Below, piece by piece: positions 1-64,000 of a stretch of DNA of 64,000 nt; the stretch's first letter is position 1, and the number at the start of each line of letters is the position of its first letter. Origin of the DNA: Parasphingopyxis sp. CP4 (lineage in GTDB: Bacteria > Pseudomonadota > Alphaproteobacteria > Sphingomonadales > Sphingomonadaceae); the NCBI RefSeq assembly GCF_013378055.1, contig NZ_CP051130.1:2792001-2856000 (forward strand). The letters are read 5' to 3'. The notes under the pieces are model-generated. The model had not been told where the DNA came from and ran no database searches. It saw only the letters and a list, made by a program, of their open reading frames with translations. The position numbers and the translations under genes are program-made.

Positions 1-624
1 TTCGCGGCGCACGATGTTCACGAGCTCAACCCCATCATCCTTGCAGATACGGTTGAGCATCTGGCCGAGATTGGAGGCGGCGGCGGTGTGGACGAGGGCG
101 GTATGGCCTTCCATCCGCATCGTTTCGAGCATCGAGAGCGCGGTCAGCGGATTGACGAAGCTTGATGCGCCGTCCTTGGCCGTATGTTCCGGCTTGAGCG
201 GGAGGCACATGGCGGCGGGCAGGCAGCGATAATGCGCATACATGCCGCCCCCCATCACTGCGACGCGCTTCCCCATCAGCGCCTGGGCCATCTCGCCGCT
301 GCCTGCGGCGACTACGGTGCCCGCGCCTTCATTGCCGACTGGCAAGGACTGGCCGATTCGCGCTTTCATCACGCCCATGCCCTGGGGCGATACCGGCGCG
401 GTAAGGACGATATCATCGCCTTCGCCGGTTGATGCACATTCGCCCATGCTGGCCCAACCAAACATCACGCCATGATCCGATGGGTTGATCGGTGTCGCCT
501 CAATCTGGACCACTACCTCTTCATCGCCGGGGGTCGGCGTCGCTTGTTCGGAGAGTTCCATGCGAAGCTCGCCATCTTCGGAAACGGTAGACAGCATCTG
601 GCGATAGGTTGCGGGCAAAGACAT
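1..624 (-). CDS. Zinc-type alcohol dehydrogenase/quinone oxidoreductase family protein, C-terminus cut by window edge
   Basis: The reading frame is open from the ATG at 624 to the left edge (208 residues) and its C-terminal part is missing. The N-terminal half (about 30-150) has the GroES-like fold pattern of medium-chain dehydrogenases (residues TPINPSDHG near 44-52, GNEGAGTVV near 98-105). The start of the cofactor domain follows (HTALVHTAAASNLGQML, 174-190), a form of the Rossmann glycine-rich turn seen in zinc-independent NADPH:quinone reductase-like proteins. I see no clear zinc-ligand set in the visible part. AGGAG lies 7 bases before the ATG. Family assignment is firm; the substrate cannot be told. 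It is transcribed away from the DUF4386 gene, and the region between holds a palindrome. Confidence 0.85.
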   Translation of the reverse strand, partial: MSLPATYRQMLSTVSEDGELRMELSEQATPTPGDEEVVVQIEATPINPSDHGVMFGWASMGECASTGEGDDIVLTAPVSPQGMGVMKARIGQSLPVGNEGAGTVVAAGSGEMAQALMGKRVAVMGGGMYAHYRCLPAAMCLPLKPEHTAKDGASSFVNPLTALSMLETMRMEGHTALVHTAAASNLGQMLNRICKDDGVELVNIVRRE

Positions 625-732
625 GGAATTCTCCTAGAAAGGGATAAGTGCGATGCGGGCATCACTCGCGCCTAGACATACAGTTTTGCGCGGTGTCCGC
701 CAGCGCAGAATTTACGCGCCGGGCAGTCGGAG

Positions 733-763
733 TTGATTTAAGTGTATTATCTATATAATACAC
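733..763 (+). promoter_or_regulatory. Probable promoter with a 22-bp palindromic operator ahead of the DUF4386 gene
   Basis: A perfect inverted repeat has arms GTGTATTAT (742-750) and ATAATACAC (755-763) around CTAT. The right arm contains a perfect TATAAT (754-759), and TTGATT at 733-738 could be the -35 element, with a short 15-bp spacer. A repressor dimer bound here would cover the -10 box. No regulator gene lies beside it in the window, so the protein that binds is unknown. Confidence 0.55.
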
Positions 764-822
764 GTGCGATAGAGTGCGCTGCAGTTATAGCGACACAGAC
801 CAGACCAACAGGGACCGAAACG

Positions 823-1524
823 ATGGACAGCAGTGCAAATCTAAACCCCGTAGCGATTGCGCGATGGGTCGGCTGGTCAATGATCGCGACGATCATTGTC
901 GGCGCAGCAACCGCCATGTTTGTGGCGTCCGGTATCGATATCAATCTGTCAGCCGATGTGTCGGCGACGGCCGAAGCCATGCTGGGTGCTGAGGAAAGAT
1001 TGCGCGGCAAGGCCTATCTGGGTGGCCTCGCATTTGCGCTGGATGTGCTGATCGGGGTGGGACTGTACCTGCTGCTTCGGAAAACCGGGCCGTTATTGGC
1101 CGGCTGGAGCCTGATCTTTGGCCTGATGGCGTCGCTGCTGATGCTGCTGGGCGCGGTATTCGCGCTGAATGCGGCCGAGATTGCTGGCGATACGGCCTAT
1201 CAAGCCATGGCAGAAGACAGCCGCCTCCTGCTGGCGAGCTTGCAGGCGACATCCGACTATACGTCATTCCATCTCGGCCTGGTGATGTCCTCCTTTGCAA
1301 AGGCCGGCTTTTTCTACCTGTTCCTCAAGTCCGGGCTGATCCCGAAGCTGATTGCCGGCTGGGGGATCTTCGCTTCGCTATTTGTCGGTTCAACGATCGT
1401 CGCTCGCGATTTCATCCCGGCCCTGGGCGATGGAACCATCACCATGGCGTTCATGATGTCCAACCTGATCGCAATCCTTGCGACCGGGCTCTATCTCGGG
1501 ATCCGGGGAGTGCGGACGCGCTAG
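823..1524 (+). CDS. DUF4386 family integral membrane protein
   Basis: A 233-residue protein with about six hydrophobic segments, beginning MDSSANLNPVAIARWVGWSM. The pattern (first helix after an NP-IARxxG start, central loop with small residues, LxAGWSLIFGL, and a final YLxIRGV) matches the DUF4386 family of small membrane proteins of unknown function. The frame stays open upstream to 742, but the ATG at 823 has GGGA about 7 bases upstream and gives the normal family start. The upstream codons lie in the palindromic promoter, so I chose 823. It converges with the DUF885 gene, with only one base between the stops. Confidence 0.75.
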   Translation: MDSSANLNPVAIARWVGWSMIATIIVGAATAMFVASGIDINLSADVSATAEAMLGAEERLRGKAYLGGLAFALDVLIGVGLYLLLRKTGPLLAGWSLIFGLMASLLMLLGAVFALNAAEIAGDTAYQAMAEDSRLLLASLQATSDYTSFHLGLVMSSFAKAGFFYLFLKSGLIPKLIAGWGIFASLFVGSTIVARDFIPALGDGTITMAFMMSNLIAILATGLYLGIRGVRTR

Positions 1525-1525
1525 G

Positions 1526-3280
1526 CTATCCTTGCTGGTCGGCGATCCAGCGCCGCATTTCGGATTCCAGCGTGCTCAGAGGTACCGAGCCGAGAGCCAA
1601 TATCGCGTCATGGAAGGTGCGGCGGTCAAAATCCTCGCCCAACGCCGCTTCGGCTTCACCGCGCAACCGACGGATCGTCAGCTCGCCCAGCTTATAGGCC
1701 AGTGCCTGGCCGGGCCAGCTGATATAGCGATCGATCTCGGTCTCGACCTCATGGTCTGACAGCGCGGTGTTGCTGGAGAGATAGTCGATCGCCTGTTGGC
1801 GCGACCAGCCATAGTGATGCAGGCCGGTATCGATAACGAGCCGCGCAGCGCGCCACATCTCATAGGTCATCCGGCCAAAATTTTCGTAGGGCGTGCGATA
1901 GATGCCCATCTCGATGCCGAGATACTCGGTGTAGAGGCCCCAGCCTTCGCCATATCCGGAGAAATAGGTGTAGCGGCGGAATTCAGGCCCGGACTCGCGT
2001 TCTTCGGCGAGTGCGGCCTGCATGGAATGGCCCGGCGCACATTCGTGCAGCGTCAGGGCGGGGAGATTGTAGAGCGGCCGGCTCGGTAGATTATAGGTGT
2101 TCATCAGGCAGCTCTCGAGCCCGCCGCGACCGGCCGTATAGAAAGGCGCAATCTCATCCGGTACGGGTAATATGGTGTAGCGCCGGCGCGGGAGCAGGCC
2201 GATCACATCGCCAAGCGTCGCATTGGCGCGCACCGCCACCCAGGCGGTAAACATCATCAGCTCTTCGGGTGTCTCGGCGTAAAATTGTGGGTCGGTGCGC
2301 AGGAATTCGAGAAACTCGTCAAAGCTGCCCTCGAAACCAGTCTCTGCGATTGTCGCTTCCATGTCGGCGCGGATGCGCGCGACTTCGTCGAGCCCGATTT
2401 GATGGATCTCTTCGGCCGACAGATCGAGGGTCGTATATTCGCGGATCTGGGCGGCGTAATAGGCCGGGCCGTCGGGAAGGGTGCTCGCGCCCGTTTCGGT
2501 CCGCGCATTGGGGTAATAGTCCTCGCGATAAAAGCGCAGGAGATCGGCAAAGGCGGGCGCGACCGCATCGCGGATCACGGCCTGTGCTTCGGCGCGCAAT
2601 GCGTCATGCTCTGCGGCTGGTACCGTCGCCGGGATAGTGCGGAATGCGGCGTAGAAGGGATTGGCTTCGGGATCGGGATTGGCATAAGGCTCGATCGCTG
2701 CATCGCGGCCGGCGAGCGTTACCTGCGGCACGGTGAAACCGCGCTCCAGGCCCGCCCGCATATTGGCGATATTTTCGGAGAAATTGCGCGGGATATCACG
2801 CAGACGCCCCAGGAAGCGGCGATAGTCGCCGCTGGTCGCTAGTCGACCCGGGCGCGGATTGAGTCCGGTCCAGAAGGCCGTGTCACTGTTGAGCGGCGCT
2901 TCCCATTCGCGATATTGCCCGTCGGCGATCGCAATCTCGAGGTTCGTGCGAAACACCGATGCGTTGATCCGTTGGCGATCGGAAAGCGCTTCGACGGGAA
3001 TTGCGTCCAACTGGCGCAGCGTTTCCTGGCGGTGGGCCAGGCGTTGTGCCTGGGTTTCGGGATCGACAGCGGGCAGGCGATCTCCGCTCGTCAGCTCGCC
3101 ATCCTCGTCCCGGGTCCAGGCATATTGTTCCATCTGCCAGGCCCAGTCGACTTCATAGAGTGCCTGAAGTTGCTCATCAGCGCTTGCCTCAGCTTCGGCC
3201 TGCGCGATGGCGGGAGTGGAGATGGCCGGAGCAATCAGGAGCGCGCAACTCAGCGCGATGAGGGACGAGCGGATTTGCAT
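1526..3280 (-). CDS. DUF885 family exported hydrolase
   Basis: A 584-residue protein with a Sec signal peptide (1-27, ending TPAIAQA). It belongs to the DUF885 family, predicted metallo-hydrolases/peptidases often called lipoprotein or M32-like in annotations. The hallmark is visible at residues 412-418 as HECAPGH (HExxxxH), following LPALTL, with YGEGWGLYTE (a conserved Glu) about 30 residues later. It probably acts in the periplasm. I chose the ATG at 3280, with AAGGA upstream, because it starts directly with the signal peptide. An in-frame ATG at 3292 has its ribosome site touching the start codon. The frame runs open to 3967 but that part is antisense to the phosphotransferase gene. Substrate unknown. 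Confidence 0.85.
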   Translation of the reverse strand: MQIRSSLIALSCALLIAPAISTPAIAQAEAEASADEQLQALYEVDWAWQMEQYAWTRDEDGELTSGDRLPAVDPETQAQRLAHRQETLRQLDAIPVEALSDRQRINASVFRTNLEIAIADGQYREWEAPLNSDTAFWTGLNPRPGRLATSGDYRRFLGRLRDIPRNFSENIANMRAGLERGFTVPQVTLAGRDAAIEPYANPDPEANPFYAAFRTIPATVPAAEHDALRAEAQAVIRDAVAPAFADLLRFYREDYYPNARTETGASTLPDGPAYYAAQIREYTTLDLSAEEIHQIGLDEVARIRADMEATIAETGFEGSFDEFLEFLRTDPQFYAETPEELMMFTAWVAVRANATLGDVIGLLPRRRYTILPVPDEIAPFYTAGRGGLESCLMNTYNLPSRPLYNLPALTLHECAPGHSMQAALAEERESGPEFRRYTYFSGYGEGWGLYTEYLGIEMGIYRTPYENFGRMTYEMWRAARLVIDTGLHHYGWSRQQAIDYLSSNTALSDHEVETEIDRYISWPGQALAYKLGELTIRRLRGEAEAALGEDFDRRTFHDAILALGSVPLSTLESEMRRWIADQQG

Positions 3281-3442
3281 GGCGTTTGACATCCTTGATC
3301 TGGAACTGTTGGCGCCATGAATGAGGAGATCGGACCATCCGTCAAGTTTTTGCGGTGGCGTGGGCGAATCCGGCACTCGACTCATCCCCGGGTGCACGTT
3401 ACGCCTACGTAAAGTCTCGGACACAGAAGACAGGATGCAGTG

Positions 3443-4507
3443 ATGGGCGAAAAAGCGATCAGCGCTGAAGGCGTGGCAGAGAAAGATCGGATGAACGAAG
3501 ACAATCTCGACGCATGGATGCGCGAGAATGTCGAAGGATTTGCAGGGCTTGCGGCCTATAGCAAATTTTCGGACGGGCAATCCAACCCAACCTATCGGGT
3601 GGAAGACCAGGCCGGGCAGACATTCGTACTGCGCCGCAAGCCATTTGGTGATTTGCTGCCCTCGGCGCATCAGGTCGAGCGCGAATATCGGGCGATCGCG
3701 GCGCTCCACCCAGTCGGCTATCCGGTCGCCAAGCCATTTGCGCTGTGCGAGGATGACAGCGTTGTCGGCTCGGCCTTTTACATCATGGATCTGGTCGATG
3801 GCCGCGTGCTGTGGGACGGGATGCTCCCCGGCATGGAGCCAGCTGAACGGAGCTCGACCTATAAGGCGATGATCGGCACGCTCGCGCGCCTCCACAATCT
3901 TGATTACAAGGAAATCGGCCTCGAACGGCACGGCAAGCCGGGCAATTATTTCGAGCGCCAGGTCCATACCTGGACCAAATTATATCGGATGGCCGAAACC
4001 GAGACGATCCCCGAAGTCGAAAAGCTGATCGAATGGCTGCCGACAACGGTGCCCGAACAGACGCGCACTAGCGTGATCCATGGCGATTACCGCCTCGACA
4101 ATATGATTTTCCAGCCTGACCGGCCTGAGGTTGCGGCCGTACTCGATTGGGAGCTTTCGACGATTGGCGATCCGCTGGCTGATTTCACCTATCTTGCCCA
4201 GAATTGGGTGATGCATGGCGAGGGTGGATCGGCGCTTGCCGACCATGATTTGACCGGCACCGGAATCCCGACGATTGAAGAAGCGACGGAACTCTATTGT
4301 GAGCTTACCGATCGGGATTCCATTCCCGACATGAACTGGTATTTTTCCTATAATATGTTCCGCCTGACCGGCATTATCCAGGGCATCAAAAAGCGGTGGC
4401 TGGATGGCACGGCCTCCTCTGCGGAAGCGGAAGAACGATCCAAGCGCGTTCCTGAACTCGCCGAAGCATCCTGGGAGTTTGCCCGCGCCGCCGGAGCACC
4501 GGCCTAG
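3443..4507 (+). CDS. Phosphotransferase family protein (ACAD10/11-like aminoglycoside phosphotransferase fold)
   Basis: A 354-residue kinase-fold protein. The catalytic loop HGDYRLDN is at 213-220 and the metal-binding DWE at 235-237 (VLDWELSTIGDPLADF). The N-lobe has FSDGQSNPTYR and VLRRKPFGDLLPSAH. This is the bacterial group related to the N-terminal kinase domain of ACAD10/ACAD11; in mammals those kinases phosphorylate 4-hydroxyacyl-CoAs during catabolism. Such a role fits the acyl-CoA genes downstream, but that is inference. The ATG at 3443 has AGGA 7 bases upstream; a GTG at 3440 is also possible. It is the first gene of a six-gene plus-strand run (3443-8657) with gaps of 28 bases or less. 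Confidence 0.88.
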   Translation: MGEKAISAEGVAEKDRMNEDNLDAWMRENVEGFAGLAAYSKFSDGQSNPTYRVEDQAGQTFVLRRKPFGDLLPSAHQVEREYRAIAALHPVGYPVAKPFALCEDDSVVGSAFYIMDLVDGRVLWDGMLPGMEPAERSSTYKAMIGTLARLHNLDYKEIGLERHGKPGNYFERQVHTWTKLYRMAETETIPEVEKLIEWLPTTVPEQTRTSVIHGDYRLDNMIFQPDRPEVAAVLDWELSTIGDPLADFTYLAQNWVMHGEGGSALADHDLTGTGIPTIEEATELYCELTDRDSIPDMNWYFSYNMFRLTGIIQGIKKRWLDGTASSAEAEERSKRVPELAEASWEFARAAGAPA

Positions 4508-4535
4508 CCCAACGCACAAGCGGGAGACTGAATCC

Positions 4536-5300
4536 ATGTCGCTGTTCAATCTTGACGGCAAAGTCGCGATCATCACCGGATCCTCTCGCGGGATCGGCAA
4601 GGCGACGGCCGAAGAAATCGCTGCCAATGGCGGCAAGGTGGTCATCTCGAGCCGCAAACAGGCGCCGTGCGATGAAGTCGCCGCGGCGATCAATGCCGAG
4701 CATGGCGAAGGGACTGCGATTTCCGTCCCGGCGAATATCTCGTCGAAAGAGGATCTGGAGAATCTCGTGGCGGAGACCCGGAAAGCCTTTGGCCGGGTCG
4801 ATATCCTGATCTGCAATGCCGCCAGCAATCCACATTTCGGGACGATGTCTTCGATTGCCGATGAGCAGTTCCGCAAGATCCTGGACAATAATATCCTCTC
4901 CAACCACTGGCTTATCCAGATGGTCGCGCCTGAAATGAGGGAGCGCAAAGAGGGATCGATCATCATCATTTCGTCGATCGGCGGGCTGCGCGGCTCGGTC
5001 GATATCGGAACCTATTGCATCTCCAAGGCAGCCGACATGCAGATGGCGCGCAATCTGGCCCATGAATTTGGCGATGATAATGTCCGGGTTAACTGCATCG
5101 CGCCCGGCCTGATCCGCACGGATATGGCGCGCGCGCTCTGGGAAAATCCCGACACAGAAAAACGCGTGACGGCGACCACACCGCTCCATCGTATCGGCGA
5201 ACCGCATGAGATTGCGGGCGCTGCCGTCTATCTCGCATCCCCTGCCTCCACCTATATGACCGGCCAGGTGCTCGTCGTGGATGGCGGCCGCACAGTCTAA
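4536..5300 (+). CDS. SDR family NAD(P)-dependent oxidoreductase (first of three)
   Basis: A 254-residue classical short-chain dehydrogenase. Visible motifs are TGSSRGIG (14-21), NAAS (94-97, in place of NNAG), a Ser near 147, and YxxxK at 160-164 (GTYCISK). It ends with the usual [27 protein letters not shown] lies 9 bases before the ATG. In the acyl-CoA setting it could oxidise or reduce a hydroxyacyl or ring ketone intermediate; related proteins are often annotated as glucose 1-dehydrogenase or FabG-like, which is not informative. The next gene starts 14 bases later. Confidence 0.9.
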
Positions 5301-5314
5301 CTGAAGGATCCAAT

Positions 5315-6118
5315 ATGAACCGCTTCGACGGAAAATCGATCATTGTTACCGGTGCAGGCTCGGGCATCGGCCGGGCGACCGCGCTCCGCTTTGCGGCCGA
5401 AGGAGGCAAGGTGGTCGCAGCGGACAAGATGCCAACGGTCCATGAAACAGCGGAGATGATTACCAGCGATGGCGGCACGGCGATCAGCGTCGAGATGGAC
5501 GCGGGTAGTGAAAGCGAAGTCCAGGCGCTGGTGGAGAAGGCCGTCAGCGAACATGGCGGGTTGGATGTCCTGTTCGCCAATGCCGGGATCACCGGCGGAC
5601 TGCCCGGGGGTCTGTTCGATGCCGATGCAGAAAGTTGGGCCGAAGTCTTGCGCGTCAATCTGATCGGCCCGTTCCTGGCGATCAAATATGGTGCACCGGA
5701 GATCGAGAAACGCGGTGGCGGCGCGATCATCTGCACCGCCTCTGTTGCCGGTATCCGTTCAGGCGCGGGGCCGTGTTCCTATTCGGCGTCCAAGGCCGGC
5801 GTGATCAATCTGGTGAAAACTGCGGCGCAGCAAATGACGAGCAGCAATGTGCGGATCAACGCGGTGTGCCCGGGGATCATCGAGACCGGCATGACCAAGC
5901 CGGTCTTTGATTTTGCGCGCGAAAAGGGCGTTGAAGGCAAGATCGGCCAGCTCAATCCGCTCAAGCGCGGCGGGCAACCTGAAGAGCTGGCCGGTGCGGT
6001 TACCTTCCTGGCGTCCGATGATGCGAGCTATGTGAATGGGCAGGCGATCGCCGTTGATGGCGGACTATCCTCTTCGCATCCCGTAACCCGTCAACTTCCA
6101 AAACAGGCAGCACATTAA
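5315..6118 (+). CDS. SDR family oxidoreductase (second of three)
   Basis: A 267-residue classical SDR with TGAGSGIG at 12-19, NAG at 89-91, a catalytic Ser near 143 and YSASK at 156-160. DxxxVN GQ-type C-terminal residues ([12 protein letters not shown]) complete the fold. The last 15 residues ([14 protein letters not shown]) extend beyond the usual end. Its stop overlaps the next start by one base (TAATG), so the two are probably translationally coupled. Substrate not predictable from sequence. Confidence 0.9.
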
Positions 6119-6915
6119 TGGCTCAGGATTTCTTCGCAGGAAAAGTCGCGATCGTAACCGGCGGGAGCCGGGGGATCGGCGCATCAACGGTTGAAAAGCT
6201 TGCCGAGCGCGGCGCGCGGGTCGCGATCAACTATTCGTCGAGCAAGGACGAAGCCGAGGCGATGGCGCGCGAGATTGGCGACAATGCAATCGCGGTGCAG
6301 GCCAATCTGGCGGCTGGCGAAGCCGAAAAGCTCGCCGAAGCGGCGCTCGCGAAATGGGGCCAGGTGGATTTGCTGGTCAACAATGCCGGGACGACCAAAT
6401 TTGCCAATCATGAGGATCTGGACGCACTGTCTGCGGACGATTTTCTTGACATCTACCGCCTTAACGTCGTCGCCGCTTATGAGATGATCCGGGCCTGCGC
6501 GCCAGCCATGCGCGATGCAGGCGGGGGCTCTGTCGTCAATGTCGCCTCGATTGCCGGCACCCATGGTATTGGATCGTCGGTTGCCTATGCCGCGTCCAAG
6601 GGCGCGATGGTGACGATGACGAAATCGCTCGCGCGGTCACTGGCGCCCGAAATCCGGGTCAACGCCATCTGCCCCGGCTATGTCGGTACCGGCTGGTTTG
6701 CAGACCGGCTGGGCGAAGAGGGGCTCAAGGCAATGAACGAGATGATTGCCAGCAAGGTGCCGCTCGCACGCGCCGGACAGGCTGAGGATATCGCCGATGG
6801 AATATTGATGTTCCTCGACGATGCATCCCGTCTCGTGACCGGTGAAACATTGTTGCTCGACGCCGGGTCGCATCTCGACCTGAGACTATCGCGCCGTCCC
6901 GGCCAGGAGATTTGA
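6118..6915 (+). CDS. SDR family oxidoreductase (third of three)
   Basis: A 265-residue classical SDR: TGGSRGIG (14-21), NNAG (88-91), catalytic Ser near 144, YAASK at 157-161, then MTKSLARSLAPEIRVNAICPG. This is the most FabG-like of the three. It lies between a one-base overlap upstream and a 3-base gap to the aldo/keto reductase. Three divergent SDR paralogues in a row suggest successive or alternative alcohol/ketone steps of one pathway, which is inference. Confidence 0.9.
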   Translation: MAQDFFAGKVAIVTGGSRGIGASTVEKLAERGARVAINYSSSKDEAEAMAREIGDNAIAVQANLAAGEAEKLAEAALAKWGQVDLLVNNAGTTKFANHEDLDALSADDFLDIYRLNVVAAYEMIRACAPAMRDAGGGSVVNVASIAGTHGIGSSVAYAASKGAMVTMTKSLARSLAPEIRVNAICPGYVGTGWFADRLGEEGLKAMNEMIASKVPLARAGQAEDIADGILMFLDDASRLVTGETLLLDAGSHLDLRLSRRPGQEI

Positions 6916-6918
6916 TCC

Positions 6919-7869
6919 ATGAAATACCGCCAGCTCGGCTCGAGCGATCTTGAAGTATCGGAAATCTCGCTCGGCACCTGGCTGACCACCGGTGTGGGTA
7001 TCGAGAAGGATCAGGCAGTTGCCTGTATCAATCGCTGCTTCGATCTCGGGATCAACTTTATCGATACGGCCAATGGCTATGGCCGCGGTGCATCGGAAAC
7101 GGTGATTGGCGAGGCACTGTCGGGCCGTGCGCGGGACAGCTATATTCTTGCAACCAAGGTCTTTTTCCCGATGACGAAAGAGGATCGCGGCCTGTCGCGC
7201 GCGCAGATCCTGAAGCAGATTGATGCATCGCTTGCGCGGCTGCAGACCGATTTTGTCGATCTCTACCAATGCCATCGATATGACGAAGATACACCGCTTG
7301 CCGAGACGATGGAGGCGCTGACCGATATCGTGAAGGCCGGCAAGGTGCGCTATATCGGCTTTTCCGAATGGGCGCCGGACCAGATCCAGGCGGCACTGGA
7401 TATGGCGCCGGAGATGGAAAAGTTCGTCTCGAGCCAACCCCAATATTCGCTGCTCTGGAGGCGACCCGAAAAAGCCGTGATACCGCTCTGCAAGGACAAT
7501 GGCGTGTCGCAGATCGTCTGGTCGCCGCTCGGCCAGGGTGTGCTCACCGGCAAATATGACGCCGATAGCCCGCCACCCTCCGATAGCCGCGCCGCGAGCG
7601 ATGATATGGGCGGCTTTATGGAACGGCTGATGCGGCCCGATGTCATTCGCGCGGTCGATACGATCAAGCCGCTGGCCGCCGAAGCGGGATGCAGCATGGC
7701 ACAATTCGCACTCGCCTGGGTGCTGCGCGAAGCCAATGTTGCCTCGGCGATCGTCGGCGCAAGTCGGCCCGAGCAACTGGATGACAATGCCGCGGCCAGC
7801 GGGCTCGAAATTGACCCGGCCCTGTTTGCCAAGGCCGAAGAGATAGTGGGCGCCATTCCGCGACCCTAG
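6919..7869 (+). CDS. Aldo/keto reductase family protein
   Basis: A 316-residue AKR. The catalytic tetrad is recognisable as Asp49 (FIDTANGYG), Tyr54, Lys80 (ILATK) and His119 (DLYQCHRYD). The C-terminal cofactor part has WSPLGQGVLTGKY and SAIVGASRPEQL. The sequence type resembles the AKR group of potassium channel beta subunit-like and YghZ-like proteins. NADPH-dependent carbonyl reduction is the expected chemistry; the substrate is unknown. It starts 3 bases after the third SDR. Confidence 0.9.
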   Translation: MKYRQLGSSDLEVSEISLGTWLTTGVGIEKDQAVACINRCFDLGINFIDTANGYGRGASETVIGEALSGRARDSYILATKVFFPMTKEDRGLSRAQILKQIDASLARLQTDFVDLYQCHRYDEDTPLAETMEALTDIVKAGKVRYIGFSEWAPDQIQAALDMAPEMEKFVSSQPQYSLLWRRPEKAVIPLCKDNGVSQIVWSPLGQGVLTGKYDADSPPPSDSRAASDDMGGFMERLMRPDVIRAVDTIKPLAAEAGCSMAQFALAWVLREANVASAIVGASRPEQLDDNAAASGLEIDPALFAKAEEIVGAIPRP

Positions 7870-7883
7870 AATAGAGAAACAAC

Positions 7884-8657
7884 ATGAATTTACAGCAGAT
7901 TTTGGCGAGTTTTGCGCCGAGTGACGATGGGCATAATGTGGACATCCCGCCCTCCTGGATGCAAGGGCGCACCGCTTATGGCGGTCTAAGTGCGGCCATC
8001 GGCCTGCATGCAGCGCAGCAGTCGGAAGAGGATCTGCCGCCACTGAGGTCGGCACAGATTTCCTTTATCGGTCCGCTGGCGGGCAGCGTCTCGGTCACGA
8101 CAAAGTTGCTGCGCCGTGGGCGGACAGCGGCCTTTATCCAAGTCGATATCATCAGCGAGAAGGGCCTTGGTGTCCGGGCCATCTACGTCTTCATGCAGGC
8201 GCTCGATTCCGAGGTTGATTATGCCCATCATGACGCGCCCGATATTGGCGCACCGCCGGAAGGCGAGGAGCTGCGATCCGGTCCGCCGGAATATTTCACC
8301 AGCAATTTCGAATATCTCGAAAGCCGCCATCCGGACGCTGAAGGCAAGCCGCGTTTCACCCGTTGGCTGCGTTTGAAGGAGCGGGATGGACTCGATCCGA
8401 TGATCGAATTGATGGCGATGGGCGATGCCCTGCCACCCGCCGCCGTTGCGCTGCAGTCTCGCGGCGCGCCGGTCAGCTCGATCAACTGGTTCGCCAATGT
8501 ACTCGAACCCAAGCCGCTAACCGAAAATGGCTGGTGGCTGGTCCAGACGGAAAGCGACATGGCCCGCCACGGCAATAGCAGCCAATATAACGGGCTATGG
8601 TCGTCCGACGGAACGGCCGTGCTGTCGGGAATGCAGAGCGTCGCGCTGTTTAGCTAA
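7884..8657 (+). CDS. Acyl-CoA thioesterase-like double hotdog protein
   Basis: A 257-residue protein of the TesB-like thioesterase superfamily. The first hotdog has PPSWMQGRTAYGGLSAAIG and the typical RSAQISFIGPLAGSVSV strand. The second ends with QTESDMARHGNSSQYNGLWSSDGTAVLSGMQSVALF, the usual closing motif of this group. It would hydrolyse an acyl-CoA of this pathway. The start is 14 bases after the aldo/keto reductase. Its stop overlaps the stop of the opposite-strand ligase gene by 4 bases, leaving no room for a terminator between the two. Confidence 0.85.
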   Translation: MNLQQILASFAPSDDGHNVDIPPSWMQGRTAYGGLSAAIGLHAAQQSEEDLPPLRSAQISFIGPLAGSVSVTTKLLRRGRTAAFIQVDIISEKGLGVRAIYVFMQALDSEVDYAHHDAPDIGAPPEGEELRSGPPEYFTSNFEYLESRHPDAEGKPRFTRWLRLKERDGLDPMIELMAMGDALPPAAVALQSRGAPVSSINWFANVLEPKPLTENGWWLVQTESDMARHGNSSQYNGLWSSDGTAVLSGMQSVALFS

Positions 8658-10429
8658 GCGGCGGCGCCCTCTTCCTCACCCACACCGAAATAGAGTTTCG
8701 GCAGGTCCTTTTTCAGGATCTTGCCATTGGCGTTGCGCGGCAGCGTCTGTTCGACAAAGACGATCTTCACCGGGATCTTGAACTTGGCGAGACGTTCGCC
8801 GACCCAGCCCTGAAGCTCGGCTTCACTGACATCAACGCCCGGCGAACAATGCACCACCGCGGCCGGCTCTTCGCCCAGCTGCTTGTGCGGCAAGCCGATC
8901 AGCGCTGCGTCGGTCACGGCCGGATGATCGTAGAGGACATTTTCGACTTCGGATGAGTAGATATTCTCGCCGCCGCGAATGATCATGTCTTTCGCTCGAT
9001 CGCAGATATAGCAAAAGCCTTCCTCATCGAGCTTTGCGAGATCGCCGGTGCGGATCCAGCCATCGACAAAGGTTTCTTCATTGGCTTCGGGCTTGTTCCA
9101 ATAGCCTTTGACGACCATCGCGCCATAGGCCCAAAGCTCGCCAATCTCGCCGGTCGGCAGCTCCTCGGTGCCGTCTTCCGACATGATTTTGAGCTTGGCG
9201 ACCGGTACACATGGGCCGCAGCTTTCCGGGCGATTAAGATAGTCTTCAGCGCTATGACCGGTCACCGATCCAGAGGTTTCCGTCATGCCCCAGCCCATGG
9301 CGGGTGACGAATTGAAATCGCTCTTGATCTTGCGAACGAGGTCCGGCGAGGCCGGTGCGCCGCCATAGGTGATGCTGTCGAGGCTCGACAGATCATATTG
9401 CGCACGATCCGGATGTTCGAGGATCTGCCAGGCAATGGTCGGAACACCGCCTGTGAGTGTGACTTTCTCACGCTCGATGATTTCCATTGCGCGAACAGTA
9501 TCCCATTTGTGCATGAGCACGAGCTTGGAACCGCCGGCGATGATCGGTCCCATCATCGCGGTACAGCCGGTGACGTGGAACAAGGGGATCACCAGCAAAA
9601 CGCACATCGGATCGGGCAATGTACCGGGAGGTGGCAATTCTTCGCCGCGGCGAACCGCGCCGCGCGTGGTTGCGTAACCGGTCGACAGCAGGTTTGTCAG
9701 CGAGTTGCGATGCGTTGCAACTGCGCCTTTGGGTCGACCCGTGGTGCCGCTGGTATAGAGGATCGAGGCATCGGTTTCCGGACCGACATCGGCGGCAGGG
9801 AAATCGGTGTCAGCAAGATCGCCCCATGTGTCGCTGGTGCCGATCAGATCGGTCAACGCGACAAGACCTTCGTCCAGATCTCCACCCGGACGGGTGACGA
9901 TGATCTTTTCGATGTTCGGCAAATTTTCGAGCGCCGGCTTGATCCGTTCATAGCGTTCGCCATCGGCGATCAACATTTTTGATCCGGAATCCTGCAAGCC
10001 ATATTCAAGCTCGCCACCAGTCCACCAGCCATTGAGCGGTACGGCTATCGCGCCAATCGAGAGAATCGCAAAATAGGCAACCGGCCATTCAGGCAGGTTA
10101 CGAGCGGCCAGCGCGACACGGTCGCCTTTCTCAACGCCCATCTCTTTGAGCTTGTGCGAGAGGGTCGCAGCCGCCCGGAACCAGGCGTCATAGGTGACGC
10201 GCTCATCTTCGAAGACAACGAACTCACGGTCGGCATACGCCGCGCGCGACATCCGCGCAAAGTCCGCAAATGTTGGAGGAATATTCTTCCAAACGGTGGT
10301 GGGGCGGCCATTGATTTCGACCTCTTCCGTCTCAAACGGGCTGCCTTCGCCGGTCAGCGCTGCATTCGCTTGATCCAACGATACAACGGGCCAATCGGGA
10401 TGGTCGGGATTCAGGTTGATGTCCGTCAC
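8654..10429 (-). CDS. Class I adenylate-forming acyl-CoA ligase
   Basis: A 591-residue AMP-binding enzyme that activates a carboxylic acid to its CoA thioester through an acyl-adenylate. Motifs in order: YTSGTTGRPKG (P-loop-like, 225-235), GWGMTETSGSVTG, then WIRTGDLAKLDEEGFCYICDRAKDMIIRGG (split here by its conserved Asp and Arg), and PRNANGKILKKDLPK with the catalytic C-terminal Lys. I chose the GTG at 10429 because GGAGAGAG lies 7 bases upstream; the longer TTG start at 10444 would place that site inside the gene. It faces the catabolic run convergently and probably supplies its CoA esters. The chain length it prefers is not visible. Confidence 0.9.
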   Translation of the reverse strand: MTDINLNPDHPDWPVVSLDQANAALTGEGSPFETEEVEINGRPTTVWKNIPPTFADFARMSRAAYADREFVVFEDERVTYDAWFRAAATLSHKLKEMGVEKGDRVALAARNLPEWPVAYFAILSIGAIAVPLNGWWTGGELEYGLQDSGSKMLIADGERYERIKPALENLPNIEKIIVTRPGGDLDEGLVALTDLIGTSDTWGDLADTDFPAADVGPETDASILYTSGTTGRPKGAVATHRNSLTNLLSTGYATTRGAVRRGEELPPPGTLPDPMCVLLVIPLFHVTGCTAMMGPIIAGGSKLVLMHKWDTVRAMEIIEREKVTLTGGVPTIAWQILEHPDRAQYDLSSLDSITYGGAPASPDLVRKIKSDFNSSPAMGWGMTETSGSVTGHSAEDYLNRPESCGPCVPVAKLKIMSEDGTEELPTGEIGELWAYGAMVVKGYWNKPEANEETFVDGWIRTGDLAKLDEEGFCYICDRAKDMIIRGGENIYSSEVENVLYDHPAVTDAALIGLPHKQLGEEPAAVVHCSPGVDVSEAELQGWVGERLAKFKIPVKIVFVEQTLPRNANGKILKKDLPKLYFGVGEEEGAAA

Positions 10430-10612
10430 GTATACTCTCTCCAAAAGAAATGGCCGGTAGATTCGCGAATCCCCGGCTTCTGCCTTCCCTTCTAGCTATG
10501 GCCCGCGGGGATTAATCTCAAGGGGATAGAGTGCTTTCCGTAACGACAGCCTTGCCAGCCCCATCCGCGATGGGCGACAAGCCAAAGAAAAACCCGGCAG
10601 GAGAATCACCAA

Positions 10613-12667
10613 ATGTCCGTAATCAGCACCGAACGCCATGACGATGTCTTCGTCATCATTTCCAACAATCCGCCGGTTAATGCACTCGGCCAAGCTGTCC
10701 GCCAGGGCTTGGCTGAAGGCATCGACGAGGCCCTGTCCGATGATAGCATCAAGGCGGTAGTGATCCGTTGCGATGGGCGCACTTTTTTTGCCGGTGCTGA
10801 CATCACCGAGTTCGGCAAGCCGCCCCAGGGCCCCGGCCTGACCGAAGCAATCGACAAGCTTGAGGCCAGCGACAAGCCAGTTGTAGCGGCGATCCATGGC
10901 ACAGCTTTGGGCGGTGGGTGTGAGGTTGCGCTCGCCTGCCATTATCGGGTCGCCGTCGCCTCTGCGAAACTTGGCCTGCCGGAGGTCAAGCTTGGCCTGA
11001 TCCCGGGTGCAGCAGGTACGCAGCGTCTGCCGCGGGTCGTTGGCGCCGAAGCCGCGCTGCCGTTGGTTGTGGTGGGCAATCCGATTCCCGCAAAATCAGC
11101 CCAGGCAATAGGGTTGGTCGATGCAATTGTCGGTGAGGACAGTCTCGCCGCCGATGCCATCGCCTTTGCGCGCGAACAGATCGGCAAACCCGTGCCGCGG
11201 TCCAGCGAAGGCACGGCCAATCGCGATGGCGTTGAAAATCCAGCGATCTTTGACGAGTTTCGCGCCAAACATGGCCGCAAGCTGCGCGGCTTCGATGCGC
11301 CAGAGGCCGGTATCCAGGCCGTTAAGGCAGCAGGTGAAATGTCCTACGAAGATGGCGTGAAGAAAGAACGCGAGCTCTTCATGGGGCTGATGTCGGGCAC
11401 GCAATCGGCCGCGATGCGCCACTATTTCTTTGCCGAGCGGGCCGCCAACAAGATTGAAGGCATTGCCAGGGATATTGAACTCCTGCCGATCAAAAAGGTT
11501 GGCGTCATCGGTGCCGGCACCATGGGGGGCGGAATCTCGATGAACTTCCTGTCCGCTGGCATCCCGGTCACGATCCTCGAGATGGAGCGGGAAGCGCTCG
11601 ATCGCGGCACCGGTGTGATGCGCGCCAATTATGAGCGCACGGCGAAGCGCGGGCGGATGACTGACGAGCAGGTGGAACAGGCCATGGGCTTGCTGTCACC
11701 GACGCTGGACTATGGCGATCTTGCCGATTGCGATCTCGTGATCGAAGCCGTGTTCGAGAATATGGACGTGAAGAAGCAAGTCTTCGCCAAGCTCGATGAG
11801 ACGGTGAAGCAGGGTGCGATCCTTGCCTCGAACACCAGCTATCTCAACGTCGATGAAATCGCGACGGCGACCAATCGACCTGATCATGTGCTGGGCCTGC
11901 ACTTCTTCTCGCCGGCCAATGTCATGAAGCTGCTTGAGGTCGTGCGCGGCGACAAGACGTCGGACCAGGTGCTCGCCACCTGCATGAAGCTGGCGAAAAA
12001 GATCGGCAAGATCGCAGTGGTAGCTGGCGTCTGCGATGGTTTCATCGGCAACCGCATGCTCAGCCCGCGCCAGCAGCAAGCCAATGCGCTGATCATGGAA
12101 GGCGCAAATTATTGGGAAGTGGACGAAGTGCTGCTCGATTTCGGTTTCCCGATGGGGCCGTTCCAGATGTCGGACCTTGCCGGCCTTGATATCGGTTGGC
12201 ATCGCGATCCGACGCGCATTGAAACAGTGCGTGACGCGCTGTGCGCCATTGATCGCCGTGGTCAGAAAACCGGCGCCGGTTTCTATGATTATGACGAAGC
12301 ACGGCAACGCACTCCGTCCGACGATGTGAAGAAGATCATCGCTGACTTCGCCGAGAAACAGGGCGTGGCCCAGCGTGAGATTTCCAAGGAAGAGATACAG
12401 GAGCGGCTGCTCTACCCGATGGTCAATGAAGGCGCGCTGATCCTCGAAGAGGGCATGGCGCAACGGGCCAGCGACATCGATGTTGTCTGGATCAACGGCT
12501 ATGGCTGGCCGCTCTATACGGGCGGTCCGATGTTCTGGGCCGATACGGTGGGCCTCGATGCTGTGGTTGCCGGTCTCGAAAAACACGCAGCTGCACTGGG
12601 TGACAAGTTCACGCTCTCGCAATTGCTGGCCGACAAGGCTGCAGCAGGAGAAAGGTTCAACGGATGA
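10613..12667 (+). CDS. 3-hydroxyacyl-CoA dehydrogenase/enoyl-CoA hydratase multienzyme (FadB/FadJ-like)
   Basis: A 684-residue beta-oxidation multienzyme. The N-terminal third is an enoyl-CoA hydratase/isomerase: oxyanion-hole motifs [11 protein letters not shown] and [18 protein letters not shown], and [20 protein letters not shown]. The NAD-binding domain of 3-hydroxyacyl-CoA dehydrogenase begins near residue 297 ([12 protein letters not shown]), with the [15 protein letters not shown] motif near 430 and the two C-terminal HCDH domains after it. It hydrates trans-2-enoyl-CoA and oxidises the L-3-hydroxy product. The start at 10613 has GGAG upstream. The stop overlaps the amidase start by ATGA, so they form an operon. 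Confidence 0.93.
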
Positions 12668-13989
12668 TCGAAGTCAGCGAGAAATCCGCGATCGAAACCG
12701 CCCGGGCCATTGCCAAGGGCGAGACCAGCGCGGTTGCCGAATGCGATGCGGCCATTGCCCGGATCGAAGAGCGGGATAGCGATATCAATGCCGTTATTGT
12801 GCGTGACTTCGATCGGGCGCGTGAAGCGGCGGCGGAAGCCGATGCGGCTGTCGCAGCCGGAGAAGCCCGGCCGCTGCTTGGTGTGCCGATGACGATCAAG
12901 GAATCGCATGACATCGCCGGCTTACCCACGACCTGGGGCGTGGAGATGGCGAAGGATTTCATCGCCCAGAAGGATTCGCTGGTTGTCCAACGGCTCAAAG
13001 CGGCTGGCGCGGTCTTTGTCGGCAAGACCAATGTGCCGCCAATGCTGGCGGACTGGCAATCGGACAATCCGGTCTATGGCCGAACCAACAATCCGCATGA
13101 TCTGTCGCGTGTTGTCGGTGGATCCTCGGGCGGATCGGGTGCGGTACTCGCTGCGGGTATGGTGCCGCTCGAATATGGTTCGGATATCGGTGGATCGATA
13201 CGCATTCCGGCCAATTATTGCGGGGTGTATGGGCTCAAGCCGAGCTATGGCATTGTTCCGTTGGAGGGCCATTATTTCCCCGGGACGGACGGGGCGGACA
13301 TTCCCCTGTCGGTGACAGGGCCGCTGGCGCGTACCGCCGAGGATCTTGCGCTCGCGATCAACCTGACTTCGGATATTGCCTTGCAAGGCGCACCATCGCG
13401 CTCGCTCAAGGATTATCGGCTGTTGGTGATCACAGATACTGAGCTGGCGATTGTCGACGACGAGATTGCCCAGGCCGTGGAAAGTATCGCGGCCCAGTGT
13501 GAAAATGCCGGAGCCACGGTATCGCGATCGAGCGATCTCCTGCCGGACCTTGCGGGCCTCCACTCGCAATATCTGCACATGTTGTTGACGGTATTGGCGG
13601 TGCGCGATCCGACCTCCGAATATCCGCTACCGGACCTTCCCGGCTGGTGCGATATGCTGGACCAGCAGGCGCGGGCACGGCGGCACTATCGCGCTTTGTT
13701 TGAGGAGTTTGATGCGATCCTGTGCCCCAATGCCGGCACGACGGCGTTCCCACATACGCCTGTGCCGATGAACGACCGCAAGCTGATCGTGAATGGTGAA
13801 GAGCAGGAGTTCGGCAAACAGTTTGGCTGGGTGAGCATTGCCACCTATCCCGGCTTGCCGGCGGTCAGCGCGCCGATTGGGGCGGATAGCGAAGGCCTGC
13901 CGATTGGCTTGCAGATTATCACCGACTTCCATGCCGACCATACCGCCGTCGAGCTTGGCCGGTTGATCGGCGCATTGGGCAATGGCTGA
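12664..13989 (+). CDS. Amidase signature family hydrolase
   Basis: A 441-residue amidase. The Ser-cisSer-Lys triad region is visible: Lys in [11 protein letters not shown] near 79, the signature GGSSGGSGA from about 152, and the nucleophile Ser in [14 protein letters not shown] about 25 residues later. Related enzymes include indoleacetamide hydrolases, fatty acid amide hydrolases and GatA. With no gatB or gatC beside it, a catabolic amidase is more likely than tRNA amidotransferase. It overlaps the FadB-like gene by four bases and the next membrane protein gene by eight. Confidence 0.9.
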
Positions 13990-14398
13990 GCGTCACGCCT
14001 CTGAAACGGCGCTGGCCTGGCTGACCCTTTTCTCGACCAGCGTGCATTTCATATTGGAGACCTGGTACCATCTCGAATGGGGCCAGCCACTTCAGGCGCT
14101 GATTGTCGACTATATCTGCGTTGCCCTGATGGTGTTGGGCGGCGTCGCGTCCTTGCGTCTCCGCCCGCGCAGTGCAGCCGGCCTGTTGGCCGCAGGCTGG
14201 GCCTTCTCGCTCGGTTTTGGCTGGCGCAGCGGCTTTGGGCGGCTGGAGCTCCGCAATAGCGGTGCGGCCAATGTGCAGGGTGAGGCGGATTTTGTGATGC
14301 CCATCATCCTCGCATCGCTCGCGGTTGTCGCGATCTGCCTGCTTTGGTCGCTGTGGCTCGCATGGCGCCAGGCGCGCGGCGTAGCCGATCAAGATTGA
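13982..14398 (+). CDS. Small integral membrane protein, unknown
   Basis: A 138-residue protein with about four hydrophobic segments (roughly 10-28, 38-57, 68-82 and 107-127). Segment 1 carries FSTSVHFILETWYHLEWGQ. I do not recognise the family. The gene starts inside the end of the amidase gene (8-base overlap, ATGGCTGA), so it is probably co-translated with it. A membrane partner for uptake, or an unrelated passenger, are both possible. The codon use looks like that of its neighbours. Confidence 0.65.
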   Translation: MAERHASETALAWLTLFSTSVHFILETWYHLEWGQPLQALIVDYICVALMVLGGVASLRLRPRSAAGLLAAGWAFSLGFGWRSGFGRLELRNSGAANVQGEADFVMPIILASLAVVAICLLWSLWLAWRQARGVADQD

Positions 14399-14485
14399 AC
14401 GCACCCGCCCTTGTCTTTGCCCTTCAGCTATGCTTGACGTTAACGGAAACTAGCTGCGCAAAGCAGGTTAACAAAGAGGATCGAG

Positions 14486-15571
14486 ATGGCTGGGCTTAGC
14501 GACGAACAAGTGATGCTGCGCGATATGGCGCGCGAATGGTCTGACAAGGAAAACCCGGTCAGCGCGTTTCGCAAGATGCGCGATAGCGGCCATGATGAAG
14601 GCTATGATCCAGCGGTCTATGGCCAGATGGCCGAGATGGGCTGGACCGGCATTGTCATTCCTGAAGAACATGGTGGTAGCGGCTTCGGTTTCACCGGGTT
14701 GGGCCTGGTGCTCGAAGAGCTGGGTCGCAATATCGCCGCGGCGCCGCTCGCCGCGTCCTCGGCAGCAGCAACAGCAATCATGCTCGGCGGTTCGGACGAA
14801 CAGAAGGCCAAATATCTGCCCAAGATTGCGAGCGGTGAATTGGTTGCAAGCCTCGCTATCGACGAAGGCGCGCATCATGATCCCGATGCGATTGATACGG
14901 CTGTCGAAGGCGGCAAGCTCAATGGGACCAAGGCCTTTGTGGCAGAAGGCGATAGCGCCGGACTCTTTGTGGTGGCTGCCAAAGACGGTCTCTATCTGGT
15001 CGATGGCGATGCAGACGGCGTCTCCCGCTCCAGCCGCGAGGTGGTCGACTCCCGCAGCCATGCCGAGATTGCATTCACCGACGTCGCGATCGGCAATGAT
15101 TCCCGATTGGCCGAAGGTGGCGATGATCTGCGCGATAAGGTATTGGATTGCGCCCGCGTCATTGCCTGCGCGGAAATGCTGGGCCTCGCCGTCCAGGCAT
15201 TCGCCACCACCAATGACTATCTCAAAACCCGCGTTCAGTTCGGCCAGGTGCTGTCGAGCTTCCAAGCGCTGCAGCATCGGATGGCCGAGATGTTCGGTGA
15301 TATCGAGATGATGCGCTCGGCAGTCGAAGGCGCGCTTGCCGCGCTTGATTCCGATATCGGCAGTGCTGGGCAGACGGTCGCCGCGGCCAAGGCCACGGCC
15401 AATGATGTCGTCCACCGGATCACCCATGAAATGATCCAGATGCATGGCGGTATTGGCATGACCGACGAGCATGATGCCGGCTTTTATTTCAAGCGGGCAC
15501 GCGTGCTAGAAAACCAATGGGGCAATTCCGGCTATCATCGGGAACGCTTTGCCGAGTTTAATGGCTATTGA
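14486..15571 (+). CDS. Acyl-CoA dehydrogenase family protein
   Basis: A 361-residue flavoprotein that would introduce a trans-2 double bond into an acyl-CoA. N-terminal helical domain: MAEMGWTGIVIPEEHGGSGFGFTGL (split across 48-72). C-terminal helical domain: RVQFGQVLSSFQALQHRMAEM and the closing QMHGGIGMTDEHDAGFYFKR. The protein is shorter than typical FadE proteins and the middle beta domain is compressed, as in the FadE-type subunits of steroid or ring catabolism that pair with a second subunit. No such partner sits beside it here. It starts at 14486 with GAGG upstream. Confidence 0.88.
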   Translation: MAGLSDEQVMLRDMAREWSDKENPVSAFRKMRDSGHDEGYDPAVYGQMAEMGWTGIVIPEEHGGSGFGFTGLGLVLEELGRNIAAAPLAASSAAATAIMLGGSDEQKAKYLPKIASGELVASLAIDEGAHHDPDAIDTAVEGGKLNGTKAFVAEGDSAGLFVVAAKDGLYLVDGDADGVSRSSREVVDSRSHAEIAFTDVAIGNDSRLAEGGDDLRDKVLDCARVIACAEMLGLAVQAFATTNDYLKTRVQFGQVLSSFQALQHRMAEMFGDIEMMRSAVEGALAALDSDIGSAGQTVAAAKATANDVVHRITHEMIQMHGGIGMTDEHDAGFYFKRARVLENQWGNSGYHRERFAEFNGY

Positions 15572-15589
15572 GCCGCGCACTGACACCCT

Positions 15590-16867
15590 GTGACGGATGA
15601 CGCCGCCGATCTTGAGCGGCGCGAAGCCGAATATGAGCAGTTCGTCGAGGACAACCTTCGCGCCAATTATATAGCGCATTTCGCCCATGGCATGCTGGGG
15701 ATGACGGGTTTCCGCATCCTCATGGCGCCGACCTTTCTGCCGGCCTATCTCTTTGCACTTACCGGTTCGAATTTCCTCGTTGGACTCGGCCAGGGCCTGC
15801 TTCAGGCCGGCGCGGCGGTATCGCCGATGATCAGCGCATCGAACCTTGAACATCGCACCAAGGTCATGCCGCGCGCGATCCAGATCGGCATCGCAATGCG
15901 GGTCCAGATCCTCGGCCTGGCGCTCGCCGGTTTTTACCTTACCGGTTCGATGCTGCTGTTCGCGACATTCATGTTCCTGTTCCTGCTCGGCTTTTTCCAG
16001 GGCCAGCAGCGCGTCGCCTTCCAGATGCTGCTTTCCAAAGTGATCCCGATTGCACGGCGTGGGCGATTACAGGCCTATCGCAATGTCGCAGGGGCGGGCA
16101 TCGCGGCATTGCTGTCGTTCTTCGCCGGGGCCTATTTCATCGAGCAGGAAACGCTGGGCAATGGCTATGCGACGACCTTCCTGCTGTGCTTCATCCTTAC
16201 GAGCCTTGGCCTCTACGTGCTCTATCGTTTCGTCCGTGAGCCCGAGCCACCGACGGTGCGCCCCAAAATGGCGATGCGCGATCGTATCCGTGAGTTTCCC
16301 GAAATCCTGGCAGATCGGGACTATCGCTGGTTCCTGATCGCGCAGCTATTCTCGGTCGCCGCGCGGATCTCGATGCCATTCTATATTCTCTACGCGGCAG
16401 AACAGATGAGCATGAACGGCGCGACAATCGGATTGCTGACCGTCGCATTTCTCGGCGCCGACACCATCGCCAATATCCTGTGGGGCCATCTGGGCGATCG
16501 CTATGGCTATCGGTTGACGATGATGCTGTCGCTGGCGATGTGGCTCGCTGCTCTATTCCTGTTGCTCGGAGCGGATGGTCCGCTACCGATCTTCATCGCC
16601 TTTTTCGGGATCGGCGCGTCCATGTCCGGCTATATGATGAGTGCGACGACGATTGTATTGGAGTTCGGCTCGCGGGACGACTTGCCGATGCGCCTTGCCC
16701 TGTCGACGTCGGCGGAAACAACGATGGCCGCCATTGGCCCGCTGGCCGGCGGCATCATCGCGGCGGCCTTTGGTTATGTGCCTTTGTTCTGGCTTTCGAT
16801 CGGGCTGCTGATCATCTCGCTTGCCGTCCTCGCGCTGTTCGTTCGCGAACCGAGAACGAGGAGCTGA
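15590..16867 (+). CDS. MFS transporter
   Basis: A 425-residue protein with about 12 transmembrane segments. The N-terminal half has GLGQGLLQAGAAVSPMISASNLEHRTKVMPR and the loop 8-9 region shows WGHLGDRYGYRLTMMLSL, a major facilitator signature. The start is a GTG at 15590 with no good ribosome site, 18 bases after the acyl-CoA dehydrogenase stop, so coupling is likely. It may move the pathway substrate. The stop codon lies in a perfect 12-bp palindrome (16862-16873) that reaches into the stop of convergent hmgA. Confidence 0.85.
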   Translation: MTDDAADLERREAEYEQFVEDNLRANYIAHFAHGMLGMTGFRILMAPTFLPAYLFALTGSNFLVGLGQGLLQAGAAVSPMISASNLEHRTKVMPRAIQIGIAMRVQILGLALAGFYLTGSMLLFATFMFLFLLGFFQGQQRVAFQMLLSKVIPIARRGRLQAYRNVAGAGIAALLSFFAGAYFIEQETLGNGYATTFLLCFILTSLGLYVLYRFVREPEPPTVRPKMAMRDRIREFPEILADRDYRWFLIAQLFSVAARISMPFYILYAAEQMSMNGATIGLLTVAFLGADTIANILWGHLGDRYGYRLTMMLSLAMWLAALFLLLGADGPLPIFIAFFGIGASMSGYMMSATTIVLEFGSRDDLPMRLALSTSAETTMAAIGPLAGGIIAAAFGYVPLFWLSIGLLIISLAVLALFVREPRTRS

Positions 16868-16871
16868 TCAG

Positions 16872-18167
16872 CTAGCTCGGCAGTTGCGCCTTGTCGAACC
16901 CGTCCCAGCAGCTGTCATAATCGAGCTGCAACAGCGGCGTATCCATCGCAAAGCGTGTCGGACGGATCGGCAGGCAACTTTCGAACATGAAGGCCATCGT
17001 GTCATCGATCTTCTGTGGAGCAAGATCTGCGGCCATCGCATTTTCGGTCGACACCTTGTCTGGCCCATGGGCGCTCATGCAATTGTGCAAGGACGCACCG
17101 CCCGGCGCAAAACCACCGGCTTTCGCATCATATTCGCCATGGATAAGCCCCATAAACTCGCTCATGATATTGCGATGGAACCAGGGCGGACGGAATGTGT
17201 CTTCGCCCACCAGCCAGCGCGGCGGGAAGATCACGAAATCGCAATTCGCGGTGCCCGGGTTACCCGAAGGCGATGTCAGTACCGTGAATATTGAGGGATC
17301 GGGATGGTCGAAGCTGATCGAACCGATCGTGTTGAAATGCGCAAGATCATATTTCACCGGCACGAGATTGCCGTGCCAGGCCACCACATCGAACGGCGAA
17401 TGATCCAGCGTCGTTGACCACAATGATCCAGAGAATTTCTGGACCAGTTCAACCGGCTCGTCGCTATCTTCATAGGCCGCAACCGGGGTCAGAAAATCGC
17501 GCGCATTGGCAAGGCCATTCGAACCGATGGGTCCAAGGTCGGGCAAGCGAAAGGCCGCACCGTAATTCTCGCAGACATAACCACGCGCTTCACCATCGAC
17601 GAGCTCGACCCGGAATTTCATGCCGCGCGGAATGACGCAAATCTCGTTCGGCGCAACATCGAGCACGCCCATCTCGGTGACGATCCGCAGCGCGCCCATT
17701 TGCGGTACGATCAGCACCTCGCCGTCTGCATTGAAAAACGCGCGACCCTCCATCGACCGATTGGCCGCATAGAGATGGATCGCGATGCCCGTCTGGCTGT
17801 CGGCGGCGCCATTGCCAGCCCAGGTGACAAGGCCATCGACCCAGTCGAGCTCGGCTTCCGGCATCTCCAGCGGACTCCAGCGCAGCCGATTGGGTTCGAA
17901 CGCCGCACCCGAAATCGGAGCCGTCTCGATCCGTTCGCCGCCCGAATAGGGTTCGAACCGGCCATGCATGGCGCTCGGCCGCATTCGGTAGAGCCAGCTG
18001 CGACGATTGTGATCGCGCGTGACGGTGAACGCGGTGCCCGAAAGCTGTTCGGCATAAAGGCCGAAGGCCGGGCGCTGCGGGCTGTTGCGGCCGTCTGGCA
18101 ATGCCCCTGCGACCGCCTCGGTCGCGAATTCATTGCCGAAGCCGGATTGATATTCAAGGTCGGTCAT
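16872..18167 (-). CDS. hmgA: Homogentisate 1,2-dioxygenase
   Basis: A 431-residue enzyme that opens the ring of homogentisate to maleylacetoacetate in tyrosine/phenylalanine breakdown. It starts [18 protein letters not shown], the usual N-terminus. The C-terminal cupin holds the iron ligands, seen in [20 protein letters not shown] (His and Glu) and later MSAHGPD (His). [13 protein letters not shown] is another conserved stretch. The ATG at 18167 has AAGGGA about 6 bases upstream; the open frame beyond it, to 18269, lies in a repeat element. It is downstream of hppD on the same strand with the repeat in between. Confidence 0.97.
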
Positions 18168-18180
18168 TTTTCCCTTCCTT

Positions 18181-18365
18181 CCCTCTCCCCTGGTGGGAGA
18201 GGGTTGTGCAGATTTGGCAGCTTGCTGCCTAGTCGGAGCTGGGTGAGGGGGGAAGTGTTTGCGTTGCAAACACGTGCTTCTTGGTGCCGCTCACCCTCAT
18301 CCAACTGCGCCTAGGCTCACAATGTTCGCCAAGGCTCCCTATCCTTCTCCCATCAAGGGAGAAGG
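18181..18365. repeat. Composite fold-back intergenic repeat (REP/MITE-like) between hppD and hmgA
   Basis: The left end is a perfect hairpin, CCCTCTCCC (18181-18189) and GGGAGAGGG (18195-18203). The right end is another, CCTTCTCCC (18343-18351) and GGGAGAAGG (18357-18365). Between them the two halves are imperfect inverted copies (GCTGGGTGAGGGG near 18238-18250 against CTCACCCTCATCCAAC near 18290-18305). The centre has a third perfect stem, GTGTTTGC/GCAAACAC (18255-18273). Elements of this CTCTCCC/CTCACCC kind are common between genes in proteobacteria. It fills almost the whole gap and would form a large cruciform or RNA fold inside the hppD-hmgA transcript. Confidence 0.8.
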
Positions 18366-18375
18366 AAGAATGTAC

Positions 18376-19473
18376 CTAGGCTTCTTCTTTCGCCGGAATC
18401 ACACCCCGATTGATCTGATCGAGCTCGATGCTTTCGAACAGCGCCTTGAAATTGCCTTCGCCAAAGCCGTCATTGCCTTTGCGCTGGATGATTTCGAAGA
18501 AGATCGGGCCGACCATATTCTCGGTGAAAATCTGGAGGAGCAGGCCGCCGCCGGTTTCCGGCGCGCCGTCGATCAGGATCTTCCGCTTGCGCATTTCTTC
18601 GACATTATGGCCATGTCCGGGGAGGCGCTTGTCGAGCAGGTCGTAATAGGTGTCCGGCGTGTCCTGGAACCGCACACCGCGGTCACGCAGCATGTCTACT
18701 GTGCCAAAGATATCGTCCGTCGACAGGGCGATATGCTGGATGCCTTCGCCCTTATAGTCGCGGATAAATTCTTCGATCTGCGAATGTTCGTCCTGGCTCT
18801 CGTTGAGCGGGATCCGGATCTTGTCATCCGGGGCGGTCATCGCCCGGCTGAACAGGCCCGTTGATTGGCCTTCAATGTCGAAATAACGGATTTCGCGGAA
18901 GTTGAAGATCTTCTCATAATATTCGGACCAGACGTCCATCTGCCCGCGTTTGAGATTGTGCGTCAGGTGATCGAGCGTATGAAGGCCGACGCTGCTGTCA
19001 TCTGCCGTAGCGCCCTCGACGGGTTCGAAATCGATATCATAGATGGTGGCCGCACCGCGCTTGTCGACGAGATAGAGATTGGCGCCGCCAATGCCCTTGA
19101 TCGCCGGGATGTTGAGTTCGGCCGGGCCGACCTTGCCTTCGACCTGCGTCGCGCCGCGTTCGATAGCGAGGTCCAGCGCCTTGGCTGCATCTTCGACGCG
19201 GAACGCCATGGCGTTGGCGGACGGGCCATGGGTCTCGCGAAATTTTGCGGCCTGGCCATCGGGCTCCATGTTGAGGATGAAGTTGATGTCGCCCTGCGTG
19301 TAGCGGCGGACATTCTTGCTGCGATGATTGCCGATATGGGTGAAGCCCATTTTCTCGAACAGATCGGCGAGTGCATCAGGATCCGGGCCGGTAAATTCGA
19401 CAAATTCAAAGCCGTTAAGGCCCATCAGGTTTTCGGGCGGGTTTTCGGGTGGGTTTTCGGGTGTGTGGGTCAT
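18376..19473 (-). CDS. hppD: 4-Hydroxyphenylpyruvate dioxygenase
   Basis: A 365-residue non-haem iron enzyme that converts 4-hydroxyphenylpyruvate to homogentisate, the substrate of HmgA. The iron triad is recognisable as His169 (HTLDHLTHNL), His247 (GEGIQHIALSTDDI) and Glu318 (GLLLQIFTEN). The C-terminal GPIFFEIIQRKGNDGFGEGNFKALFE (split over 322-347) is diagnostic. The start at 19473 has AGGA 9 bases upstream. The first 16 residues are odd: three PEN units encoded by a 12-bp tandem repeat come before the usual MGLNGFEFVEF start. Upstream lie a hairpin, a 22-codon ORF and a promoter. Confidence 0.97.
   Translation of the reverse strand: MTHTPENPPENPPENLMGLNGFEFVEFTGPDPDALADLFEKMGFTHIGNHRSKNVRRYTQGDINFILNMEPDGQAAKFRETHGPSANAMAFRVEDAAKALDLAIERGATQVEGKVGPAELNIPAIKGIGGANLYLVDKRGAATIYDIDFEPVEGATADDSSVGLHTLDHLTHNLKRGQMDVWSEYYEKIFNFREIRYFDIEGQSTGLFSRAMTAPDDKIRIPLNESQDEHSQIEEFIRDYKGEGIQHIALSTDDIFGTVDMLRDRGVRFQDTPDTYYDLLDKRLPGHGHNVEEMRKRKILIDGAPETGGGLLLQIFTENMVGPIFFEIIQRKGNDGFGEGNFKALFESIELDQINRGVIPAKEEA
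19429..19464 (-). repeat. 12-bp tandem repeat, three units, in the 5' end of hppD
   Basis: Units at 19429-19440, 19441-19452 and 19453-19464 differ only at their last bases. They encode a PENP-type repeat between MTHT and the conserved domain. Copy number could change by slippage without shifting the frame, because 12 is a multiple of three. Confidence 0.85.
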
Positions 19474-19548
19474 ATGACTATTCCTGTAAAATGAGGTGCA
19501 AGCTTGGGAGGCCGCCGTTTCTCGCGGATTTGCGTCGGCAGGCCGGGG

Positions 19549-19567
19549 CGCGCGCGTATGGCGCGCG
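19549..19567 (-). promoter_or_regulatory. GC hairpin in the hppD 5' leader
   Basis: CGCGCGC (19549-19555) pairs with GCGCGCG (19561-19567) around a 5-base loop. On the hppD transcript it lies just after the stop codon of the 22-codon ORF. There is no T-run, so it is not a simple intrinsic terminator. A role in control is inference. Confidence 0.5.
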
Positions 19568-19572
19568 GCAGG

Positions 19573-19641
19573 CTAGCTCGCGAGCGAGCGGCTGAGCCGG
19601 TGGACCGTCCAATAAGCGTTGGAATAGCAGAGTCGGTTCAT
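19573..19641 (-). CDS. Candidate leaderless 22-residue leader peptide upstream of hppD
   Basis: The frame reads MNRLCYSNAYWTVHRL then SRSLAS and a TAG stop. It has Tyr codons at positions 6 and 10, Trp at 11 and His at 14. There is no ribosome-binding site, but a promoter-like pair (CTGACA, 17 bp, TATATT) ends 7 bases before the ATG. Transcription would therefore start at or next to the ATG and the ORF would be read without a leader. The peptide has no recognisable domain. Its aromatic residues, its position ahead of a tyrosine catabolic gene and the hairpin after its stop fit a regulatory leader peptide, perhaps a tnaC-like sensor. A longer ORF in another frame (19478-19660) has no such support. 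Confidence 0.45.
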   Translation of the reverse strand: MNRLCYSNAYWTVHRLSRSLAS

Positions 19642-19648
19642 GCAGCGG

Positions 19649-19677
19649 AATATAGCGCAAGAATCCGCTTTTGTCAG
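19649..19677 (-). promoter_or_regulatory. Probable hppD promoter
   Basis: On the minus strand CTGACA (19672-19677) and TATATT (19649-19654) are separated by exactly 17 bp, close to the sigma-70-type consensus. The expected start of transcription falls at about 19641-19643, the A of the leader ORF start codon. Confidence 0.6.
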
Positions 19678-19719
19678 GCTTGGGATGGCACCGGCGAGAA
19701 ATCGTCGCGCTGCGGGCGA

Positions 19720-20550
19720 CTAGCCGAGCCGCAGCGTGACAGTCGCGCAGAGACGGTCGGCTTGATGGACCGTGACCGTAATTTGGTCGTCCTTGGACTT
19801 TTCCGGGACCAAGGTAACGTGAAACGGGGTGCTCAGCTCGACGAATTTATCGAACTGCATCTCCCCGCCATGACAGGCCTGGACAGCGCCGTCCGCCATC
19901 TGGCTCGCAAATTGTCGGCCGATTTCTGCCAGATGCGTTGCGTTTACATGATCGCCTGAACCGCTGAGATAGGGATTGCCTGGCGGAAACCCGTTTTCCT
20001 TGGTGATAAGGCCTGGCGCAGAGGGTACATCGCCATCGATGATTGCGCCGAGCACGCTCACACCCTGATCGCCGAGCGCAACGACATCGCCGTCGACATA
20101 GGTGAACTCAATTGGGGCCGCATCTTCGGCCACCGCTTGTTTCTTTTCCTCGCGCCAGGCTTCGAAATTGCGGTTCTGGAAAACAACACCGGTGCCGGTC
20201 ATCCGATAGACAAGCGCTCCATCCCGATCGAACAGCGTCAGCCGATAGCCTATCGTTCCGTCTTTACCGTCCGGTTCCGCTATGCCGTGCGTGGCATGAC
20301 CGACACCGGGTTCGCCGCACGTCCATTCGGTCTGGGTGAGGGCGGTCCATTTGGTCGGATCCAGCGTTCCGCGCGCGGCACTGGCGCCACTCGCCACCCA
20401 GAAATTGACCGTCTGGACGACAATCGGGTCATGCGGATCGAGCGCGAGCCATGGCCATTTCTGTTGATCGTCGGAACAGCGGAAAATTACGCCGTCATCG
20501 TCCAGTACGTGATGAGAATGGGTGAATTGTTCGATATCGGCGATGGGCAT
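19720..20550 (-). CDS. Conserved-looking hypothetical protein
   Basis: A 276-residue soluble protein without signal peptide or membrane segment. I do not recognise the family. It has two halves of mixed beta character; the first includes QKWPWLALDPHDPIVVQTVNFW and the second SGSGDHVNATHLAEIGRQFA. The latter loosely recalls the helix entry of hotdog-fold enzymes, a weak hint only. It is 46 bases downstream of a CoA-transferase gene on the same strand, so it may belong to that operon and act on an acyl-CoA. The ATG at 20550 has no clear ribosome site. Confidence 0.7.
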   Translation of the reverse strand: MPIADIEQFTHSHHVLDDDGVIFRCSDDQQKWPWLALDPHDPIVVQTVNFWVASGASAARGTLDPTKWTALTQTEWTCGEPGVGHATHGIAEPDGKDGTIGYRLTLFDRDGALVYRMTGTGVVFQNRNFEAWREEKKQAVAEDAAPIEFTYVDGDVVALGDQGVSVLGAIIDGDVPSAPGLITKENGFPPGNPYLSGSGDHVNATHLAEIGRQFASQMADGAVQACHGGEMQFDKFVELSTPFHVTLVPEKSKDDQITVTVHQADRLCATVTLRLG

Positions 20551-20596
20551 GGCGCGCAGGATTGCAGACCCGGTCGCGCGTTACAACCGGATGCGT

Positions 20597-21787
20597 CTAT
20601 CCAAGGACACCCTCGCGGCGCAGGGCTTCGCACTCTTCGGTGGTTAGCCCAAGCTGATCGGTGAGTACCGTGTCCGTGTCCTGACCAAGCGCAGGAGGCG
20701 CGGTGTTGCTATCCTGTGGTGATGCGGACAGTCGGAGCGGGCTGGCGACCTGCGGTATGCCGTCAATTTGCTGACCCAATCCGCGATGTTGCGCCTGGGG
20801 TTCGGCAAAGGCCTGCTCGATCGTGTTTATCGGCCCATAGGGGACATTCGCGTCGATCAGCGCGGCCGTCCATTCGGCACTGCTGCGTGTCTGCATTGCT
20901 TCGGCCAGTGGCGGGATCAGCGTGTCGCGATTTTCAACCCGCGCGCCGTTGGTTCGATAGCGCTCATCCTGGGCCATTTCGCCATGACCAACCAGCTCTG
21001 CGAAGCGCGCAAATTGGCCGTCATTGCCGACCGCCACAATGAGCCAGCCATCGGCGGTCTCAAACGGCTGATAGGGCACAACATTGGGATGCGCATTACC
21101 AGTGCGGCCCGGAGCTTCACCGGAAACCAGATAGTTGAGCGCCTGATTGCCAAGACTGGATAGCGCGACGTCGAACAGCGCCATATCGATATGCTGGCCC
21201 TTGCCGGTGCGTTCGCGTTGGTAGAGCGCTGCCAGGATAGCGGCGGCTGCATTCATGCCGGTTGTCAGATCGACCATCGCCACGCCCATGCGCCTCGGGG
21301 GCCCGTCTGCATTGCCGGTGATCGACATGAAGCCGCTCATCGCCTGGATCATCAGATCATAGCCGGGTTTGTCAGCGTCCGGACCATCCTGGCCAAAACC
21401 GGTGATCGAGCAGCAGATCAGGCGCGGGTTGAGCGCTGTCAGGCTATCGCGATCCAGGCCATATTTTGTAAGCCCGCCGCGCTTGAAATTCTCGACAACA
21501 ATATCGCTCTTGGTTGCGAGCTCACGGATCAGCCGTTGCCCTTCGGGCTGGGCAATATCGATCGCGACCGATTTCTTGTTGCGATTGGCGGCCAGATAAT
21601 AGCCGGCCGTGCGATCGTCACCCTCACCCAGCCAAGGCGGGCCCCAGCCGCGCGTATCATCGCCGACGCCCGGTTTTTCGATCTTGATGATCTCGGCACC
21701 CAGATCGCCCAGCATCTGCGTGGCCCAAGGGCCGGCAAGGACGCGGCTAAGATCGAGGACGCGAACGCCCGAGAGCGCTTTTTCCAT
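20597..21787 (-). CDS. CaiB/BaiF family (family III) CoA-transferase
   Basis: A 396-residue family III CoA-transferase. The N-terminus (LSGVRVLDLSRVLAGPWATQ) and EIIKIEKPGVGDDTRGWGPP are typical, and the catalytic Asp is Asp173 in MGVAMVDLTTGMNA. It moves CoA between carboxylic acids through an aspartyl-CoA thioester. Its start overlaps the stop of the glutaryl-CoA dehydrogenase gene by one base (TAATG). That pairing suggests a glutarate CoA-transferase supplying glutaryl-CoA, similar in role to human SUGCT, but specificity is inferred from context only. Confidence 0.92.
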   Translation of the reverse strand: MEKALSGVRVLDLSRVLAGPWATQMLGDLGAEIIKIEKPGVGDDTRGWGPPWLGEGDDRTAGYYLAANRNKKSVAIDIAQPEGQRLIRELATKSDIVVENFKRGGLTKYGLDRDSLTALNPRLICCSITGFGQDGPDADKPGYDLMIQAMSGFMSITGNADGPPRRMGVAMVDLTTGMNAAAAILAALYQRERTGKGQHIDMALFDVALSSLGNQALNYLVSGEAPGRTGNAHPNVVPYQPFETADGWLIVAVGNDGQFARFAELVGHGEMAQDERYRTNGARVENRDTLIPPLAEAMQTRSSAEWTAALIDANVPYGPINTIEQAFAEPQAQHRGLGQQIDGIPQVASPLRLSASPQDSNTAPPALGQDTDTVLTDQLGLTTEECEALRREGVLG

Positions 21788-22998
21788 TAGCCGGTAAAGG
21801 CCTGGATGCCGGTGATTGCCCGGCCCAGGATCAGCGCATGCACATCATGGGTGCCTTCATAGGTGTTCACCGTTTCCAGGTTCACCAGATGGCGGATCAC
21901 ATGATATTCGTCAGCGATTCCGTTGCCGCCATGCATGTCGCGCGCATTGCGGGCGACATCGAGGGCCTTGCCGCAATTGTTGCGCTTGATGAGGCTGATC
22001 ATCTCCGGCGCCCAGGTGCCGTTGTCGATATTACGACCAACCGTCAGCGCGGCGTTGAGGCCGAGCGTGATTTCGGTCTGCATATTGGCAAGCTTGAGCT
22101 GGACCAGTTGGGTTGCGGCGAGCGGCCGGCCAAACTGTTTGCGATCGAGTGTATAGTTGCGAGCCCGGTGCCAGCAATCTTCCGCGGCACCCATCGAGCC
22201 CCAGGCGATACCGAACCGCGCCTTGTTGAGACAGCCAAATGGTCCACCCAGGCCGCGCGCATTGGGGAGCTTGTTTTCTTCGGGAACGAATACTTCGTCC
22301 ATGACGATTTCACCGGTGATCGAGGCGCGCAGGCTCATCTTGCCTTCGATCTTGGGGAAGCTCAGGCCATCCATGCAGCGCTCAAGAATGAAGCCACGGA
22401 TCACGCCGTCATCATCCTTTGCCCAGACGACCGCGATATCGGCGATCGGCGAATTGGTGATCCACATTTTCGCACCGCTCAGCGAATAGCCGCCATCGAC
22501 GGACTTGGCCCGGGTCTTCATGCCGCCTGGATCGGATCCTGCATCGGGCTCGGTCAGGCCGAAACAGCCCACCATTTCCCCGGTTGCAAGCTTGGGCAGA
22601 TATTTTTCGCGCTGTTCTTCGCTGCCATAGGCATGGATCGGATGCATCACGAGCGACGATTGGACGCTCATCGCCGAACGATAGCCGGAATCAACGGCTT
22701 CCACCGCCCGGGCCACCAATCCGTAGGACACATGCGAGACGCCGGCACAGCCATAACCGTCGATGGTTGCGCCCAACAGGCCCAGTTCGCCAAGCTCGGT
22801 CATGATCTCCCGATCGAATCGTTCTTCGCGAGTCGCGGTCAGAACGCGCGGAAGCAGTTTTTCCTGCGCATATGTCCGGGCTGTCTCGTAAACCATCTTC
22901 TCTTCGTCGGTGAGCTGCTCTTCGAGCAGGAACGGATCGTCCCATCGATAGGAGAATTTGGCATTTTCAGATGATTTTACAGGGGCTTCGGCATTCAC
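21787..22998 (-). CDS. gcdH: Glutaryl-CoA dehydrogenase
   Basis: A 403-residue acyl-CoA dehydrogenase family flavoenzyme. It oxidises and decarboxylates glutaryl-CoA to crotonyl-CoA in lysine and tryptophan breakdown. Features typical of this branch are the N-terminal [40 protein letters not shown] (split near 150-170), and the C-terminal [19 protein letters not shown] followed by [17 protein letters not shown]. The Glu in TYEGT is the catalytic base of the family. It is first in the operon with the CoA-transferase. A CRP/FNR-like site lies about 90 bases upstream. Confidence 0.94.
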
Positions 22999-23088
22999 AG
23001 GCTGATTCCTCGTCTGGTGTGCGGCGGCATTAGCATAGCGGGCGGATTAGCGCGACTATTGCGCAAAAAACCGCATTAACCAAAAAAG

Positions 23089-23104
23089 CGTGATCTGTGT
23101 CACA
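23089..23104. promoter_or_regulatory. CRP/FNR-family-like binding site upstream of gcdH
   Basis: CGTGA, six bases, TCACA: nine of ten matches to the TGTGA-N6-TCACA consensus. It sits a few bases above the suggested -35 box of gcdH, a place where an activator could act. The regulator is not in the window. Confidence 0.5.
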
Positions 23105-23338
23105 TCCCGTTCATGCGGCGTGGGCAATAAGGGCTTCACCGGGCAGGGGCGCAGTTAGCGAATTTGTTCGGAACAAGCCATCATGGGATGCCCGGTTTTA
23201 TGCGACCCGGCCGGTCTCCCATGGTGGCTTGAACCATTTGTAGCTGGGGAAAGTCTCGTCTCGGCATCAGCTTCACTGATCAGTTCCCAGTTTTCCCTCG
23301 CCTGGTCGACCAGGGCAGCGTGTTCGTCTAATCCAATT

Positions 23339-23353
23339 AGTACGTTACGTACT
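23339..23353. promoter_or_regulatory. Perfect 15-bp palindrome upstream of the SMP-30-like gene
   Basis: AGTACGT and ACGTACT flank a single T, ending 34 bases before the start codon at 23388. The size and symmetry fit a dimeric repressor site. The protein that binds is unknown. Confidence 0.45.
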
Positions 23354-23387
23354 TTGTGCGCTATCGCTACGATCAGGGGAGACGATT

Positions 23388-24338
23388 ATGAGATATGTGA
23401 TTTCGATTCTGGTGATCGCGACAATGGGCATGCCAGCGGCGGCCGACGTAACTGTAAGCACGATTGTCGACGAAATTGAAGCAAGCGGCGGTGTTGCAAT
23501 CGGCCCCGACGGACATCTCTACCTTGCCGATTTCGGTATCACTCTCTCACAGGCCGGCGGACAGAATATTTATCGGATCGCTGCGGATGGCAGCAGCGTT
23601 GAGGTTTTGAATTCCGAATTTGGTGGTGCGTCAGGCAATGCTTTTGGCATGGATGGTTATTTGTACCAATCCGATGTCGCGCGGGGCGAAGCCTATCGGA
23701 TCGCGATGGACGGTACGCGAACGCAAATTGCCCGGGACATGGCATCGCCGGTCGGGATCGCGCCCAACGCTGATGGCACCGCCTATGTTACAAATTGCGT
23801 CACCAACCAGATACTGGGAATAAATGCCGACGGCACGACCAGCGTCCTTGCCGAAGGCGCGCCACTAAACTGTCCCAATGGTCTGGCATATGGTGGTGAT
23901 GGTGCACTCTACACCGTAAATTTTCGCGACAATTCGATGATACGAATTGATCCCGATAGCGGTGAAATGCAGATTGCCGCGGATTTTCCGGGCAATGGGA
24001 ACGGCCATCTCGCCTGGGCGAATGACCGCTTCTACGTCGCCAGCTTCCAAGGCGGCCGCATCTACAGCCTGATACTGGGTGGTGAGATGTGCCATCTCGC
24101 AGGAAGCGGAACCGAGGCGAACCAGGATGGCGATGGCGCTGCAGCCAGTCTCTTCCGGCCGAACGGTGTCGCAATTAGCGCCGATGGCGACACGCTCTAT
24201 ACCAATACCGTGCTTTCAATCGTTGGTCGTGCCGACCCGCAATTGCATCCCAATTCTCTGCGGCGTGTCGACGGGTTGTTATCGATGCTGGAATGCCCGG
24301 ACGATCGCATTGTCACGGGCGAAGAGAATTCAGGCTAG
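23388..24338 (+). CDS. Exported SMP-30/NHL-type beta-propeller protein
   Basis: A 316-residue protein with a Sec signal peptide (about 1-19, MGMPAAAD). The mature part is a run of propeller blades, each with a GxxIGPDGHLYLAD-like strand (for example GVAIGPDGHLYLADFG, GVAISADGDTLYTNT). It resembles the SMP-30/gluconolactonase/LRE-like family, whose enzymes open lactones with a bound metal. Clear metal ligands cannot be assigned by eye. AGGGGAGA lies upstream of the ATG. The stop overlaps the thiolase stop on the other strand (CTAG). Confidence 0.75.
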   Translation: MRYVISILVIATMGMPAAADVTVSTIVDEIEASGGVAIGPDGHLYLADFGITLSQAGGQNIYRIAADGSSVEVLNSEFGGASGNAFGMDGYLYQSDVARGEAYRIAMDGTRTQIARDMASPVGIAPNADGTAYVTNCVTNQILGINADGTTSVLAEGAPLNCPNGLAYGGDGALYTVNFRDNSMIRIDPDSGEMQIAADFPGNGNGHLAWANDRFYVASFQGGRIYSLILGGEMCHLAGSGTEANQDGDGAAASLFRPNGVAISADGDTLYTNTVLSIVGRADPQLHPNSLRRVDGLLSMLECPDDRIVTGEENSG

Positions 24339-25519
24339 GCCAGCTCTACCGCCACTGCCGTTGCTTCCCCTCCGCCGATGCACAAGCTTGCGACGCCGCG
24401 CTTGAGGCCCCGTTTTTCGAGCGCATTGAGCAAGGTTGCCATGATCCGGGCGCCCGAAGCTCCGATCGGATGGCCAAGCGCGCAAGCGCCGCCATTCACA
24501 TTGATCTTGTCGTGCGGGATGCCGAGTTCCTGCATCGCAATCATCGCGACGACCGCAAAGGCTTCGTTGACCTCGAAGAGATCGACTTCTTCGATTGTCC
24601 AGCCAGCCTTGTCGAGGACCTTGCGGATGGCTGGAACCGGAGCTGAGGTGAATTTGCCGGGTTCATGGGCATGGGCGGCGTGCGCTACGATACGCGCCTT
24701 GACCGGCATGTCTTTTTCCTCCGCCACGCTTTCGCGGGTCAGAACGAGCGCGGCCGCACCATCCGAGATGGAGGAAGCATTGGCCGCCGTAACCGTTCCG
24801 TCCTTGGCAAAGGCAGGACGAAGCGTCGGGATCTTGTCTGGACGTGCATTGCCAGGCTGTTCGTCGGTATCGACGGTCACGCTGCCCTTGCGGGTCTTGA
24901 TTTCAACCGGGGTGACCTCGCCATCAAAGGCGCCGCTTTCGATTGCGGCATTGGCGCGGGCCAGGCTTTCGATGGCGTAGGCGTCCTGGGCTTCGCGAGT
25001 CAGCTGGTATTCCTGGGCGGCTTCTTCAGCGAAACTCCCCATCAATCGGCCTTCCTCATAGGCATCTTCAAGGCCGTCGAGGAACATGGAATCCTTGGCC
25101 ACATCATGGCCGATACGCGCACCGCTGCGATGCTTGGTCAACAGGTAAGGCGCATTGGTCATGCTCTCCATGCCGCCCGCAACGATGATATCGGCGGTTC
25201 CGGCTTTTAGCGCGTCATGCGCCATGATCGCGGCTTGCATGCCGCTGCCGCACATCTTGTTGACCGTTGTCGCTTCAGTGGAGATCGGCAGTCCGCCACT
25301 CATGCCGGCCTGGCGGGCAGGCGCCTGCCCCAGCCCGGCGGGCAGCACACAGCCCATGAATATCTGCTCGACATCGGAGCCTTCAACACCAGCCTTGTCG
25401 ATCGCCGCGCTGACAGCAGTTGCGCCCAGTTCGGTGGCCTTGGCGGCGGCGAGGCTGCCTTGCATGCCGCCCATTGGTGTGCGGGCATAGGAGGAAATGA
25501 CGATTGGATCGGCGGACAT
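24335..25519 (-). CDS. Acetyl-CoA C-acyltransferase (thiolase)
   Basis: A 394-residue thiolase. The active-site Cys is Cys90 in NKMCGSGMQA, His350 lies in CALGHPIGASG, and the second catalytic Cys is Cys380 in CIGGGEA. It either cleaves 3-ketoacyl-CoA at the end of beta-oxidation or condenses two acetyl-CoA. It begins SADPIVISSYARTPMGGMQGSL, close to the acetyl-CoA acetyltransferase branch. Together with the FadB-like multienzyme and acyl-CoA dehydrogenase it completes a beta-oxidation set, although it is transcribed alone. Confidence 0.93.
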   Translation of the reverse strand: MSADPIVISSYARTPMGGMQGSLAAAKATELGATAVSAAIDKAGVEGSDVEQIFMGCVLPAGLGQAPARQAGMSGGLPISTEATTVNKMCGSGMQAAIMAHDALKAGTADIIVAGGMESMTNAPYLLTKHRSGARIGHDVAKDSMFLDGLEDAYEEGRLMGSFAEEAAQEYQLTREAQDAYAIESLARANAAIESGAFDGEVTPVEIKTRKGSVTVDTDEQPGNARPDKIPTLRPAFAKDGTVTAANASSISDGAAALVLTRESVAEEKDMPVKARIVAHAAHAHEPGKFTSAPVPAIRKVLDKAGWTIEEVDLFEVNEAFAVVAMIAMQELGIPHDKINVNGGACALGHPIGASGARIMATLLNALEKRGLKRGVASLCIGGGEATAVAVELA

Positions 25520-25661
25520 AAGCGACTCTCTGTTTTGCGTGAAATCTATCCTCCCCCAGATAAACCTTCGACCAACCGCTTTCCAGAGCCGATGCCCAAC
25601 CTTTCATATGCGCGCGGTTATGCTAGCTATCCGCGCATATATGTCTTCAGAGGGGAATATC

Positions 25662-28600
25662 ATGTCGCGGGTCAGCCTATTTCATGTCGCAGCCAGTGCA
25701 CTCGCACTCACCATTGCCGCACCGGCTATCGCGCAAGATTCAGATGAAGCTCCGGAATGGGATGTTTCCAACCCGCCGCTGCCGACCCGGCCCGTCACGA
25801 TCGATGTGACGGAAGGCACCTGGATGAATGTCGATGTCAGTCCCAATGGCCAGACGATCGCCTTCGATCTTCTGGGCGATATTTACACCATGCCGATTAC
25901 CGGCGGGACACCAACCCGCATCGCCAGCGGCCTGGCCTGGGAAGTCCAGCCACGCTTTTCGCCCGATGGTTCGCGCATTGCCTTTACCTCGGATCGGGGT
26001 GGTGGCGACAATATCTGGATGATGGACGCGAATGGCAGCAATATGCGCCAGGTCACGAATGAAAATTTCCGCCTGCTCAACCAGCCCGACTGGTCGCCGG
26101 ACGGGCAATATATTGTCGCGCGCAAGCATTTCACCACGGGTCGCTCGCTCGGCACAGGTGAGGTCTGGCTCTACCACGTGTCTGGCGGTGCCGGCGTTCG
26201 GCTTGTCGAGCGACCCAACGAGAATTTCCAGAAGGATCTCGGCGAACCGGTCTTCGCGCCGGATGGCGAGGGTGTCTATTTCAGCCGCAACACAACCCCG
26301 GGTAACCAGTTCATCTATGCCCAGGATTCCAATACCCAGCTCTTTGCCGTTGAACGCTATGACATGGAGACCGGCGAGCGCGAGACGATTGTCGATGGAC
26401 CGGGCGGCGCGCTGAATCCGCGCCCTTCACCGGATGGGCGCTATATGGCTTTCATTCGCCGCGATCGCACCCAGTCTGTTCTCTATGTCAAGGATCTGAA
26501 CAGCGGTGAGGAGCGTGCGATCTATGACGCGCTCGATCGCGACATGCAGGAAACCTGGACGGTGTACGGCACCTATCCGCGGATGGACTGGACGCCGGAC
26601 AGCAGCAGCTTAGTCTTTTGGTCCGGCGGGCATATTCGCCGGGTCGATGTCGCCAGTGGCAATGCCGATATCATCCCGTTCCAAATCTCCGACACACGCG
26701 ACGTAATCGATCCCCCGCGGCCGGAAATCGAAGTCGCGCCGACCAATTTCACGACCCGAATGCCGCGTTTTGCGAGCGTTTCACCCGATGGTCGGCAGGT
26801 TGTGTTTGAGAGCCTGGGTCGGCTCCACATCCGCAATATGGGTAGTGGATCGCCGCGACGCCTGACCAGCCAGTCCGACGCGTTTGAACTCTTTCCGAGC
26901 TGGTCCCGCGATGGACGGCGTATTGTCTATGTGCGCTGGAGCGATGACGGACTTGGCCAGATACGCGTGATGAATGCCAATGGCGGCGGCGATCGCGCCG
27001 TTACGAGCCAGCCCGGCCATTATCGCAACCCGCGTTTCTCGCCCAATGGCAACATGATCGTGTTTGAACAGGGCGAGGGTGGATTCCTGACCTCGGGCGA
27101 TTGGTCCGAAAGGCCAGGCGTATATCGGGTCTCGGCGAACGGCGGTGCCGCAGAACGGATCACTGAGTCTGGCTCCAATCCACACTTTGGCGCGAGCGGC
27201 GATCGGGTCTTCCTGACCGTCAGCGAAGAAAATAAGCAGCGGCTAATCAGCGTCGATCTATCCGGCAATGATCGCCGTGTGCACGCATCCGGCGAGCTTG
27301 TGACCGGTTATGAGGTGTCTCCAGACGGCGACACGCTCGCATTTACCGAGAATTACAACGCGTTCGTCGTGCCGATGATGCCGGGGACCCAGGATGTCGA
27401 GCTCAAGGCGGATGCAACTTCATTGCCGATCGTACGGGTCAGTGGTGACGGCGCCTCCTATATGAGCTGGAGCAACAATGGCGACCGGCTGCACTGGTCG
27501 CTCGGCCCGACGCTCTATTCGGCAGCGGCAAACACCATCTTTCCGACATCGCCAGCGGCCGAGGGCGAAGAGCGCCCCGATTTCGTGCCGCCAGCCAGCG
27601 GTGTTTCGATAGCTGTTTCCGCTCAGGCCGACCGACCGTCTTCGCGCGTGGCGCTTACCGGTGCCCGTATCGTGACGATGCAGAGCGAAGATGGTGGCAT
27701 CATCGAAAACGGAACGATCGTCATTGACGGCGATCGGATCGCGGCGGTTGGCGCGGCCGATTCAACGGCCATTCCGGCTGGCTATCAGACCGTGGACGTT
27801 GCCGGTGCGACGATCATTCCCGGTATCATTGATGCCCATGCCCACGGACCTCATGGGGTTGGCGATATCATCCCGCAACAGAACTGGCACACAATCGCCC
27901 ATCTCGCCTTCGGTGTGACGACGGTCCACGATCCATCCAATACGGCGAGCCACATCTTCCCGGCTGCCGAGATGCAGCAGGCGGGGTTGATCCTCGCGCC
28001 GCGGATCTTCTCGACCGCCGAGATCGTTTATGGCGCGCGGGCACCAAGCCGCTATGCGCTGATCAACAGTCTTGAGGATGCACAGCAACATGTCCGCCGG
28101 TTGCGGGTGCAAGGTGCCCATTCGATCAAAAACTATAACCAGCCGCGCCGCGAGCAACGCCAGCAAGTTGTCGCCGCCGCTATCGAACAGGATATCGCGG
28201 TCGTCGCGGAAGGCGGGTCGCTGTTCGGAATGGATATGGCACTGATCGCCGACGGGAATACGACGCTGGAGCATAATATCCCGCAGGCGGTTCTCTACGA
28301 AGATGTGCTGAGCTTCTTCGGCCAGACCAATGTCGGCTACACGCCAACCCTGGTGGTCACCTATTCGGGGCTGGCAGCGGATCCCTATTGGCGGGCGCAT
28401 ACTGATGTCTGGCGGCACCCAATCCTGTCGCGTCATGCGCCGCCGCGCATCCTGCAGGCCAACTCGGTACGCCGTCCGATCGCGCCGGAAGAAGATTATG
28501 TCGATGACGAAGCCGCTGCAGCTGCCCATGCGCTCGCGCAGCGCGGGGTGCCGGTCAGCATCGGTGCGCATGGCCAGGAAGAGGGCCTTGCCGCACATTG

Positions 28601-28880
28601 GGAAATGTGGAGCTTTGTCCGCGGCGGGATGAGCCCGTTGGAAGCATTGCGAACCGCGACGATCGTCCCGGCTCAGGCTTTGGGCTTTGCCCGCGATATC
28701 GGCAGCCTCGAGGCTGGCAAACTCGCCGATCTCGTCATTCTAGACGCAGATCCAACCGTCGACATCCAGAATAGCGACGATATTCGCTATGTGATGATCG
28801 GTGGACGACTCTATGATCCGCTCACGATGAACGAGACGATTACCGGCAATCGGACGCGTGACCCGTATTTTTGGGAATAG
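25662..28880 (+). CDS. Exported TolB-like beta-propeller/amidohydrolase fusion
   Basis: A 1072-residue protein with a signal peptide (1-25, ending PAIAQ). The first 650 or so residues are WD40-like PD40 propeller repeats with the recurring SPDG motif (FSPDGSRIAFTSDRGG, WSPDGQYIVARKH, VSPDGRQVVFES). The C-terminal part from about 675 is an amidohydrolase: GARIVTMQ, then IIPGIIDAHAHGPHG with the HxH metal motif, and the closing KLADLVILDADP. It probably hydrolyses a cyclic amide or peptide in the periplasm. The ATG at 25662 has AGAGGGGA upstream and opens directly into the signal peptide; the earlier in-frame ATG at 25641 does not. Substrate unknown. Confidence 0.88.
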   Translation: MSRVSLFHVAASALALTIAAPAIAQDSDEAPEWDVSNPPLPTRPVTIDVTEGTWMNVDVSPNGQTIAFDLLGDIYTMPITGGTPTRIASGLAWEVQPRFSPDGSRIAFTSDRGGGDNIWMMDANGSNMRQVTNENFRLLNQPDWSPDGQYIVARKHFTTGRSLGTGEVWLYHVSGGAGVRLVERPNENFQKDLGEPVFAPDGEGVYFSRNTTPGNQFIYAQDSNTQLFAVERYDMETGERETIVDGPGGALNPRPSPDGRYMAFIRRDRTQSVLYVKDLNSGEERAIYDALDRDMQETWTVYGTYPRMDWTPDSSSLVFWSGGHIRRVDVASGNADIIPFQISDTRDVIDPPRPEIEVAPTNFTTRMPRFASVSPDGRQVVFESLGRLHIRNMGSGSPRRLTSQSDAFELFPSWSRDGRRIVYVRWSDDGLGQIRVMNANGGGDRAVTSQPGHYRNPRFSPNGNMIVFEQGEGGFLTSGDWSERPGVYRVSANGGAAERITESGSNPHFGASGDRVFLTVSEENKQRLISVDLSGNDRRVHASGELVTGYEVSPDGDTLAFTENYNAFVVPMMPGTQDVELKADATSLPIVRVSGDGASYMSWSNNGDRLHWSLGPTLYSAAANTIFPTSPAAEGEERPDFVPPASGVSIAVSAQADRPSSRVALTGARIVTMQSEDGGIIENGTIVIDGDRIAAVGAADSTAIPAGYQTVDVAGATIIPGIIDAHAHGPHGVGDIIPQQNWHTIAHLAFGVTTVHDPSNTASHIFPAAEMQQAGLILAPRIFSTAEIVYGARAPSRYALINSLEDAQQHVRRLRVQGAHSIKNYNQPRREQRQQVVAAAIEQDIAVVAEGGSLFGMDMALIADGNTTLEHNIPQAVLYEDVLSFFGQTNVGYTPTLVVTYSGLAADPYWRAHTDVWRHPILSRHAPPRILQANSVRRPIAPEEDYVDDEAAAAAHALAQRGVPVSIGAHGQEEGLAAHWEMWSFVRGGMSPLEALRTATIVPAQALGFARDIGSLEAGKLADLVILDADPTVDIQNSDDIRYVMIGGRLYDPLTMNETITGNRTRDPYFWE

Positions 28881-29042
28881 GCTTAAGGTTAACATCCTCA
28901 GATTTCGACGAAACGAGTCAGGCGTGCGGCGCGCTGTTGCCGGACCGCACGTCGCTCATTCGCGCGCAATGTTGCACCGCCTATAGTCATTCCTCGAACG
29001 GCGAGCGGGGGCTTGCTGGATATTTGCGAGGAAATGTTCGCC

Positions 29043-30254
29043 ATGCGTCTGAATTTTCGGATCGAAATACCGACCATGTTGCGACGTGCCGTTCTCACGG
29101 CATTGGTCGCAGTGCCGCTGACCGGCTGTGCGGGTTTTATCCCTGAGGCATCGGCGCAAAGCTCTTCGAGCAGCGCGCCCTATATCGCGCCACCGCCCGC
29201 CGAGACGCAGAGGCCAGAAACACAGAGACCGGCAACGCAGGCGCCTGAGCGCAGCGCGCAGACCGAACGTGCTGAAGTGCCGCAAGGGCCTTCGCGCCAG
29301 CTGACAAATGCGATCCGCGCACTCGGTGAGGATTTCAACGGCGAAGTCGGCATTGCCGTGCGCGATGTCGAAGAAGGTTGGACCGTATCCTGGAATGGCG
29401 ATCGGTTCCTGCCGCAGCAAAGCGTGAGCAAGACATGGGTTGCCCTGACGATGCTCGATCGGGTCGATCGCGGCGAAATGTCGCTCGATCGGATGGTCCG
29501 GGTGCGCCCGGAAGATGCGGTGGTTTTCCACCAGCCGATGCTGTCACGCATGGGCAATGGCGGGTTTCAGGCATCAATTCGGGAGCTGTTCGTGCAGGCC
29601 ATGACGCGCAGCGACAATCTCGCCAATGATCGGCTGTTATGGCTGTCCGGCGGGCCCGATGCCGTCCGCGAATTTTTTGAACGCAATGACCTGGACGGCT
29701 TGCGTTTCGGACCCGGTGAACGGGACCTCCAGGCTGGAATTGCGGGAATGACCTGGCGTCAGGCAATGGCGCGTGGCCGGGGTTTCTACACCGCACGTTC
29801 CAGCTTGGCGCAGGATGTCCGGCGCCGGGCGATGGATCGTTATCTCGCAGATCCGGTCGATGGTGCGACTGCCAATGGCATGGTGGAAGCACTGGCGCGG
29901 CTGTCCAGAGGCGAGCTGCTTTCGGAACGCTCAACCGCGCTCATGATCGAAACGATGCGTAACTCACGTACCGGTCCACAGCGTTTGTCCGGCGGTGTGC
30001 CGCGTGGCTGGCGATTTGGGCACAAGACCGGCACGGGTCAAAATCTGAACGGCATGGTCGCCGGCTATAATGATGTCGGCATTCTCACCACGCCCGATGG
30101 ACGCGACTATGCGGTAGCCGTGCTGATCGGCAATACGCGGGTCGGCATTCCGACGCGCCAGGAACTGATGCAGCGCGTAATGGGCCAGGTTGTCAGCCAT
30201 CACCTCCGCCGCCGCTATGAATTTTTCACCGGCGGCATCCAGACCTCGCGCTAG
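29043..30254 (+). CDS. Class A beta-lactamase-like serine hydrolase lipoprotein
   Basis: A 403-residue protein. The N-terminus has a lipobox (VPLTGC, Cys29), so it is probably membrane-anchored. A low-complexity Pro/Gln/Thr/Glu linker (about 36-82) precedes the enzyme domain. The catalytic motifs of class A beta-lactamases are present: SVSK (Ser127, Lys130), SDN (190-192) and KTG (HKTGTGQN near 336). The frame opens further upstream, but GAGGA fits best to the ATG at 29043; ATG 29076 would give a shorter lipoprotein signal. It may be a true beta-lactamase or a related cell wall or ester hydrolase; sequence alone does not decide. Confidence 0.85.
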   Translation: MRLNFRIEIPTMLRRAVLTALVAVPLTGCAGFIPEASAQSSSSSAPYIAPPPAETQRPETQRPATQAPERSAQTERAEVPQGPSRQLTNAIRALGEDFNGEVGIAVRDVEEGWTVSWNGDRFLPQQSVSKTWVALTMLDRVDRGEMSLDRMVRVRPEDAVVFHQPMLSRMGNGGFQASIRELFVQAMTRSDNLANDRLLWLSGGPDAVREFFERNDLDGLRFGPGERDLQAGIAGMTWRQAMARGRGFYTARSSLAQDVRRRAMDRYLADPVDGATANGMVEALARLSRGELLSERSTALMIETMRNSRTGPQRLSGGVPRGWRFGHKTGTGQNLNGMVAGYNDVGILTTPDGRDYAVAVLIGNTRVGIPTRQELMQRVMGQVVSHHLRRRYEFFTGGIQTSR

Positions 30255-31873
30255 GCGGTATCCAGCTGGCGCGCTCCATGCTGCGCGGTCTGGGTCCGGC
30301 GATAGGCTATTTCCGTTGACCGCTCCCGGACAGTATCGAGGAACAGCCATTCGCCGCGCGCGGCCTCCGGCGTCAATGTCACGGTCAGATAGCCGCGGCC
30401 CGACGTATCGGCCCAGCGCAGATCCGGGCTGGCTTCCACGAGCGACCGCGCAACGGTCTCGGCCGGCATCTGTGGCAAGAAGCTCTCAAAACCTGGTGAC
30501 GTGACGCTGTGACCAGCCATTTCGACGCCGATATGGGCGCCGTCATGCTGGAGGTCACTGGCCCAGCCATTATGGCTATCGCCGCTCAGGACGAGAAGAT
30601 TGGCCTCGCTCTCCTGGGCGGCTTGGTAGAGGCGGTTGCGGGCGGCTGGATAGCCGTCCCAGGCATCGAGATTGAGCGGCAAGCCTGCTTGTGTCGCAGC
30701 TGCCAGGAACTGCGCGCGCTGGCGGACAGCCGCATTCTCGGTGTTGGCGACGGCTTCGGCCAGCGGCAGCGGGAAGTTTATCCGCGCCATGATGACTTGT
30801 TGTGCCAGCACCTGCCAGCGGGTGCCCGCAGCCGTCGAAGCAGCCATTTGAGCACTGACCCAAGCTTCCTGCTGTGCGCCCATGATCGTCCGGCCTTCGT
30901 CAGACCAGGGTCCGTCACGGAATATGCCAAGGCTTTCAGCGACTGCGCTGCCATCACCGACGGCATTGGCGTAGTCGAGCTGCTCGCTGCGCGCCGTTAT
31001 TCGCGTCTCGGGCATGATGATCGTTGCAAGATCGCCAATCTGATAGCTGTCCCAGGGCGCGTCAGAGACCGGCATCCAATCCTGATAGGCTTGCATGGCG
31101 GCCCGCTTTCGCGCCTCCCAATCGCCCTCATCGGGCTGGTGGTTCTCTGCGCCACCCATCCAGGGATCATTGGTAATCTCATGATCGTCCCAGCGCGCAA
31201 TCATCGGGAAATTGCGGTGCAGGGCGGCAAGATCCGGATCGGCGCGATAGGTTGCGTAGCGCAGCCAGTAATCGGCCAATGCCAAAATCTCGGTCGAGGG
31301 CATCAAATCGCGCCCGGCGAGCGCCTGTTCCTCTGTCGGATAACGGCCCATTTCATATTCATAGAAATAGTCGCCGGTATGGATGACCAGGTCGAGATCA
31401 TTGCGGTCCGCCGCGTGTCGATAGGCATTGAAATGCCCGAAACGGAAATTGGAGCAGGAGAAGACACCCAATGTGAAGGCGCTGGTCGGGCCTTCCGGCA
31501 GGGTGCGCGTCCGGCCGATTGGCGATGCCGTGCCATCGGGCGCGATGAAACGATAGAAATACCAGCGACCCGGTGTCAGACCCGCGATGGTAACCTTGGC
31601 CGTGAAGTCATGGGCATTGCGTGCTGCTGTTTCCCCGCGCGCGACAATCCGGCCAAACTCCGCATCCTCGGCAATTTCTGCCCGCAACATGGGTTCGCCT
31701 TCGGACACATAGCGCGTCCAGAGCAGGATTGAGGTCTGGGTCGGCTCACCGGATGCGACCTGATGGGTAAAACCCCGCGCAGCGAGCAATCGTGCCGCGC
31801 CCGGTGTCGCAACGGCGCCAAGGCCGAATAGGCCGGTCTGCAGAAGAAGCCGTCTGTTCATCGCGATTGTCAT
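30251..31873 (-). CDS. PhoD family alkaline phosphatase/phosphodiesterase
   Basis: A 540-residue protein with an Arg-Arg N-terminus (MTIAMNRRLLLQTGLFGLG) resembling a Tat signal. A small N-terminal PhoD_N beta domain (FTHQVASGEPTQTSILLWTR) is followed by the metallophosphatase-like core: HTGDYFYEYEMG, RWDDHEITND and LSGDSHNGWASD carry metal ligands. It would release phosphate from phosphomono- or diesters in the periplasm. The ATG at 31873 has AGGGG at a good distance. Its stop overlaps the beta-lactamase-like gene stop (CTAG, 30251-30254). Confidence 0.9.
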   Translation of the reverse strand: MTIAMNRRLLLQTGLFGLGAVATPGAARLLAARGFTHQVASGEPTQTSILLWTRYVSEGEPMLRAEIAEDAEFGRIVARGETAARNAHDFTAKVTIAGLTPGRWYFYRFIAPDGTASPIGRTRTLPEGPTSAFTLGVFSCSNFRFGHFNAYRHAADRNDLDLVIHTGDYFYEYEMGRYPTEEQALAGRDLMPSTEILALADYWLRYATYRADPDLAALHRNFPMIARWDDHEITNDPWMGGAENHQPDEGDWEARKRAAMQAYQDWMPVSDAPWDSYQIGDLATIIMPETRITARSEQLDYANAVGDGSAVAESLGIFRDGPWSDEGRTIMGAQQEAWVSAQMAASTAAGTRWQVLAQQVIMARINFPLPLAEAVANTENAAVRQRAQFLAAATQAGLPLNLDAWDGYPAARNRLYQAAQESEANLLVLSGDSHNGWASDLQHDGAHIGVEMAGHSVTSPGFESFLPQMPAETVARSLVEASPDLRWADTSGRGYLTVTLTPEAARGEWLFLDTVRERSTEIAYRRTQTAQHGARQLDTA

Positions 31874-31934
31874 TCCCAGTCCCCTTGTTCTTCCGCTCTA
31901 TCCCGCGATCATTGCATGGCAATGACGCCGGTCG

Positions 31935-32735
31935 TCACAGCTGCGTGCGCAGCGTCCACAGCTCCGGAAAGGCGCGTTTTCCCAGTGTCGACTGCAGATA
32001 GGGCACACCGGCTGTACCGCCTGTTCCGCGTTTCCCGCCAATCACCCGCTCCACAGTCACCACATGTTTGTGGCGCCAGCTCGCCATCGCATCATCCATA
32101 TCGACGAGCTTTTCGGCAAGCTGATACAGCTCCCACCAGCGTTCGGTATCGCGATAGACTTCGGCCCAGGCATTCTCGACTTTGGCGCTCGGCTCATAGG
32201 CACTCGTCCAATCTCGCTCGAGCGCAGATTCGGGGATATCGAGCCCGGCGCGTGCTGCAGCGCGATTGGCTTCGTCCCACAGGCTTGGGGCATTGAGCGC
32301 GGCATGCATTGCCTGATATTCGGCGCTATCCTGCTCCTGATGCTTTAAATGGCTGCCATCCTTGAGCCCGAGCATGAATTCGAACTGGCGGAATTGGGCG
32401 GACTGGAAGCCGGAGCTCGATCCCAAAACATTGCGAAAGCGCGTATAATCAGCCGGTGTCATTGTCGCGAGCACGTCCCAGCTCAGCGTCATCACCGCCT
32501 GGATCCGGCTGACGCGCGCAAACCCTTTATAGGCGGGCACCAGCGCATCATTCTGGATCAGCTCCAGCGCCTGCTCCATTTCGAAGAGGATCTGTTTGAG
32601 CCAGAGCTCTTTGGTCTGATGGATGATGATGAACAACATCTCGTCATGCCGGCCAGAGATCGGATGCTGCGCGGAGAGAAGCGGATCGAGCGCGAGATAG
32701 CGCCCATAGGTCATGTCATCAGCAGATTGGGTCAT
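31935..32735 (-). CDS. kynA: Tryptophan 2,3-dioxygenase
   Basis: A 266-residue haem enzyme that opens the indole ring of L-tryptophan to N-formylkynurenine, the first step of the kynurenine pathway. Conserved stretches are MTYGRYLALDPLLSAQHP, HDEMLFIIIHQTKELWLKQ, GSSSGFQSAQFRQFEFMLG, and near the C-terminus WRHKHVVTVERVIGGKRGTG with the proximal haem His. The length matches bacterial enzymes. kynU and other pathway genes are not next to it. It lies between phoD-like and rsh, both on the same strand but separately spaced. Confidence 0.96.
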   Translation of the reverse strand: MTQSADDMTYGRYLALDPLLSAQHPISGRHDEMLFIIIHQTKELWLKQILFEMEQALELIQNDALVPAYKGFARVSRIQAVMTLSWDVLATMTPADYTRFRNVLGSSSGFQSAQFRQFEFMLGLKDGSHLKHQEQDSAEYQAMHAALNAPSLWDEANRAAARAGLDIPESALERDWTSAYEPSAKVENAWAEVYRDTERWWELYQLAEKLVDMDDAMASWRHKHVVTVERVIGGKRGTGGTAGVPYLQSTLGKRAFPELWTLRTQL

Positions 32736-32796
32736 GGCCGGTATCTAGCCCGAGCGGAGCTTCGCCGCCAGTGGTGCGGCACGGGAATTCCTGGCT

Positions 32797-34887
32797 TTAG
32801 ATTCGCTCTGCCTGACTGACGACTTCGGCGGCGCGGAGGGCGGCGAGAATGCGCATCAGATGGGCGCGGTTATGCACTTCGATATCGACGCAGAAGCTGT
32901 GGAAGCTGCCGTCGCGATTCTCGAGCTTCACATTGAGGATATTGGCGCCATGAGTCCCGTAGATGCCGGCCATCACGGCAAGCGATCCCGGTTCATTCTT
33001 GAGCACTACCCGCATTGGTGCGGTGCCGCCGTCTGATCCATCGCCCCAATTGACGGCGAGCCAATCGGCATCATTACCGTCTGCCAATGTGTCGCAATCG
33101 ATGGTGTGGATCTCGATATCCTCGCCGGTGCGCCGCAGTCCGACGATCCGATCGCCGGGAATAGGATGGCAGCATTCGGCAAGCTGGAAGGCCACGCCGG
33201 GTGTCAGTCCCTTGATCGAGATGGCCTGGCCCTTGGGTGGCACGGCGCTGTGCAGGTCACCTGTACCCATGCCCGGCATCAAGGCTTCCATTAGCGCGCG
33301 ATCATCGATCTCCTTGCGCGCGATCTTTTCCATCAGCGCATCTTCCTTGGCGAGCTTCAGCCGCTTGAGCGCTGCCTTGGTCGCGCCACGGCCGAGCGGG
33401 GCGGGGAGGCGCGCGACCACCTGGTCGAAGAGTTTGCGGCCCAGTGAGATGGTTTCGGCTTTTTCCTTCTGACGGACGAAACGGCGAATGGCCGCCCGCG
33501 CCTTACCGGTCACGACAAAGCTGAGCCAGCCGGGATCGGGATGTTGATTATCGGAGCGCAGGATGCGAACCTGATCGCCATTTTCGAGTTGCGTGCGCAG
33601 CGGCACGACCCGGCCGTTCACCTTCGCGCCGACCGTCTGCTTGCCGAGATCGGTATGCACTTCAAAGGCGAAATCGACAACCGTGGCGCCCTTTGGAAGC
33701 TGGATCAGCTCTCCTGCTGGCGAGAAAGCGAAGATGCGATCTTGGTACATCGCCATGCGCGTATGTTCGAGCAGCTCTTCCGGGCTTTCGGTCGTCTCGA
33801 GGATCTCGATCAAATCCCTAAGCCAGCTCGCCTGGCCATCCGGACGGTCGCCCTGCTTATAGCTCCAATGCGCAGCCAGCCCGTTCTCGGCCTGTTCATG
33901 CATGGATTGGCTGCGAATCTGGATTTCGATCCGCCGATCTTCGCCATATTGGATCGAGGTATGGATCGAGCGATAGCCGTTGCGCTTGGGCGTCGAGATA
34001 TAGTCTTTGAAACGGCCGGGAACCATGTGCCATTTTTCATGCAGGATGCCCAGCGCCTGATAACAGGCAGCCACATCAGGAACGATCGCACGGAACGCCA
34101 TAACGTCGGTTAGCGTTTCAAATGAGACATGGCGCTCCGCCATTTTCCGCCAGATCGAATAAGGGTGTTTCTCGCGCCCCGTGACATCGGCATCGACGCC
34201 ATGGCTGCCGAGCACCAGTTTCAACTCCTCGGCGATCCGGTCAATCGTCTCGCCACCTTCGCCTTCGCGCAAGCGATCGAGGCGGGTGGAGATTGATTCA
34301 TAGGCATCAGGCTCGAGATGCTGGAAGGCGAGTGTCTGCATCTCCTTCATGAACTCATACATGCCGATTCGCTCAGCCAGCGGCGCGTAGATGTCCATCG
34401 TTTCGCGGGCGATGCGGCGGCGTTTCGCCTCACTCTTGATGAAGTGCAGCGTGCGCATATTGTGAAGCCGGTCGGCCAGCTTGACGAGCAGCACGCGGAT
34501 ATCGCCGGACATGGCGAGCAGGAATTTGCGCAGATTTTCGGCGGCGCGCTCGGTATCGGACTGCGCCTCGATCGTCGACAGCTTGGTTACGCCGTCCACA
34601 AGCCGGGCGACATTCTCGCCAAACAGGTCTTCGATCTCGTCCTGCGTGGCGACGGTATCTTCGATTGTGTCGTGGAGGATCGCGGTCGCGATCGTCTCAT
34701 CATCGAGCCGCAAATCCGTCAGGATACCAGCGACTTCAATGGGATGACTGAAATAGGGGTCGCCCGAGGCGCGTTTTTGGGTGCCATGCGCATTGACCGA
34801 AAACACATAGGCGCGGTTGATCAGAGCCTCGTCAGCCCCCGGGTCATAGCTTTTGACCCGCTCAATCAGTTCATATTGCCTCAGCAC
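32797..34887 (-). CDS. rsh: RelA/SpoT homologue (Rsh), bifunctional (p)ppGpp synthetase/hydrolase
   Basis: A 696-residue stringent response enzyme. The HD hydrolase domain is intact (His48; HDTIEDT with His72-Asp73 and Glu76-Asp77). The synthetase domain follows (GRFKDYISTPKRNGYRSIHT near 287-306; EIQIRSQSMHEQAENGLAAHW near 325-345). TGS (about 385-450) and C-terminal ACT (about 620-690) domains are present. The start MLRQYELIERV is the usual one, but the codon is GTG at 34887. That codon lies inside a 12-bp perfect stem with no ribosome-binding site visible. Like E. coli spoT it lies in the same orientation as rpoZ, though three genes or ORFs intervene. Confidence 0.95.
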   Translation of the reverse strand: MLRQYELIERVKSYDPGADEALINRAYVFSVNAHGTQKRASGDPYFSHPIEVAGILTDLRLDDETIATAILHDTIEDTVATQDEIEDLFGENVARLVDGVTKLSTIEAQSDTERAAENLRKFLLAMSGDIRVLLVKLADRLHNMRTLHFIKSEAKRRRIARETMDIYAPLAERIGMYEFMKEMQTLAFQHLEPDAYESISTRLDRLREGEGGETIDRIAEELKLVLGSHGVDADVTGREKHPYSIWRKMAERHVSFETLTDVMAFRAIVPDVAACYQALGILHEKWHMVPGRFKDYISTPKRNGYRSIHTSIQYGEDRRIEIQIRSQSMHEQAENGLAAHWSYKQGDRPDGQASWLRDLIEILETTESPEELLEHTRMAMYQDRIFAFSPAGELIQLPKGATVVDFAFEVHTDLGKQTVGAKVNGRVVPLRTQLENGDQVRILRSDNQHPDPGWLSFVVTGKARAAIRRFVRQKEKAETISLGRKLFDQVVARLPAPLGRGATKAALKRLKLAKEDALMEKIARKEIDDRALMEALMPGMGTGDLHSAVPPKGQAISIKGLTPGVAFQLAECCHPIPGDRIVGLRRTGEDIEIHTIDCDTLADGNDADWLAVNWGDGSDGGTAPMRVVLKNEPGSLAVMAGIYGTHGANILNVKLENRDGSFHSFCVDIEVHNRAHLMRILAALRAAEVVSQAERI

Positions 34888-34919
34888 CCGGTCAATTTGG
34901 CCGGGTGCTGAGATATTGC
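34873..34919 (-). promoter_or_regulatory. 12-bp hairpin with 7-bp flanking direct repeats covering the rsh start codon
   Basis: Arms CTCAGCACCCGG (34880-34891) and CCGGGTGCTGAG (34901-34912) enclose 9 bases. ATATTGC occurs on both sides (34873-34879 and 34913-34919). The rsh GTG is in the proximal arm. No T-run follows, so it does not look like a terminator for the upstream gene. It could limit translation of rsh or be the footprint of a small palindromic insertion. Confidence 0.7.
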
Positions 34920-34943
34920 AACCTTAGAATGGTTACGGGGGGC

Positions 34944-35252
34944 TTAGCTGGCTGCTTCGTTGCAAGCGGCGAGGGCTTCTTCCGACATCGCTTCGCTGTC
35001 GACGATGAAAGCCGAAACCGTGCCGAGTTCGCGAACCAGCGAGTAGCAGGTGTTGGCCGCGCCGCTGCGAGCCTGGTCGGTGGCACAGTCGGTGCCGTTG
35101 CAGACCCAAGGTGCGCGGCGGATCACATGGACCCGTTCGTCAGTCGCTTCGGTGAGGGTGGCCCGATACACGGTACCGGCTTGGGCGCCAGTCGCGGTGA
35201 ACAGGAAGGTTACGGTGGCCAGGGAGAGGAGGATGGAGAGAGTGCGTTGCAT
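34944..35252 (-). CDS. CC_3452 family small exported protein
   Basis: A 102-residue protein with a signal peptide (1-25, ATGAQAG). The mature part has four cysteines in the order WVCNGTDCATD, NTCYSL and AACNEA, and the segment VRELGTVSAFIVDS. This is the pattern of the CC_3452 family, a small exported protein of unknown function found in sphingomonads and Caulobacter. Four Cys suggest two disulphides in the periplasm. It ends 56 bases before the rsh start, with the hairpin in between. Confidence 0.8.
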   Translation of the reverse strand: MQRTLSILLSLATVTFLFTATGAQAGTVYRATLTEATDERVHVIRRAPWVCNGTDCATDQARSGAANTCYSLVRELGTVSAFIVDSEAMSEEALAACNEAAS

Positions 35253-35294
35253 GGTAGAAGTCTTTCTTAGGAGAGGGGAGAAAGATGGATTGGA

Positions 35295-35366
35295 TCAGGC
35301 GGCAAGCACCGCCAGCACAACTGTCGTGGCTGCAAAAGATACAAGGGCAGAAAGCGTTTCTCGCAT
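35295..35366 (-). CDS. Candidate 23-residue membrane peptide
   Basis: The frame MRETLSALVSFAATTVVLAV plus LAA is almost wholly hydrophobic after residue 5 and would span the membrane once. It lies 42 bases upstream of the CC_3452 gene on the same strand. AAGG is about 13 bases upstream of the ATG, which is poor spacing. Such short ORFs arise by chance, so coding status depends on conservation. Confidence 0.35.
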   Translation of the reverse strand: MRETLSALVSFAATTVVLAVLAA

Positions 35367-35415
35367 TTTTGTTAGGCCTTCATTTTAAGTTGCGAATCAC
35401 TACCTAGTAGATTCA

Positions 35416-35437
35416 GTTTTAGGTTGCAACTAAAAAC
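35416..35437. promoter_or_regulatory. Imperfect 22-bp palindrome, possible HxlR operator
   Basis: GTTTTAGGTTG (35416-35426) faces CAACTAAAAAC (35427-35437) with nine of eleven pairs matching. It lies in the divergent region between the HxlR gene (start 35494) and the CC_3452 side. Regulators of this type usually bind beside their own gene. Confidence 0.45.
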
Positions 35438-35493
35438 GTTTTCCTGCACAGATATTTTGCGAATCCGCTTTTATGCAGTAGGCTGACCTCATC

Positions 35494-35973
35494 ATGGGCA
35501 AACTCAGAGAACCTCTTGCCGAGTTCGACGACGACGAATGCGGCCTCCCCTGCGCACTGCAAGCGATGGGCGAACGCTGGTCATTTATGATCCTTCGCGC
35601 CGCTTTCAACGGCCTCAAGCATTTTGAAGAAATGCAGTCGAATCTGGGAATTGCGCGCAATATTTTGGCGAACCGCCTCGGTCGTTTGGTCGAGAGTGAA
35701 ATCCTCGAGCGACAGCCTTGCCCGGATGATCGCCGCAAGATTGAGTACAAGCTCACCAAGAAAGGCGAAGCGCTGCTCCCCGCAATGATTGCGCTGCGCC
35801 AATGGGGCGAGCACTGGGGCACGGGTGTTCCATCAAATCCGGTATTATGTGATGAGCGGGATCGGCAACCGGTTCAGAAGATTCACGTCCATGCGCATGA
35901 CGGGCGACCGTTGGAATGGCATGACCTGCTCTGGGTAGATCAGAGCGAAGTTGTTGCCGAAGCGGCCGAATAG
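35494..35973 (+). CDS. HxlR family transcriptional regulator
   Basis: A 159-residue winged helix regulator. The HxlR pattern is clear: CGLPCALQAMGERWSFMILR (two Cys near 16 and 20), FEEMQSNLGIARNILANRL as the recognition part, and DRRKIEYKLTKKGEALLP as the wing. Some members sense redox or electrophiles through the N-terminal Cys. The C-terminal 45 residues extend past the usual domain. It is divergent from the CC_3452 gene and separated from rpoZ by a two-way terminator. Confidence 0.93.
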   Translation: MGKLREPLAEFDDDECGLPCALQAMGERWSFMILRAAFNGLKHFEEMQSNLGIARNILANRLGRLVESEILERQPCPDDRRKIEYKLTKKGEALLPAMIALRQWGEHWGTGVPSNPVLCDERDRQPVQKIHVHAHDGRPLEWHDLLWVDQSEVVAEAAE

Positions 35974-36001
35974 ACGCTCAGTTCACACCGTGCAGATATG
36001 A

Positions 36002-36029
36002 AAAAGGCCCGGAGATTTCCGGGCCTTTT
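36002..36029. terminator. Bidirectional intrinsic terminator between HxlR gene and rpoZ
   Basis: An 11-bp stem AAAAGGCCCGG (36002-36012) and CCGGGCCTTTT (36019-36029), with a 6-base loop, has A-runs and T-runs on both sides. It would stop transcription from both convergent genes. Confidence 0.88.
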
Positions 36030-36049
36030 CATTTTCCGCTCGGGAAGAT

Positions 36050-36394
36050 TTAGCCTTCGTAATCGGCAGCCACATTGGTGTTACGCGGCGGGGCCGAGGC
36101 CGTGAGGCGAAGCGCTTCAGCCGACTGGGACAGCGAACCGACTTCATCGGGTGCTTCTTCGTCGTCAATCTGCACACGCTGCAGGCTCTGTACGAGCGAC
36201 TCTTCCAGATGCTTTGGCTTAACCGTCTGGTCAGCGATCTCGCGCAGCGCGACAACCGGATTTTTATCACGGTCACGCTCAACAGTCAGTTCGGCTCCAC
36301 CGGAAATCTGACGGGCACGCTGTGCAGACAGCAGCACCAGGTCAAAACGGTTCGGGACTTTGTCAACGCAATCTTCGACGGTAACGCGCGCCAT
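36050..36394 (-). CDS. rpoZ: DNA-directed RNA polymerase subunit omega
   Basis: A 114-residue omega subunit. [20 protein letters not shown] and [13 protein letters not shown] are the family signature, followed by [10 protein letters not shown]. It aids assembly of RNA polymerase and takes part in ppGpp binding in proteobacteria. The ATG at 36394 has TTGGAA 6 bases upstream; a TTG at 36406 is less likely. It is upstream of rsh in orientation, but its own terminator and an opposite-strand gene prevent a direct rpoZ-rsh transcript. Confidence 0.96.
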
Positions 36395-36510
36395 GGCTTG
36401 TTCCAATTATCAGTAAGTCGGGAAGGCCGGCGAAATAGGCACGAAGCGGCGCTTTGTCAAGAAAATCCCCGTCTTGCAGGGGTCGGGCTTCCCGGCCTAG
36501 AGGAGAGGCT

Positions 36511-37683
36511 ATGGCCGATCAGGATATGTCTCGTCATGGGCTTCCCGATGTCGCCGGACACAGTTTTGCGCTGATGCCCGACGGGCCTGAGCGCTTGGAT
36601 GGCTTGATCGCCCTCATAGATAATGCCCGGTCGAGCATTCGCCTCCTTTTCTACATCTTTGTCGATGATGAGGCCGGCACACGGGTTCGCGATGCGCTGA
36701 TTGCTGCGCATGAGCGCGGCGTGGCGGTGTCTCTGCTGGTCGATGGATTTGGCAGCGCCAAGGCCAGCGATGCGTTTTTCGAGCCGTTGATCAACACGGG
36801 GTGTGGTTTTTGCCGTTACGAGCCCAAGCGCACGCGCCGCTATCTGATGCGCAATCACCAGAAGATGGCGATCGCTGATGAAGCCAGGGCCATGATTGGC
36901 GGCTTCAATGTCAAAAACGGCTATTTCGCGGCCGAGGGCAGCGAGGCCAGCGACGGATGGCGAGACCTTGGCTTGAGGGTCGAAGGACCGGCTGCCGCCC
37001 GTCTCGCCGCCTATTTCGATGATATCATTGCCTGGTCGAGCGATCCTCGATCCAAGGTGGAGGATCTACGCGCATTATTGCTGCGGCATCACGAGCAGGA
37101 TGGCGATGTGCGGCTATTGCTTGGCGGTCCGACGCGCGAACTCAGCCCCTGGGCGCAGACGTTGCGCAACGATCTGGGCGGTGCGGAGAAGATTGACATC
37201 GTCGCTGCCTATTTCGCGCCCTATGCGCCGCTCCTCAAGCCCATCAGTCGCACCGCGGAGAAGGGGAGAGCGCGGGTGATTACGGCCGCAAAGTCCGACA
37301 ACAGTGTGACGATCGCGGCGGCGCGCAATCGCTATCGCTATCTGCTGCCGCATACCGAGGTTTACGAATATCAGCCAATGATGCTCCACACGAAGCTCTA
37401 TGTCGTCGATGATCTCGTCTATATCGGTTCGGCGAATTTCGATGTGCGCAGCCTATATCTCAACCTTGAGGTGATGCTGCGAATTCGCAATCCGGTCTTT
37501 GCCGATGCCATCCGTGCCTATGTCGACCGCGAGATTGCCGATTGCGAGCGGATTACGCCCGAGCAATATGCGCGCAGCCGCGGGCTATGGACCCGAATCA
37601 AGGGGCGGTTATCCTATTTTCTGATGTCCGTACTGGATTATAACGTCACGCGCCGCCTGAATTTCGGGCTCGACGGCCAATAA
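36511..37683 (+). CDS. Phospholipase D/cardiolipin synthase-like protein
   Basis: A 390-residue protein with two HKD motifs: NHQKMAIADEARAMIGG (His near 116) and LHTKLYVVDDLVYIGSANFD (His near 292). The pair makes one catalytic centre that transfers a phosphatidyl group through a phosphohistidine. The layout resembles ClsB/ClsC-type synthases without N-terminal membrane helices. AGGAGAGG lies just before the ATG at 36511. It converges with a PmtA-like methyltransferase gene, so both neighbours may act on membrane lipids, which is inference. Confidence 0.88.
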   Translation: MADQDMSRHGLPDVAGHSFALMPDGPERLDGLIALIDNARSSIRLLFYIFVDDEAGTRVRDALIAAHERGVAVSLLVDGFGSAKASDAFFEPLINTGCGFCRYEPKRTRRYLMRNHQKMAIADEARAMIGGFNVKNGYFAAEGSEASDGWRDLGLRVEGPAAARLAAYFDDIIAWSSDPRSKVEDLRALLLRHHEQDGDVRLLLGGPTRELSPWAQTLRNDLGGAEKIDIVAAYFAPYAPLLKPISRTAEKGRARVITAAKSDNSVTIAAARNRYRYLLPHTEVYEYQPMMLHTKLYVVDDLVYIGSANFDVRSLYLNLEVMLRIRNPVFADAIRAYVDREIADCERITPEQYARSRGLWTRIKGRLSYFLMSVLDYNVTRRLNFGLDGQ

Positions 37684-37684
37684 G

Positions 37685-38302
37685 CTAGGCTTCGTTCTTC
37701 CAGCCCCAGAACAATACGGCTGGCGGGATATTCCACCACTCACGATCCTTGTCGATCCGATCGAAATTGGGCTCGATAAAGTCGCGACATTTCGGTGAGA
37801 ATTGGTAGACAAGAAATGCGCCGCCGGGCCTCACCACGCGTCCAGTGGCCGCGCCGATCTCATCGCCGACGCCATCAGGAAGGGTGGAGAAGGGCAGGCC
37901 CGACACGACATAGTCCGCCTTGTCAAAACCCTTTTCGGCTATGATCGATTCCACATCCGCAGCCGAGCCATTGACCACATGAAAGCGTGGATCGCGGATC
38001 TCGCGGGTCAGATAGTCGACAAAGTCAGGATTGGTATCGATCGCAATCAACGTTGCGTCAGGCGCAAGGCGGTCGAGAATGGGGCGGCAGAAGGTGCCGA
38101 CGCCAGGTCCATATTCGACAAAAAGCTTGGTGTTTTCCCAGTCGACGGGGGCCAGCATCTTGTTGATCAGTGTTTTCGAGGACGGGATCACGGATCCGAC
38201 CATCACCGGATGTTTCAGAAAGCCCTTGAAGAAGAGCGCAAGCGGTCCCGGGCCCCGGGATTCCGATTTTTCTGAGCTAATGTTGGACATTGTGTCGGTC
38301 AT
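37685..38302 (-). CDS. Class I SAM-dependent methyltransferase, phospholipid N-methyltransferase-like
   Basis: A 205-residue protein. After a basic hydrophobic start (LALFFKGFLKHPVMVGSVIPSS) comes the SAM motif VEYGPGVGTF, then LIAIDTNPDF (motif II) and VVSGLPFSTLP. This order is typical of the PmtA/rRNA dimethylase-like group, including phosphatidylethanolamine N-methyltransferases of alphaproteobacteria. The product may therefore be methylated phosphatidylethanolamine, but specificity is not certain. ATG 38302 is used; ATG 38290 is an alternative. Confidence 0.78.
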   Translation of the reverse strand: MTDTMSNISSEKSESRGPGPLALFFKGFLKHPVMVGSVIPSSKTLINKMLAPVDWENTKLFVEYGPGVGTFCRPILDRLAPDATLIAIDTNPDFVDYLTREIRDPRFHVVNGSAADVESIIAEKGFDKADYVVSGLPFSTLPDGVGDEIGAATGRVVRPGGAFLVYQFSPKCRDFIEPNFDRIDKDREWWNIPPAVLFWGWKNEA

Positions 38303-38412
38303 TCGTTTCGATAATCCCGCAATAATATTGCGCTCCCGTTCGCAAATGCACGGGCCGTTGGCAAGCGATTGCTGACTATCGCTTGGATATCGTTGTGGCT
38401 AAAGGAGACGCG

Positions 38413-38469
38413 ATGACACGCTCAGGTTTCTTCCTTTTTCCGCTCACAATTAGTGGGTTGCGGGTCTGA
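38413..38469 (+). CDS. 18-residue upstream ORF coupled to the MFS gene
   Basis: The frame MTRSGFFLFPLTISGLRV has a strong ribosome site (AAAGGAGA, 5-6 bases before the ATG). Its TGA stop overlaps the ATG of the next gene as TGATG (38467-38471). The transporter gene has only weak ribosome-binding sequence of its own, so its translation probably depends on ribosomes finishing this ORF. The peptide itself has no known fold. Confidence 0.55.
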   Translation: MTRSGFFLFPLTISGLRV

Positions 38470-39761
38470 TGGCCGGATCGCCAACCGTCCAGATTCGCCG
38501 CGACAGATTTGCGGTGTTGTTCCTTGTCATGCTGACAGCAGCGGCAGGCAATACCGCCATGCAGTCAGTCATGCCGACAATCGGGCGCGCGCTCGATATC
38601 CCGGATTTCTGGGTGTCGCTTGCGTACACATGGTCAGCGCTGCTCTGGGTTTTGCTCGCACCCTATTGGGCGCGCCAGTCGGACCGCCGCGGACGCAAGC
38701 CGCTGATGTTGCTTGGCACTTGGGGTTTTATCGCCTCGATGGCGATCTGCGGCGCAATCCTTTGGGCTGGACTGATCGGCTGGTTGCTGCCGGTTACGAC
38801 CTTTATCATCTTTGCGCTGGCACGGAGCCTCTATGGGGGCTTTGGCTCGGCGGCGCCGCCGGCGGTACAGGCCTATGTGGCGGCGCGTACGGACCGGGAA
38901 AACCGCACGGCGGCGCTCTCGGTGATCGCCTCATCATTCGGCCTGGGTACGATTCTGGGTCCGGCGCTTGCGCCTGCGTTCGTCTTTCCGATGGAGGGCG
39001 GCCTTGCCGGGCCGTTATTGGTGTTTGCGCTATTGGGTTGTGTGGTGTGGCTGGCCGTCGCGCTTTTGCTGCCGAACGACACGCCACAGCATGAAGCACG
39101 GGGCACGATTTCGAGCGAGCCATCTATCGGTGGTTTATCGGGTGCAGGCGCGCCCGCCCAAGATCCAGAAGATCAGGCGCTCCCACTACCAGGAGAGAGG
39201 TTGCGTTGGCGCGATCCGCGAGTCCTGCCCTGGCTGATCGTCGGGGTGATCGGCGGGCATGGACATGCTGCAATATTGGGCGTGATCGGGTTTCTCGTCA
39301 TCGACCGGCTGTCCGTGCCGCTTGCCGAGGCGCAACAGGCCATCGGTATTGTGTTGATGGCAGGCGCGGGGGCGACGCTGCTCGCGCAATGGGGGCTGAT
39401 CCCGCAAATGAAAGTCCCGCCCAAACGCCTGATCATCTGGGGCTTTATCCTTGGAGCTGTTGGCTGCGTGTTAACTGGTTTTGCTACTACCTTGCATGCG
39501 ATGACACTTGGTTTCGCCATCACCTCGCTGGGCATGGGCTTGTTCCGGCCGGGCTTCACCAGCGGGGCATCGCTCGCTGTGAGTCGCGCAGAACAGGGCC
39601 AGGTTGCCGGCATGGTGGCTTCGGTAAACGGTATGGCATTCATTGCCGCCCCGGCGCTGGGCGTGCTGATCTATGGCGCGTGGATGCCGCTGCCGTTCCT
39701 GGTCAGCGCAGCCTTGTTCGGACTGCTTACCATTTGGGCTGCAGTGAAGCTCGAAAACTAA
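38469..39761 (+). CDS. MFS transporter (drug/H+ antiporter type)
   Basis: A 430-residue protein with about 12 transmembrane segments. Motif A between helices 2 and 3 reads WARQSDRRGRKPLMLLG, and GTILGPALAP fits the motif C of antiporters of the DHA1 group. The central loop (about 205-240) is long and rich in Ser/Gly/Pro. It may export a small molecule. The start overlaps the stop of the 18-codon ORF upstream. No regulator gene is adjacent. Confidence 0.88.
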   Translation: MAGSPTVQIRRDRFAVLFLVMLTAAAGNTAMQSVMPTIGRALDIPDFWVSLAYTWSALLWVLLAPYWARQSDRRGRKPLMLLGTWGFIASMAICGAILWAGLIGWLLPVTTFIIFALARSLYGGFGSAAPPAVQAYVAARTDRENRTAALSVIASSFGLGTILGPALAPAFVFPMEGGLAGPLLVFALLGCVVWLAVALLLPNDTPQHEARGTISSEPSIGGLSGAGAPAQDPEDQALPLPGERLRWRDPRVLPWLIVGVIGGHGHAAILGVIGFLVIDRLSVPLAEAQQAIGIVLMAGAGATLLAQWGLIPQMKVPPKRLIIWGFILGAVGCVLTGFATTLHAMTLGFAITSLGMGLFRPGFTSGASLAVSRAEQGQVAGMVASVNGMAFIAAPALGVLIYGAWMPLPFLVSAALFGLLTIWAAVKLEN

Positions 39762-39775
39762 TAGCGCGCGATCGC

Positions 39776-42085
39776 CTAATGCTTGTCCTCGTTGGACGGG
39801 CTCAACATGCCAGGTGAGATAAAGCCGATCGGGTTGAGTGCCAGCGAATCCTGCTTCAGCTTGGCCGCCATCAGCTCATATTCGCGTTCCATCTCGCTGG
39901 TCACGCTGGCGCGCATATCCGCAAGTGCCAGCTCGAAATCTTCCATCCCGACGCTTTCGGCATCGATCGATCGGCGCAAGGCATAGAGGCCCGCCCGCCG
40001 GGTCAGATCTTCCAGATCGGCCCCGGTGAAGCGTTCGGTGCGTTCAGCAAGTGAGTCGAGATCAACATCCTTGCCGAGCGGCATGGTCGATGTGTGGATC
40101 GCTAAAATGCGCCGACGCCCGGCTTCTTCAGGCACCGGAACATAGACCATTTCGTCAAATCGTCCGGGGCGGATCAGCGCCGGATCGATGAGGTTGGGCC
40201 GGTTGGTGGCACCGATGACAACCACGGATTGCAGCTCTTCCAGCCCATCCATCTCAGCAAGGATCGTATTGACGACCCGTTCGGTCACCTGTGGCTCGCC
40301 AAGGCCGCCTCCGCGAGCCGGTACAAGACTGTCCAGCTCGTCGAAGAAGATCACGGTCGGTGCAACCTGGCGTGCCCGGGCAAAGAGCCGGGCGATCTGC
40401 TGTTCACTCTCGCCATACCATTTGGACAAAAGGTCCGAGGATTTCGTGGCGATGAAATTGGCGTTGGATTCATGTGCGGTCGCCTTGGCGAGCAGCGTCT
40501 TGCCGGTGCCCGGCGGTCCATAGAGGAGGAAACCCTTGGCCGGGCGAATGCCGAGACGCCGAAACGCATCCGGGTCTTTCAGAGGAAGCTCGACGCCTTC
40601 CTTGAGGCGTTTTTGTACATCATCCAACCCGCCAATATCGTCCCAGCTCACATCGGGTGCCTGGACCATCACTTCGCGCAATGCGGATGGCTGGATGCGT
40701 TTCAACGCTTCGGTGAAATCACGGCGATCGACCTTGAGTTCGTCGAGAACTTCGGTGGGTACGGTGCGTTCTTCAAGGTTCAGCTTTGGCATGATGCGCC
40801 GCACGGCTTCGATGGCGGCCTCACGCGTCAGTGCACCGAGATCGGCGCCGACAAAGCCATAAGTCTGCCGGGCGAGCGCGTTCAGGCTGACATCGGGGGC
40901 CAGCGGCATGCCGCGCGTATGGATGGCGAGGATCTCGCGTCGACCCGCTTCGTCCGGCACGCCGATAATGATCTCGCGATCGAAACGACCTGGTCGCCGC
41001 AAGGCTTCATCGATCGCATCCGGGCGGTTGGTCGCCGCGACGACAATCAGATTGGCGCGCTTTTGCAGCCCGTCCATCAGGGTGAGCAGCTGGGCAACGA
41101 GGCGTTTTTCGGCCTCGCCAGCCGTTTTGTCGCGTTTGGGCGTGATCGAATCGATCTCGTCGATAAAGACGATCGAGGGTTGGGCCTCGGCCGCCTTTTC
41201 GAAGACTTCGCGCAGCTTCTTCTCGCTCTCGCCATAGGCGGAACCCATGATCTCCGGCCCGTTGATCAGGAAGAAATCGGCATCGCTCTCATTGGCGACC
41301 GCGCGGGCAAGCAGGGTCTTGCCCGTACCGGGCGGTCCATGGAGCAGAACGCCCTTGGGCGGTTCGACGCCAAGCCGTTGAAACAGTTCTGGATAGCGCA
41401 GAGGAAGCTCGACCATCTCGCGCACTTGGTCGATCGTCTCGCCAAGGCCACCAAGATCGTCATAGGTGACATCTGCACGCCGGGCTTCGGTAGGCTCGGT
41501 ATATTCGCCCTTTAATTCGACAGTGGTGTCTGCATCGATATGAACAATGCCCTTGGGCGTTGTCCCGGCAACAACCAGCCGCACTTCCTGCAGCGCATAG
41601 GCGGGCGCGTTCATCATCTGGCGCAGCTGGGGCGGCATATCGCCGCGCTCGACAGGGCGTTGGCCTGCGGTTGCGACAACATCGCCTTGCGTCAGCGGCT
41701 TCATGCCAAAGCTGCGTTTCAGCGCTTCGGTATTGCCGTGCAGTTTCAAATTGCGTTGGGCAGGTGCGAAAACGACGCGCTTGGCCGCCTGCGATTCGGT
41801 TTTCTCAACCGTCACGAAATCGCCAGAGCCGGCGCCGGCATTGGCGCGCTGCAGCCCGTCGATCCGCAAGATTGCCAGCCCCTCGTCATCCTTATAGGGG
41901 AGCACCGCCCGGGCAGGGGTCGTGCGTTTGCCAGTGATTGCAACCACATCACCCTCGGCCAGGCCCAGCGCTGTCATTGTTTCGCGCGACATGCGGGCAA
42001 GGCCGCGACCTGAATCTTCAGGGCGGGCATTGGCGACCTGCAGTTTGTGACCTTCGGTCGCGGGCGGGTTTTCGCTGTCAGCCAT
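39776..42085 (-). CDS. CDC48/VAT-type double AAA+ ATPase
   Basis: A 769-residue protein with the full archaeal/eukaryotic Cdc48 layout. It has an N-terminal double-psi barrel (about 13-100) and CDC48_2 domain (about 110-185). D1 has GPPGTGKT near 246-253 and IVFIDEID near 303. D2 has GPPGTGKT near 518-525 and VIFFDELD near 580; both carry arginine fingers in RPGRFD. It should unfold or extract proteins using ATP. The C-terminus (PSNEDKH) lacks the HbYX motif that docks archaeal forms on the proteasome. GGAG precedes the ATG. Most bacteria lack this family, but sphingomonads and relatives are known to carry it. Confidence 0.93.
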
Positions 42086-42180
42086 AAGGACTCCGTACTG
42101 TTGACGAAATCAACATAGGGTCTTGCAGGCCCGATGCGAACCATTTGACCGACGGAATATGATTTTGGCGGACCCGGGGC

Positions 42181-42216
42181 AAAAAAACGGGCCGACCAAA
42201 GAGGGGAGGTCGGCCC
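42181..42216 (-). terminator. Orphan intrinsic terminator of the small RNA
   Basis: On the minus strand GGGCCGACC pairs with GGTCGGCCC (9 bp, loop of 10) and is followed by G and seven T. No protein gene on this strand ends upstream of it. Confidence 0.85.
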
Positions 42217-42249
42217 GAAGGGTCTTAGGAGAGGATGCCTGTAAGGCCC
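42181..42249 (-). ncRNA. Probable trans-acting small RNA, suhB/MmgR-like
   Basis: The minus strand has a strong intrinsic terminator (42188-42216 with a 7-T tail at 42181-42187) but no minus-strand gene ends there: the only upstream gene is LysR, on the plus strand. Reading back, about 69 nt would form a short 5' hairpin (GCCU-UAC-AGGC, 42238-42248), an unpaired AUCCUCUCCUAAGACCC, and the terminator hairpin with UCCCCUCUUU in its loop. Both pyrimidine segments are anti-Shine-Dalgarno-like. This two-hairpin layout, size and CU-rich motifs resemble the alphaproteobacterial suhB/MmgR small RNAs. The start site is estimated from a weak promoter. A covariance model search has not been done. Confidence 0.55.
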
Positions 42250-42268
42250 GCCCTAATTGGGTTTCATT

Positions 42269-42318
42269 TTGCAATTGTGCAAGTGCGAAAAGCTTGCTAT
42301 GAATTGCAGAAATTGCAA
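42269..42318. promoter_or_regulatory. Paired TTGCA-N4/5-TGCAA sites, possible LysR operators
   Basis: TTGCA-ATTG-TGCAA lies at 42269-42282 and TTGCA-GAAAT-TGCAA at 42304-42318. A weaker TTGC-TGCA half-site pair follows near 42347-42357. They lie between the LysR gene and the small RNA on the other strand, where a LysR protein would control both itself and the divergent transcript. Confidence 0.5.
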
Positions 42319-42371
42319 CTCTCTTTGCGGCCCGCCCGGACAGAAGTTGCTATTGCAGTAGGAGCGCGCTG

Positions 42372-43301
42372 ATGCGAAGATTGCCGCCGCTAACCGCCAT
42401 AGAGGCCTTTGTCCAAGTCGCACGCCTAGGATCGGTAAAAGCGGCCGCCGAAGAGCTGGCCCTGTCCTCGCCCGCGTTAAGCCGTAGAGTCCAGAATTTA
42501 GAGCATTTTCTAGGTCGCGCCCTGTTTGAACGCCGTCATCATGCGATGGTTCTAACCGAAGATGGCGAAGCCCTTTTGACGCGGGTTTCCGGTCCCCTCG
42601 ATGAACTGGCGAACGCGATTGAGATGTCGACCGGCCAGGCGGATCTGGTGCGATTGCGGCTCGGAGTATTGCCACTTTTCGCATCGCAGCGCTTGATCGG
42701 CAAATTGCCCGAATTGCGTGAGCTGCATCCCGAGCTCCATATTGATATCGATACGGCAGCCCATGGCACAGCCCGATTGGGCGACGGTCTGGATGCGGCA
42801 ATCACGCTGGCCCAGACAATCGACCCCGGGCTCTACTCGCGCGAGATCGATCATAATGTCATTACGCCGATCGGCGCGCGCGGGCTGACCGTGCGGGGTG
42901 TTCCGGTAACCGAACCGGAGCAGCTTGCCGGGCAAACGATCCTTTTGCACCGTGATATGCCTGAGACATTCCACTATTGGCGTAACGCCATCGGCTTTCC
43001 CAACCTGGAACCGGCAGCAGAAGACCATTTCGATTCCGGTCAGTTGATGCTGGACGCCGCTGCCCAGGGCCTGGGCGTGGCCTTCATGCTCGATTCCCAT
43101 CTCCACGATGCGGCGGATGATCGGCTGGTGCGCTTGTTCGATACGAAGATTGAAAGCCCGTACAGCTATTGGTTCACCTGCCGACGGTCAGCGTTGCGCC
43201 GCAAACCGGTGAAGCTGTTCCATGATTGGCTGTTCGCGCGGGTATGTCGCCAGGCGACGGGTCAGCCAGCCGCTGGCGATTCTATTGCTGCAGCAATTTA
43301 G
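42372..43301 (+). CDS. LysR family transcriptional regulator
   Basis: A 309-residue LysR protein of the GcvA-like group. The N-terminal winged helix reads LPPLTAIEAFVQVARLGSVK then ELALSSPALSRRVQNLEHFL. The effector domain starts near 95 (LRLGVLPLFASQRLI) and includes GLGVAFMLDSHLHD. Its 3' end overlaps the end of the convergent SDR gene by 20 bases. The 45-codon frame upstream that ends in its start codon (TGATG) is noted under rejected items. Target genes are unknown; the divergent small RNA is a candidate. Confidence 0.92.
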   Translation: MRRLPPLTAIEAFVQVARLGSVKAAAEELALSSPALSRRVQNLEHFLGRALFERRHHAMVLTEDGEALLTRVSGPLDELANAIEMSTGQADLVRLRLGVLPLFASQRLIGKLPELRELHPELHIDIDTAAHGTARLGDGLDAAITLAQTIDPGLYSREIDHNVITPIGARGLTVRGVPVTEPEQLAGQTILLHRDMPETFHYWRNAIGFPNLEPAAEDHFDSGQLMLDAAAQGLGVAFMLDSHLHDAADDRLVRLFDTKIESPYSYWFTCRRSALRRKPVKLFHDWLFARVCRQATGQPAAGDSIAAAI

Positions 43302-44043
43302 CGATCTCGCGGCTTACGCTGCGCGGTGACATGCGGTTCGATTGAACCATTGCTTTGTTGAGGAAACCGGGAACCACAATCGCCTTGTTCTTGGCAAGAC
43401 CGGCAAGGCCTGCCTCGACAACGCGTTCCGGTTCGCCCGCGAATTTCTCAAACAAGGTGGTATCGGTCATGTTTGCACGATGGGCGAACTCGGTCTTTGT
43501 CGCACCGGGGCATAGTGCCGTCACCGCGATATTATGCGGCATCAACTCTTCATGCAGGGCCTCGGTAAGCGACAGGACGAACGCCTTGCTGGCATAATAG
43601 ACCGCCATACCAGGCCCCGCCTGAAACGCTGCGGTAGACGCGACATTAAGGATTGCACCGCCGCCATTGGCGATCATGCTTGGAACGACCCGGTGGCAAA
43701 GCTGTGCGACCGCAATGCTGTTCACCTGGATCATGTCGACCTGATCGCCAATCGGCAGCATATGGAAATCGCCGCGCGCGCCAAAGCCTGCATTATTGAT
43801 CAGCGTACCAATATGCGCGCCTGAATCCTCGATCGTCTGCACGATCTCATCGGCGGCGTCATAATCGCTCAGATCTTCAGTAATGACGATCGTGTCGGGA
43901 CCGAGCTCTTCGGCCAGTTTATCGAGACGATCCTTGCGCCGCGCGACGAGCGCGATCTTGTCACCACGCTTCGCGCAGGCCCTGGCAAACAATCTGCCAA
44001 GACCAGCAGAAGCGCCAGTGATCAACGTATAGGGATTGGCCAT
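43282..44043 (-). CDS. SDR family NAD(P)-dependent oxidoreductase, DltE/YqjQ-like
   Basis: A 253-residue classical SDR with TGASAGLG at 8-15, NNAGFGARG, a Ser in NVASTAAF, and YYASK as the catalytic pair. C-terminal VVPGFLNKAMVQSNRMSPRS is typical of the group often annotated as DltE-like or general short-chain dehydrogenase. The frame stays open to 44577, but that part is antisense to the cyclophilin gene, so I start at the ATG at 44043. The gene 16 bases upstream encodes the cyclophilin. Substrate unknown. Confidence 0.9.
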   Translation of the reverse strand: MANPYTLITGASAGLGRLFARACAKRGDKIALVARRKDRLDKLAEELGPDTIVITEDLSDYDAADEIVQTIEDSGAHIGTLINNAGFGARGDFHMLPIGDQVDMIQVNSIAVAQLCHRVVPSMIANGGGAILNVASTAAFQAGPGMAVYYASKAFVLSLTEALHEELMPHNIAVTALCPGATKTEFAHRANMTDTTLFEKFAGEPERVVEAGLAGLAKNKAIVVPGFLNKAMVQSNRMSPRSVSREIAKLLQQ

Positions 44044-44059
44044 ATCGACAGGCCCCCGA

Positions 44060-44506
44060 TTAGCCGACAGTCGTCGACTTGATGACGCCCGGGGTTGCCG
44101 GTGGTTCGCCTTTGGGCAGCGCATCGATATGCTCCATCCCTTCGGTAACCTGGCCCCATACGGTGTATTGGCCGTCAAGAAATTCTGCATCGTCAAAGCA
44201 GATGAAGAATTGGCTGTTCGCGCTGTTCGGGTCCTGGGCCCGCGCCATCGAGCAAGTGCCGCGCACATGCGGTTCGCTGTTGAATTCCTGTTCAAGGTTC
44301 GGCTTGTCCGATCCATGCATGCCAGTGCCCGTTGGATCGCCGCCCTGCGCCATGAAGCCGGGAATGACGCGGTGGAAGACGACACCGTCATAGAAGCCGT
44401 CCTGTGCCAGCTCGGAAATCCGGGCAACATGGTTCGGCGCCAGATCGGGGCGCAGCTTGATGACGACATCGCCGCTATCGAGCGAAATGGTAAGGGTATC
44501 GGACAT
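44060..44506 (-). CDS. Cyclophilin-type peptidyl-prolyl cis-trans isomerase
   Basis: A 148-residue single-domain cyclophilin without a signal peptide, so probably cytoplasmic (PpiB-like). The active-site stretch FHRVIPGFMAQGGDPTGTG includes the catalytic Arg, and ANSQFFICFDDAEFLDGQYTVWG is the second signature. The insert MHGSDKPNLEQEFNSEPHVR is common in alphaproteobacterial forms. AGGAG lies before the ATG. It probably forms an operon with the SDR gene downstream. Confidence 0.94.
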   Translation of the reverse strand: MSDTLTISLDSGDVVIKLRPDLAPNHVARISELAQDGFYDGVVFHRVIPGFMAQGGDPTGTGMHGSDKPNLEQEFNSEPHVRGTCSMARAQDPNSANSQFFICFDDAEFLDGQYTVWGQVTEGMEHIDALPKGEPPATPGVIKSTTVG

Positions 44507-44545
44507 GGATCGAATCTCCTGAAATGGTCGGTGTTGCGAGTGTCC

Positions 44546-45571
44546 CTAGGCAGCCGCGGCGCGCTGCGCCAGTCCATATTCTTCGGCTACCAGGGCATAG
44601 CTGTGTTTGCGAGCGGCATGGTCGCCCATGATATTGACGAGCATCATCTCGTCTGCGCCATATTCGGCTGCAACATCATCGAGTTGCTGATGGACTTCGC
44701 CGGCCGTGCCAAGGACGATCCGACGACGGCGGTTGGCCAGCGCATCGGGGTTTTTCTCCAACCAATCCTCGGCGGTATCAATCGAGGGCACGGGAATCAG
44801 CACATTGCGCTGGAGCAGAGCACCGAGCATCGCTGCGGGCTTGGCGAGCCGTTCCGCTTGTTCGCGTGCATCGGCAGCAATCACCCAGCTGGCGACCATG
44901 ACATGCGGCTCCGCCAATCGGATAGAGGGCTTGAACCGGGCGCGATACTCGGCCGTCATGGCAGCACCGTCGCGATTGATGAAATCGGCAAAACAGTAGG
45001 GCAGGCCCGCTTCGGCGGCCCATAATGCGCTGTCCATGGATGATCCGAGCATCCAGGTTTCGGGCGTGCCGCCACCGGCCGGCAATGTGTCGGTCAGCGG
45101 GAAGAAGGGATGATCTTCGGGCAGGGTGCCATCGAAATAGGCCAAGAGCTCGGCCAGATTATTGGGGAAGTCGTCATGCGGCATGCGGCGGCTGCGATCG
45201 CGCTGCAAGGCGAGCATGATCCGCCCATCTCCACCGGGCGCTCGGCCCAGGCCCAGATCAATCCGCTCGGGTGCAAGGGCGCTTAGTAGGGCGAAAGTCT
45301 CGGCCACTTTGAACGGTGAATAGTGCGGCAGCATGATCCCGCCCGATCCAACGCGGATCCGTTTCGTCGCCAAGGCGATCGGGCCTATCAATGCTTCGGG
45401 CGCAGCACCGGCCAATGCCGGGCTCGCATGATGTTCGGCAACCCAATAACGATCATAGCCGAGCGCATCTCCATGACGCGCGAGGTCGAGTGTATCGGCG
45501 AGCGCATCAGCGGCGCTTCGACCTTCGGCAATGGGCGATTGGTCGAGTATCGAAAGGCGGTAATCTGGCAT
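44546..45571 (-). CDS. LLM class flavin-dependent oxidoreductase
   Basis: A 341-residue luciferase-like monooxygenase-fold protein. It begins YRLSILDQSPIAEGRSAADA and has RYWVAEHHASPALAG, RIRVGSGGIMLPHYSPFKVAE and RIDLGLGRAPGGDG. This set is that of the YhbW-like group often labelled alkane monooxygenase-like, although its real substrates are mostly unknown. FMN is the likely cofactor. I start at the ATG at 45571; a GTG/ATG a few codons earlier is possible. No ribosome site is obvious. Confidence 0.88.
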   Translation of the reverse strand: MPDYRLSILDQSPIAEGRSAADALADTLDLARHGDALGYDRYWVAEHHASPALAGAAPEALIGPIALATKRIRVGSGGIMLPHYSPFKVAETFALLSALAPERIDLGLGRAPGGDGRIMLALQRDRSRRMPHDDFPNNLAELLAYFDGTLPEDHPFFPLTDTLPAGGGTPETWMLGSSMDSALWAAEAGLPYCFADFINRDGAAMTAEYRARFKPSIRLAEPHVMVASWVIAADAREQAERLAKPAAMLGALLQRNVLIPVPSIDTAEDWLEKNPDALANRRRRIVLGTAGEVHQQLDDVAAEYGADEMMLVNIMGDHAARKHSYALVAEEYGLAQRAAAA

Positions 45572-45684
45572 GCAGCGCATAGTAGCTGATCGGTCCGATG
45601 AGGGAAGGGCTGAGAAGAAAGGCTGACAAGCCGCCCGCTTTCGGTCTAAGTCGCTGCCGGGCATTGCATTAGGGAGGGCGCCAC

Positions 45685-47094
45685 ATGAGTGATATTGTCG
45701 CTGACACTCCCGATACCGATACCACCGAGACCGAGTTCGATACGGACGATCGGTTGAAGCCTGAATTCATCAAATCGGTCATCGATTCCGTCGAAGCGGG
45801 CGATGACGAGGCTGCCCGCGAGCTGGCCGCTCGCCTACACCCTGCTGATATTGCTGATCTTTTCGAGCAGGTCGGCCGCGATCAGCGCGCGATCCTGGCC
45901 GCCGCCTTGTCCGAGATGCTCGACGGCGAAGTCCTCGCCGAGATGAACGATTTCGTTCGCGAAGCCCTGGTCGATGAGCTCGACAATGAACAGGTCGCCG
46001 ATCTCGCCGGCAATCTCGAAACCGATGATGCGGTTGCGATTATCGAGGATATGGAGGCTGGCGATCAGCGCGAAGTGCTCGATGCGCTCGAACCCGATGA
46101 TCGCGCGGCGATTGAAGAGGCGCTTACCTATCCGGAAGAATCCGCCGGTCGCGTCATGCAGCGCGAGCTGGTTGCCGTGTACGAGAATATGACGGTCGGT
46201 GATGTGATCGATTTCCTCCGTGCGAACCAGGAAGACACGATGGATTTCTGGGAAATCTTCGTTGTCGATACGGCGCACCACCCGGTTGGCACCTGTGCGT
46301 TGAGCTGGATCCTGCGCACGCCGCGGCATTTCGCAATCTCCGATGTGATGAAGCGCGAGCAGACGTTGATCCCGGTGGACATGGACCAGGAAGAGGTGGC
46401 GCTCCGCTTCCAAAAATATGGCCTGATCTCTGCGGCTGTCGTGGACGATGCTGGCCGCTTGGTCGGAATGATCACGGTTGATGATATTGTCGACATCATC
46501 TCCGAAGAGGCTGGTGAGGATATCCTCCGGCTGTCGGGCGCTGGCGAAGGCGATATCAACCAGCCCGTCGGCGAAGCCTATAGTGGCCGCGTCCGATGGC
46601 TGATCGCCAATCTGGGTACGGCGCTTGTCGCGAGCATCGTCATTTCCTTCTTTGGCGCGGCGATCGAGGAGATGGTCGCGCTCGCCATCCTGATGCCGAT
46701 TGTCGCCTCGATTGGCGGCAATGCCGGGACGCAGACCATGGCGGTTGCCGTGCGTGCGCTGGCGATCAACGAGCTGACGCGCGCCAATACCTGGCGCACT
46801 ATTCGGCAGGAGCTGGCGGTTGCGATTCTCAACGGGGCGACGATTGCCGTGTTGATTGGCCTCGGCGCGGCATTGGTGTTTTCGAATTGGCCGCTGGGCG
46901 GCGTTATTGCCGCGGCAATGCTCGTGAATATCGTGATCGCGGGCCTTGCCGGTGTGATGGTGCCGGTTGTGCTCGATCGGCTGAAACAGGATCCTGCGGT
47001 TGCGTCTTCGGTCTTTGTGACGATGATTACCGACTCAATCGGTTTTCTCGCTTTTCTGGGCTTTGCAGTCGCTTCGGGCCTGGTCGGCCAATAG
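45685..47094 (+). CDS. mgtE: Magnesium transporter MgtE
   Basis: A 469-residue Mg2+ channel. The acidic MgtE_N domain (about 30-140, LHPADIADLFEQVGRDQRA) precedes a pair of CBS domains (about 150-270, MITVDDIVDIISEEA at the end). Five membrane segments follow from about 300, with ALAILMPIVASIGGNAGTQT carrying the pore motif. Cytoplasmic Mg2+ binding to the N and CBS domains closes the channel in this family. AGGGAGG is upstream of the ATG. The first 25 residues are rich in Asp and Thr. Confidence 0.95.
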   Translation: MSDIVADTPDTDTTETEFDTDDRLKPEFIKSVIDSVEAGDDEAARELAARLHPADIADLFEQVGRDQRAILAAALSEMLDGEVLAEMNDFVREALVDELDNEQVADLAGNLETDDAVAIIEDMEAGDQREVLDALEPDDRAAIEEALTYPEESAGRVMQRELVAVYENMTVGDVIDFLRANQEDTMDFWEIFVVDTAHHPVGTCALSWILRTPRHFAISDVMKREQTLIPVDMDQEEVALRFQKYGLISAAVVDDAGRLVGMITVDDIVDIISEEAGEDILRLSGAGEGDINQPVGEAYSGRVRWLIANLGTALVASIVISFFGAAIEEMVALAILMPIVASIGGNAGTQTMAVAVRALAINELTRANTWRTIRQELAVAILNGATIAVLIGLGAALVFSNWPLGGVIAAAMLVNIVIAGLAGVMVPVVLDRLKQDPAVASSVFVTMITDSIGFLAFLGFAVASGLVGQ

Positions 47095-47150
47095 CATCCC
47101 TCGCGTCCCGAACGCTTGATACCCGGCAATCCCTCGCCCAAATGAACGCC

Positions 47151-47555
47151 ATGGCTGCGCTGCACATCACAAAACCGGCTGTCGGCTGCGATTCCATCCA
47201 GCGTATTCGCGAGCGCCAGGCACCGCGTGTATCCGGTGGCGAGGTAACGATCACCACCCGATATCGTCCGACGCGGCACGAAGAACTGATCGGCGGTTCT
47301 ATATTCTGGATTATCAAGCACCGCCTGGTCGTGCGGCAGCGTATCCTCGGATTTGTCGAGAGCGATGATGGCCGCTGGAACATTCGCCTCGATCCGAAAC
47401 TGATCCCGGTGCGCGCGCGTCCGAAACGCGCGCATCAGGGTTGGCGCTATCTCAAAGGCACGGATGCACCAGCCGATTTTGACGGGGATGAAGACGGGAT
47501 TGCCGAAATGCCGCCCAAAATGTTGAACGATCTCGCGCGGCTCGGGCTTATCTGA
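47151..47555 (+). CDS. DUF1489 family protein
   Basis: A 134-residue protein, basic and Trp-rich, that matches the alphaproteobacterial DUF1489 family: AALHITKPAVGCDSIQ at the start, TRYRPTRHEELIGGSIFWIIKH, and VRARPKRAHQGWRYL. Its function is unknown. I place the start at the ATG at 47151 because the family opens M-x-LHxxK; an ATG at 47142 is also in frame. It lies 56 bases after mgtE and converges with the DUF2807 gene. Confidence 0.85.
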   Translation: MAALHITKPAVGCDSIQRIRERQAPRVSGGEVTITTRYRPTRHEELIGGSIFWIIKHRLVVRQRILGFVESDDGRWNIRLDPKLIPVRARPKRAHQGWRYLKGTDAPADFDGDEDGIAEMPPKMLNDLARLGLI

Positions 47556-47558
47556 GCG

Positions 47559-48275
47559 CTATCGCCGGCCGAGAAAGCCGCCACAGGTGACCTGGCCGGA
47601 TCCGACACTGCGGTCGGTGCAGGCCGCATCGCCCAATATCGTAACGATGCCATTGCCGACAGCGATCACCTCGGCTTCGCGATCGGCGGAGATTTCGATG
47701 CTGCCCGGGCCGTTGAGATTGACCGTGAGATCGTCGACCGTGAGGTTTGCCGCCGACAACGTGCCCGGACCTTCGACCGTCACGCGCCCGGTTTCCGCCT
47801 GGCCGCCAATCTCCATCACACCCGCACCGGTAACTGCCAGCGCCAAATTGTCGCTCTCGACCTGATTGACCGCAAGCCGCCCATTGCCGCCGAGGCTGAT
47901 TGTCAGGCGACCGCCGCGCATCCGATCAATCTCGAGATCGCCGGTGCCGATCACCGTCGCCTGTTCAAGCTGGTGGGTGGTCAAATAGAGGATCGCAGAT
48001 TGATTTTCACGTTCGCCGGGATAACCACCCCAGCTGTTTGATACATTGCGCCGCACCCGGAGTGTATTGCCGACGACCTGGACGGCGATCTCGTCAATCG
48101 CCCGCTGATCGCCCTCTGCGCGTGCTGACGAGCCCCTGCCGGTGGTCACGCGGACGACAAAAGGCCCATGGACCTGGATCCGCTCGAAACTGGTGACCGA
48201 ATAGCCGCGCTGGGCCGCGGCCGCGGGTACCGCCAGCGCGAGCGCAAGCATTGCGGCGGTGATCCGAGCCATCAT
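47559..48275 (-). CDS. DUF2807 (putative auto-transporter adhesin head GIN domain) exported protein
   Basis: A 238-residue protein with a signal peptide (1-20, VPAAAAQ). The mature part consists of repeated short beta strands with the spacing of the DUF2807/GIN right-handed helix fold (FERIQVHGPFVVRVTTG, then GTGDLEIDRM, GAGVMEIGGQ, GPGTLSAANL, GPGSIEISADR). It would be periplasmic or surface exposed. The start overlaps the methyltransferase stop as ATGA (48272-48275), so the genes are co-translated. Confidence 0.85.
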   Translation of the reverse strand: MMARITAAMLALALAVPAAAAQRGYSVTSFERIQVHGPFVVRVTTGRGSSARAEGDQRAIDEIAVQVVGNTLRVRRNVSNSWGGYPGERENQSAILYLTTHQLEQATVIGTGDLEIDRMRGGRLTISLGGNGRLAVNQVESDNLALAVTGAGVMEIGGQAETGRVTVEGPGTLSAANLTVDDLTVNLNGPGSIEISADREAEVIAVGNGIVTILGDAACTDRSVGSGQVTCGGFLGRR

Positions 48276-48892
48276 AGTCGCGCTTCTCCCCATTCGACCC
48301 AACCGGCCCATCGCGGCGTTTTCCGCATATAGCCTTGTTCTTGCTGAGCGATCCTGAATCCAGCCTGAGCGACCGCCGCTGTCACCGGGCGGGTTAGATG
48401 GCAGCCACCACCGATCCGCTTCCAGACGGGTTCAATGCGCCGTTGCCATTTTGCTACGTCGATGTCCGGCGCTGCGCCATGTTCGCAGAACAGCAATTGA
48501 CCGTCTGGCTTCAGAACACGCCGGGCTTCGACCAGCGATTGCGCTTGATCCTGGACCGAGCAGAGGGTGAAGGTGGCGAGTACGGTGTCAAAACTCTCAT
48601 CCGCAAAGGGTAGGTTTTCGGCCACGCCCTCCTTGATATCGAAGTCTATGCCCTCGGCCTTTGCCGCATCGCGCGCGCGGTCAAGCAATCCAGGCGAGGG
48701 GTCAACGCCGTCAACGCTGGTCACGCGGGAGCCGTCATAGAGCGCAAAATTTGCGCCGCCACCGGCGCCGAGCTCGAGCACTTTGCCGTGTGCGCGGGGC
48801 ACGACTTTCGCGCGTCTCTTCATGATTGGCGGCTGCGTGCAGCAAAAACCGATGAGGCGTGGCACGACATATCGATCCCAAAGTCCTGGCAT
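48272..48892 (-). CDS. Class I SAM-dependent methyltransferase (METTL7/UbiE-like)
   Basis: A 206-residue methyltransferase. The N-terminal YVVPRLIGFCCTQPPIMKRR resembles the lipid-droplet-associated METTL7 type. Motif I is VLELGAGGGANFALY, and SFDTVLATFTLCSVQD then EARRVLKPDGQLLFCEHG follow. It is divergent from an ArsR regulator, with a cluster of TTAAG half-sites in the promoter space. The acceptor is unknown. Confidence 0.86.
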   Translation of the reverse strand: MPGLWDRYVVPRLIGFCCTQPPIMKRRAKVVPRAHGKVLELGAGGGANFALYDGSRVTSVDGVDPSPGLLDRARDAAKAEGIDFDIKEGVAENLPFADESFDTVLATFTLCSVQDQAQSLVEARRVLKPDGQLLFCEHGAAPDIDVAKWQRRIEPVWKRIGGGCHLTRPVTAAVAQAGFRIAQQEQGYMRKTPRWAGWVEWGEARL

Positions 48893-48939
48893 ACGCAGGA
48901 TCGTGCCATGCGCGCGGCATCATGCCCAGTGCTAAATAT

Positions 48940-48972
48940 TTAAGTATTGACTTAATTAAGACATTGCTTAAG
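48940..48972. promoter_or_regulatory. TTAAG half-site cluster between methyltransferase and ArsR genes
   Basis: TTAAGT-ATTG-ACTTAA (48940-48955) is a perfect inverted repeat, CTTAATTAAG (48951-48960) overlaps it, and CTTAAG follows at 48967-48972. TTGACT at 48947-48952 may be the -35 box of the ArsR gene. This is the type of AT-rich dyad that ArsR proteins bind. Confidence 0.55.
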
Positions 48973-48975
48973 TAA

Positions 48976-49293
48976 ATGCGCATGGATGAATTTGCAGCCC
49001 TGAGTGATTCGACCCGGCGCGAGATCGTGACTCTGCTCGCCGAAGCAGACCGGCGCGCGGGCGACATTGCCGCCCAGTTCGATGTTAGTCCGCCGGCCGT
49101 GTCCCAACATCTCAAGGTGTTGCGAAACGCGAAGCTGGTGAAAGTTGAGCGACGCGGGCGTGAGCGGATTTACAGCCTGGACTTGGAGGGCCTCGCCGCA
49201 ATGGAGGCCTGGGTCGAGCGGACCCGCACTAAATGGAACAGCCGCCTGGATCGCCTGGCTGCGCTGCTGGAGGAGGAAGATCGCGATGCGTGA
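48976..49293 (+). CDS. ArsR family transcriptional regulator
   Basis: A 105-residue winged helix protein: DEFAALSDSTRREIVTLLAE, then DIAAQFDVSPPAVSQHLKVL (recognition helix) and RRGRERIYSLDLEGL (wing). It lacks the CxC metal site of ArsR/SmtB sensors, so it belongs to the metal-free group often paired with SRPBCC genes. No ribosome-binding site precedes ATG 48976 or ATG 48982; the promoter lies so close that the mRNA may be leaderless, starting near 48982. The stop overlaps the SRPBCC gene by 8 bases. Confidence 0.9.
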   Translation: MRMDEFAALSDSTRREIVTLLAEADRRAGDIAAQFDVSPPAVSQHLKVLRNAKLVKVERRGRERIYSLDLEGLAAMEAWVERTRTKWNSRLDRLAALLEEEDRDA

Positions 49294-49816
49294 AGACTAT
49301 GGAACGCAGCTGGAGGATGGCTCGCTGCGCTTTGTGCGCGATCTGCCCGGGCCAATTGAACGGGTGTGGGACTATCTGGTCGATCCGGAGAAGCGCGCAT
49401 TATGGTTTTGCGACGGAACGGCGGGCGCTAAAGCCGGCGACCCCTTTGTCATGCGTTTCAATCATGATGACATTTCGCCTGAGAAGCTCCCGGAGCGCCA
49501 TGCGGGAATGCAAGGCGGCGTCGAGATGGGTGGGACGGTCGTCGAAATTCGCCCACCTGAGCTGTTCATTATGAGCTGGGACGGTGACAATGAAGAATGC
49601 CGATTTGAGCTGACGTCAAATGGCGACCGCGTGCAATTGGTGCTGATCCAAGCCCCGTCACGCGATCATGCGGATCTTATCGACATGGCCTGTGGCTGGC
49701 ACGCGCATGTCGGAATCCTGATCGACCGCCTGTCCGGCGATGAAATCCGCGGATTCTGGACCGAACATGACGGGGTCGAAGACTATTATCGTCGGCTGAT
49801 AAAGCCGATCGATTGA
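49286..49816 (+). CDS. SRPBCC (AHSA1-like) domain protein
   Basis: A 176-residue protein of the START/Bet v 1 superfamily: LRFVRDLPGPIERVWDYLVD then PEKRALWFCDGTAGAKAGDP and the closing GWHAHVGILIDRLSG. These proteins bind hydrophobic ligands in a deep cavity. The pair with a metal-free ArsR regulator, overlapped by ATGCGTGA, is common in proteobacteria. AGGAGGAAGA gives a strong ribosome site before ATG 49286. Ligand unknown. Confidence 0.9.
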   Translation: MREDYGTQLEDGSLRFVRDLPGPIERVWDYLVDPEKRALWFCDGTAGAKAGDPFVMRFNHDDISPEKLPERHAGMQGGVEMGGTVVEIRPPELFIMSWDGDNEECRFELTSNGDRVQLVLIQAPSRDHADLIDMACGWHAHVGILIDRLSGDEIRGFWTEHDGVEDYYRRLIKPID

Positions 49817-49817
49817 G

Positions 49818-50012
49818 CTATTCCTGGTTTTTCTGCCATTCCTGCACGGCCTTGAAATAGGGCATGCCGCCGAGCGCGGCGCCAAGGCCGATAATACCGC
49901 CGCCGATTGCGCCGCCGACGCCCAATATACCGTAGCTAACAACCGCGCCGACCACAGCGCCGGCGATGATCATTCCCAGCTGTGAACCCGTTGGTTTTGG
50001 CCTGTCTGCCAT
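49818..50012 (-). CDS. Small glycine-rich membrane protein
   Basis: A 64-residue protein with a Gly/Ala-rich hydrophobic stretch from about 13 to 43 (MIIAGAVVGAVVSYGILGV and GGAIGGGIIGLGAAL). It could span the membrane as a glycine-zipper hairpin. GGGGAGAG lies 8 bases before the ATG at 50012, which favours that start over the ATG at 50030. I do not recognise a function. Confidence 0.6.
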   Translation of the reverse strand: MADRPKPTGSQLGMIIAGAVVGAVVSYGILGVGGAIGGGIIGLGAALGGMPYFKAVQEWQKNQE

Positions 50013-50206
50013 GTCTCGTTCTCTCCCCATTAGATCCAGGCCAGTGTGCGGTAGGTCGGGATATGATGCAAGGTTACGGTCATGTAGGTGCCATTCATAC
50101 GCTGTCAGTCATGACGCCGCCGGGTCGCTGTCTTATCGGCGCTTGCCAAGCCGTTCCGCATTGGACATGAACGCGCGGCATTGGTGCCAAAAGACGGAGA
50201 GGCGCA

Positions 50207-51139
50207 GTGGACAAGCTGATTCTGTTGCTCGATCGGACCGCCGTCCTGTTTATCGGCGTTGCCGTTGGCGCGGTCATAGGGCTCGCTTTTCTGGGCGGCG
50301 GCGATAGCGGAGAAGCGGTGGCGAGCGCGCCCGCACCAGTTGTGGCGGCTGCTGAAACCGACATATCTGAAGCTGCCCCGATGGAATGCGCGGCCCAGTT
50401 CAATCGCAGCCTGACCAATGCGCTGGCAGAGGGCGATCCCGTGCATATCGGTGTGTTCGGAGACAGTTTTGGTGATGGGCTATGGGCGGCTCTATATCGC
50501 GGCTTTCGCGGCGAGGACGATTTCGTTGTCCACCAGTATGCCCGGCAATCTACCGGCTTTACACGCTATCGGAGCCTCAATATTTTTGACGATATGGCCG
50601 AGCGACTTGACGAGCAGCAGATCGATATCGCGGTCCTTTCCTTTGGCGCCAATGATACCCAAGGCATCTATACAGACGGCGCTGGCGCAGCGTTTATGAG
50701 CGAAGACTGGCAGAATATTGTCGGCGAGCGCATCGATGCCATCGTCCAGCTGCTCCGTGATCGCGGTTCGATTGTGTATTGGATGGGTATGCCAAAGATG
50801 CGGCGCGAGGCGTTTGATTCGCAGATTCAGCAGCAAAATGCATTTTACGCCGCACGCATGCGGCAACTCGGCGTGCCCTTTATCGACACGGTCTCGCTCA
50901 CCGTCGATGAAGATGGCCAATATGCAGCCTATCTTCCTCATCCTGAATCCGGCGAGCGAACACTCGCGCGCGCCAATGATGGTATTCACATGACGGGGCA
51001 GGGCTATGGTTTCCTGACGCGCGATCTCGAGCAACGCATCCGCGGCTATGTGGATAGCGCCCGGGCTGAGGCCATGCGCGAGAGCGAACGCCGTAGCGCC
51101 GGCAATGAGAGCGCGACCGCAGGACAAGCCGAAGGATGA
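50207..51139 (+). CDS. DUF459/SGNH-fold membrane-anchored protein
   Basis: A 310-residue protein with one N-terminal membrane segment (about 8-30) and an SGNH-type domain outside the cytoplasm. Block I is HIGVFGDSFGDGLW (Ser nucleophile), block III lies in VLSFGANDTQG, and the final block reads RANDGIHMTGQGYGFL with the Asp-His pair. DUF459 proteins are often encoded with MBOAT acyltransferases and act as acetyltransferases or esterases on surface sugars. The start is GTG at 50207 with GGAGAGG upstream. The stop overlaps the next gene start as ATGA. The C-terminus (about 285-310) is polar and low complexity. Confidence 0.85.
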   Translation: MDKLILLLDRTAVLFIGVAVGAVIGLAFLGGGDSGEAVASAPAPVVAAAETDISEAAPMECAAQFNRSLTNALAEGDPVHIGVFGDSFGDGLWAALYRGFRGEDDFVVHQYARQSTGFTRYRSLNIFDDMAERLDEQQIDIAVLSFGANDTQGIYTDGAGAAFMSEDWQNIVGERIDAIVQLLRDRGSIVYWMGMPKMRREAFDSQIQQQNAFYAARMRQLGVPFIDTVSLTVDEDGQYAAYLPHPESGERTLARANDGIHMTGQGYGFLTRDLEQRIRGYVDSARAEAMRESERRSAGNESATAGQAEG

Positions 51140-52389
51140 CCTCGGCAATCTTTCTGGCGGCGTTGGCCGCTACGCAATCCGCACCGGGGACGTGCACTGA
51201 AACGCTCTGCTACGCGGAAAATCTGGCACCCTTTTTTGCACAACTCGCCGAGAGTGATCGCGATAGCGGCGATCCGATCCATATCGTCCAGATTGGCGAC
51301 AGCCATACAGCGGGCGATAATATCACCAATGGCTGGCGCGAAGAATTGCGCCGGCGATATGGCCATGGTGGCCGCGGTGTTCTCGCCGCGGGCCGGCCCT
51401 ATGGCGGCTATCTGACCTGGGGCGTTACCGCGTCCCAGACCAGCGGTTGGGAAGTGAATTCAATATTCGGGCGCGGTTACGCCAATTACGGCCGTCCGCT
51501 CGGCATGTCCGGATTCAGCCAGACAGCACGGGCCGAAGGGGAAATGCTTGGGATTACCGCCGACACGCCCGATCAGAGTTTCGACCGGATTATCCTATGC
51601 GCAATCAGCGAGCCAGGCGCTGGAACCCTGGTAATGCGGCTGGGCTTTGAAACGGAGCGGTTCGAGCTTGACGGCCCGGAGCGCCGGACCGTGTGCCGGA
51701 CAATGGATAGTGAATATCCGCAGCTCGGCGCCTCGGTAACGACGGCAGATGATCGGGTTGTAACCGTGACCTCCTTTGCCACGATGATGCAGGAAGGGGG
51801 CGTCACGCTCTCCAATCTCGGGGTGAGCGGATCGCAACTCGTCCATATCGGGCGCGCGACAGATGAAACCGTGGCGGCCGAGCTGGCGGTCTATGATCCC
51901 GATTTGATCGTCATTGCCTTTGGCACGAATGAAGGATTTTCACAGCAGCTGTCTGCACGGGAATTTGAGGGCGATTTGCGCGTGCAGGTGAACAGGCTGC
52001 GCAGACTGGCAGGCCGCGATGTCCCGATCCTGCTGATCGGCGCTCCGGACGCCAATACGCGAAATCGTGGACTTGCTGACAATGCTGGGCCGCCAGTGCC
52101 CTGCGCCGACCCGGCCGGGGTCAATAGCGGCGGACGGCCCTGGTATACGCCGACGTTGCTCGCTGAGCTGCGGGGCCGGCAGCGCCGGGTTGCCCGCGAT
52201 ATGGGCTTGGCTTTCTGGGACTGGAATGCGGCCATGGGCGGGCGGTGCGGTGCGCATCGCTGGCGCAATCGGGATCCGGCTCTGATGCGCGGTGATCATG
52301 TTCATTTCAACCAGACCGGCGGCGCGCGGATCGGGCAGATGCTGTTCGCCGATCTGGAACGCGCGGCCACCGCGGTCAACGATCGTTAG
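51136..52389 (+). CDS. Exported SGNH/GDSL hydrolase family protein
   Basis: A 417-residue protein with a weak signal peptide (1-15, AALAATQSA). Block I is VQIGDSHTAGDN (Ser near 55), block III lies in VIAFGTNEGFSQ, and the C-terminal DHVHFNQTGGARIGQ supplies Asp and His. A GDSH in place of GDSL is typical of the O-acetyltransferase/esterase group acting on peptidoglycan or polysaccharides. Six or more cysteines hint at disulphides. It overlaps the previous SGNH gene by ATGA and precedes the MBOAT gene by 87 bases. Confidence 0.86.
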   Translation: MTSAIFLAALAATQSAPGTCTETLCYAENLAPFFAQLAESDRDSGDPIHIVQIGDSHTAGDNITNGWREELRRRYGHGGRGVLAAGRPYGGYLTWGVTASQTSGWEVNSIFGRGYANYGRPLGMSGFSQTARAEGEMLGITADTPDQSFDRIILCAISEPGAGTLVMRLGFETERFELDGPERRTVCRTMDSEYPQLGASVTTADDRVVTVTSFATMMQEGGVTLSNLGVSGSQLVHIGRATDETVAAELAVYDPDLIVIAFGTNEGFSQQLSAREFEGDLRVQVNRLRRLAGRDVPILLIGAPDANTRNRGLADNAGPPVPCADPAGVNSGGRPWYTPTLLAELRGRQRRVARDMGLAFWDWNAAMGGRCGAHRWRNRDPALMRGDHVHFNQTGGARIGQMLFADLERAATAVNDR

Positions 52390-52476
52390 CAGGGGATAAT
52401 GGTGCAGTTGCGGGGCATGCGTCAGCGCACAGATCGATTGGTTGTAGAACCCTGCTGGACGGCGGGTCTGCGCTAG

Positions 52477-53886
52477 ATGCTGTTTCCCACGCTCACCTTC
52501 GGGCTGTTCTTCCTGATCGTCTATATCATCGCCTGGGCGCTCAAAGCCTCCAATGAATGGCGCAAGATATTCCTGCTGATCGCCAGCTGGTTCTTTTATG
52601 GCGCCTGGGATTGGCGGTTTGTGGCGCTGCTGATCCTGAGCGGCTTTTTGAACTGGGGCGCAGCGCGATTGATCATCGCCTATCAAGATGATCAGAAGCG
52701 GCGAAAGCTGTTCCTGGTGCTTGGCGTAATCGCCAATCTCTGCATCCTGGGCTGGTTCAAATATTACGGCTTCTTCATGGAGCAGTTCGCGGGCTTGCTG
52801 ACCGGGCTTGGCTGGGAACGTGACCTTTATATCATGCAGGTGGTACTGCCGGTCGGCATCTCCTTCTTCACCTTCCAGGGGATGAGCTATCTGATCGATA
52901 TCTACAGGCGCCAGACCGAACCATCGCGCTTGCTCGATATGGTCCTGCTGATGAGCTTTTTCCCGCATCTGGTCGCTGGTCCGATCGTCCGGGCATCCCA
53001 CCTTATTCCCCAGTTCCAAACCGTGCCCAAGATTGACCGCGGCATGGCGGCGATGGGGATTTTGCTAATCGTGTGGGGGTTGTTCAAAAAGGCGGTGATT
53101 GCCTCCTATCTGGCAACCGAATTTGTCGATCCGGTCTTCTTCGATCCGAGTGCCCATTCGACTTTTGACTTGATCATGGCGGCCTATGGCTATGCCGTGC
53201 AGATCTATTGCGACTTCTCGGCCTATAGCGACATGGCGATCGGGCTTGCCGCGTTGCTCGGCTATCGCTTCCCGCACAACTTTAACCAGCCCTATCGCGC
53301 CACGTCGCTGCAGGATTTCTGGCGGCGCTGGCACATCAGCCTGTCGAGCTGGCTGCGCGATTATCTCTATATCTCACTCGGCGGCAGCCGGCATGGCCGG
53401 GCACGGCTCTATTTTGCGCTGATGACGACAATGCTGCTCGGCGGTCTCTGGCACGGGGCGAGTTGGAACTTCGTGATCTGGGGCGCGATCCATGGCGGTG
53501 TGCTGGTCGCCGAACGGCTGTGGCGCGAATATCGGCCGGACCATTGGCCTGTCCTCCCCGCTGCTGCCGGGATCATCATTACCTTCCATATCGTGACGCT
53601 CGCCTGGATTTTCTTCCGTTCGGCGACCTTTGGCGATGCGAGCCAATATCTGGCCGGTATCGCCGCCTTTGATTTCTCGGCAACCACCCTCACCCCGCTT
53701 GGGCTGGTGCTGATCCTCTTCGGAACTGCGCTCCACGCTCTGCCGCCCGACGCAATTCAGCGCGCGGCGGTGCGCGTGCGGACGCAATCGGCGGCATTGG
53801 TGGGCCTTGCTACCGGATTTCTCATTCTCATCATCGACGCCATGCGGCCCGAAGGCGTCGAGCCCTTTATCTATTATCAATTCTAG
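52477..53886 (+). CDS. MBOAT family O-acyltransferase (AlgI/DltB-like)
   Basis: A 469-residue protein with about 11 membrane segments. Family signatures are FFPHLVAGPIVR, DFSAYSDMAIGLAALLGYRF, FWRRWHISLSSWLRDYLYI and the catalytic His in GGLWHGASWNFVIWG. Members such as AlgI, PatA and DltB pass acyl groups across the membrane to an SGNH-type partner, which puts them on alginate, peptidoglycan or teichoic acid. Here the two SGNH genes upstream are the likely partners. No alginate genes are nearby. ATG 52477 is used; the ribosome site is weak. Confidence 0.93.
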   Translation: MLFPTLTFGLFFLIVYIIAWALKASNEWRKIFLLIASWFFYGAWDWRFVALLILSGFLNWGAARLIIAYQDDQKRRKLFLVLGVIANLCILGWFKYYGFFMEQFAGLLTGLGWERDLYIMQVVLPVGISFFTFQGMSYLIDIYRRQTEPSRLLDMVLLMSFFPHLVAGPIVRASHLIPQFQTVPKIDRGMAAMGILLIVWGLFKKAVIASYLATEFVDPVFFDPSAHSTFDLIMAAYGYAVQIYCDFSAYSDMAIGLAALLGYRFPHNFNQPYRATSLQDFWRRWHISLSSWLRDYLYISLGGSRHGRARLYFALMTTMLLGGLWHGASWNFVIWGAIHGGVLVAERLWREYRPDHWPVLPAAAGIIITFHIVTLAWIFFRSATFGDASQYLAGIAAFDFSATTLTPLGLVLILFGTALHALPPDAIQRAAVRVRTQSAALVGLATGFLILIIDAMRPEGVEPFIYYQF

Positions 53887-53901
53887 GCGGAAAGGAGCCC
53901 G

Positions 53902-54342
53902 ATGACAGACACTGACGCATCACCGGCCAAGTCCGCCGAAAAGACGCTTCTGACGACGGTGGGTAGCGATGCCAATATGACATCGCCGGTCGATCTGCCG
54001 CCGATGGAGGGCGAAGACGGTGGCGGCCTGTTATGGACATCGACGGTGATCGCGATAGCCACGGCCATACTCCTGCTGTTCAATGCAGATGCAATGCGCG
54101 GCTGGGCCTATGATCTTGAGCCTGGCCCGGAAAGCGAGCGGGTGATCGCGATCAGCGATGGCTGGTATCAGCAGACCGAGCGTTTCTATCTCGATCGGCC
54201 CGTCGCGGTGATGAGCGGTTGGTGGGATGGCATCAAGGCGCTGGAATTCGGTTCGAGCGCGGATGAGGCTAGCGGTGAGGATGCGTCGGAAGAAGCGCCG
54301 GCTCCGCGTAACACCGACAGCCCGGGCTTCTCCCCAGAATAG
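53902..54342 (+). CDS. Single-pass membrane protein of the O-acylation cluster
   Basis: A 146-residue protein with a polar N-terminus (1-44), one membrane helix (about 45-62) and an exported region that begins AMRGWAYDLEPGPESERVIA and includes ISDGWYQQTERFYLDRPVAV. This region recalls the stalk that precedes the SGNH domain in some MBOAT-linked proteins, but no hydrolase domain follows. It may be an anchor or scaffold for the separate SGNH proteins, or a remnant. It starts 15 bases after the MBOAT stop with GGAAAGGAG upstream. The C-terminus is acidic. Confidence 0.65.
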   Translation: MTDTDASPAKSAEKTLLTTVGSDANMTSPVDLPPMEGEDGGGLLWTSTVIAIATAILLLFNADAMRGWAYDLEPGPESERVIAISDGWYQQTERFYLDRPVAVMSGWWDGIKALEFGSSADEASGEDASEEAPAPRNTDSPGFSPE

Positions 54343-54343
54343 C

Positions 54344-54376
54344 AAAAGGCCGCCTTCCCTAGTTGAGAAGACGGCC
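54344..54376 (-). terminator. Intrinsic terminator after the cell wall hydrolase gene
   Basis: On the minus strand GGCCGTCTTC (54367-54376) pairs with GAAGGCGGCC (54348-54357), ten pairs with one G-U, and is followed by TTTTGC. It lies 26 bases after the stop of the minus-strand hydrolase gene. Confidence 0.7.
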
Positions 54377-54402
54377 CCTGCGACCCGGTGAGAGGGGGAT
54401 CT

Positions 54403-55059
54403 CTACCGGTAGAAAATGTGATCTTCGATCTGCGTAACCCGCGGACGCGTCCGATGGAAGCGGGGGTTCACATAGGCGGCGTGATAAAACACCGCTTCAC
54501 CGACAACGGGATCGCTGATGGCGTTCCGCGCATCGATTGCGACCTCAAGGGCGTTGGCCCAGCGCTGATCGTTACGGGACGGATTATATGCATCCGTGTT
54601 GAAGAACTGGCCGCGCTGATGAGCGACGTCACAGATCGTATTCGGGAAGTTCGGCGAATTGACCCGGTTCATGACGAGCTGCGCCACGGCGAGCTGGCCC
54701 GTCATTGATTGGTTGGCCGCTTCGTGGCGAACGATCTTCACCAGGCAGAGCAGGTCGCGATCGACGGTATCGTTGATCGCTGCAACTTCTACCGTCTCGG
54801 TGTCAGTTTCTTCTGCGAGCTCAGCCTCTAGCGTTTCGTCGGTAGCTTCTTCGAGCAGGATGACCGGCTCGACGATCTCCGCCGTATCGGCAGTCACTTC
54901 GGTTTCGACGCCGCTGGCGGCGAGCAATGCGCCGTCGGCTTCGTCCTGGATCTCGGCTTGGCTTTCAAAAGCAAAACCGGTCGCCATTGGCAGTGCAGCA
55001 ACAGCCGCAGCAGCAACAGCCGACATTCCAAAAATCACTCGCTTACGTCCAAAGGACAT
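54403..55059 (-). CDS. SleB-like cell wall hydrolase
   Basis: A 218-residue protein with an N-terminal signal or anchor (about 8-30). A long acidic, low-complexity linker (about 35-100) is rich in Glu, Thr and Val. The C-terminal domain is the SleB/CwlJ-type hydrolase fold: VKIVRHEAANQSMTGQLAVA with the catalytic Glu, then VMNRVNSPNFPNTICDVAHQ and RGQFFNTD. In non-spore formers it probably cuts peptidoglycan in envelope turnover. GGAG lies 6 bases before ATG 55059. It converges with the O-acylation cluster. Confidence 0.88.
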   Translation of the reverse strand: MSFGRKRVIFGMSAVAAAAVAALPMATGFAFESQAEIQDEADGALLAASGVETEVTADTAEIVEPVILLEEATDETLEAELAEETDTETVEVAAINDTVDRDLLCLVKIVRHEAANQSMTGQLAVAQLVMNRVNSPNFPNTICDVAHQRGQFFNTDAYNPSRNDQRWANALEVAIDARNAISDPVVGEAVFYHAAYVNPRFHRTRPRVTQIEDHIFYR

Positions 55060-55480
55060 AAAATCTCCATTACATGCGCCAAATGGCGCGGGCCTGCGCC
55101 AAACAAACTCAAAACTATATGCTGACCCGCTTTGCATTTCACGGCTTGCAAGATGCGCCCGACATTTGGCGCACCTGTGCCTTGTTGAGGATATATTTGT
55201 ATTGTGCGCTGCAGCATTACAACCAGATTACGATGAGTTGTGAATCCAACACGACGACTTGCGCAACAAAATTACAAGAATTTAGAAGCGCCAAAATCTC
55301 TAAGCTCTTGAAATATATAAACCCTTAACCAGTTGCATTCAGCAACTTGGTGAAAAACAGATGAATCATGGTAAATCCACCGCCTGTGGTTGAATCGACT
55401 CGCCGAGCAGATGGAGCCTCTGCTATTTTTCGCTCGAGAATCAGAATTTGCCGATTCTCCAGAGCCTGAAAAGGGGGATA
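55060..55480. other. AT-rich divergent intergenic region
   Basis: 421 bases without a convincing gene; AT content rises between 55190 and 55330. TATATA near 55313 could be part of a promoter for capA-like. Two hairpins follow: AGTTGC/GCAACT (55331-55347) and GAGAATC/GATTCTC (55436-55459). The second ends 21 bases before the capA-like start, just above its ribosome site. Confidence 0.5.
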
Positions 55481-56734
55481 ATGCAGCGATCCCGGTTCAC
55501 GACTTTGATGGCGATCGCATTGGCGGTCGGCACCGGCCTGGGTTCATGTACTCAAGCCGTTACCGCGCCTGTCCCCCTGCCAGCACCAGCCGCCGAACCG
55601 ACGCCGATGGAACCGGAATCCGAACCGGAGCCTGCTGAACCTGCTGAGCCGGCGGTGCCGGGCGTAACCGATGGGGCAGGTGCCGGAGCGGTTGCGAATG
55701 GCCTTGCCGAGACAAGCCCTGTGGTTGAAGAACCGCCCACCTATCGCATCATTGGTGTCGGCGACATCATGATGGGCAGCGATTGGCCACAACCCGGCAT
55801 GGACCCACGCGTTACACCGAACGGCAACCCGGCAACGGTTATGGGCCCCGAAATGCTCCAGCTCTTTCAGTCTGCCGAAGTGGTCTTCGGCAATTATGAG
55901 GGCACGATCCACGCGAGCGATGCAAATGCCAAGCGGTGCGGAAATCCTGAATTTTGCTATGTGTTCCGCAGCCCCGCATTTCATGCCGATTATCTGCAAC
56001 GCGCCGGCTTCACCCTGATGTCCCATGCCAATAACCATGCGCGTGATTTTGGTGAGACAGGCCGGACGGCCACCGTAGCCAATCTGCGCGGCGCCGGAAT
56101 TGCGGTTGCCGGCGGTGATCGGGACGGCATGCGCATTGCCGTGCAGACATTGGAAGATGGGCGCCGGGTGGCGCTTGTCGCCTTTGGTCATAATCCGGGT
56201 CTGCTCAGCGTCCAGAATTACAGCCGGGTGGCTGAGATGGTTCGGTCCGCAGATGCGCAAGCCGATATCGTGATGGTGTCCTGTCATATTGGAGCAGAGG
56301 GCGCGCGCCATGATCGCGTGACCCGCCAAACCGAAATCTATCTGGAAGAAGATCGGGGCAATCCGTTCCGCTTTGCGCGTGCCGCCGTGGATGCGGGTGC
56401 CGATATCGTCTTTTGCCACGGTCCCCACATTCCGCGTGCGATCGAAGTCTATCAGGGGCGGTTCATCGCCTATAGCCTTGGCAATTTCTGGACCTATGGC
56501 CGGTTTAACCTGCGCGGCCATAATGGCCTTGCGCCGATCGCCCAACTGGATGTGGATGCAGAGGGTGCATTGGTTGCAGCGCAGATCATATCGGCGCGAC
56601 AGGACAGGCCAGGCGGACCGTATCTCGATCGCAGCAATGCGGCAGCCCAGCGGACGGCCGTGCTCACCGCGCGCGATTTTCCCGAGGCGCGTGTGACAAT
56701 TGCAAGCGATGGAACGCTAGGCTGGCCGCGCTAA
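55481..56734 (+). CDS. CapA family (PGA_cap) lipoprotein
   Basis: A 417-residue protein. The signal peptide ends in a lipobox-like GLGSC with Cys23. A Pro/Glu/Ala-rich linker follows (about 30-85). The domain begins YRIIGVGDIMMGSDWPQPG and has FGNYEGTIHASDAN, MSHANNHARDFGETG and CHGPHIPRAIEVYQGRFIAYSL (split near 305-326), the metallophosphatase-like CapA pattern. Members help make poly-gamma-glutamate capsules, but no capB or capC is present, so the role here is open. AAGGGGGA precedes the ATG. Its stop overlaps the RDD gene stop by four bases. Confidence 0.88.
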   Translation: MQRSRFTTLMAIALAVGTGLGSCTQAVTAPVPLPAPAAEPTPMEPESEPEPAEPAEPAVPGVTDGAGAGAVANGLAETSPVVEEPPTYRIIGVGDIMMGSDWPQPGMDPRVTPNGNPATVMGPEMLQLFQSAEVVFGNYEGTIHASDANAKRCGNPEFCYVFRSPAFHADYLQRAGFTLMSHANNHARDFGETGRTATVANLRGAGIAVAGGDRDGMRIAVQTLEDGRRVALVAFGHNPGLLSVQNYSRVAEMVRSADAQADIVMVSCHIGAEGARHDRVTRQTEIYLEEDRGNPFRFARAAVDAGADIVFCHGPHIPRAIEVYQGRFIAYSLGNFWTYGRFNLRGHNGLAPIAQLDVDAEGALVAAQIISARQDRPGGPYLDRSNAAAQRTAVLTARDFPEARVTIASDGTLGWPR

Positions 56735-57630
56735 TCCTCGGTCCGATCTTCTAAGGTATCGAATTTGTCCTTGCGACGATTGCCGAACAGCATGCGCCGT
56801 TCCAACCGTTTTCCGAGCGCAGCATAATAGGCGCTTAAAAAGGCGTAGGAATCCTCTTCCTCGCGCCATTCCCATCCGATCTTGCCGCGTATCGTGGCGG
56901 CGACATTCTCCTGCGTTTCGCTATTGCCCGCGCGCAGGACATTTTCGAGCGTCTGGAGTTCATATTCGCCATAGGCATCGAGCTGTTCGTCGGTGAACCG
57001 AAATTGGTCGGCGTCTTCCTGCGTTCCGCTGCCCAGATTGACTTCAAGCTTTCGGCGCGGGGCATGGACAACCCAGGTGCCTGCAATGATGTCACCTGCC
57101 CGCAGACGATCCTTGTTAAACAGGGGAAAGAAGAGGAACAGGCACGCCCATAGCAGTCCGATCAATGCGATCGCACCGTCGACGCCGTCACCGCCGGAGA
57201 TAAAGGACAATGGCAGGAATATCTCTATTTCCCGCATCAGGTTGCGCGCGATTACCGCATCGGCGGTCAGCCGTCCGCCATCGCGAGCGACTACTCTGAG
57301 ACCCAGCCAGCGTTTCCCCAGCGTTGCCGATCGGCGACCGACCTCAAAGGCGATGAAATAGAAGTTTCGTAGCAAGAAGAAACCGAGCAACCAGAGGATT
57401 GATATAAGCTCCACACCATCCGAGCCCGTCGCCCCAATCGTGCCGATACCAGCCGAAACAAGGATGATCGTGAAGATCACGAGAATTGCGATCAGGAGGA
57501 AAAAATCGATCAGAAACGCGCCAGCGCGCTGCCCGGCGGTCGCCAGCTTCAAGCGGAGGTCCACGCCTTCCGGCGTAATCAGCGTGCGCTGTTCGCCCGC
57601 GATATGCATGACCGGGTTAACGCTCGCCAT
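56731..57630 (-). CDS. RDD family membrane protein
   Basis: A 299-residue protein. The RDD domain (about 20-170) has LATAGQRAGAFLIDFFLLIA, with the Arg near helix 1, and GKRWLGLRVVARDGGRLTAD, plus about four membrane segments. The C-terminal 110 residues are polar and helical (FTDEQLDAYGEYELQTLENVL). It is last in the MoxR operon. The start lies inside the SpoIIM gene end (14-base overlap). Function unknown; it may be a transport or anchoring part of the complex. Confidence 0.86.
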   Translation of the reverse strand: MASVNPVMHIAGEQRTLITPEGVDLRLKLATAGQRAGAFLIDFFLLIAILVIFTIILVSAGIGTIGATGSDGVELISILWLLGFFLLRNFYFIAFEVGRRSATLGKRWLGLRVVARDGGRLTADAVIARNLMREIEIFLPLSFISGGDGVDGAIALIGLLWACLFLFFPLFNKDRLRAGDIIAGTWVVHAPRRKLEVNLGSGTQEDADQFRFTDEQLDAYGEYELQTLENVLRAGNSETQENVAATIRGKIGWEWREEEDSYAFLSAYYAALGKRLERRMLFGNRRKDKFDTLEDRTED

Positions 57631-58627
57631 TGGTGATCCGCGGAATGTAGAAATAGGCGCACCAGGTGACGAACATGCCGGTGGCGATAGCATAGCGGGT
57701 CCAGTCATCGGTGATGAGCTGGCGTCCAAAGCCTTCAAGCAGCCCGGCAAACATCAGCATGACGATCACGCCGATCATCGCGGTGGCCGCTGTTCGTCCG
57801 GCGCGGCGAGCGGCGGCGAGCCGGGTATCCATGCCCGGAAACACGATCTTCGTGCCGATATGCAAACCGGCCGCTCCGGCCAATATGATCGCAAACAATT
57901 CGGTCGACCCATGGATCAGCAACCATCCGCCGAGCTCAAAGCCAAGGCCGCGCTCGACAAAAAGCGCGGTGAAGGCTCCAAGGATCGCGCCGTTATAGAC
58001 CATCAGCAGTGCCGTCGGCACGCCAAAGGCGAAACCCAGAGCAAAGGCGAAGATCGACACCTGGGAGTTGTGGGTGAACAGATAGGTCGCAAATACGCCG
58101 AGCCCGTTGCGCCCTCCGTCATCGTAAAGCGTTGCCCGCAAGGCCTCGGTCGTTGCTTCGGGCCCGCGCTCTCCGGCAAGGCTGCCGGGAATGATCGAGT
58201 TGAACCAGTTGGGATCGCTGCTGACGAGCAGATAGGCGGCAATCGTCCCGGCCATCATCAGCGCAAAGGAGATCAGCGTTTCGCGCCAGATCCGGCGCAC
58301 CGATGTCGGCCAGTCATCGCTGAAAAAGCTGGCGACCCGCTGGCCGAAGCTCGTGCGCACGCCATAGACGAAGAAATAGGCGCGCGTGCACAGGCCCTCC
58401 AGATAGGCGACCAGCGCCATGTCCAGAGACGTCGATCGTGCCACCGACAGCGCCGAGAGGGCGGAGCGGTAGAGGATCGGCAGCTCGCGCAGATCATCGT
58501 CCGATAGGCGGCGCACCGATCCGCGTTCGGCGCGACCCAGCAATTCCTCAAGCCGCGCCCAATCGGCTTCGCGTTCCTCGCGAAAGGTTGTGCTGCTGAA
58601 TATGGCCTGTTCGGTGACGCGTTCCAT
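57617..58627 (-). CDS. Stage II sporulation protein M-like (SpoIIM/DUF95) membrane protein
   Basis: A 336-residue protein with a soluble N-terminal helical part (1-100) and about five or six membrane segments. Typical residues are FAFALGFAFGVPTALLMVYNG and GWLLIHGSTELFAIILAGAAGL. In Bacillus, SpoIIM belongs to the engulfment complex that remodels peptidoglycan; non-spore formers carry it in MoxR operons. Its start overlaps the DUF58 stop by one base (TGATG). Envelope remodelling is an inference from the family. Confidence 0.9.
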   Translation of the reverse strand: MERVTEQAIFSSTTFREEREADWARLEELLGRAERGSVRRLSDDDLRELPILYRSALSALSVARSTSLDMALVAYLEGLCTRAYFFVYGVRTSFGQRVASFFSDDWPTSVRRIWRETLISFALMMAGTIAAYLLVSSDPNWFNSIIPGSLAGERGPEATTEALRATLYDDGGRNGLGVFATYLFTHNSQVSIFAFALGFAFGVPTALLMVYNGAILGAFTALFVERGLGFELGGWLLIHGSTELFAIILAGAAGLHIGTKIVFPGMDTRLAAARRAGRTAATAMIGVIVMLMFAGLLEGFGRQLITDDWTRYAIATGMFVTWCAYFYIPRITNGER

Positions 58628-59964
58628 CAGAGCAGGCTCCGGCGCTTGAGTTCGATATAGCTGGATACGAGCCGCGTGCCGATCTCATCATGACCGGCTT
58701 CGAGCACATGCGCGCCCATTCGCTGGAGCCGGGCGATGACGATGGCGCGCTCGCGCAGCAGGGCATGGGCGGTAACGGCGCGCGAAACGTCCGTGGAATC
58801 TTCCGGCTTGTCATGCGCCAGCGCGGTCAGCTCGGCATCGCGCAGCACCACGAACAGCACCAAATGCCGATCGAGCAGCCGGCCCGAGGCACGGAGCATA
58901 AGCTCAGCGCTTGTCGGGTCGGCAAAATCCGTAAAGATCACCACCAGAGACCGGCGGTGGAGCTGGGTCGCGAGCGTTGTCAGCGCCAAGGTGTAATTGC
59001 TCTCTTCCGGCGCATAGTCGATTTCGGCTGCGCTTCGTTGCAGCGTCGAAAAGTTGCGTGTGCCGGTAACCGTGGGGCTGGCGATCTGGGGGCGCCCGGA
59101 AAAGGCAAACAGGCTTGTCCTGTCACCGGCCCGCAGGGCGACATAGGCGGTCAGCAGGGCTGCCGATATGGCTCGGTCAACGCGCGGCAATCCGGCAACC
59201 GGTTCGCACATGGTACGCCCGCAATCGAGCGCGAAGACAATATGATTGTTGCGTTCGGTGCGATATTCCTTGGCCAGCAACTCGGTATGCCGGGCCGACT
59301 GTTTCCAATCGATCGTTCGCCTGTCCATGCCGGATTGAAACTCGGTCATTGAATCAAATTCGGTACCATCGCCGCGATCAAGCTGCGCGATCAGGCCATA
59401 GGCCGCGTCGCGCAAATAGAGCTGGATTCCCTTGTCCTGTATGAAGCCGATATCGGGGGTGACGATGATCTCGGCGCCAAAATGATCGCGTCTCTGCACC
59501 CAGGCGAGGCCCAATGGCCCGGTCCAACGCGCCCATAAATGGCCGATTTGCGCCTTTCCGCGGCGGTTTGGGGTAAAGATCTGGTCGACCTCGGCTTGCC
59601 CGTCGATCATGGGGCCTTCAGTCCGTCGGCCACCACCCCCATCCAGCTTATCGTCTACGCTGAGAGCGAGTTCGATGCGGTTGGGCGCGTTGCGGCGATC
59701 AACGGTCCCGTCAGAAGCGAGAAACCGCAACCGGCTGGTTACAGTGAAGGGCGATCCCACGCCGATCGTTGCCGGTTTTTCGATTTCGGAATCAAGTTGC
59801 CCGCTGCGCTTTGCGGTCAACGCATCAAGGCCGATCAACGCGGCAATCATGACGATCCAGACGAGGCCCAGATACCAGAATTGGGGAATGACCACGCCGA
59901 TGACCAGCGCGACGGGCGCGCCGAGCCCCGCAAGGATGACAGCCCGGGCCGTCGGATAGATCAT
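58627..59964 (-). CDS. DUF58 domain protein
   Basis: A 445-residue protein with two N-terminal membrane segments (about 7-45). The DUF58 core is clear: SGMDRRTIDWKQSARHTELL then AKEYRTERNNHIVFALDCGR, where the last part is the beginning of a von Willebrand A-like fold (DCGRTM replaces the usual DxSxS). DUF58 proteins are the constant partners of MoxR ATPases. GAGG lies 6 bases upstream of the ATG. It starts 7 bases after the MoxR stop. Confidence 0.92.
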   Translation of the reverse strand: MIYPTARAVILAGLGAPVALVIGVVIPQFWYLGLVWIVMIAALIGLDALTAKRSGQLDSEIEKPATIGVGSPFTVTSRLRFLASDGTVDRRNAPNRIELALSVDDKLDGGGGRRTEGPMIDGQAEVDQIFTPNRRGKAQIGHLWARWTGPLGLAWVQRRDHFGAEIIVTPDIGFIQDKGIQLYLRDAAYGLIAQLDRGDGTEFDSMTEFQSGMDRRTIDWKQSARHTELLAKEYRTERNNHIVFALDCGRTMCEPVAGLPRVDRAISAALLTAYVALRAGDRTSLFAFSGRPQIASPTVTGTRNFSTLQRSAAEIDYAPEESNYTLALTTLATQLHRRSLVVIFTDFADPTSAELMLRASGRLLDRHLVLFVVLRDAELTALAHDKPEDSTDVSRAVTAHALLRERAIVIARLQRMGAHVLEAGHDEIGTRLVSSYIELKRRSLL

Positions 59965-59971
59965 GCGTGCC

Positions 59972-60928
59972 TCACCGCGGTGCTTCGACCTGTTCGATCA
60001 GATTGGCGACAATCCCGTCGGCGTCGCGGCCGTCGATTTCAGCGGCTGCAGAGAGGATCACACGATGTCGCAAGACTGCGGGTGCCAGCGCTTTGACATC
60101 ATCCGGGATCACATAATCGCGGCCATCAAGTGCGGCGGCTGAGCGCGCGGCACTGGCCAGCATGGCTGCAGCACGCGGGCTGGCACCGGCGTCAAGATCG
60201 GCGGTTTCGCGCGTCGCCCGGATCAGTGAGACGATATAATTTGTAACATCTGGAACCAGCTTAACCGTTGCCACCGCATCAACGGCTGCCGCGATCGCCG
60301 TGCCATCGGCTTTGCATTCAATATCAAAATCACCGGCCTTGGGTGCGCCAAAGCGGCTGCCATGAACGGCGACGATTTTCTGTTCTTCCTCTTCGCTCGG
60401 ATAACCGACGGCGAGCTTGAACAGGAAGCGATCCAGCTGCGCTTCAGGCAGCGGGTATACGCCCTGTTGTTCGATCGGGTTCTGCGTCGCGACGACCATG
60501 AAACGATCGGAGAGCTGATGGGTTTCGCCGTCGATGGTGACCGAGCGCTCCTGCATCGCCTCCAGCAGCGCGGCCTGGCTTTTTGGCGGCGTCCGGTTGA
60601 TTTCGTCGGCCAGCAAGAGCTCGCAGAAAATCGGCCCGCGGGTGAGCTTGAATTCGCTGGTCTGGAAGTTGAACAGGTTTGCTCCGATAATATCGCTGGG
60701 CATCAGATCCGGGGTAAATTGGATCCTGCCATAATCGAGCCCCAGGGCGCGCGAGAAGCATTGCGCGAGGAAGGTCTTGGCCGTTCCGGGCGGGCCTTCG
60801 AGCAGGCAATGGCCCGACGAGAATAGCGCAATCAGCAGATGATCGACGATTTCCTCCTGTCCGACGATCGCCTTGGCGACCTCGGCATGGATGCTCTCGC
60901 CAAGCGGTTTGATATCTTCAACCTTCAT
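59972..60928 (-). CDS. MoxR family AAA+ ATPase
   Basis: A 318-residue ATPase: Walker A in [15 protein letters not shown] (near 42-52), Walker B in [24 protein letters not shown] (split near 107-130), sensor 1 in [21 protein letters not shown], and an arginine finger in LDRFLFK. MoxR proteins act as chaperones that activate partner complexes, usually with DUF58/vWA proteins. The ATG at 60928 gives the family length. The longer open frame to 61120 overlaps the DUF4350 gene and is not used. Its start overlaps the DUF4350 stop by 11 bases. Confidence 0.95.
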
Positions 60929-62117
60929 GGGTGACGGCCTTTCTCCAGTCGTACAGCGCCCTTGCGGCGTTCCTGATGTCTTGTCTGTTCTGCGCGCGAT
61001 ATGCGCCGCGCGCCAGTGCGGTAAATGGTGGCATGGATTTGGGGCTGAGCTCGTCGAGCCAGCGATCGAGCGCATCACCATCCAGGTTGCGGGGATTGCC
61101 AATGGCGGCAACCGCGGCATCCCGGGTCATGCTGACATAGCTTTCGCTCGATAGATGTTCGCGCCGGGCCAGCCGCAGCAGTTCCGCGCTGTTATCGACA
61201 AGCGCACGTTTCCCAAAGGCAATGGCACGCGGCGGGCGTAAAGCCGGGCCAAAGCGATAGAGGGCCTGGAAACCGGCGAGCAGCGCGGCGGCCAGCAGGC
61301 ATAATGTGAAGGCGAGGAAGGGCGGGTCAAAGGCGAGAGTGAGCAGGTTGCGCGATCCACCATAGCCATTGGCGACCAGTTCGAAATGATAGGTGCCGTC
61401 ATTGACATTGAGCTCTTCGAGCAACAGCAGCGCCGCGCGTGTGCGGTCGGGATCTGAAAGGATTTGATTGTTGAGGAGATCGGGCTCGGACAGGAGATAA
61501 ATCTCCGTATCGGTGACATTTACCAGAATATCATCGCCGGTTTCCGTTTCGAGCAGTGGGGTAAGGTTTTTACCTGACAGGGTCTGGAGACTGTCGGGCG
61601 CTACAAATCGGACATTGCCGAACATGCTGCTTAACAGCCGGGAACCTGCATCATTGTCGCTGCTATCGACCTGAAAATCGACCACGTCGGAGAGTGGGCC
61701 GACTGCGCTGCCGCCAATTCCTGAGTCGACCCAATGCACCCGATCGCGTTCCCCCTGCACCGGGAAGGTCATCCATTTCGGCAAGACAATCAGCAGCGGC
61801 CCCCAACTATTGTCGATCAACCTTTGCAGCCGCTCGGTATCAACCCCTGGTTCAAGCGTGACGATGGTCAGGCCGCCGTCCGAAAAAACATCGTCATTTC
61901 TCAGATAATCGACATCAGCCCCGGTGGTTTCGAGCAGCTCATAGACACCGCGAAAGCCGACTGCCGAGGTGGAGAGGCCATGTGCACGCCCGTCGCGACC
62001 GCTGCGCAACTCCGGCGCATAGGCGGTGAGCAGCAGGAAAACCATGAAACCGACTATCCCGGCAATGGCGAGCAGGATGACCGTTCGTCCGGAAAAGGGA
62101 GAGGGATTGTCGCTCAT
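60918..62117 (-). CDS. DUF4350 domain membrane protein
   Basis: A 399-residue protein with two membrane segments (about 12-31 and 267-290). The exported middle part shows the DUF4350 fold ([21 protein letters not shown], then [15 protein letters not shown] and [15 protein letters not shown]), which recalls glutamine amidotransferase-like or ABC-associated GldG domains. The C-terminal cytoplasmic part has [16 protein letters not shown]. It is the second gene of the operon and overlaps its neighbours on both sides. Confidence 0.85.
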
Positions 62118-62755
62118 TGCCAGCTCTTCCCAAAGGCGAATTCTTCATAGGCCGAGCGCGCTTCGCTCCATCCCTGTTCGTCCACTGGCCGGGTGGCAAA
62201 GATGCCCCGTTCGACGACGGTGGCAATCGATGTGAAGGCCGACCGCGCAGGGCTGGGCAAGGTCTCGGCGCGCGATATATCCCGACTTGTGAGGGCAGGG
62301 CGCAGGAAATCGGGCAGCCTTTCCTCAATATCGGCGACACTGCGATGGAGGAGGAGATGGACCGCTTCTGCATAGCGCCCCTGCTGGGCTAACGCATCCG
62401 CATCGCCGAGCAAGCCGATGGCGGCTTTGGCTTCGGGCCGCCAAATCTCGTCTTCTTCCTCTTCTTCGATGGCAGGTTGTCGATCTGAAAAATAGCGAAC
62501 CAGGCTTCGGCCAATGCTGAAAAGGATCAGTCCGCCAATGCCCACAGCTGCAATCCAGAACAAGGCTTCCCAAAAGGGGCCCAGCGTTCCCAGCCATTCG
62601 AGGAAATTTGCAAGCCAGGCGGGCGGCGGATCGGGTTCGGGCACTTCGAACGGGCTCATCTCGGTCTGAAACCGTTCGCTCTCGATCAGACGGTCATAGG
62701 CCTGATCGAAATCCTGTTTGTTTTCATTCCCGATCGGCGGTGCCGCAGCCGTCAT
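62114..62755 (-). CDS. DUF4129 domain protein
   Basis: A 213-residue protein with one membrane segment (about 68-88). The C-terminal DUF4129 part includes LAQQGRYAEAVHLLLHRSVA, DIEERLPDFLRPALTSRDIS and [19 protein letters not shown]. It is first in the operon and overlaps DUF4350 by 4 bases. The start is uncertain: ATG 62755 opens at the protein part with family-like FDQAYDRL, while an in-frame ATG at 62809 would add 18 residues. Confidence 0.8.
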   Translation of the reverse strand: MTAAAPPIGNENKQDFDQAYDRLIESERFQTEMSPFEVPEPDPPPAWLANFLEWLGTLGPFWEALFWIAAVGIGGLILFSIGRSLVRYFSDRQPAIEEEEEDEIWRPEAKAAIGLLGDADALAQQGRYAEAVHLLLHRSVADIEERLPDFLRPALTSRDISRAETLPSPARSAFTSIATVVERGIFATRPVDEQGWSEARSAYEEFAFGKSWQ

Positions 62756-62886
62756 ATATTGCCCATTCTCCTGGCGACTTATCCCAGCATAACCGGCTCT
62801 AAGGATCATGGCGAGGGTGGACTTTTGGGTCCGTATGGGAAAGGTTTGCATCTGGCGTGGCCCAGAAGAGCCGCCAGGGAGGCAAC

Positions 62887-63774
62887 ATGGCAACCGAAGC
62901 ATCAGGGTTTCCAAGATTCAGTTTCGGTTCGACGGTTAGCGATATATTCGGCGTAATTGGCCGAAATTTCCTGCTGTTATGCGGTCTGGCGCTCCTGCTT
63001 TACGGCGTGCCATCGGCCCTGTTCACGGTCTACCTGATGAACAGCATCATGTCCCTTGCCTCGGATTCAACCTTTTCAAGCGGCGGAAATCCTTTTGATA
63101 TTTTCGGAATGCTCGGCACTGGCTTTATCCTGGGCATTATTGGATCGATCTTCATCTCTATCTATACCCAGGGTGCAATGATCTGGTCTGTGCTGCATGA
63201 CCTTGATGGCGGGAAGCCGACATTTGGCGGCGCATTGAGTGCAGGATTGCGTTTCTTCCTTCCGATCCTAGCGATCACCATCATTTTCTATGTTGCAATC
63301 GCGGCCATTGCGACAATTCCCGCTCTGCTCGTGTTCGGCATCGGCGTCATCAGCATTGCGGTCCTGTTGTTCTTTTTTATCATCATACCACTCCTGGTTT
63401 TTGCGACAGTGTTGCTGATGTGGGCGGTACCGGCTGCTATCAACGAGAGGATTGGTCCGATCGATGCGTTAAGTCGTAGCATCTATTTGAGCTCCGGCAA
63501 TCGCTGGAAATTGGTCGCAATGCTAGTGATTTACCTGTTAACGGCCGTGATTGTCTCGAGCGCAATCAGCGGCGCCGCCATGCCTTTTACGATGGCCGGC
63601 GATCTGGATCCCGCCTCGCCGTTCGACGGGCTGATGCCGATCATGGCGATCCAGTCTCTGCTTAACTCGTTGATCCTGGTGCTGGGCTATCCGGCCATTG
63701 CGGCGACCTATCATAATCTGCGGATATCCAAGGAAGGCGCTTCGCCGGAAGGGGTCACCGATATTTTCGAATAG
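62887..63774 (+). CDS. Integral membrane protein, GlpQ-membrane-domain/YciC-like
   Basis: A 295-residue protein with about six hydrophobic segments. FSFGSTVSDIFGVIGRNFLL near the N-terminus and DALSRSIYLSSGNRWKLVAM in the second half are typical of the family annotated as glycerophosphoryl diester phosphodiesterase membrane domain or DUF975/YciC-like. Function unknown. GGGAGG lies before ATG 62887. It is divergent from the DUF4129 gene and may share its promoter region. Confidence 0.75.
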   Translation: MATEASGFPRFSFGSTVSDIFGVIGRNFLLLCGLALLLYGVPSALFTVYLMNSIMSLASDSTFSSGGNPFDIFGMLGTGFILGIIGSIFISIYTQGAMIWSVLHDLDGGKPTFGGALSAGLRFFLPILAITIIFYVAIAAIATIPALLVFGIGVISIAVLLFFFIIIPLLVFATVLLMWAVPAAINERIGPIDALSRSIYLSSGNRWKLVAMLVIYLLTAVIVSSAISGAAMPFTMAGDLDPASPFDGLMPIMAIQSLLNSLILVLGYPAIAATYHNLRISKEGASPEGVTDIFE

Positions 63775-63843
63775 GCTGTATCCGCCTTCGGACAGCGCTA
63801 TAGGGGGCGCCATGTCCGGTATCGGAATTTTCAGGAGACTCAG

Positions 63844-64000
63844 ATGAAATTGGGATCACTCAAAGGCGGGCGCGACGGCAAGCTCGTTGTTGTCAGCCAT
63901 GATCTCGCCTGGTGCGCAGATGCATCGCATATCGCACCGACCCTGCAGGCCGCGCTCGATGATTGGGATGCGATCGCACCGCAACTCGAAAATCTGGCCA
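63844..64000 (+). CDS. Fumarylacetoacetate hydrolase family protein, N-terminal part, cut by window edge
   Basis: The first 52 residues are visible: MKLGSLKGGRDGKLVVVSHD, LAWCADASHIAPTLQAALDD and WDAIAPQLENLA. This N-terminal region is typical of FAH-family proteins from proteobacteria. The catalytic domain is beyond the edge. AGGAG precedes the ATG at 63844. If it is a true fumarylacetoacetase it would finish the pathway started by hppD and hmgA, but the two loci are 45 kb apart and other FAH-family enzymes act on different substrates. Confidence 0.75.
   Translation, partial: MKLGSLKGGRDGKLVVVSHDLAWCADASHIAPTLQAALDDWDAIAPQLENLA

Follow-up and report, generated by a model that had tools for sequence, protein, structure and literature searches.

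A candidate LysR-linked small RNA of the alphaR8/suhB family with a conserved promoter palindrome in sphingomonads

The minus strand of the window (the whole 64,000-nt stretch of DNA analysed here) carries, at 42181–42248, an RNA of the alphaR8/suhB family whose seed is of the sphingomonad type. We consider it probable that this is a trans-acting sRNA of the family of MmgR and SisA-D, of sphingomonad type, with its own promoter and terminator, which pairs with ribosome-binding sites and is activated by the product of a divergent LysR-type gene. The family match, the structure, the synteny, the conserved promoter module and the co-occurrence of LysR and RNA are computational findings; beyond these, we infer transcription, LysR binding and its direction, the role of Hfq and the targets. 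Neither the RNA family nor its mechanism is new, and its members were already known from sphingomonads. A LysR input to alphaR8 RNAs did not appear in the literature searched, a search that left most subscription papers outside its scope, and we do not claim that no such report exists.

Minus-strand 42248–42181 is predicted to fold into a hairpin of 4 bp, an open stretch of 19 nt starting AUCCUCUCCUAA and a 10-bp terminator followed by U7. The segment folds at -26.6 kcal/mol, whereas its shuffles average -15.7 (z -4.0), and none of 200 shuffles is equally low. With flanks included (42254–42174), the minimum-energy fold contains a competing long-range pairing and z is -2.8. The 5' hairpin GCCUUACAGGC occupies 42237–42247 and the open seed AUCCUCUCCUAA 42225–42236, unpaired in both the single-sequence fold and the alignment fold, within a whole unpaired stretch of 42236–42218. 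The terminator stem-loop with its 10-bp stem spans 42188–42217, its 10-nt loop UCCCCUCUUU, a second CU-rich segment, spans 42198–42207, and the U7 tract lies at 42181–42187. These parts make up the alphaR8/suhB layout of a 5' hairpin, a single-stranded seed and a Rho-independent terminator. The predicted transcript of ~68 nt has its 5' end placed at ~42248 from the position of the -10 element. In alignment A1 (56 copies selected from 110 non-redundant ones), 10 of 13 predicted pairs show two-sided changes that keep the pair, all of them in the terminator stem. Since the search pattern itself constrains hairpin and seed, their near-invariance in A1 is in part built in and was not counted as evidence. 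Model R1 scores the window copy at 71.2 bits, a value that is not independent, since this copy is one of the 56 rows used to build R1.

The sequence-only reading had described a 5' hairpin, an open segment and a terminator with a CU-rich loop, and refolding reproduces this layout with coordinates right to within a base or two. It had further counted two anti-Shine-Dalgarno segments. The first, AUCCUCUCC, is indeed widespread in sphingomonads, though fixed by the search pattern. The second is a feature of the genus only, where 8 of 10 loci carry it by motif test; outside the genus, inspection by eye shows mostly short terminator loops that are not rich in CU.

A scan of the window against Rfam at the gathering threshold returned no match. 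At a relaxed threshold the sole match in 41000–43600 is RF00519 (suhB/MmgR) at 42254–42174 on the minus strand, with an E value of 2.4e-6 for 2.6 kb; the match is full-length (model positions 1–77 of 77), and its 40.8 bits lie 0.2 bits under the gathering score of 41 bits. Across the genome, this copy ranks second among 21 RF00519 matches at E ≤10, after L001 (43.7 bits) and before L003 (32.2 bits), the next match reaching 19.3 bits. Ten of the 16 loci tested pass gathering; the syntenic genus-mate copies L044, L050, L053, L054 and L057 and the paralogue L001 do so at 41.3–44.7 bits, and the syntenic copy L042 falls below. We therefore read the miss of the window copy as a threshold effect, since five of its syntenic copies and its paralogue pass, and an annotation relying on Rfam thresholds would be expected to miss this sRNA. 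The assignment to alphaR8/suhB follows from the fold, the full-length match and the passing syntenic copies and paralogue. The suhB/MmgR assignment, for which the sequence-only reading had named a covariance-model scan as the check, is thereby upheld. A score just under gathering could also befit an inactive relic, or a plain terminator with no functional RNA behind it. We hold this to be extremely improbable, as the terminator covaries, the promoter boxes described below are kept across the family, and the palindrome among them is perfect in the window copy.

In the same genome, L001 (1501–1576; G000:C1:1887945-1888020) has the seed and promoter elements of the window copy, and L003 (1501–1582; G000:C1:449807-449888), with the core CUCCCUCCCU, adjoins an FGase-family gene, a location that fits the canonical alphaR8 position described in PMC12559287. 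The FGase linkage typical for most species is absent at the window copy, whose neighbours are CDC48 and LysR genes. The same paper offers a close parallel in SisA-D of Caulobacter crescentus: there, too, a genome holds several alphaR8 siblings with an anti-SD seed, one of them beside the FGase gene, and SisB-D lie away from that gene, as does the window copy. MmgR, by the same source, is single-copy in S. meliloti; it shares the hairpin, the open anti-SD segment and the terminator with the window RNA. The Caulobacter RNAs differ from ours in two respects: (I) their 10-mer core UUUCCUCCCU, as given in PMC12559287, is absent from the window copy, which has AUCCUCUCCUAA as its seed and at the corresponding segment GCAUCCUCUCCUAA, anti-SD in character; and (II) PMC12559287 reports SisA-D as lacking a common upstream motif, whereas the sphingomonad copies share two boxes.

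Among 60 genomes (own included), 59 match RF00519 at E ≤1 and 49 score above gathering. Only the above-gathering counts are informative, since 12 of 14 control genomes also match at E ≤1, with one above gathering. The seed-plus-hairpin pattern, with AUCCUCUCCYA fixed, occurs in at least 120 stretches of genome contigs; among the matches listed, we take the titles that name a group finer than class to be those of Sphingomonadales genera or families. Several genomes hold many copies (seven matches in G202, six in G157), and at three loci (L078, L098, L120) two copies lie within 8 kb of each other.

Downstream of the sRNA on the same strand, and 95 nt beyond its terminator, starts the gene of a CDC48-family AAA ATPase (39776–42085, minus strand; TIGR01243, 926.6 bits against a cutoff of 802.65). 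The terminator had been described as strong, on the minus strand and belonging to no protein gene; this gene had gone unmentioned. The shared strand and short distance, together with the presence of CDC48 within 1.2 kb of the RNA in 57 of 148 copies, would suit a 5' leader or attenuator of CDC48 in place of a separate sRNA. Such a leader is very unlikely, however. The other 91 copies are without CDC48 in that range (some available loci ending sooner), and three genomes (G010, G033, G101) have the RNA and no CDC48 match at E 1e-60. In addition, CDC48 has a promoter-like element of its own 3' of the terminator, GGTTCGCA...CCTATGT at 42113–42142 on the minus strand, which is found in 9 of the 10 loci of the genus; L054, the remaining one, has a diverged version, CCTCGCA...CTTATGT. 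The paralogue L001 sits elsewhere with the same seed and promoter elements, and the alphaR8/suhB family is known as trans-acting. We discarded a leader or attenuator on account of CDC48's own element and the copies lacking a nearby CDC48 gene. As a functional partner CDC48 was also set aside, as its presence tracks that of the RNA less often than the presence of LysR, in a comparison that counts few independent pairs.

Candidate promoter elements of the RNA can be read from the minus strand. A putative -10, CAATTA (42254–42259), lies 17 nt from a putative -35, TTGCAC (42277–42282). The -35 is overlapped by the conserved element TTTTCGCACTTGCACAA (42275–42291), which is of the TTCGCACTTGC type and occurs as an exact 17-mer once in the genome. 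Further upstream lies the palindrome TTGCAATTTCTGCAA (TTGCA-N5-TGCAA, 42304–42318), a candidate LysR box. We compared these elements over 148 unique copies from 156 rows, 8 having been dropped as duplicates or for short flanks. At ≤2 mismatches, the palindrome is found in 140 of the 148 and lies between -72 and -70, counted from the hairpin start, in 128 of them; TTCGCACTTGC is found in 138, with 133 at -43 to -41. Letter shuffles match anywhere at this stringency in 4.5% and 1.3% of cases, respectively. The copies sit in different neighbourhoods, and they are related by descent, so that these counts are not independent. Both boxes are absent from the FGase-linked copy L003. We note that the palindrome and the TTCGCACTTGC element are equally constant, and that the latter, over the -35, is kept in three LysR-less genomes from which the palindrome is missing.

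The palindrome contains a T-N11-A dyad, as in a LysR–sRNA pair, upstream of the sRNA's -35, with its centre ~63 nt before the predicted start, the usual place for a LysR-type site. It is separated by 53 nt from the start of a divergent gene (42372–43301, plus strand) encoding a LysR-type regulator (Pfam HTH_1 and LysR_substrate), GcvA-like and a candidate activator. The GcvA model is the nearest one for this protein but scores 188.5 bits against a cutoff of 288, and a search of solved structures gave one match at E ≤1e-20, to 8y6u, a glycine cleavage system activator. A LysR homologue at E ≤1e-60 is present in 29 of 60 genomes (own included), the other 28 at 51–91% identity and all in the window's family. 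The RNA adjoins it in 17 of these 29, own included, and LysR lies within 1.2 kb of the RNA in 41 of 148 copies. In LysR-bearing genomes, the palindrome is in place in 27 of 28 copies, namely in all 11 beside LysR and in 16 of the 17 that are not. The conserved promoter palindrome appears to belong to the adjacent LysR-type regulator.

The LysR genes that are not beside the RNA were also considered. At one of these loci, L206, the upstream region is unreadable; among the 11 readable ones, 5 have a palindrome (≤2 mismatches) within 300 nt upstream, and 6 have no such box in that range. Shuffles equalled these five upstream palindromes in 17, 11, 1, 1 and 11 of 200 trials, a weak signal that LysR may regulate its own gene through such a box. 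At two loci (L203, L213), LysR is bordered on its 3' side by the end of a frame that resembles, by eye, the cyclophilin-like frame at window 44060–44506, consistent with the unlinked LysR genes being orthologues.

Co-occurrence across the family is consistent with a link between the two genes. With LysR taken at E ≤1e-60 and a strong RNA match defined by the model built here at E ≤1e-8, a cut set once the table had been seen, a strong match is found in 162 of 163 genomes with LysR and in 7 of 36 without, among 199 family genomes (Fisher 4e-27, uncorrected). The table was sorted by hand, with 16 of the 36 LysR-less genomes taken as the remainder. At a relaxed RNA cut of E 1e-4 the figures are 162 of 163 against 20 of 36. 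The sole LysR-bearing exception, G114, is 66% complete. On an rpoB tree of 28 hand-picked family genomes and one outgroup (G016 was left out, its rpoB being in two pieces), there are 5 changes in LysR and 4 in the RNA, and in independent pairs the RNA follows LysR in 3 of 4 with none opposite (p 0.25). As the tree holds only 4–5 changes, the co-occurrence points to a functional link in a suggestive way and is not proof.

Genomes without LysR offer a natural experiment on the palindrome. We inspected 20 RNA matches in 16 of them. In three that are 99% complete (G176, G194, G227), the seed is kept and TTCGCACTTGC is present with ≤1 mismatch, whereas the palindrome is absent; two of these (G176, G227) belong to one genus, and only the RNA of G176 passes Rfam gathering. 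Set against the 27 of 28 copies in LysR-bearing genomes, this 0 of 3 gives a Fisher p of 0.0009, uncorrected. Four more genomes (G125, G167, G174, G207) have no LysR match, yet 6 of their 7 copies have the palindrome; these genomes are less complete (94, 77, 90 and 70%, respectively) or fragmented, and their LysR may lie in the missing sequence. The case of G131 counts against the LysR model unless a LysR exists there below the cut-off: this genome is 100% complete and has no LysR at E 1e-60, and at one of its two weak matches the palindrome stands 29 nt before the TTCGC element, as elsewhere. The RNA at that palindrome is of another seed type. Genome groups g4, g6, g21 and g85 have this other type too, carrying AUCCUCCCCAAGGAU; none of their copies has a palindrome at the usual place except the one in G131. 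At eight loci of LysR-less family genomes (L289, L290, L291, L292, L294, L296, L297, L300) the RNA is of a different alphaR8-like type, GAUCCUCCCCAAGGAU; here a hairpin with a CU-rich loop may be closed by AUCC/GGAU.

The sequence-only reading had guessed that the LysR gene and the RNA are a regulator and its output. This guess gains support from the divergent linkage, the phase-locked palindrome, the co-occurrence and the absence of the palindrome in the three near-complete LysR-less genomes that keep the RNA. It could nonetheless be that LysR is a mere neighbour and that the same sRNA answers through the palindrome to a different protein, such as a PhaR-like one responsive to PHB or a regulator tied to growth rate. 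The box that persists in G131, and the 12 of 29 LysR-bearing genomes in which LysR is not beside the RNA, would both fit. So would the inputs of alphaR8 RNAs elsewhere: PhaR represses mmgR in S. meliloti, and MmgR is controlled by AniA/PhaR and NtrC, unlike the LysR input proposed here. A PhaR-like core, YGCRNYGCR, derived after PMC12542648 and PMC6201568, occurs within 32 nt 5' of the RNA in 44 of 148 copies, whereas 66 of 7,700 shuffles contain it. The palindrome itself, however, differs from the PhaR consensus TGCRNYGCASMA in its 5-nt spacer and is positioned at about -63. Its absence in the three near-complete LysR-less genomes, which keep the other element, is likewise at odds with a regulator other than LysR, and the 32 nt before the window RNA hold no PhaR-like core. 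We consider control by another regulator possible but doubtful. For the window copy, PhaR input was rejected on the absence of the core, common as the core is in other copies; for many of the sphingomonad copies PHB input is likely, given the repression of mmgR by PhaR in S. meliloti and the core in 44 of 148.

Returning to activation by LysR, the elements above suggest the following course of events. A sigma70-like promoter would drive the ~68-nt sRNA, which would end at its own terminator. The divergent LysR-type regulator, bound to TTGCA-N5-TGCAA ~63 nt upstream, would most likely activate its transcription. Probably together with Hfq, the open AUCCUCUCCUAA would then cover ribosome-binding sites of the UUAGGAGAGGAU kind, so that translation would fall. 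Hfq-aided translational repression is proposed by analogy with S. granuli SuhB and Caulobacter SisA. The same LysR probably drives the paralogue L001 but not the FGase-linked L003. Whether one LysR controls the whole sphingomonad alphaR8 set through the shared box as a single regulon, with a second factor reading TTCGCACTTGC and PhaR adding a PHB signal in ~30% of copies, we judge to be an even question. Such a regulon would be unlike Caulobacter, where alphaR8 siblings have unrelated promoters.

Among the closest known systems is SuhB of Sphingopyxis granuli TFA: PMC6563040 describes it as 61 nt long, repressing translation of thnR together with Hfq and raised in level at high growth rate. 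It shares with our copies the sphingomonad host, the suhB family name and the size, 55–71 nt among 60 of 110 copies listed. For suhB transcription, the passages of PMC6563040 covered name no regulator beyond growth rate and PHB, and in the literature covered MmgR (PhaR/AniA, NtrC) is the only alphaR8/suhB RNA with named inputs. AbcR1 (alphar15) is a known case of an anti-SD sRNA dependent on an adjacent LysR gene: LsrB/VtlR, a neighbouring LysR, controls this RNA via a LysR-type site at -61 to -49, as described in PMC8844928. The adjacency is shared with the window. By the same source, AbcR1 is a larger RNA (121 nt, against ~68 nt here) and the LsrB consensus is GCAT-N3-TG-N3-T, against TTGCA-N5-TGCAA here. 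If the LysR box is real, the window would add another LysR and anti-SD sRNA pair to LsrB/VtlR-AbcR1. In alphaproteobacteria, alphaR8/suhB RNAs link carbon storage with carbon-source choice, and a real box would also offer a concrete, easily tested switch for carbon catabolite repression in sphingomonads, which are used in pollutant degradation.

Exact palindromes occur at five sites in the genome: the window's, three inside other frames, and one between frames (L223). A LysR regulon drawn from the palindrome alone was rejected, three of the four other sites being inside frames and L223 lacking the second element at the usual spacing. The reversed pattern used as control for this count has a different dinucleotide composition, which disqualifies it as a fair background. 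We note that the L223 site (1040–1054; G000:C1:475840-475854) stands just before a 307-codon frame and is a possible further LysR target.

The seed AUCCUCUCCUAA is complementary to the Shine-Dalgarno-like UUAGGAGAGGAU and able to extend into an AUG. Its exact complement AGGAGAGGA is no more frequent in the genome than in the control, with 15 occurrences against 15, and two of the genomic ones are the RNAs' own antisense. GGAGAGGATG occurs 8 times against 2 in the control; two of these are again the antisense strands of the RNAs themselves, and at the other six the ATG starts frames of 148, 65, 46, 18, 7 and 1 codons. Exact complements of the seed therefore do not point to a target set. Ahead of the ATG of a frame of at least 60 codons, AGGAGAGGA is found twice, at L306 (6 nt, 308 codons) and at L313 (1 nt, 192 codons). 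The L306 site (G000:C1:1453173-1453181), perfectly complementary to part of the seed, stands as a single target candidate, and its 308-codon frame is presumably SMP-30-like.
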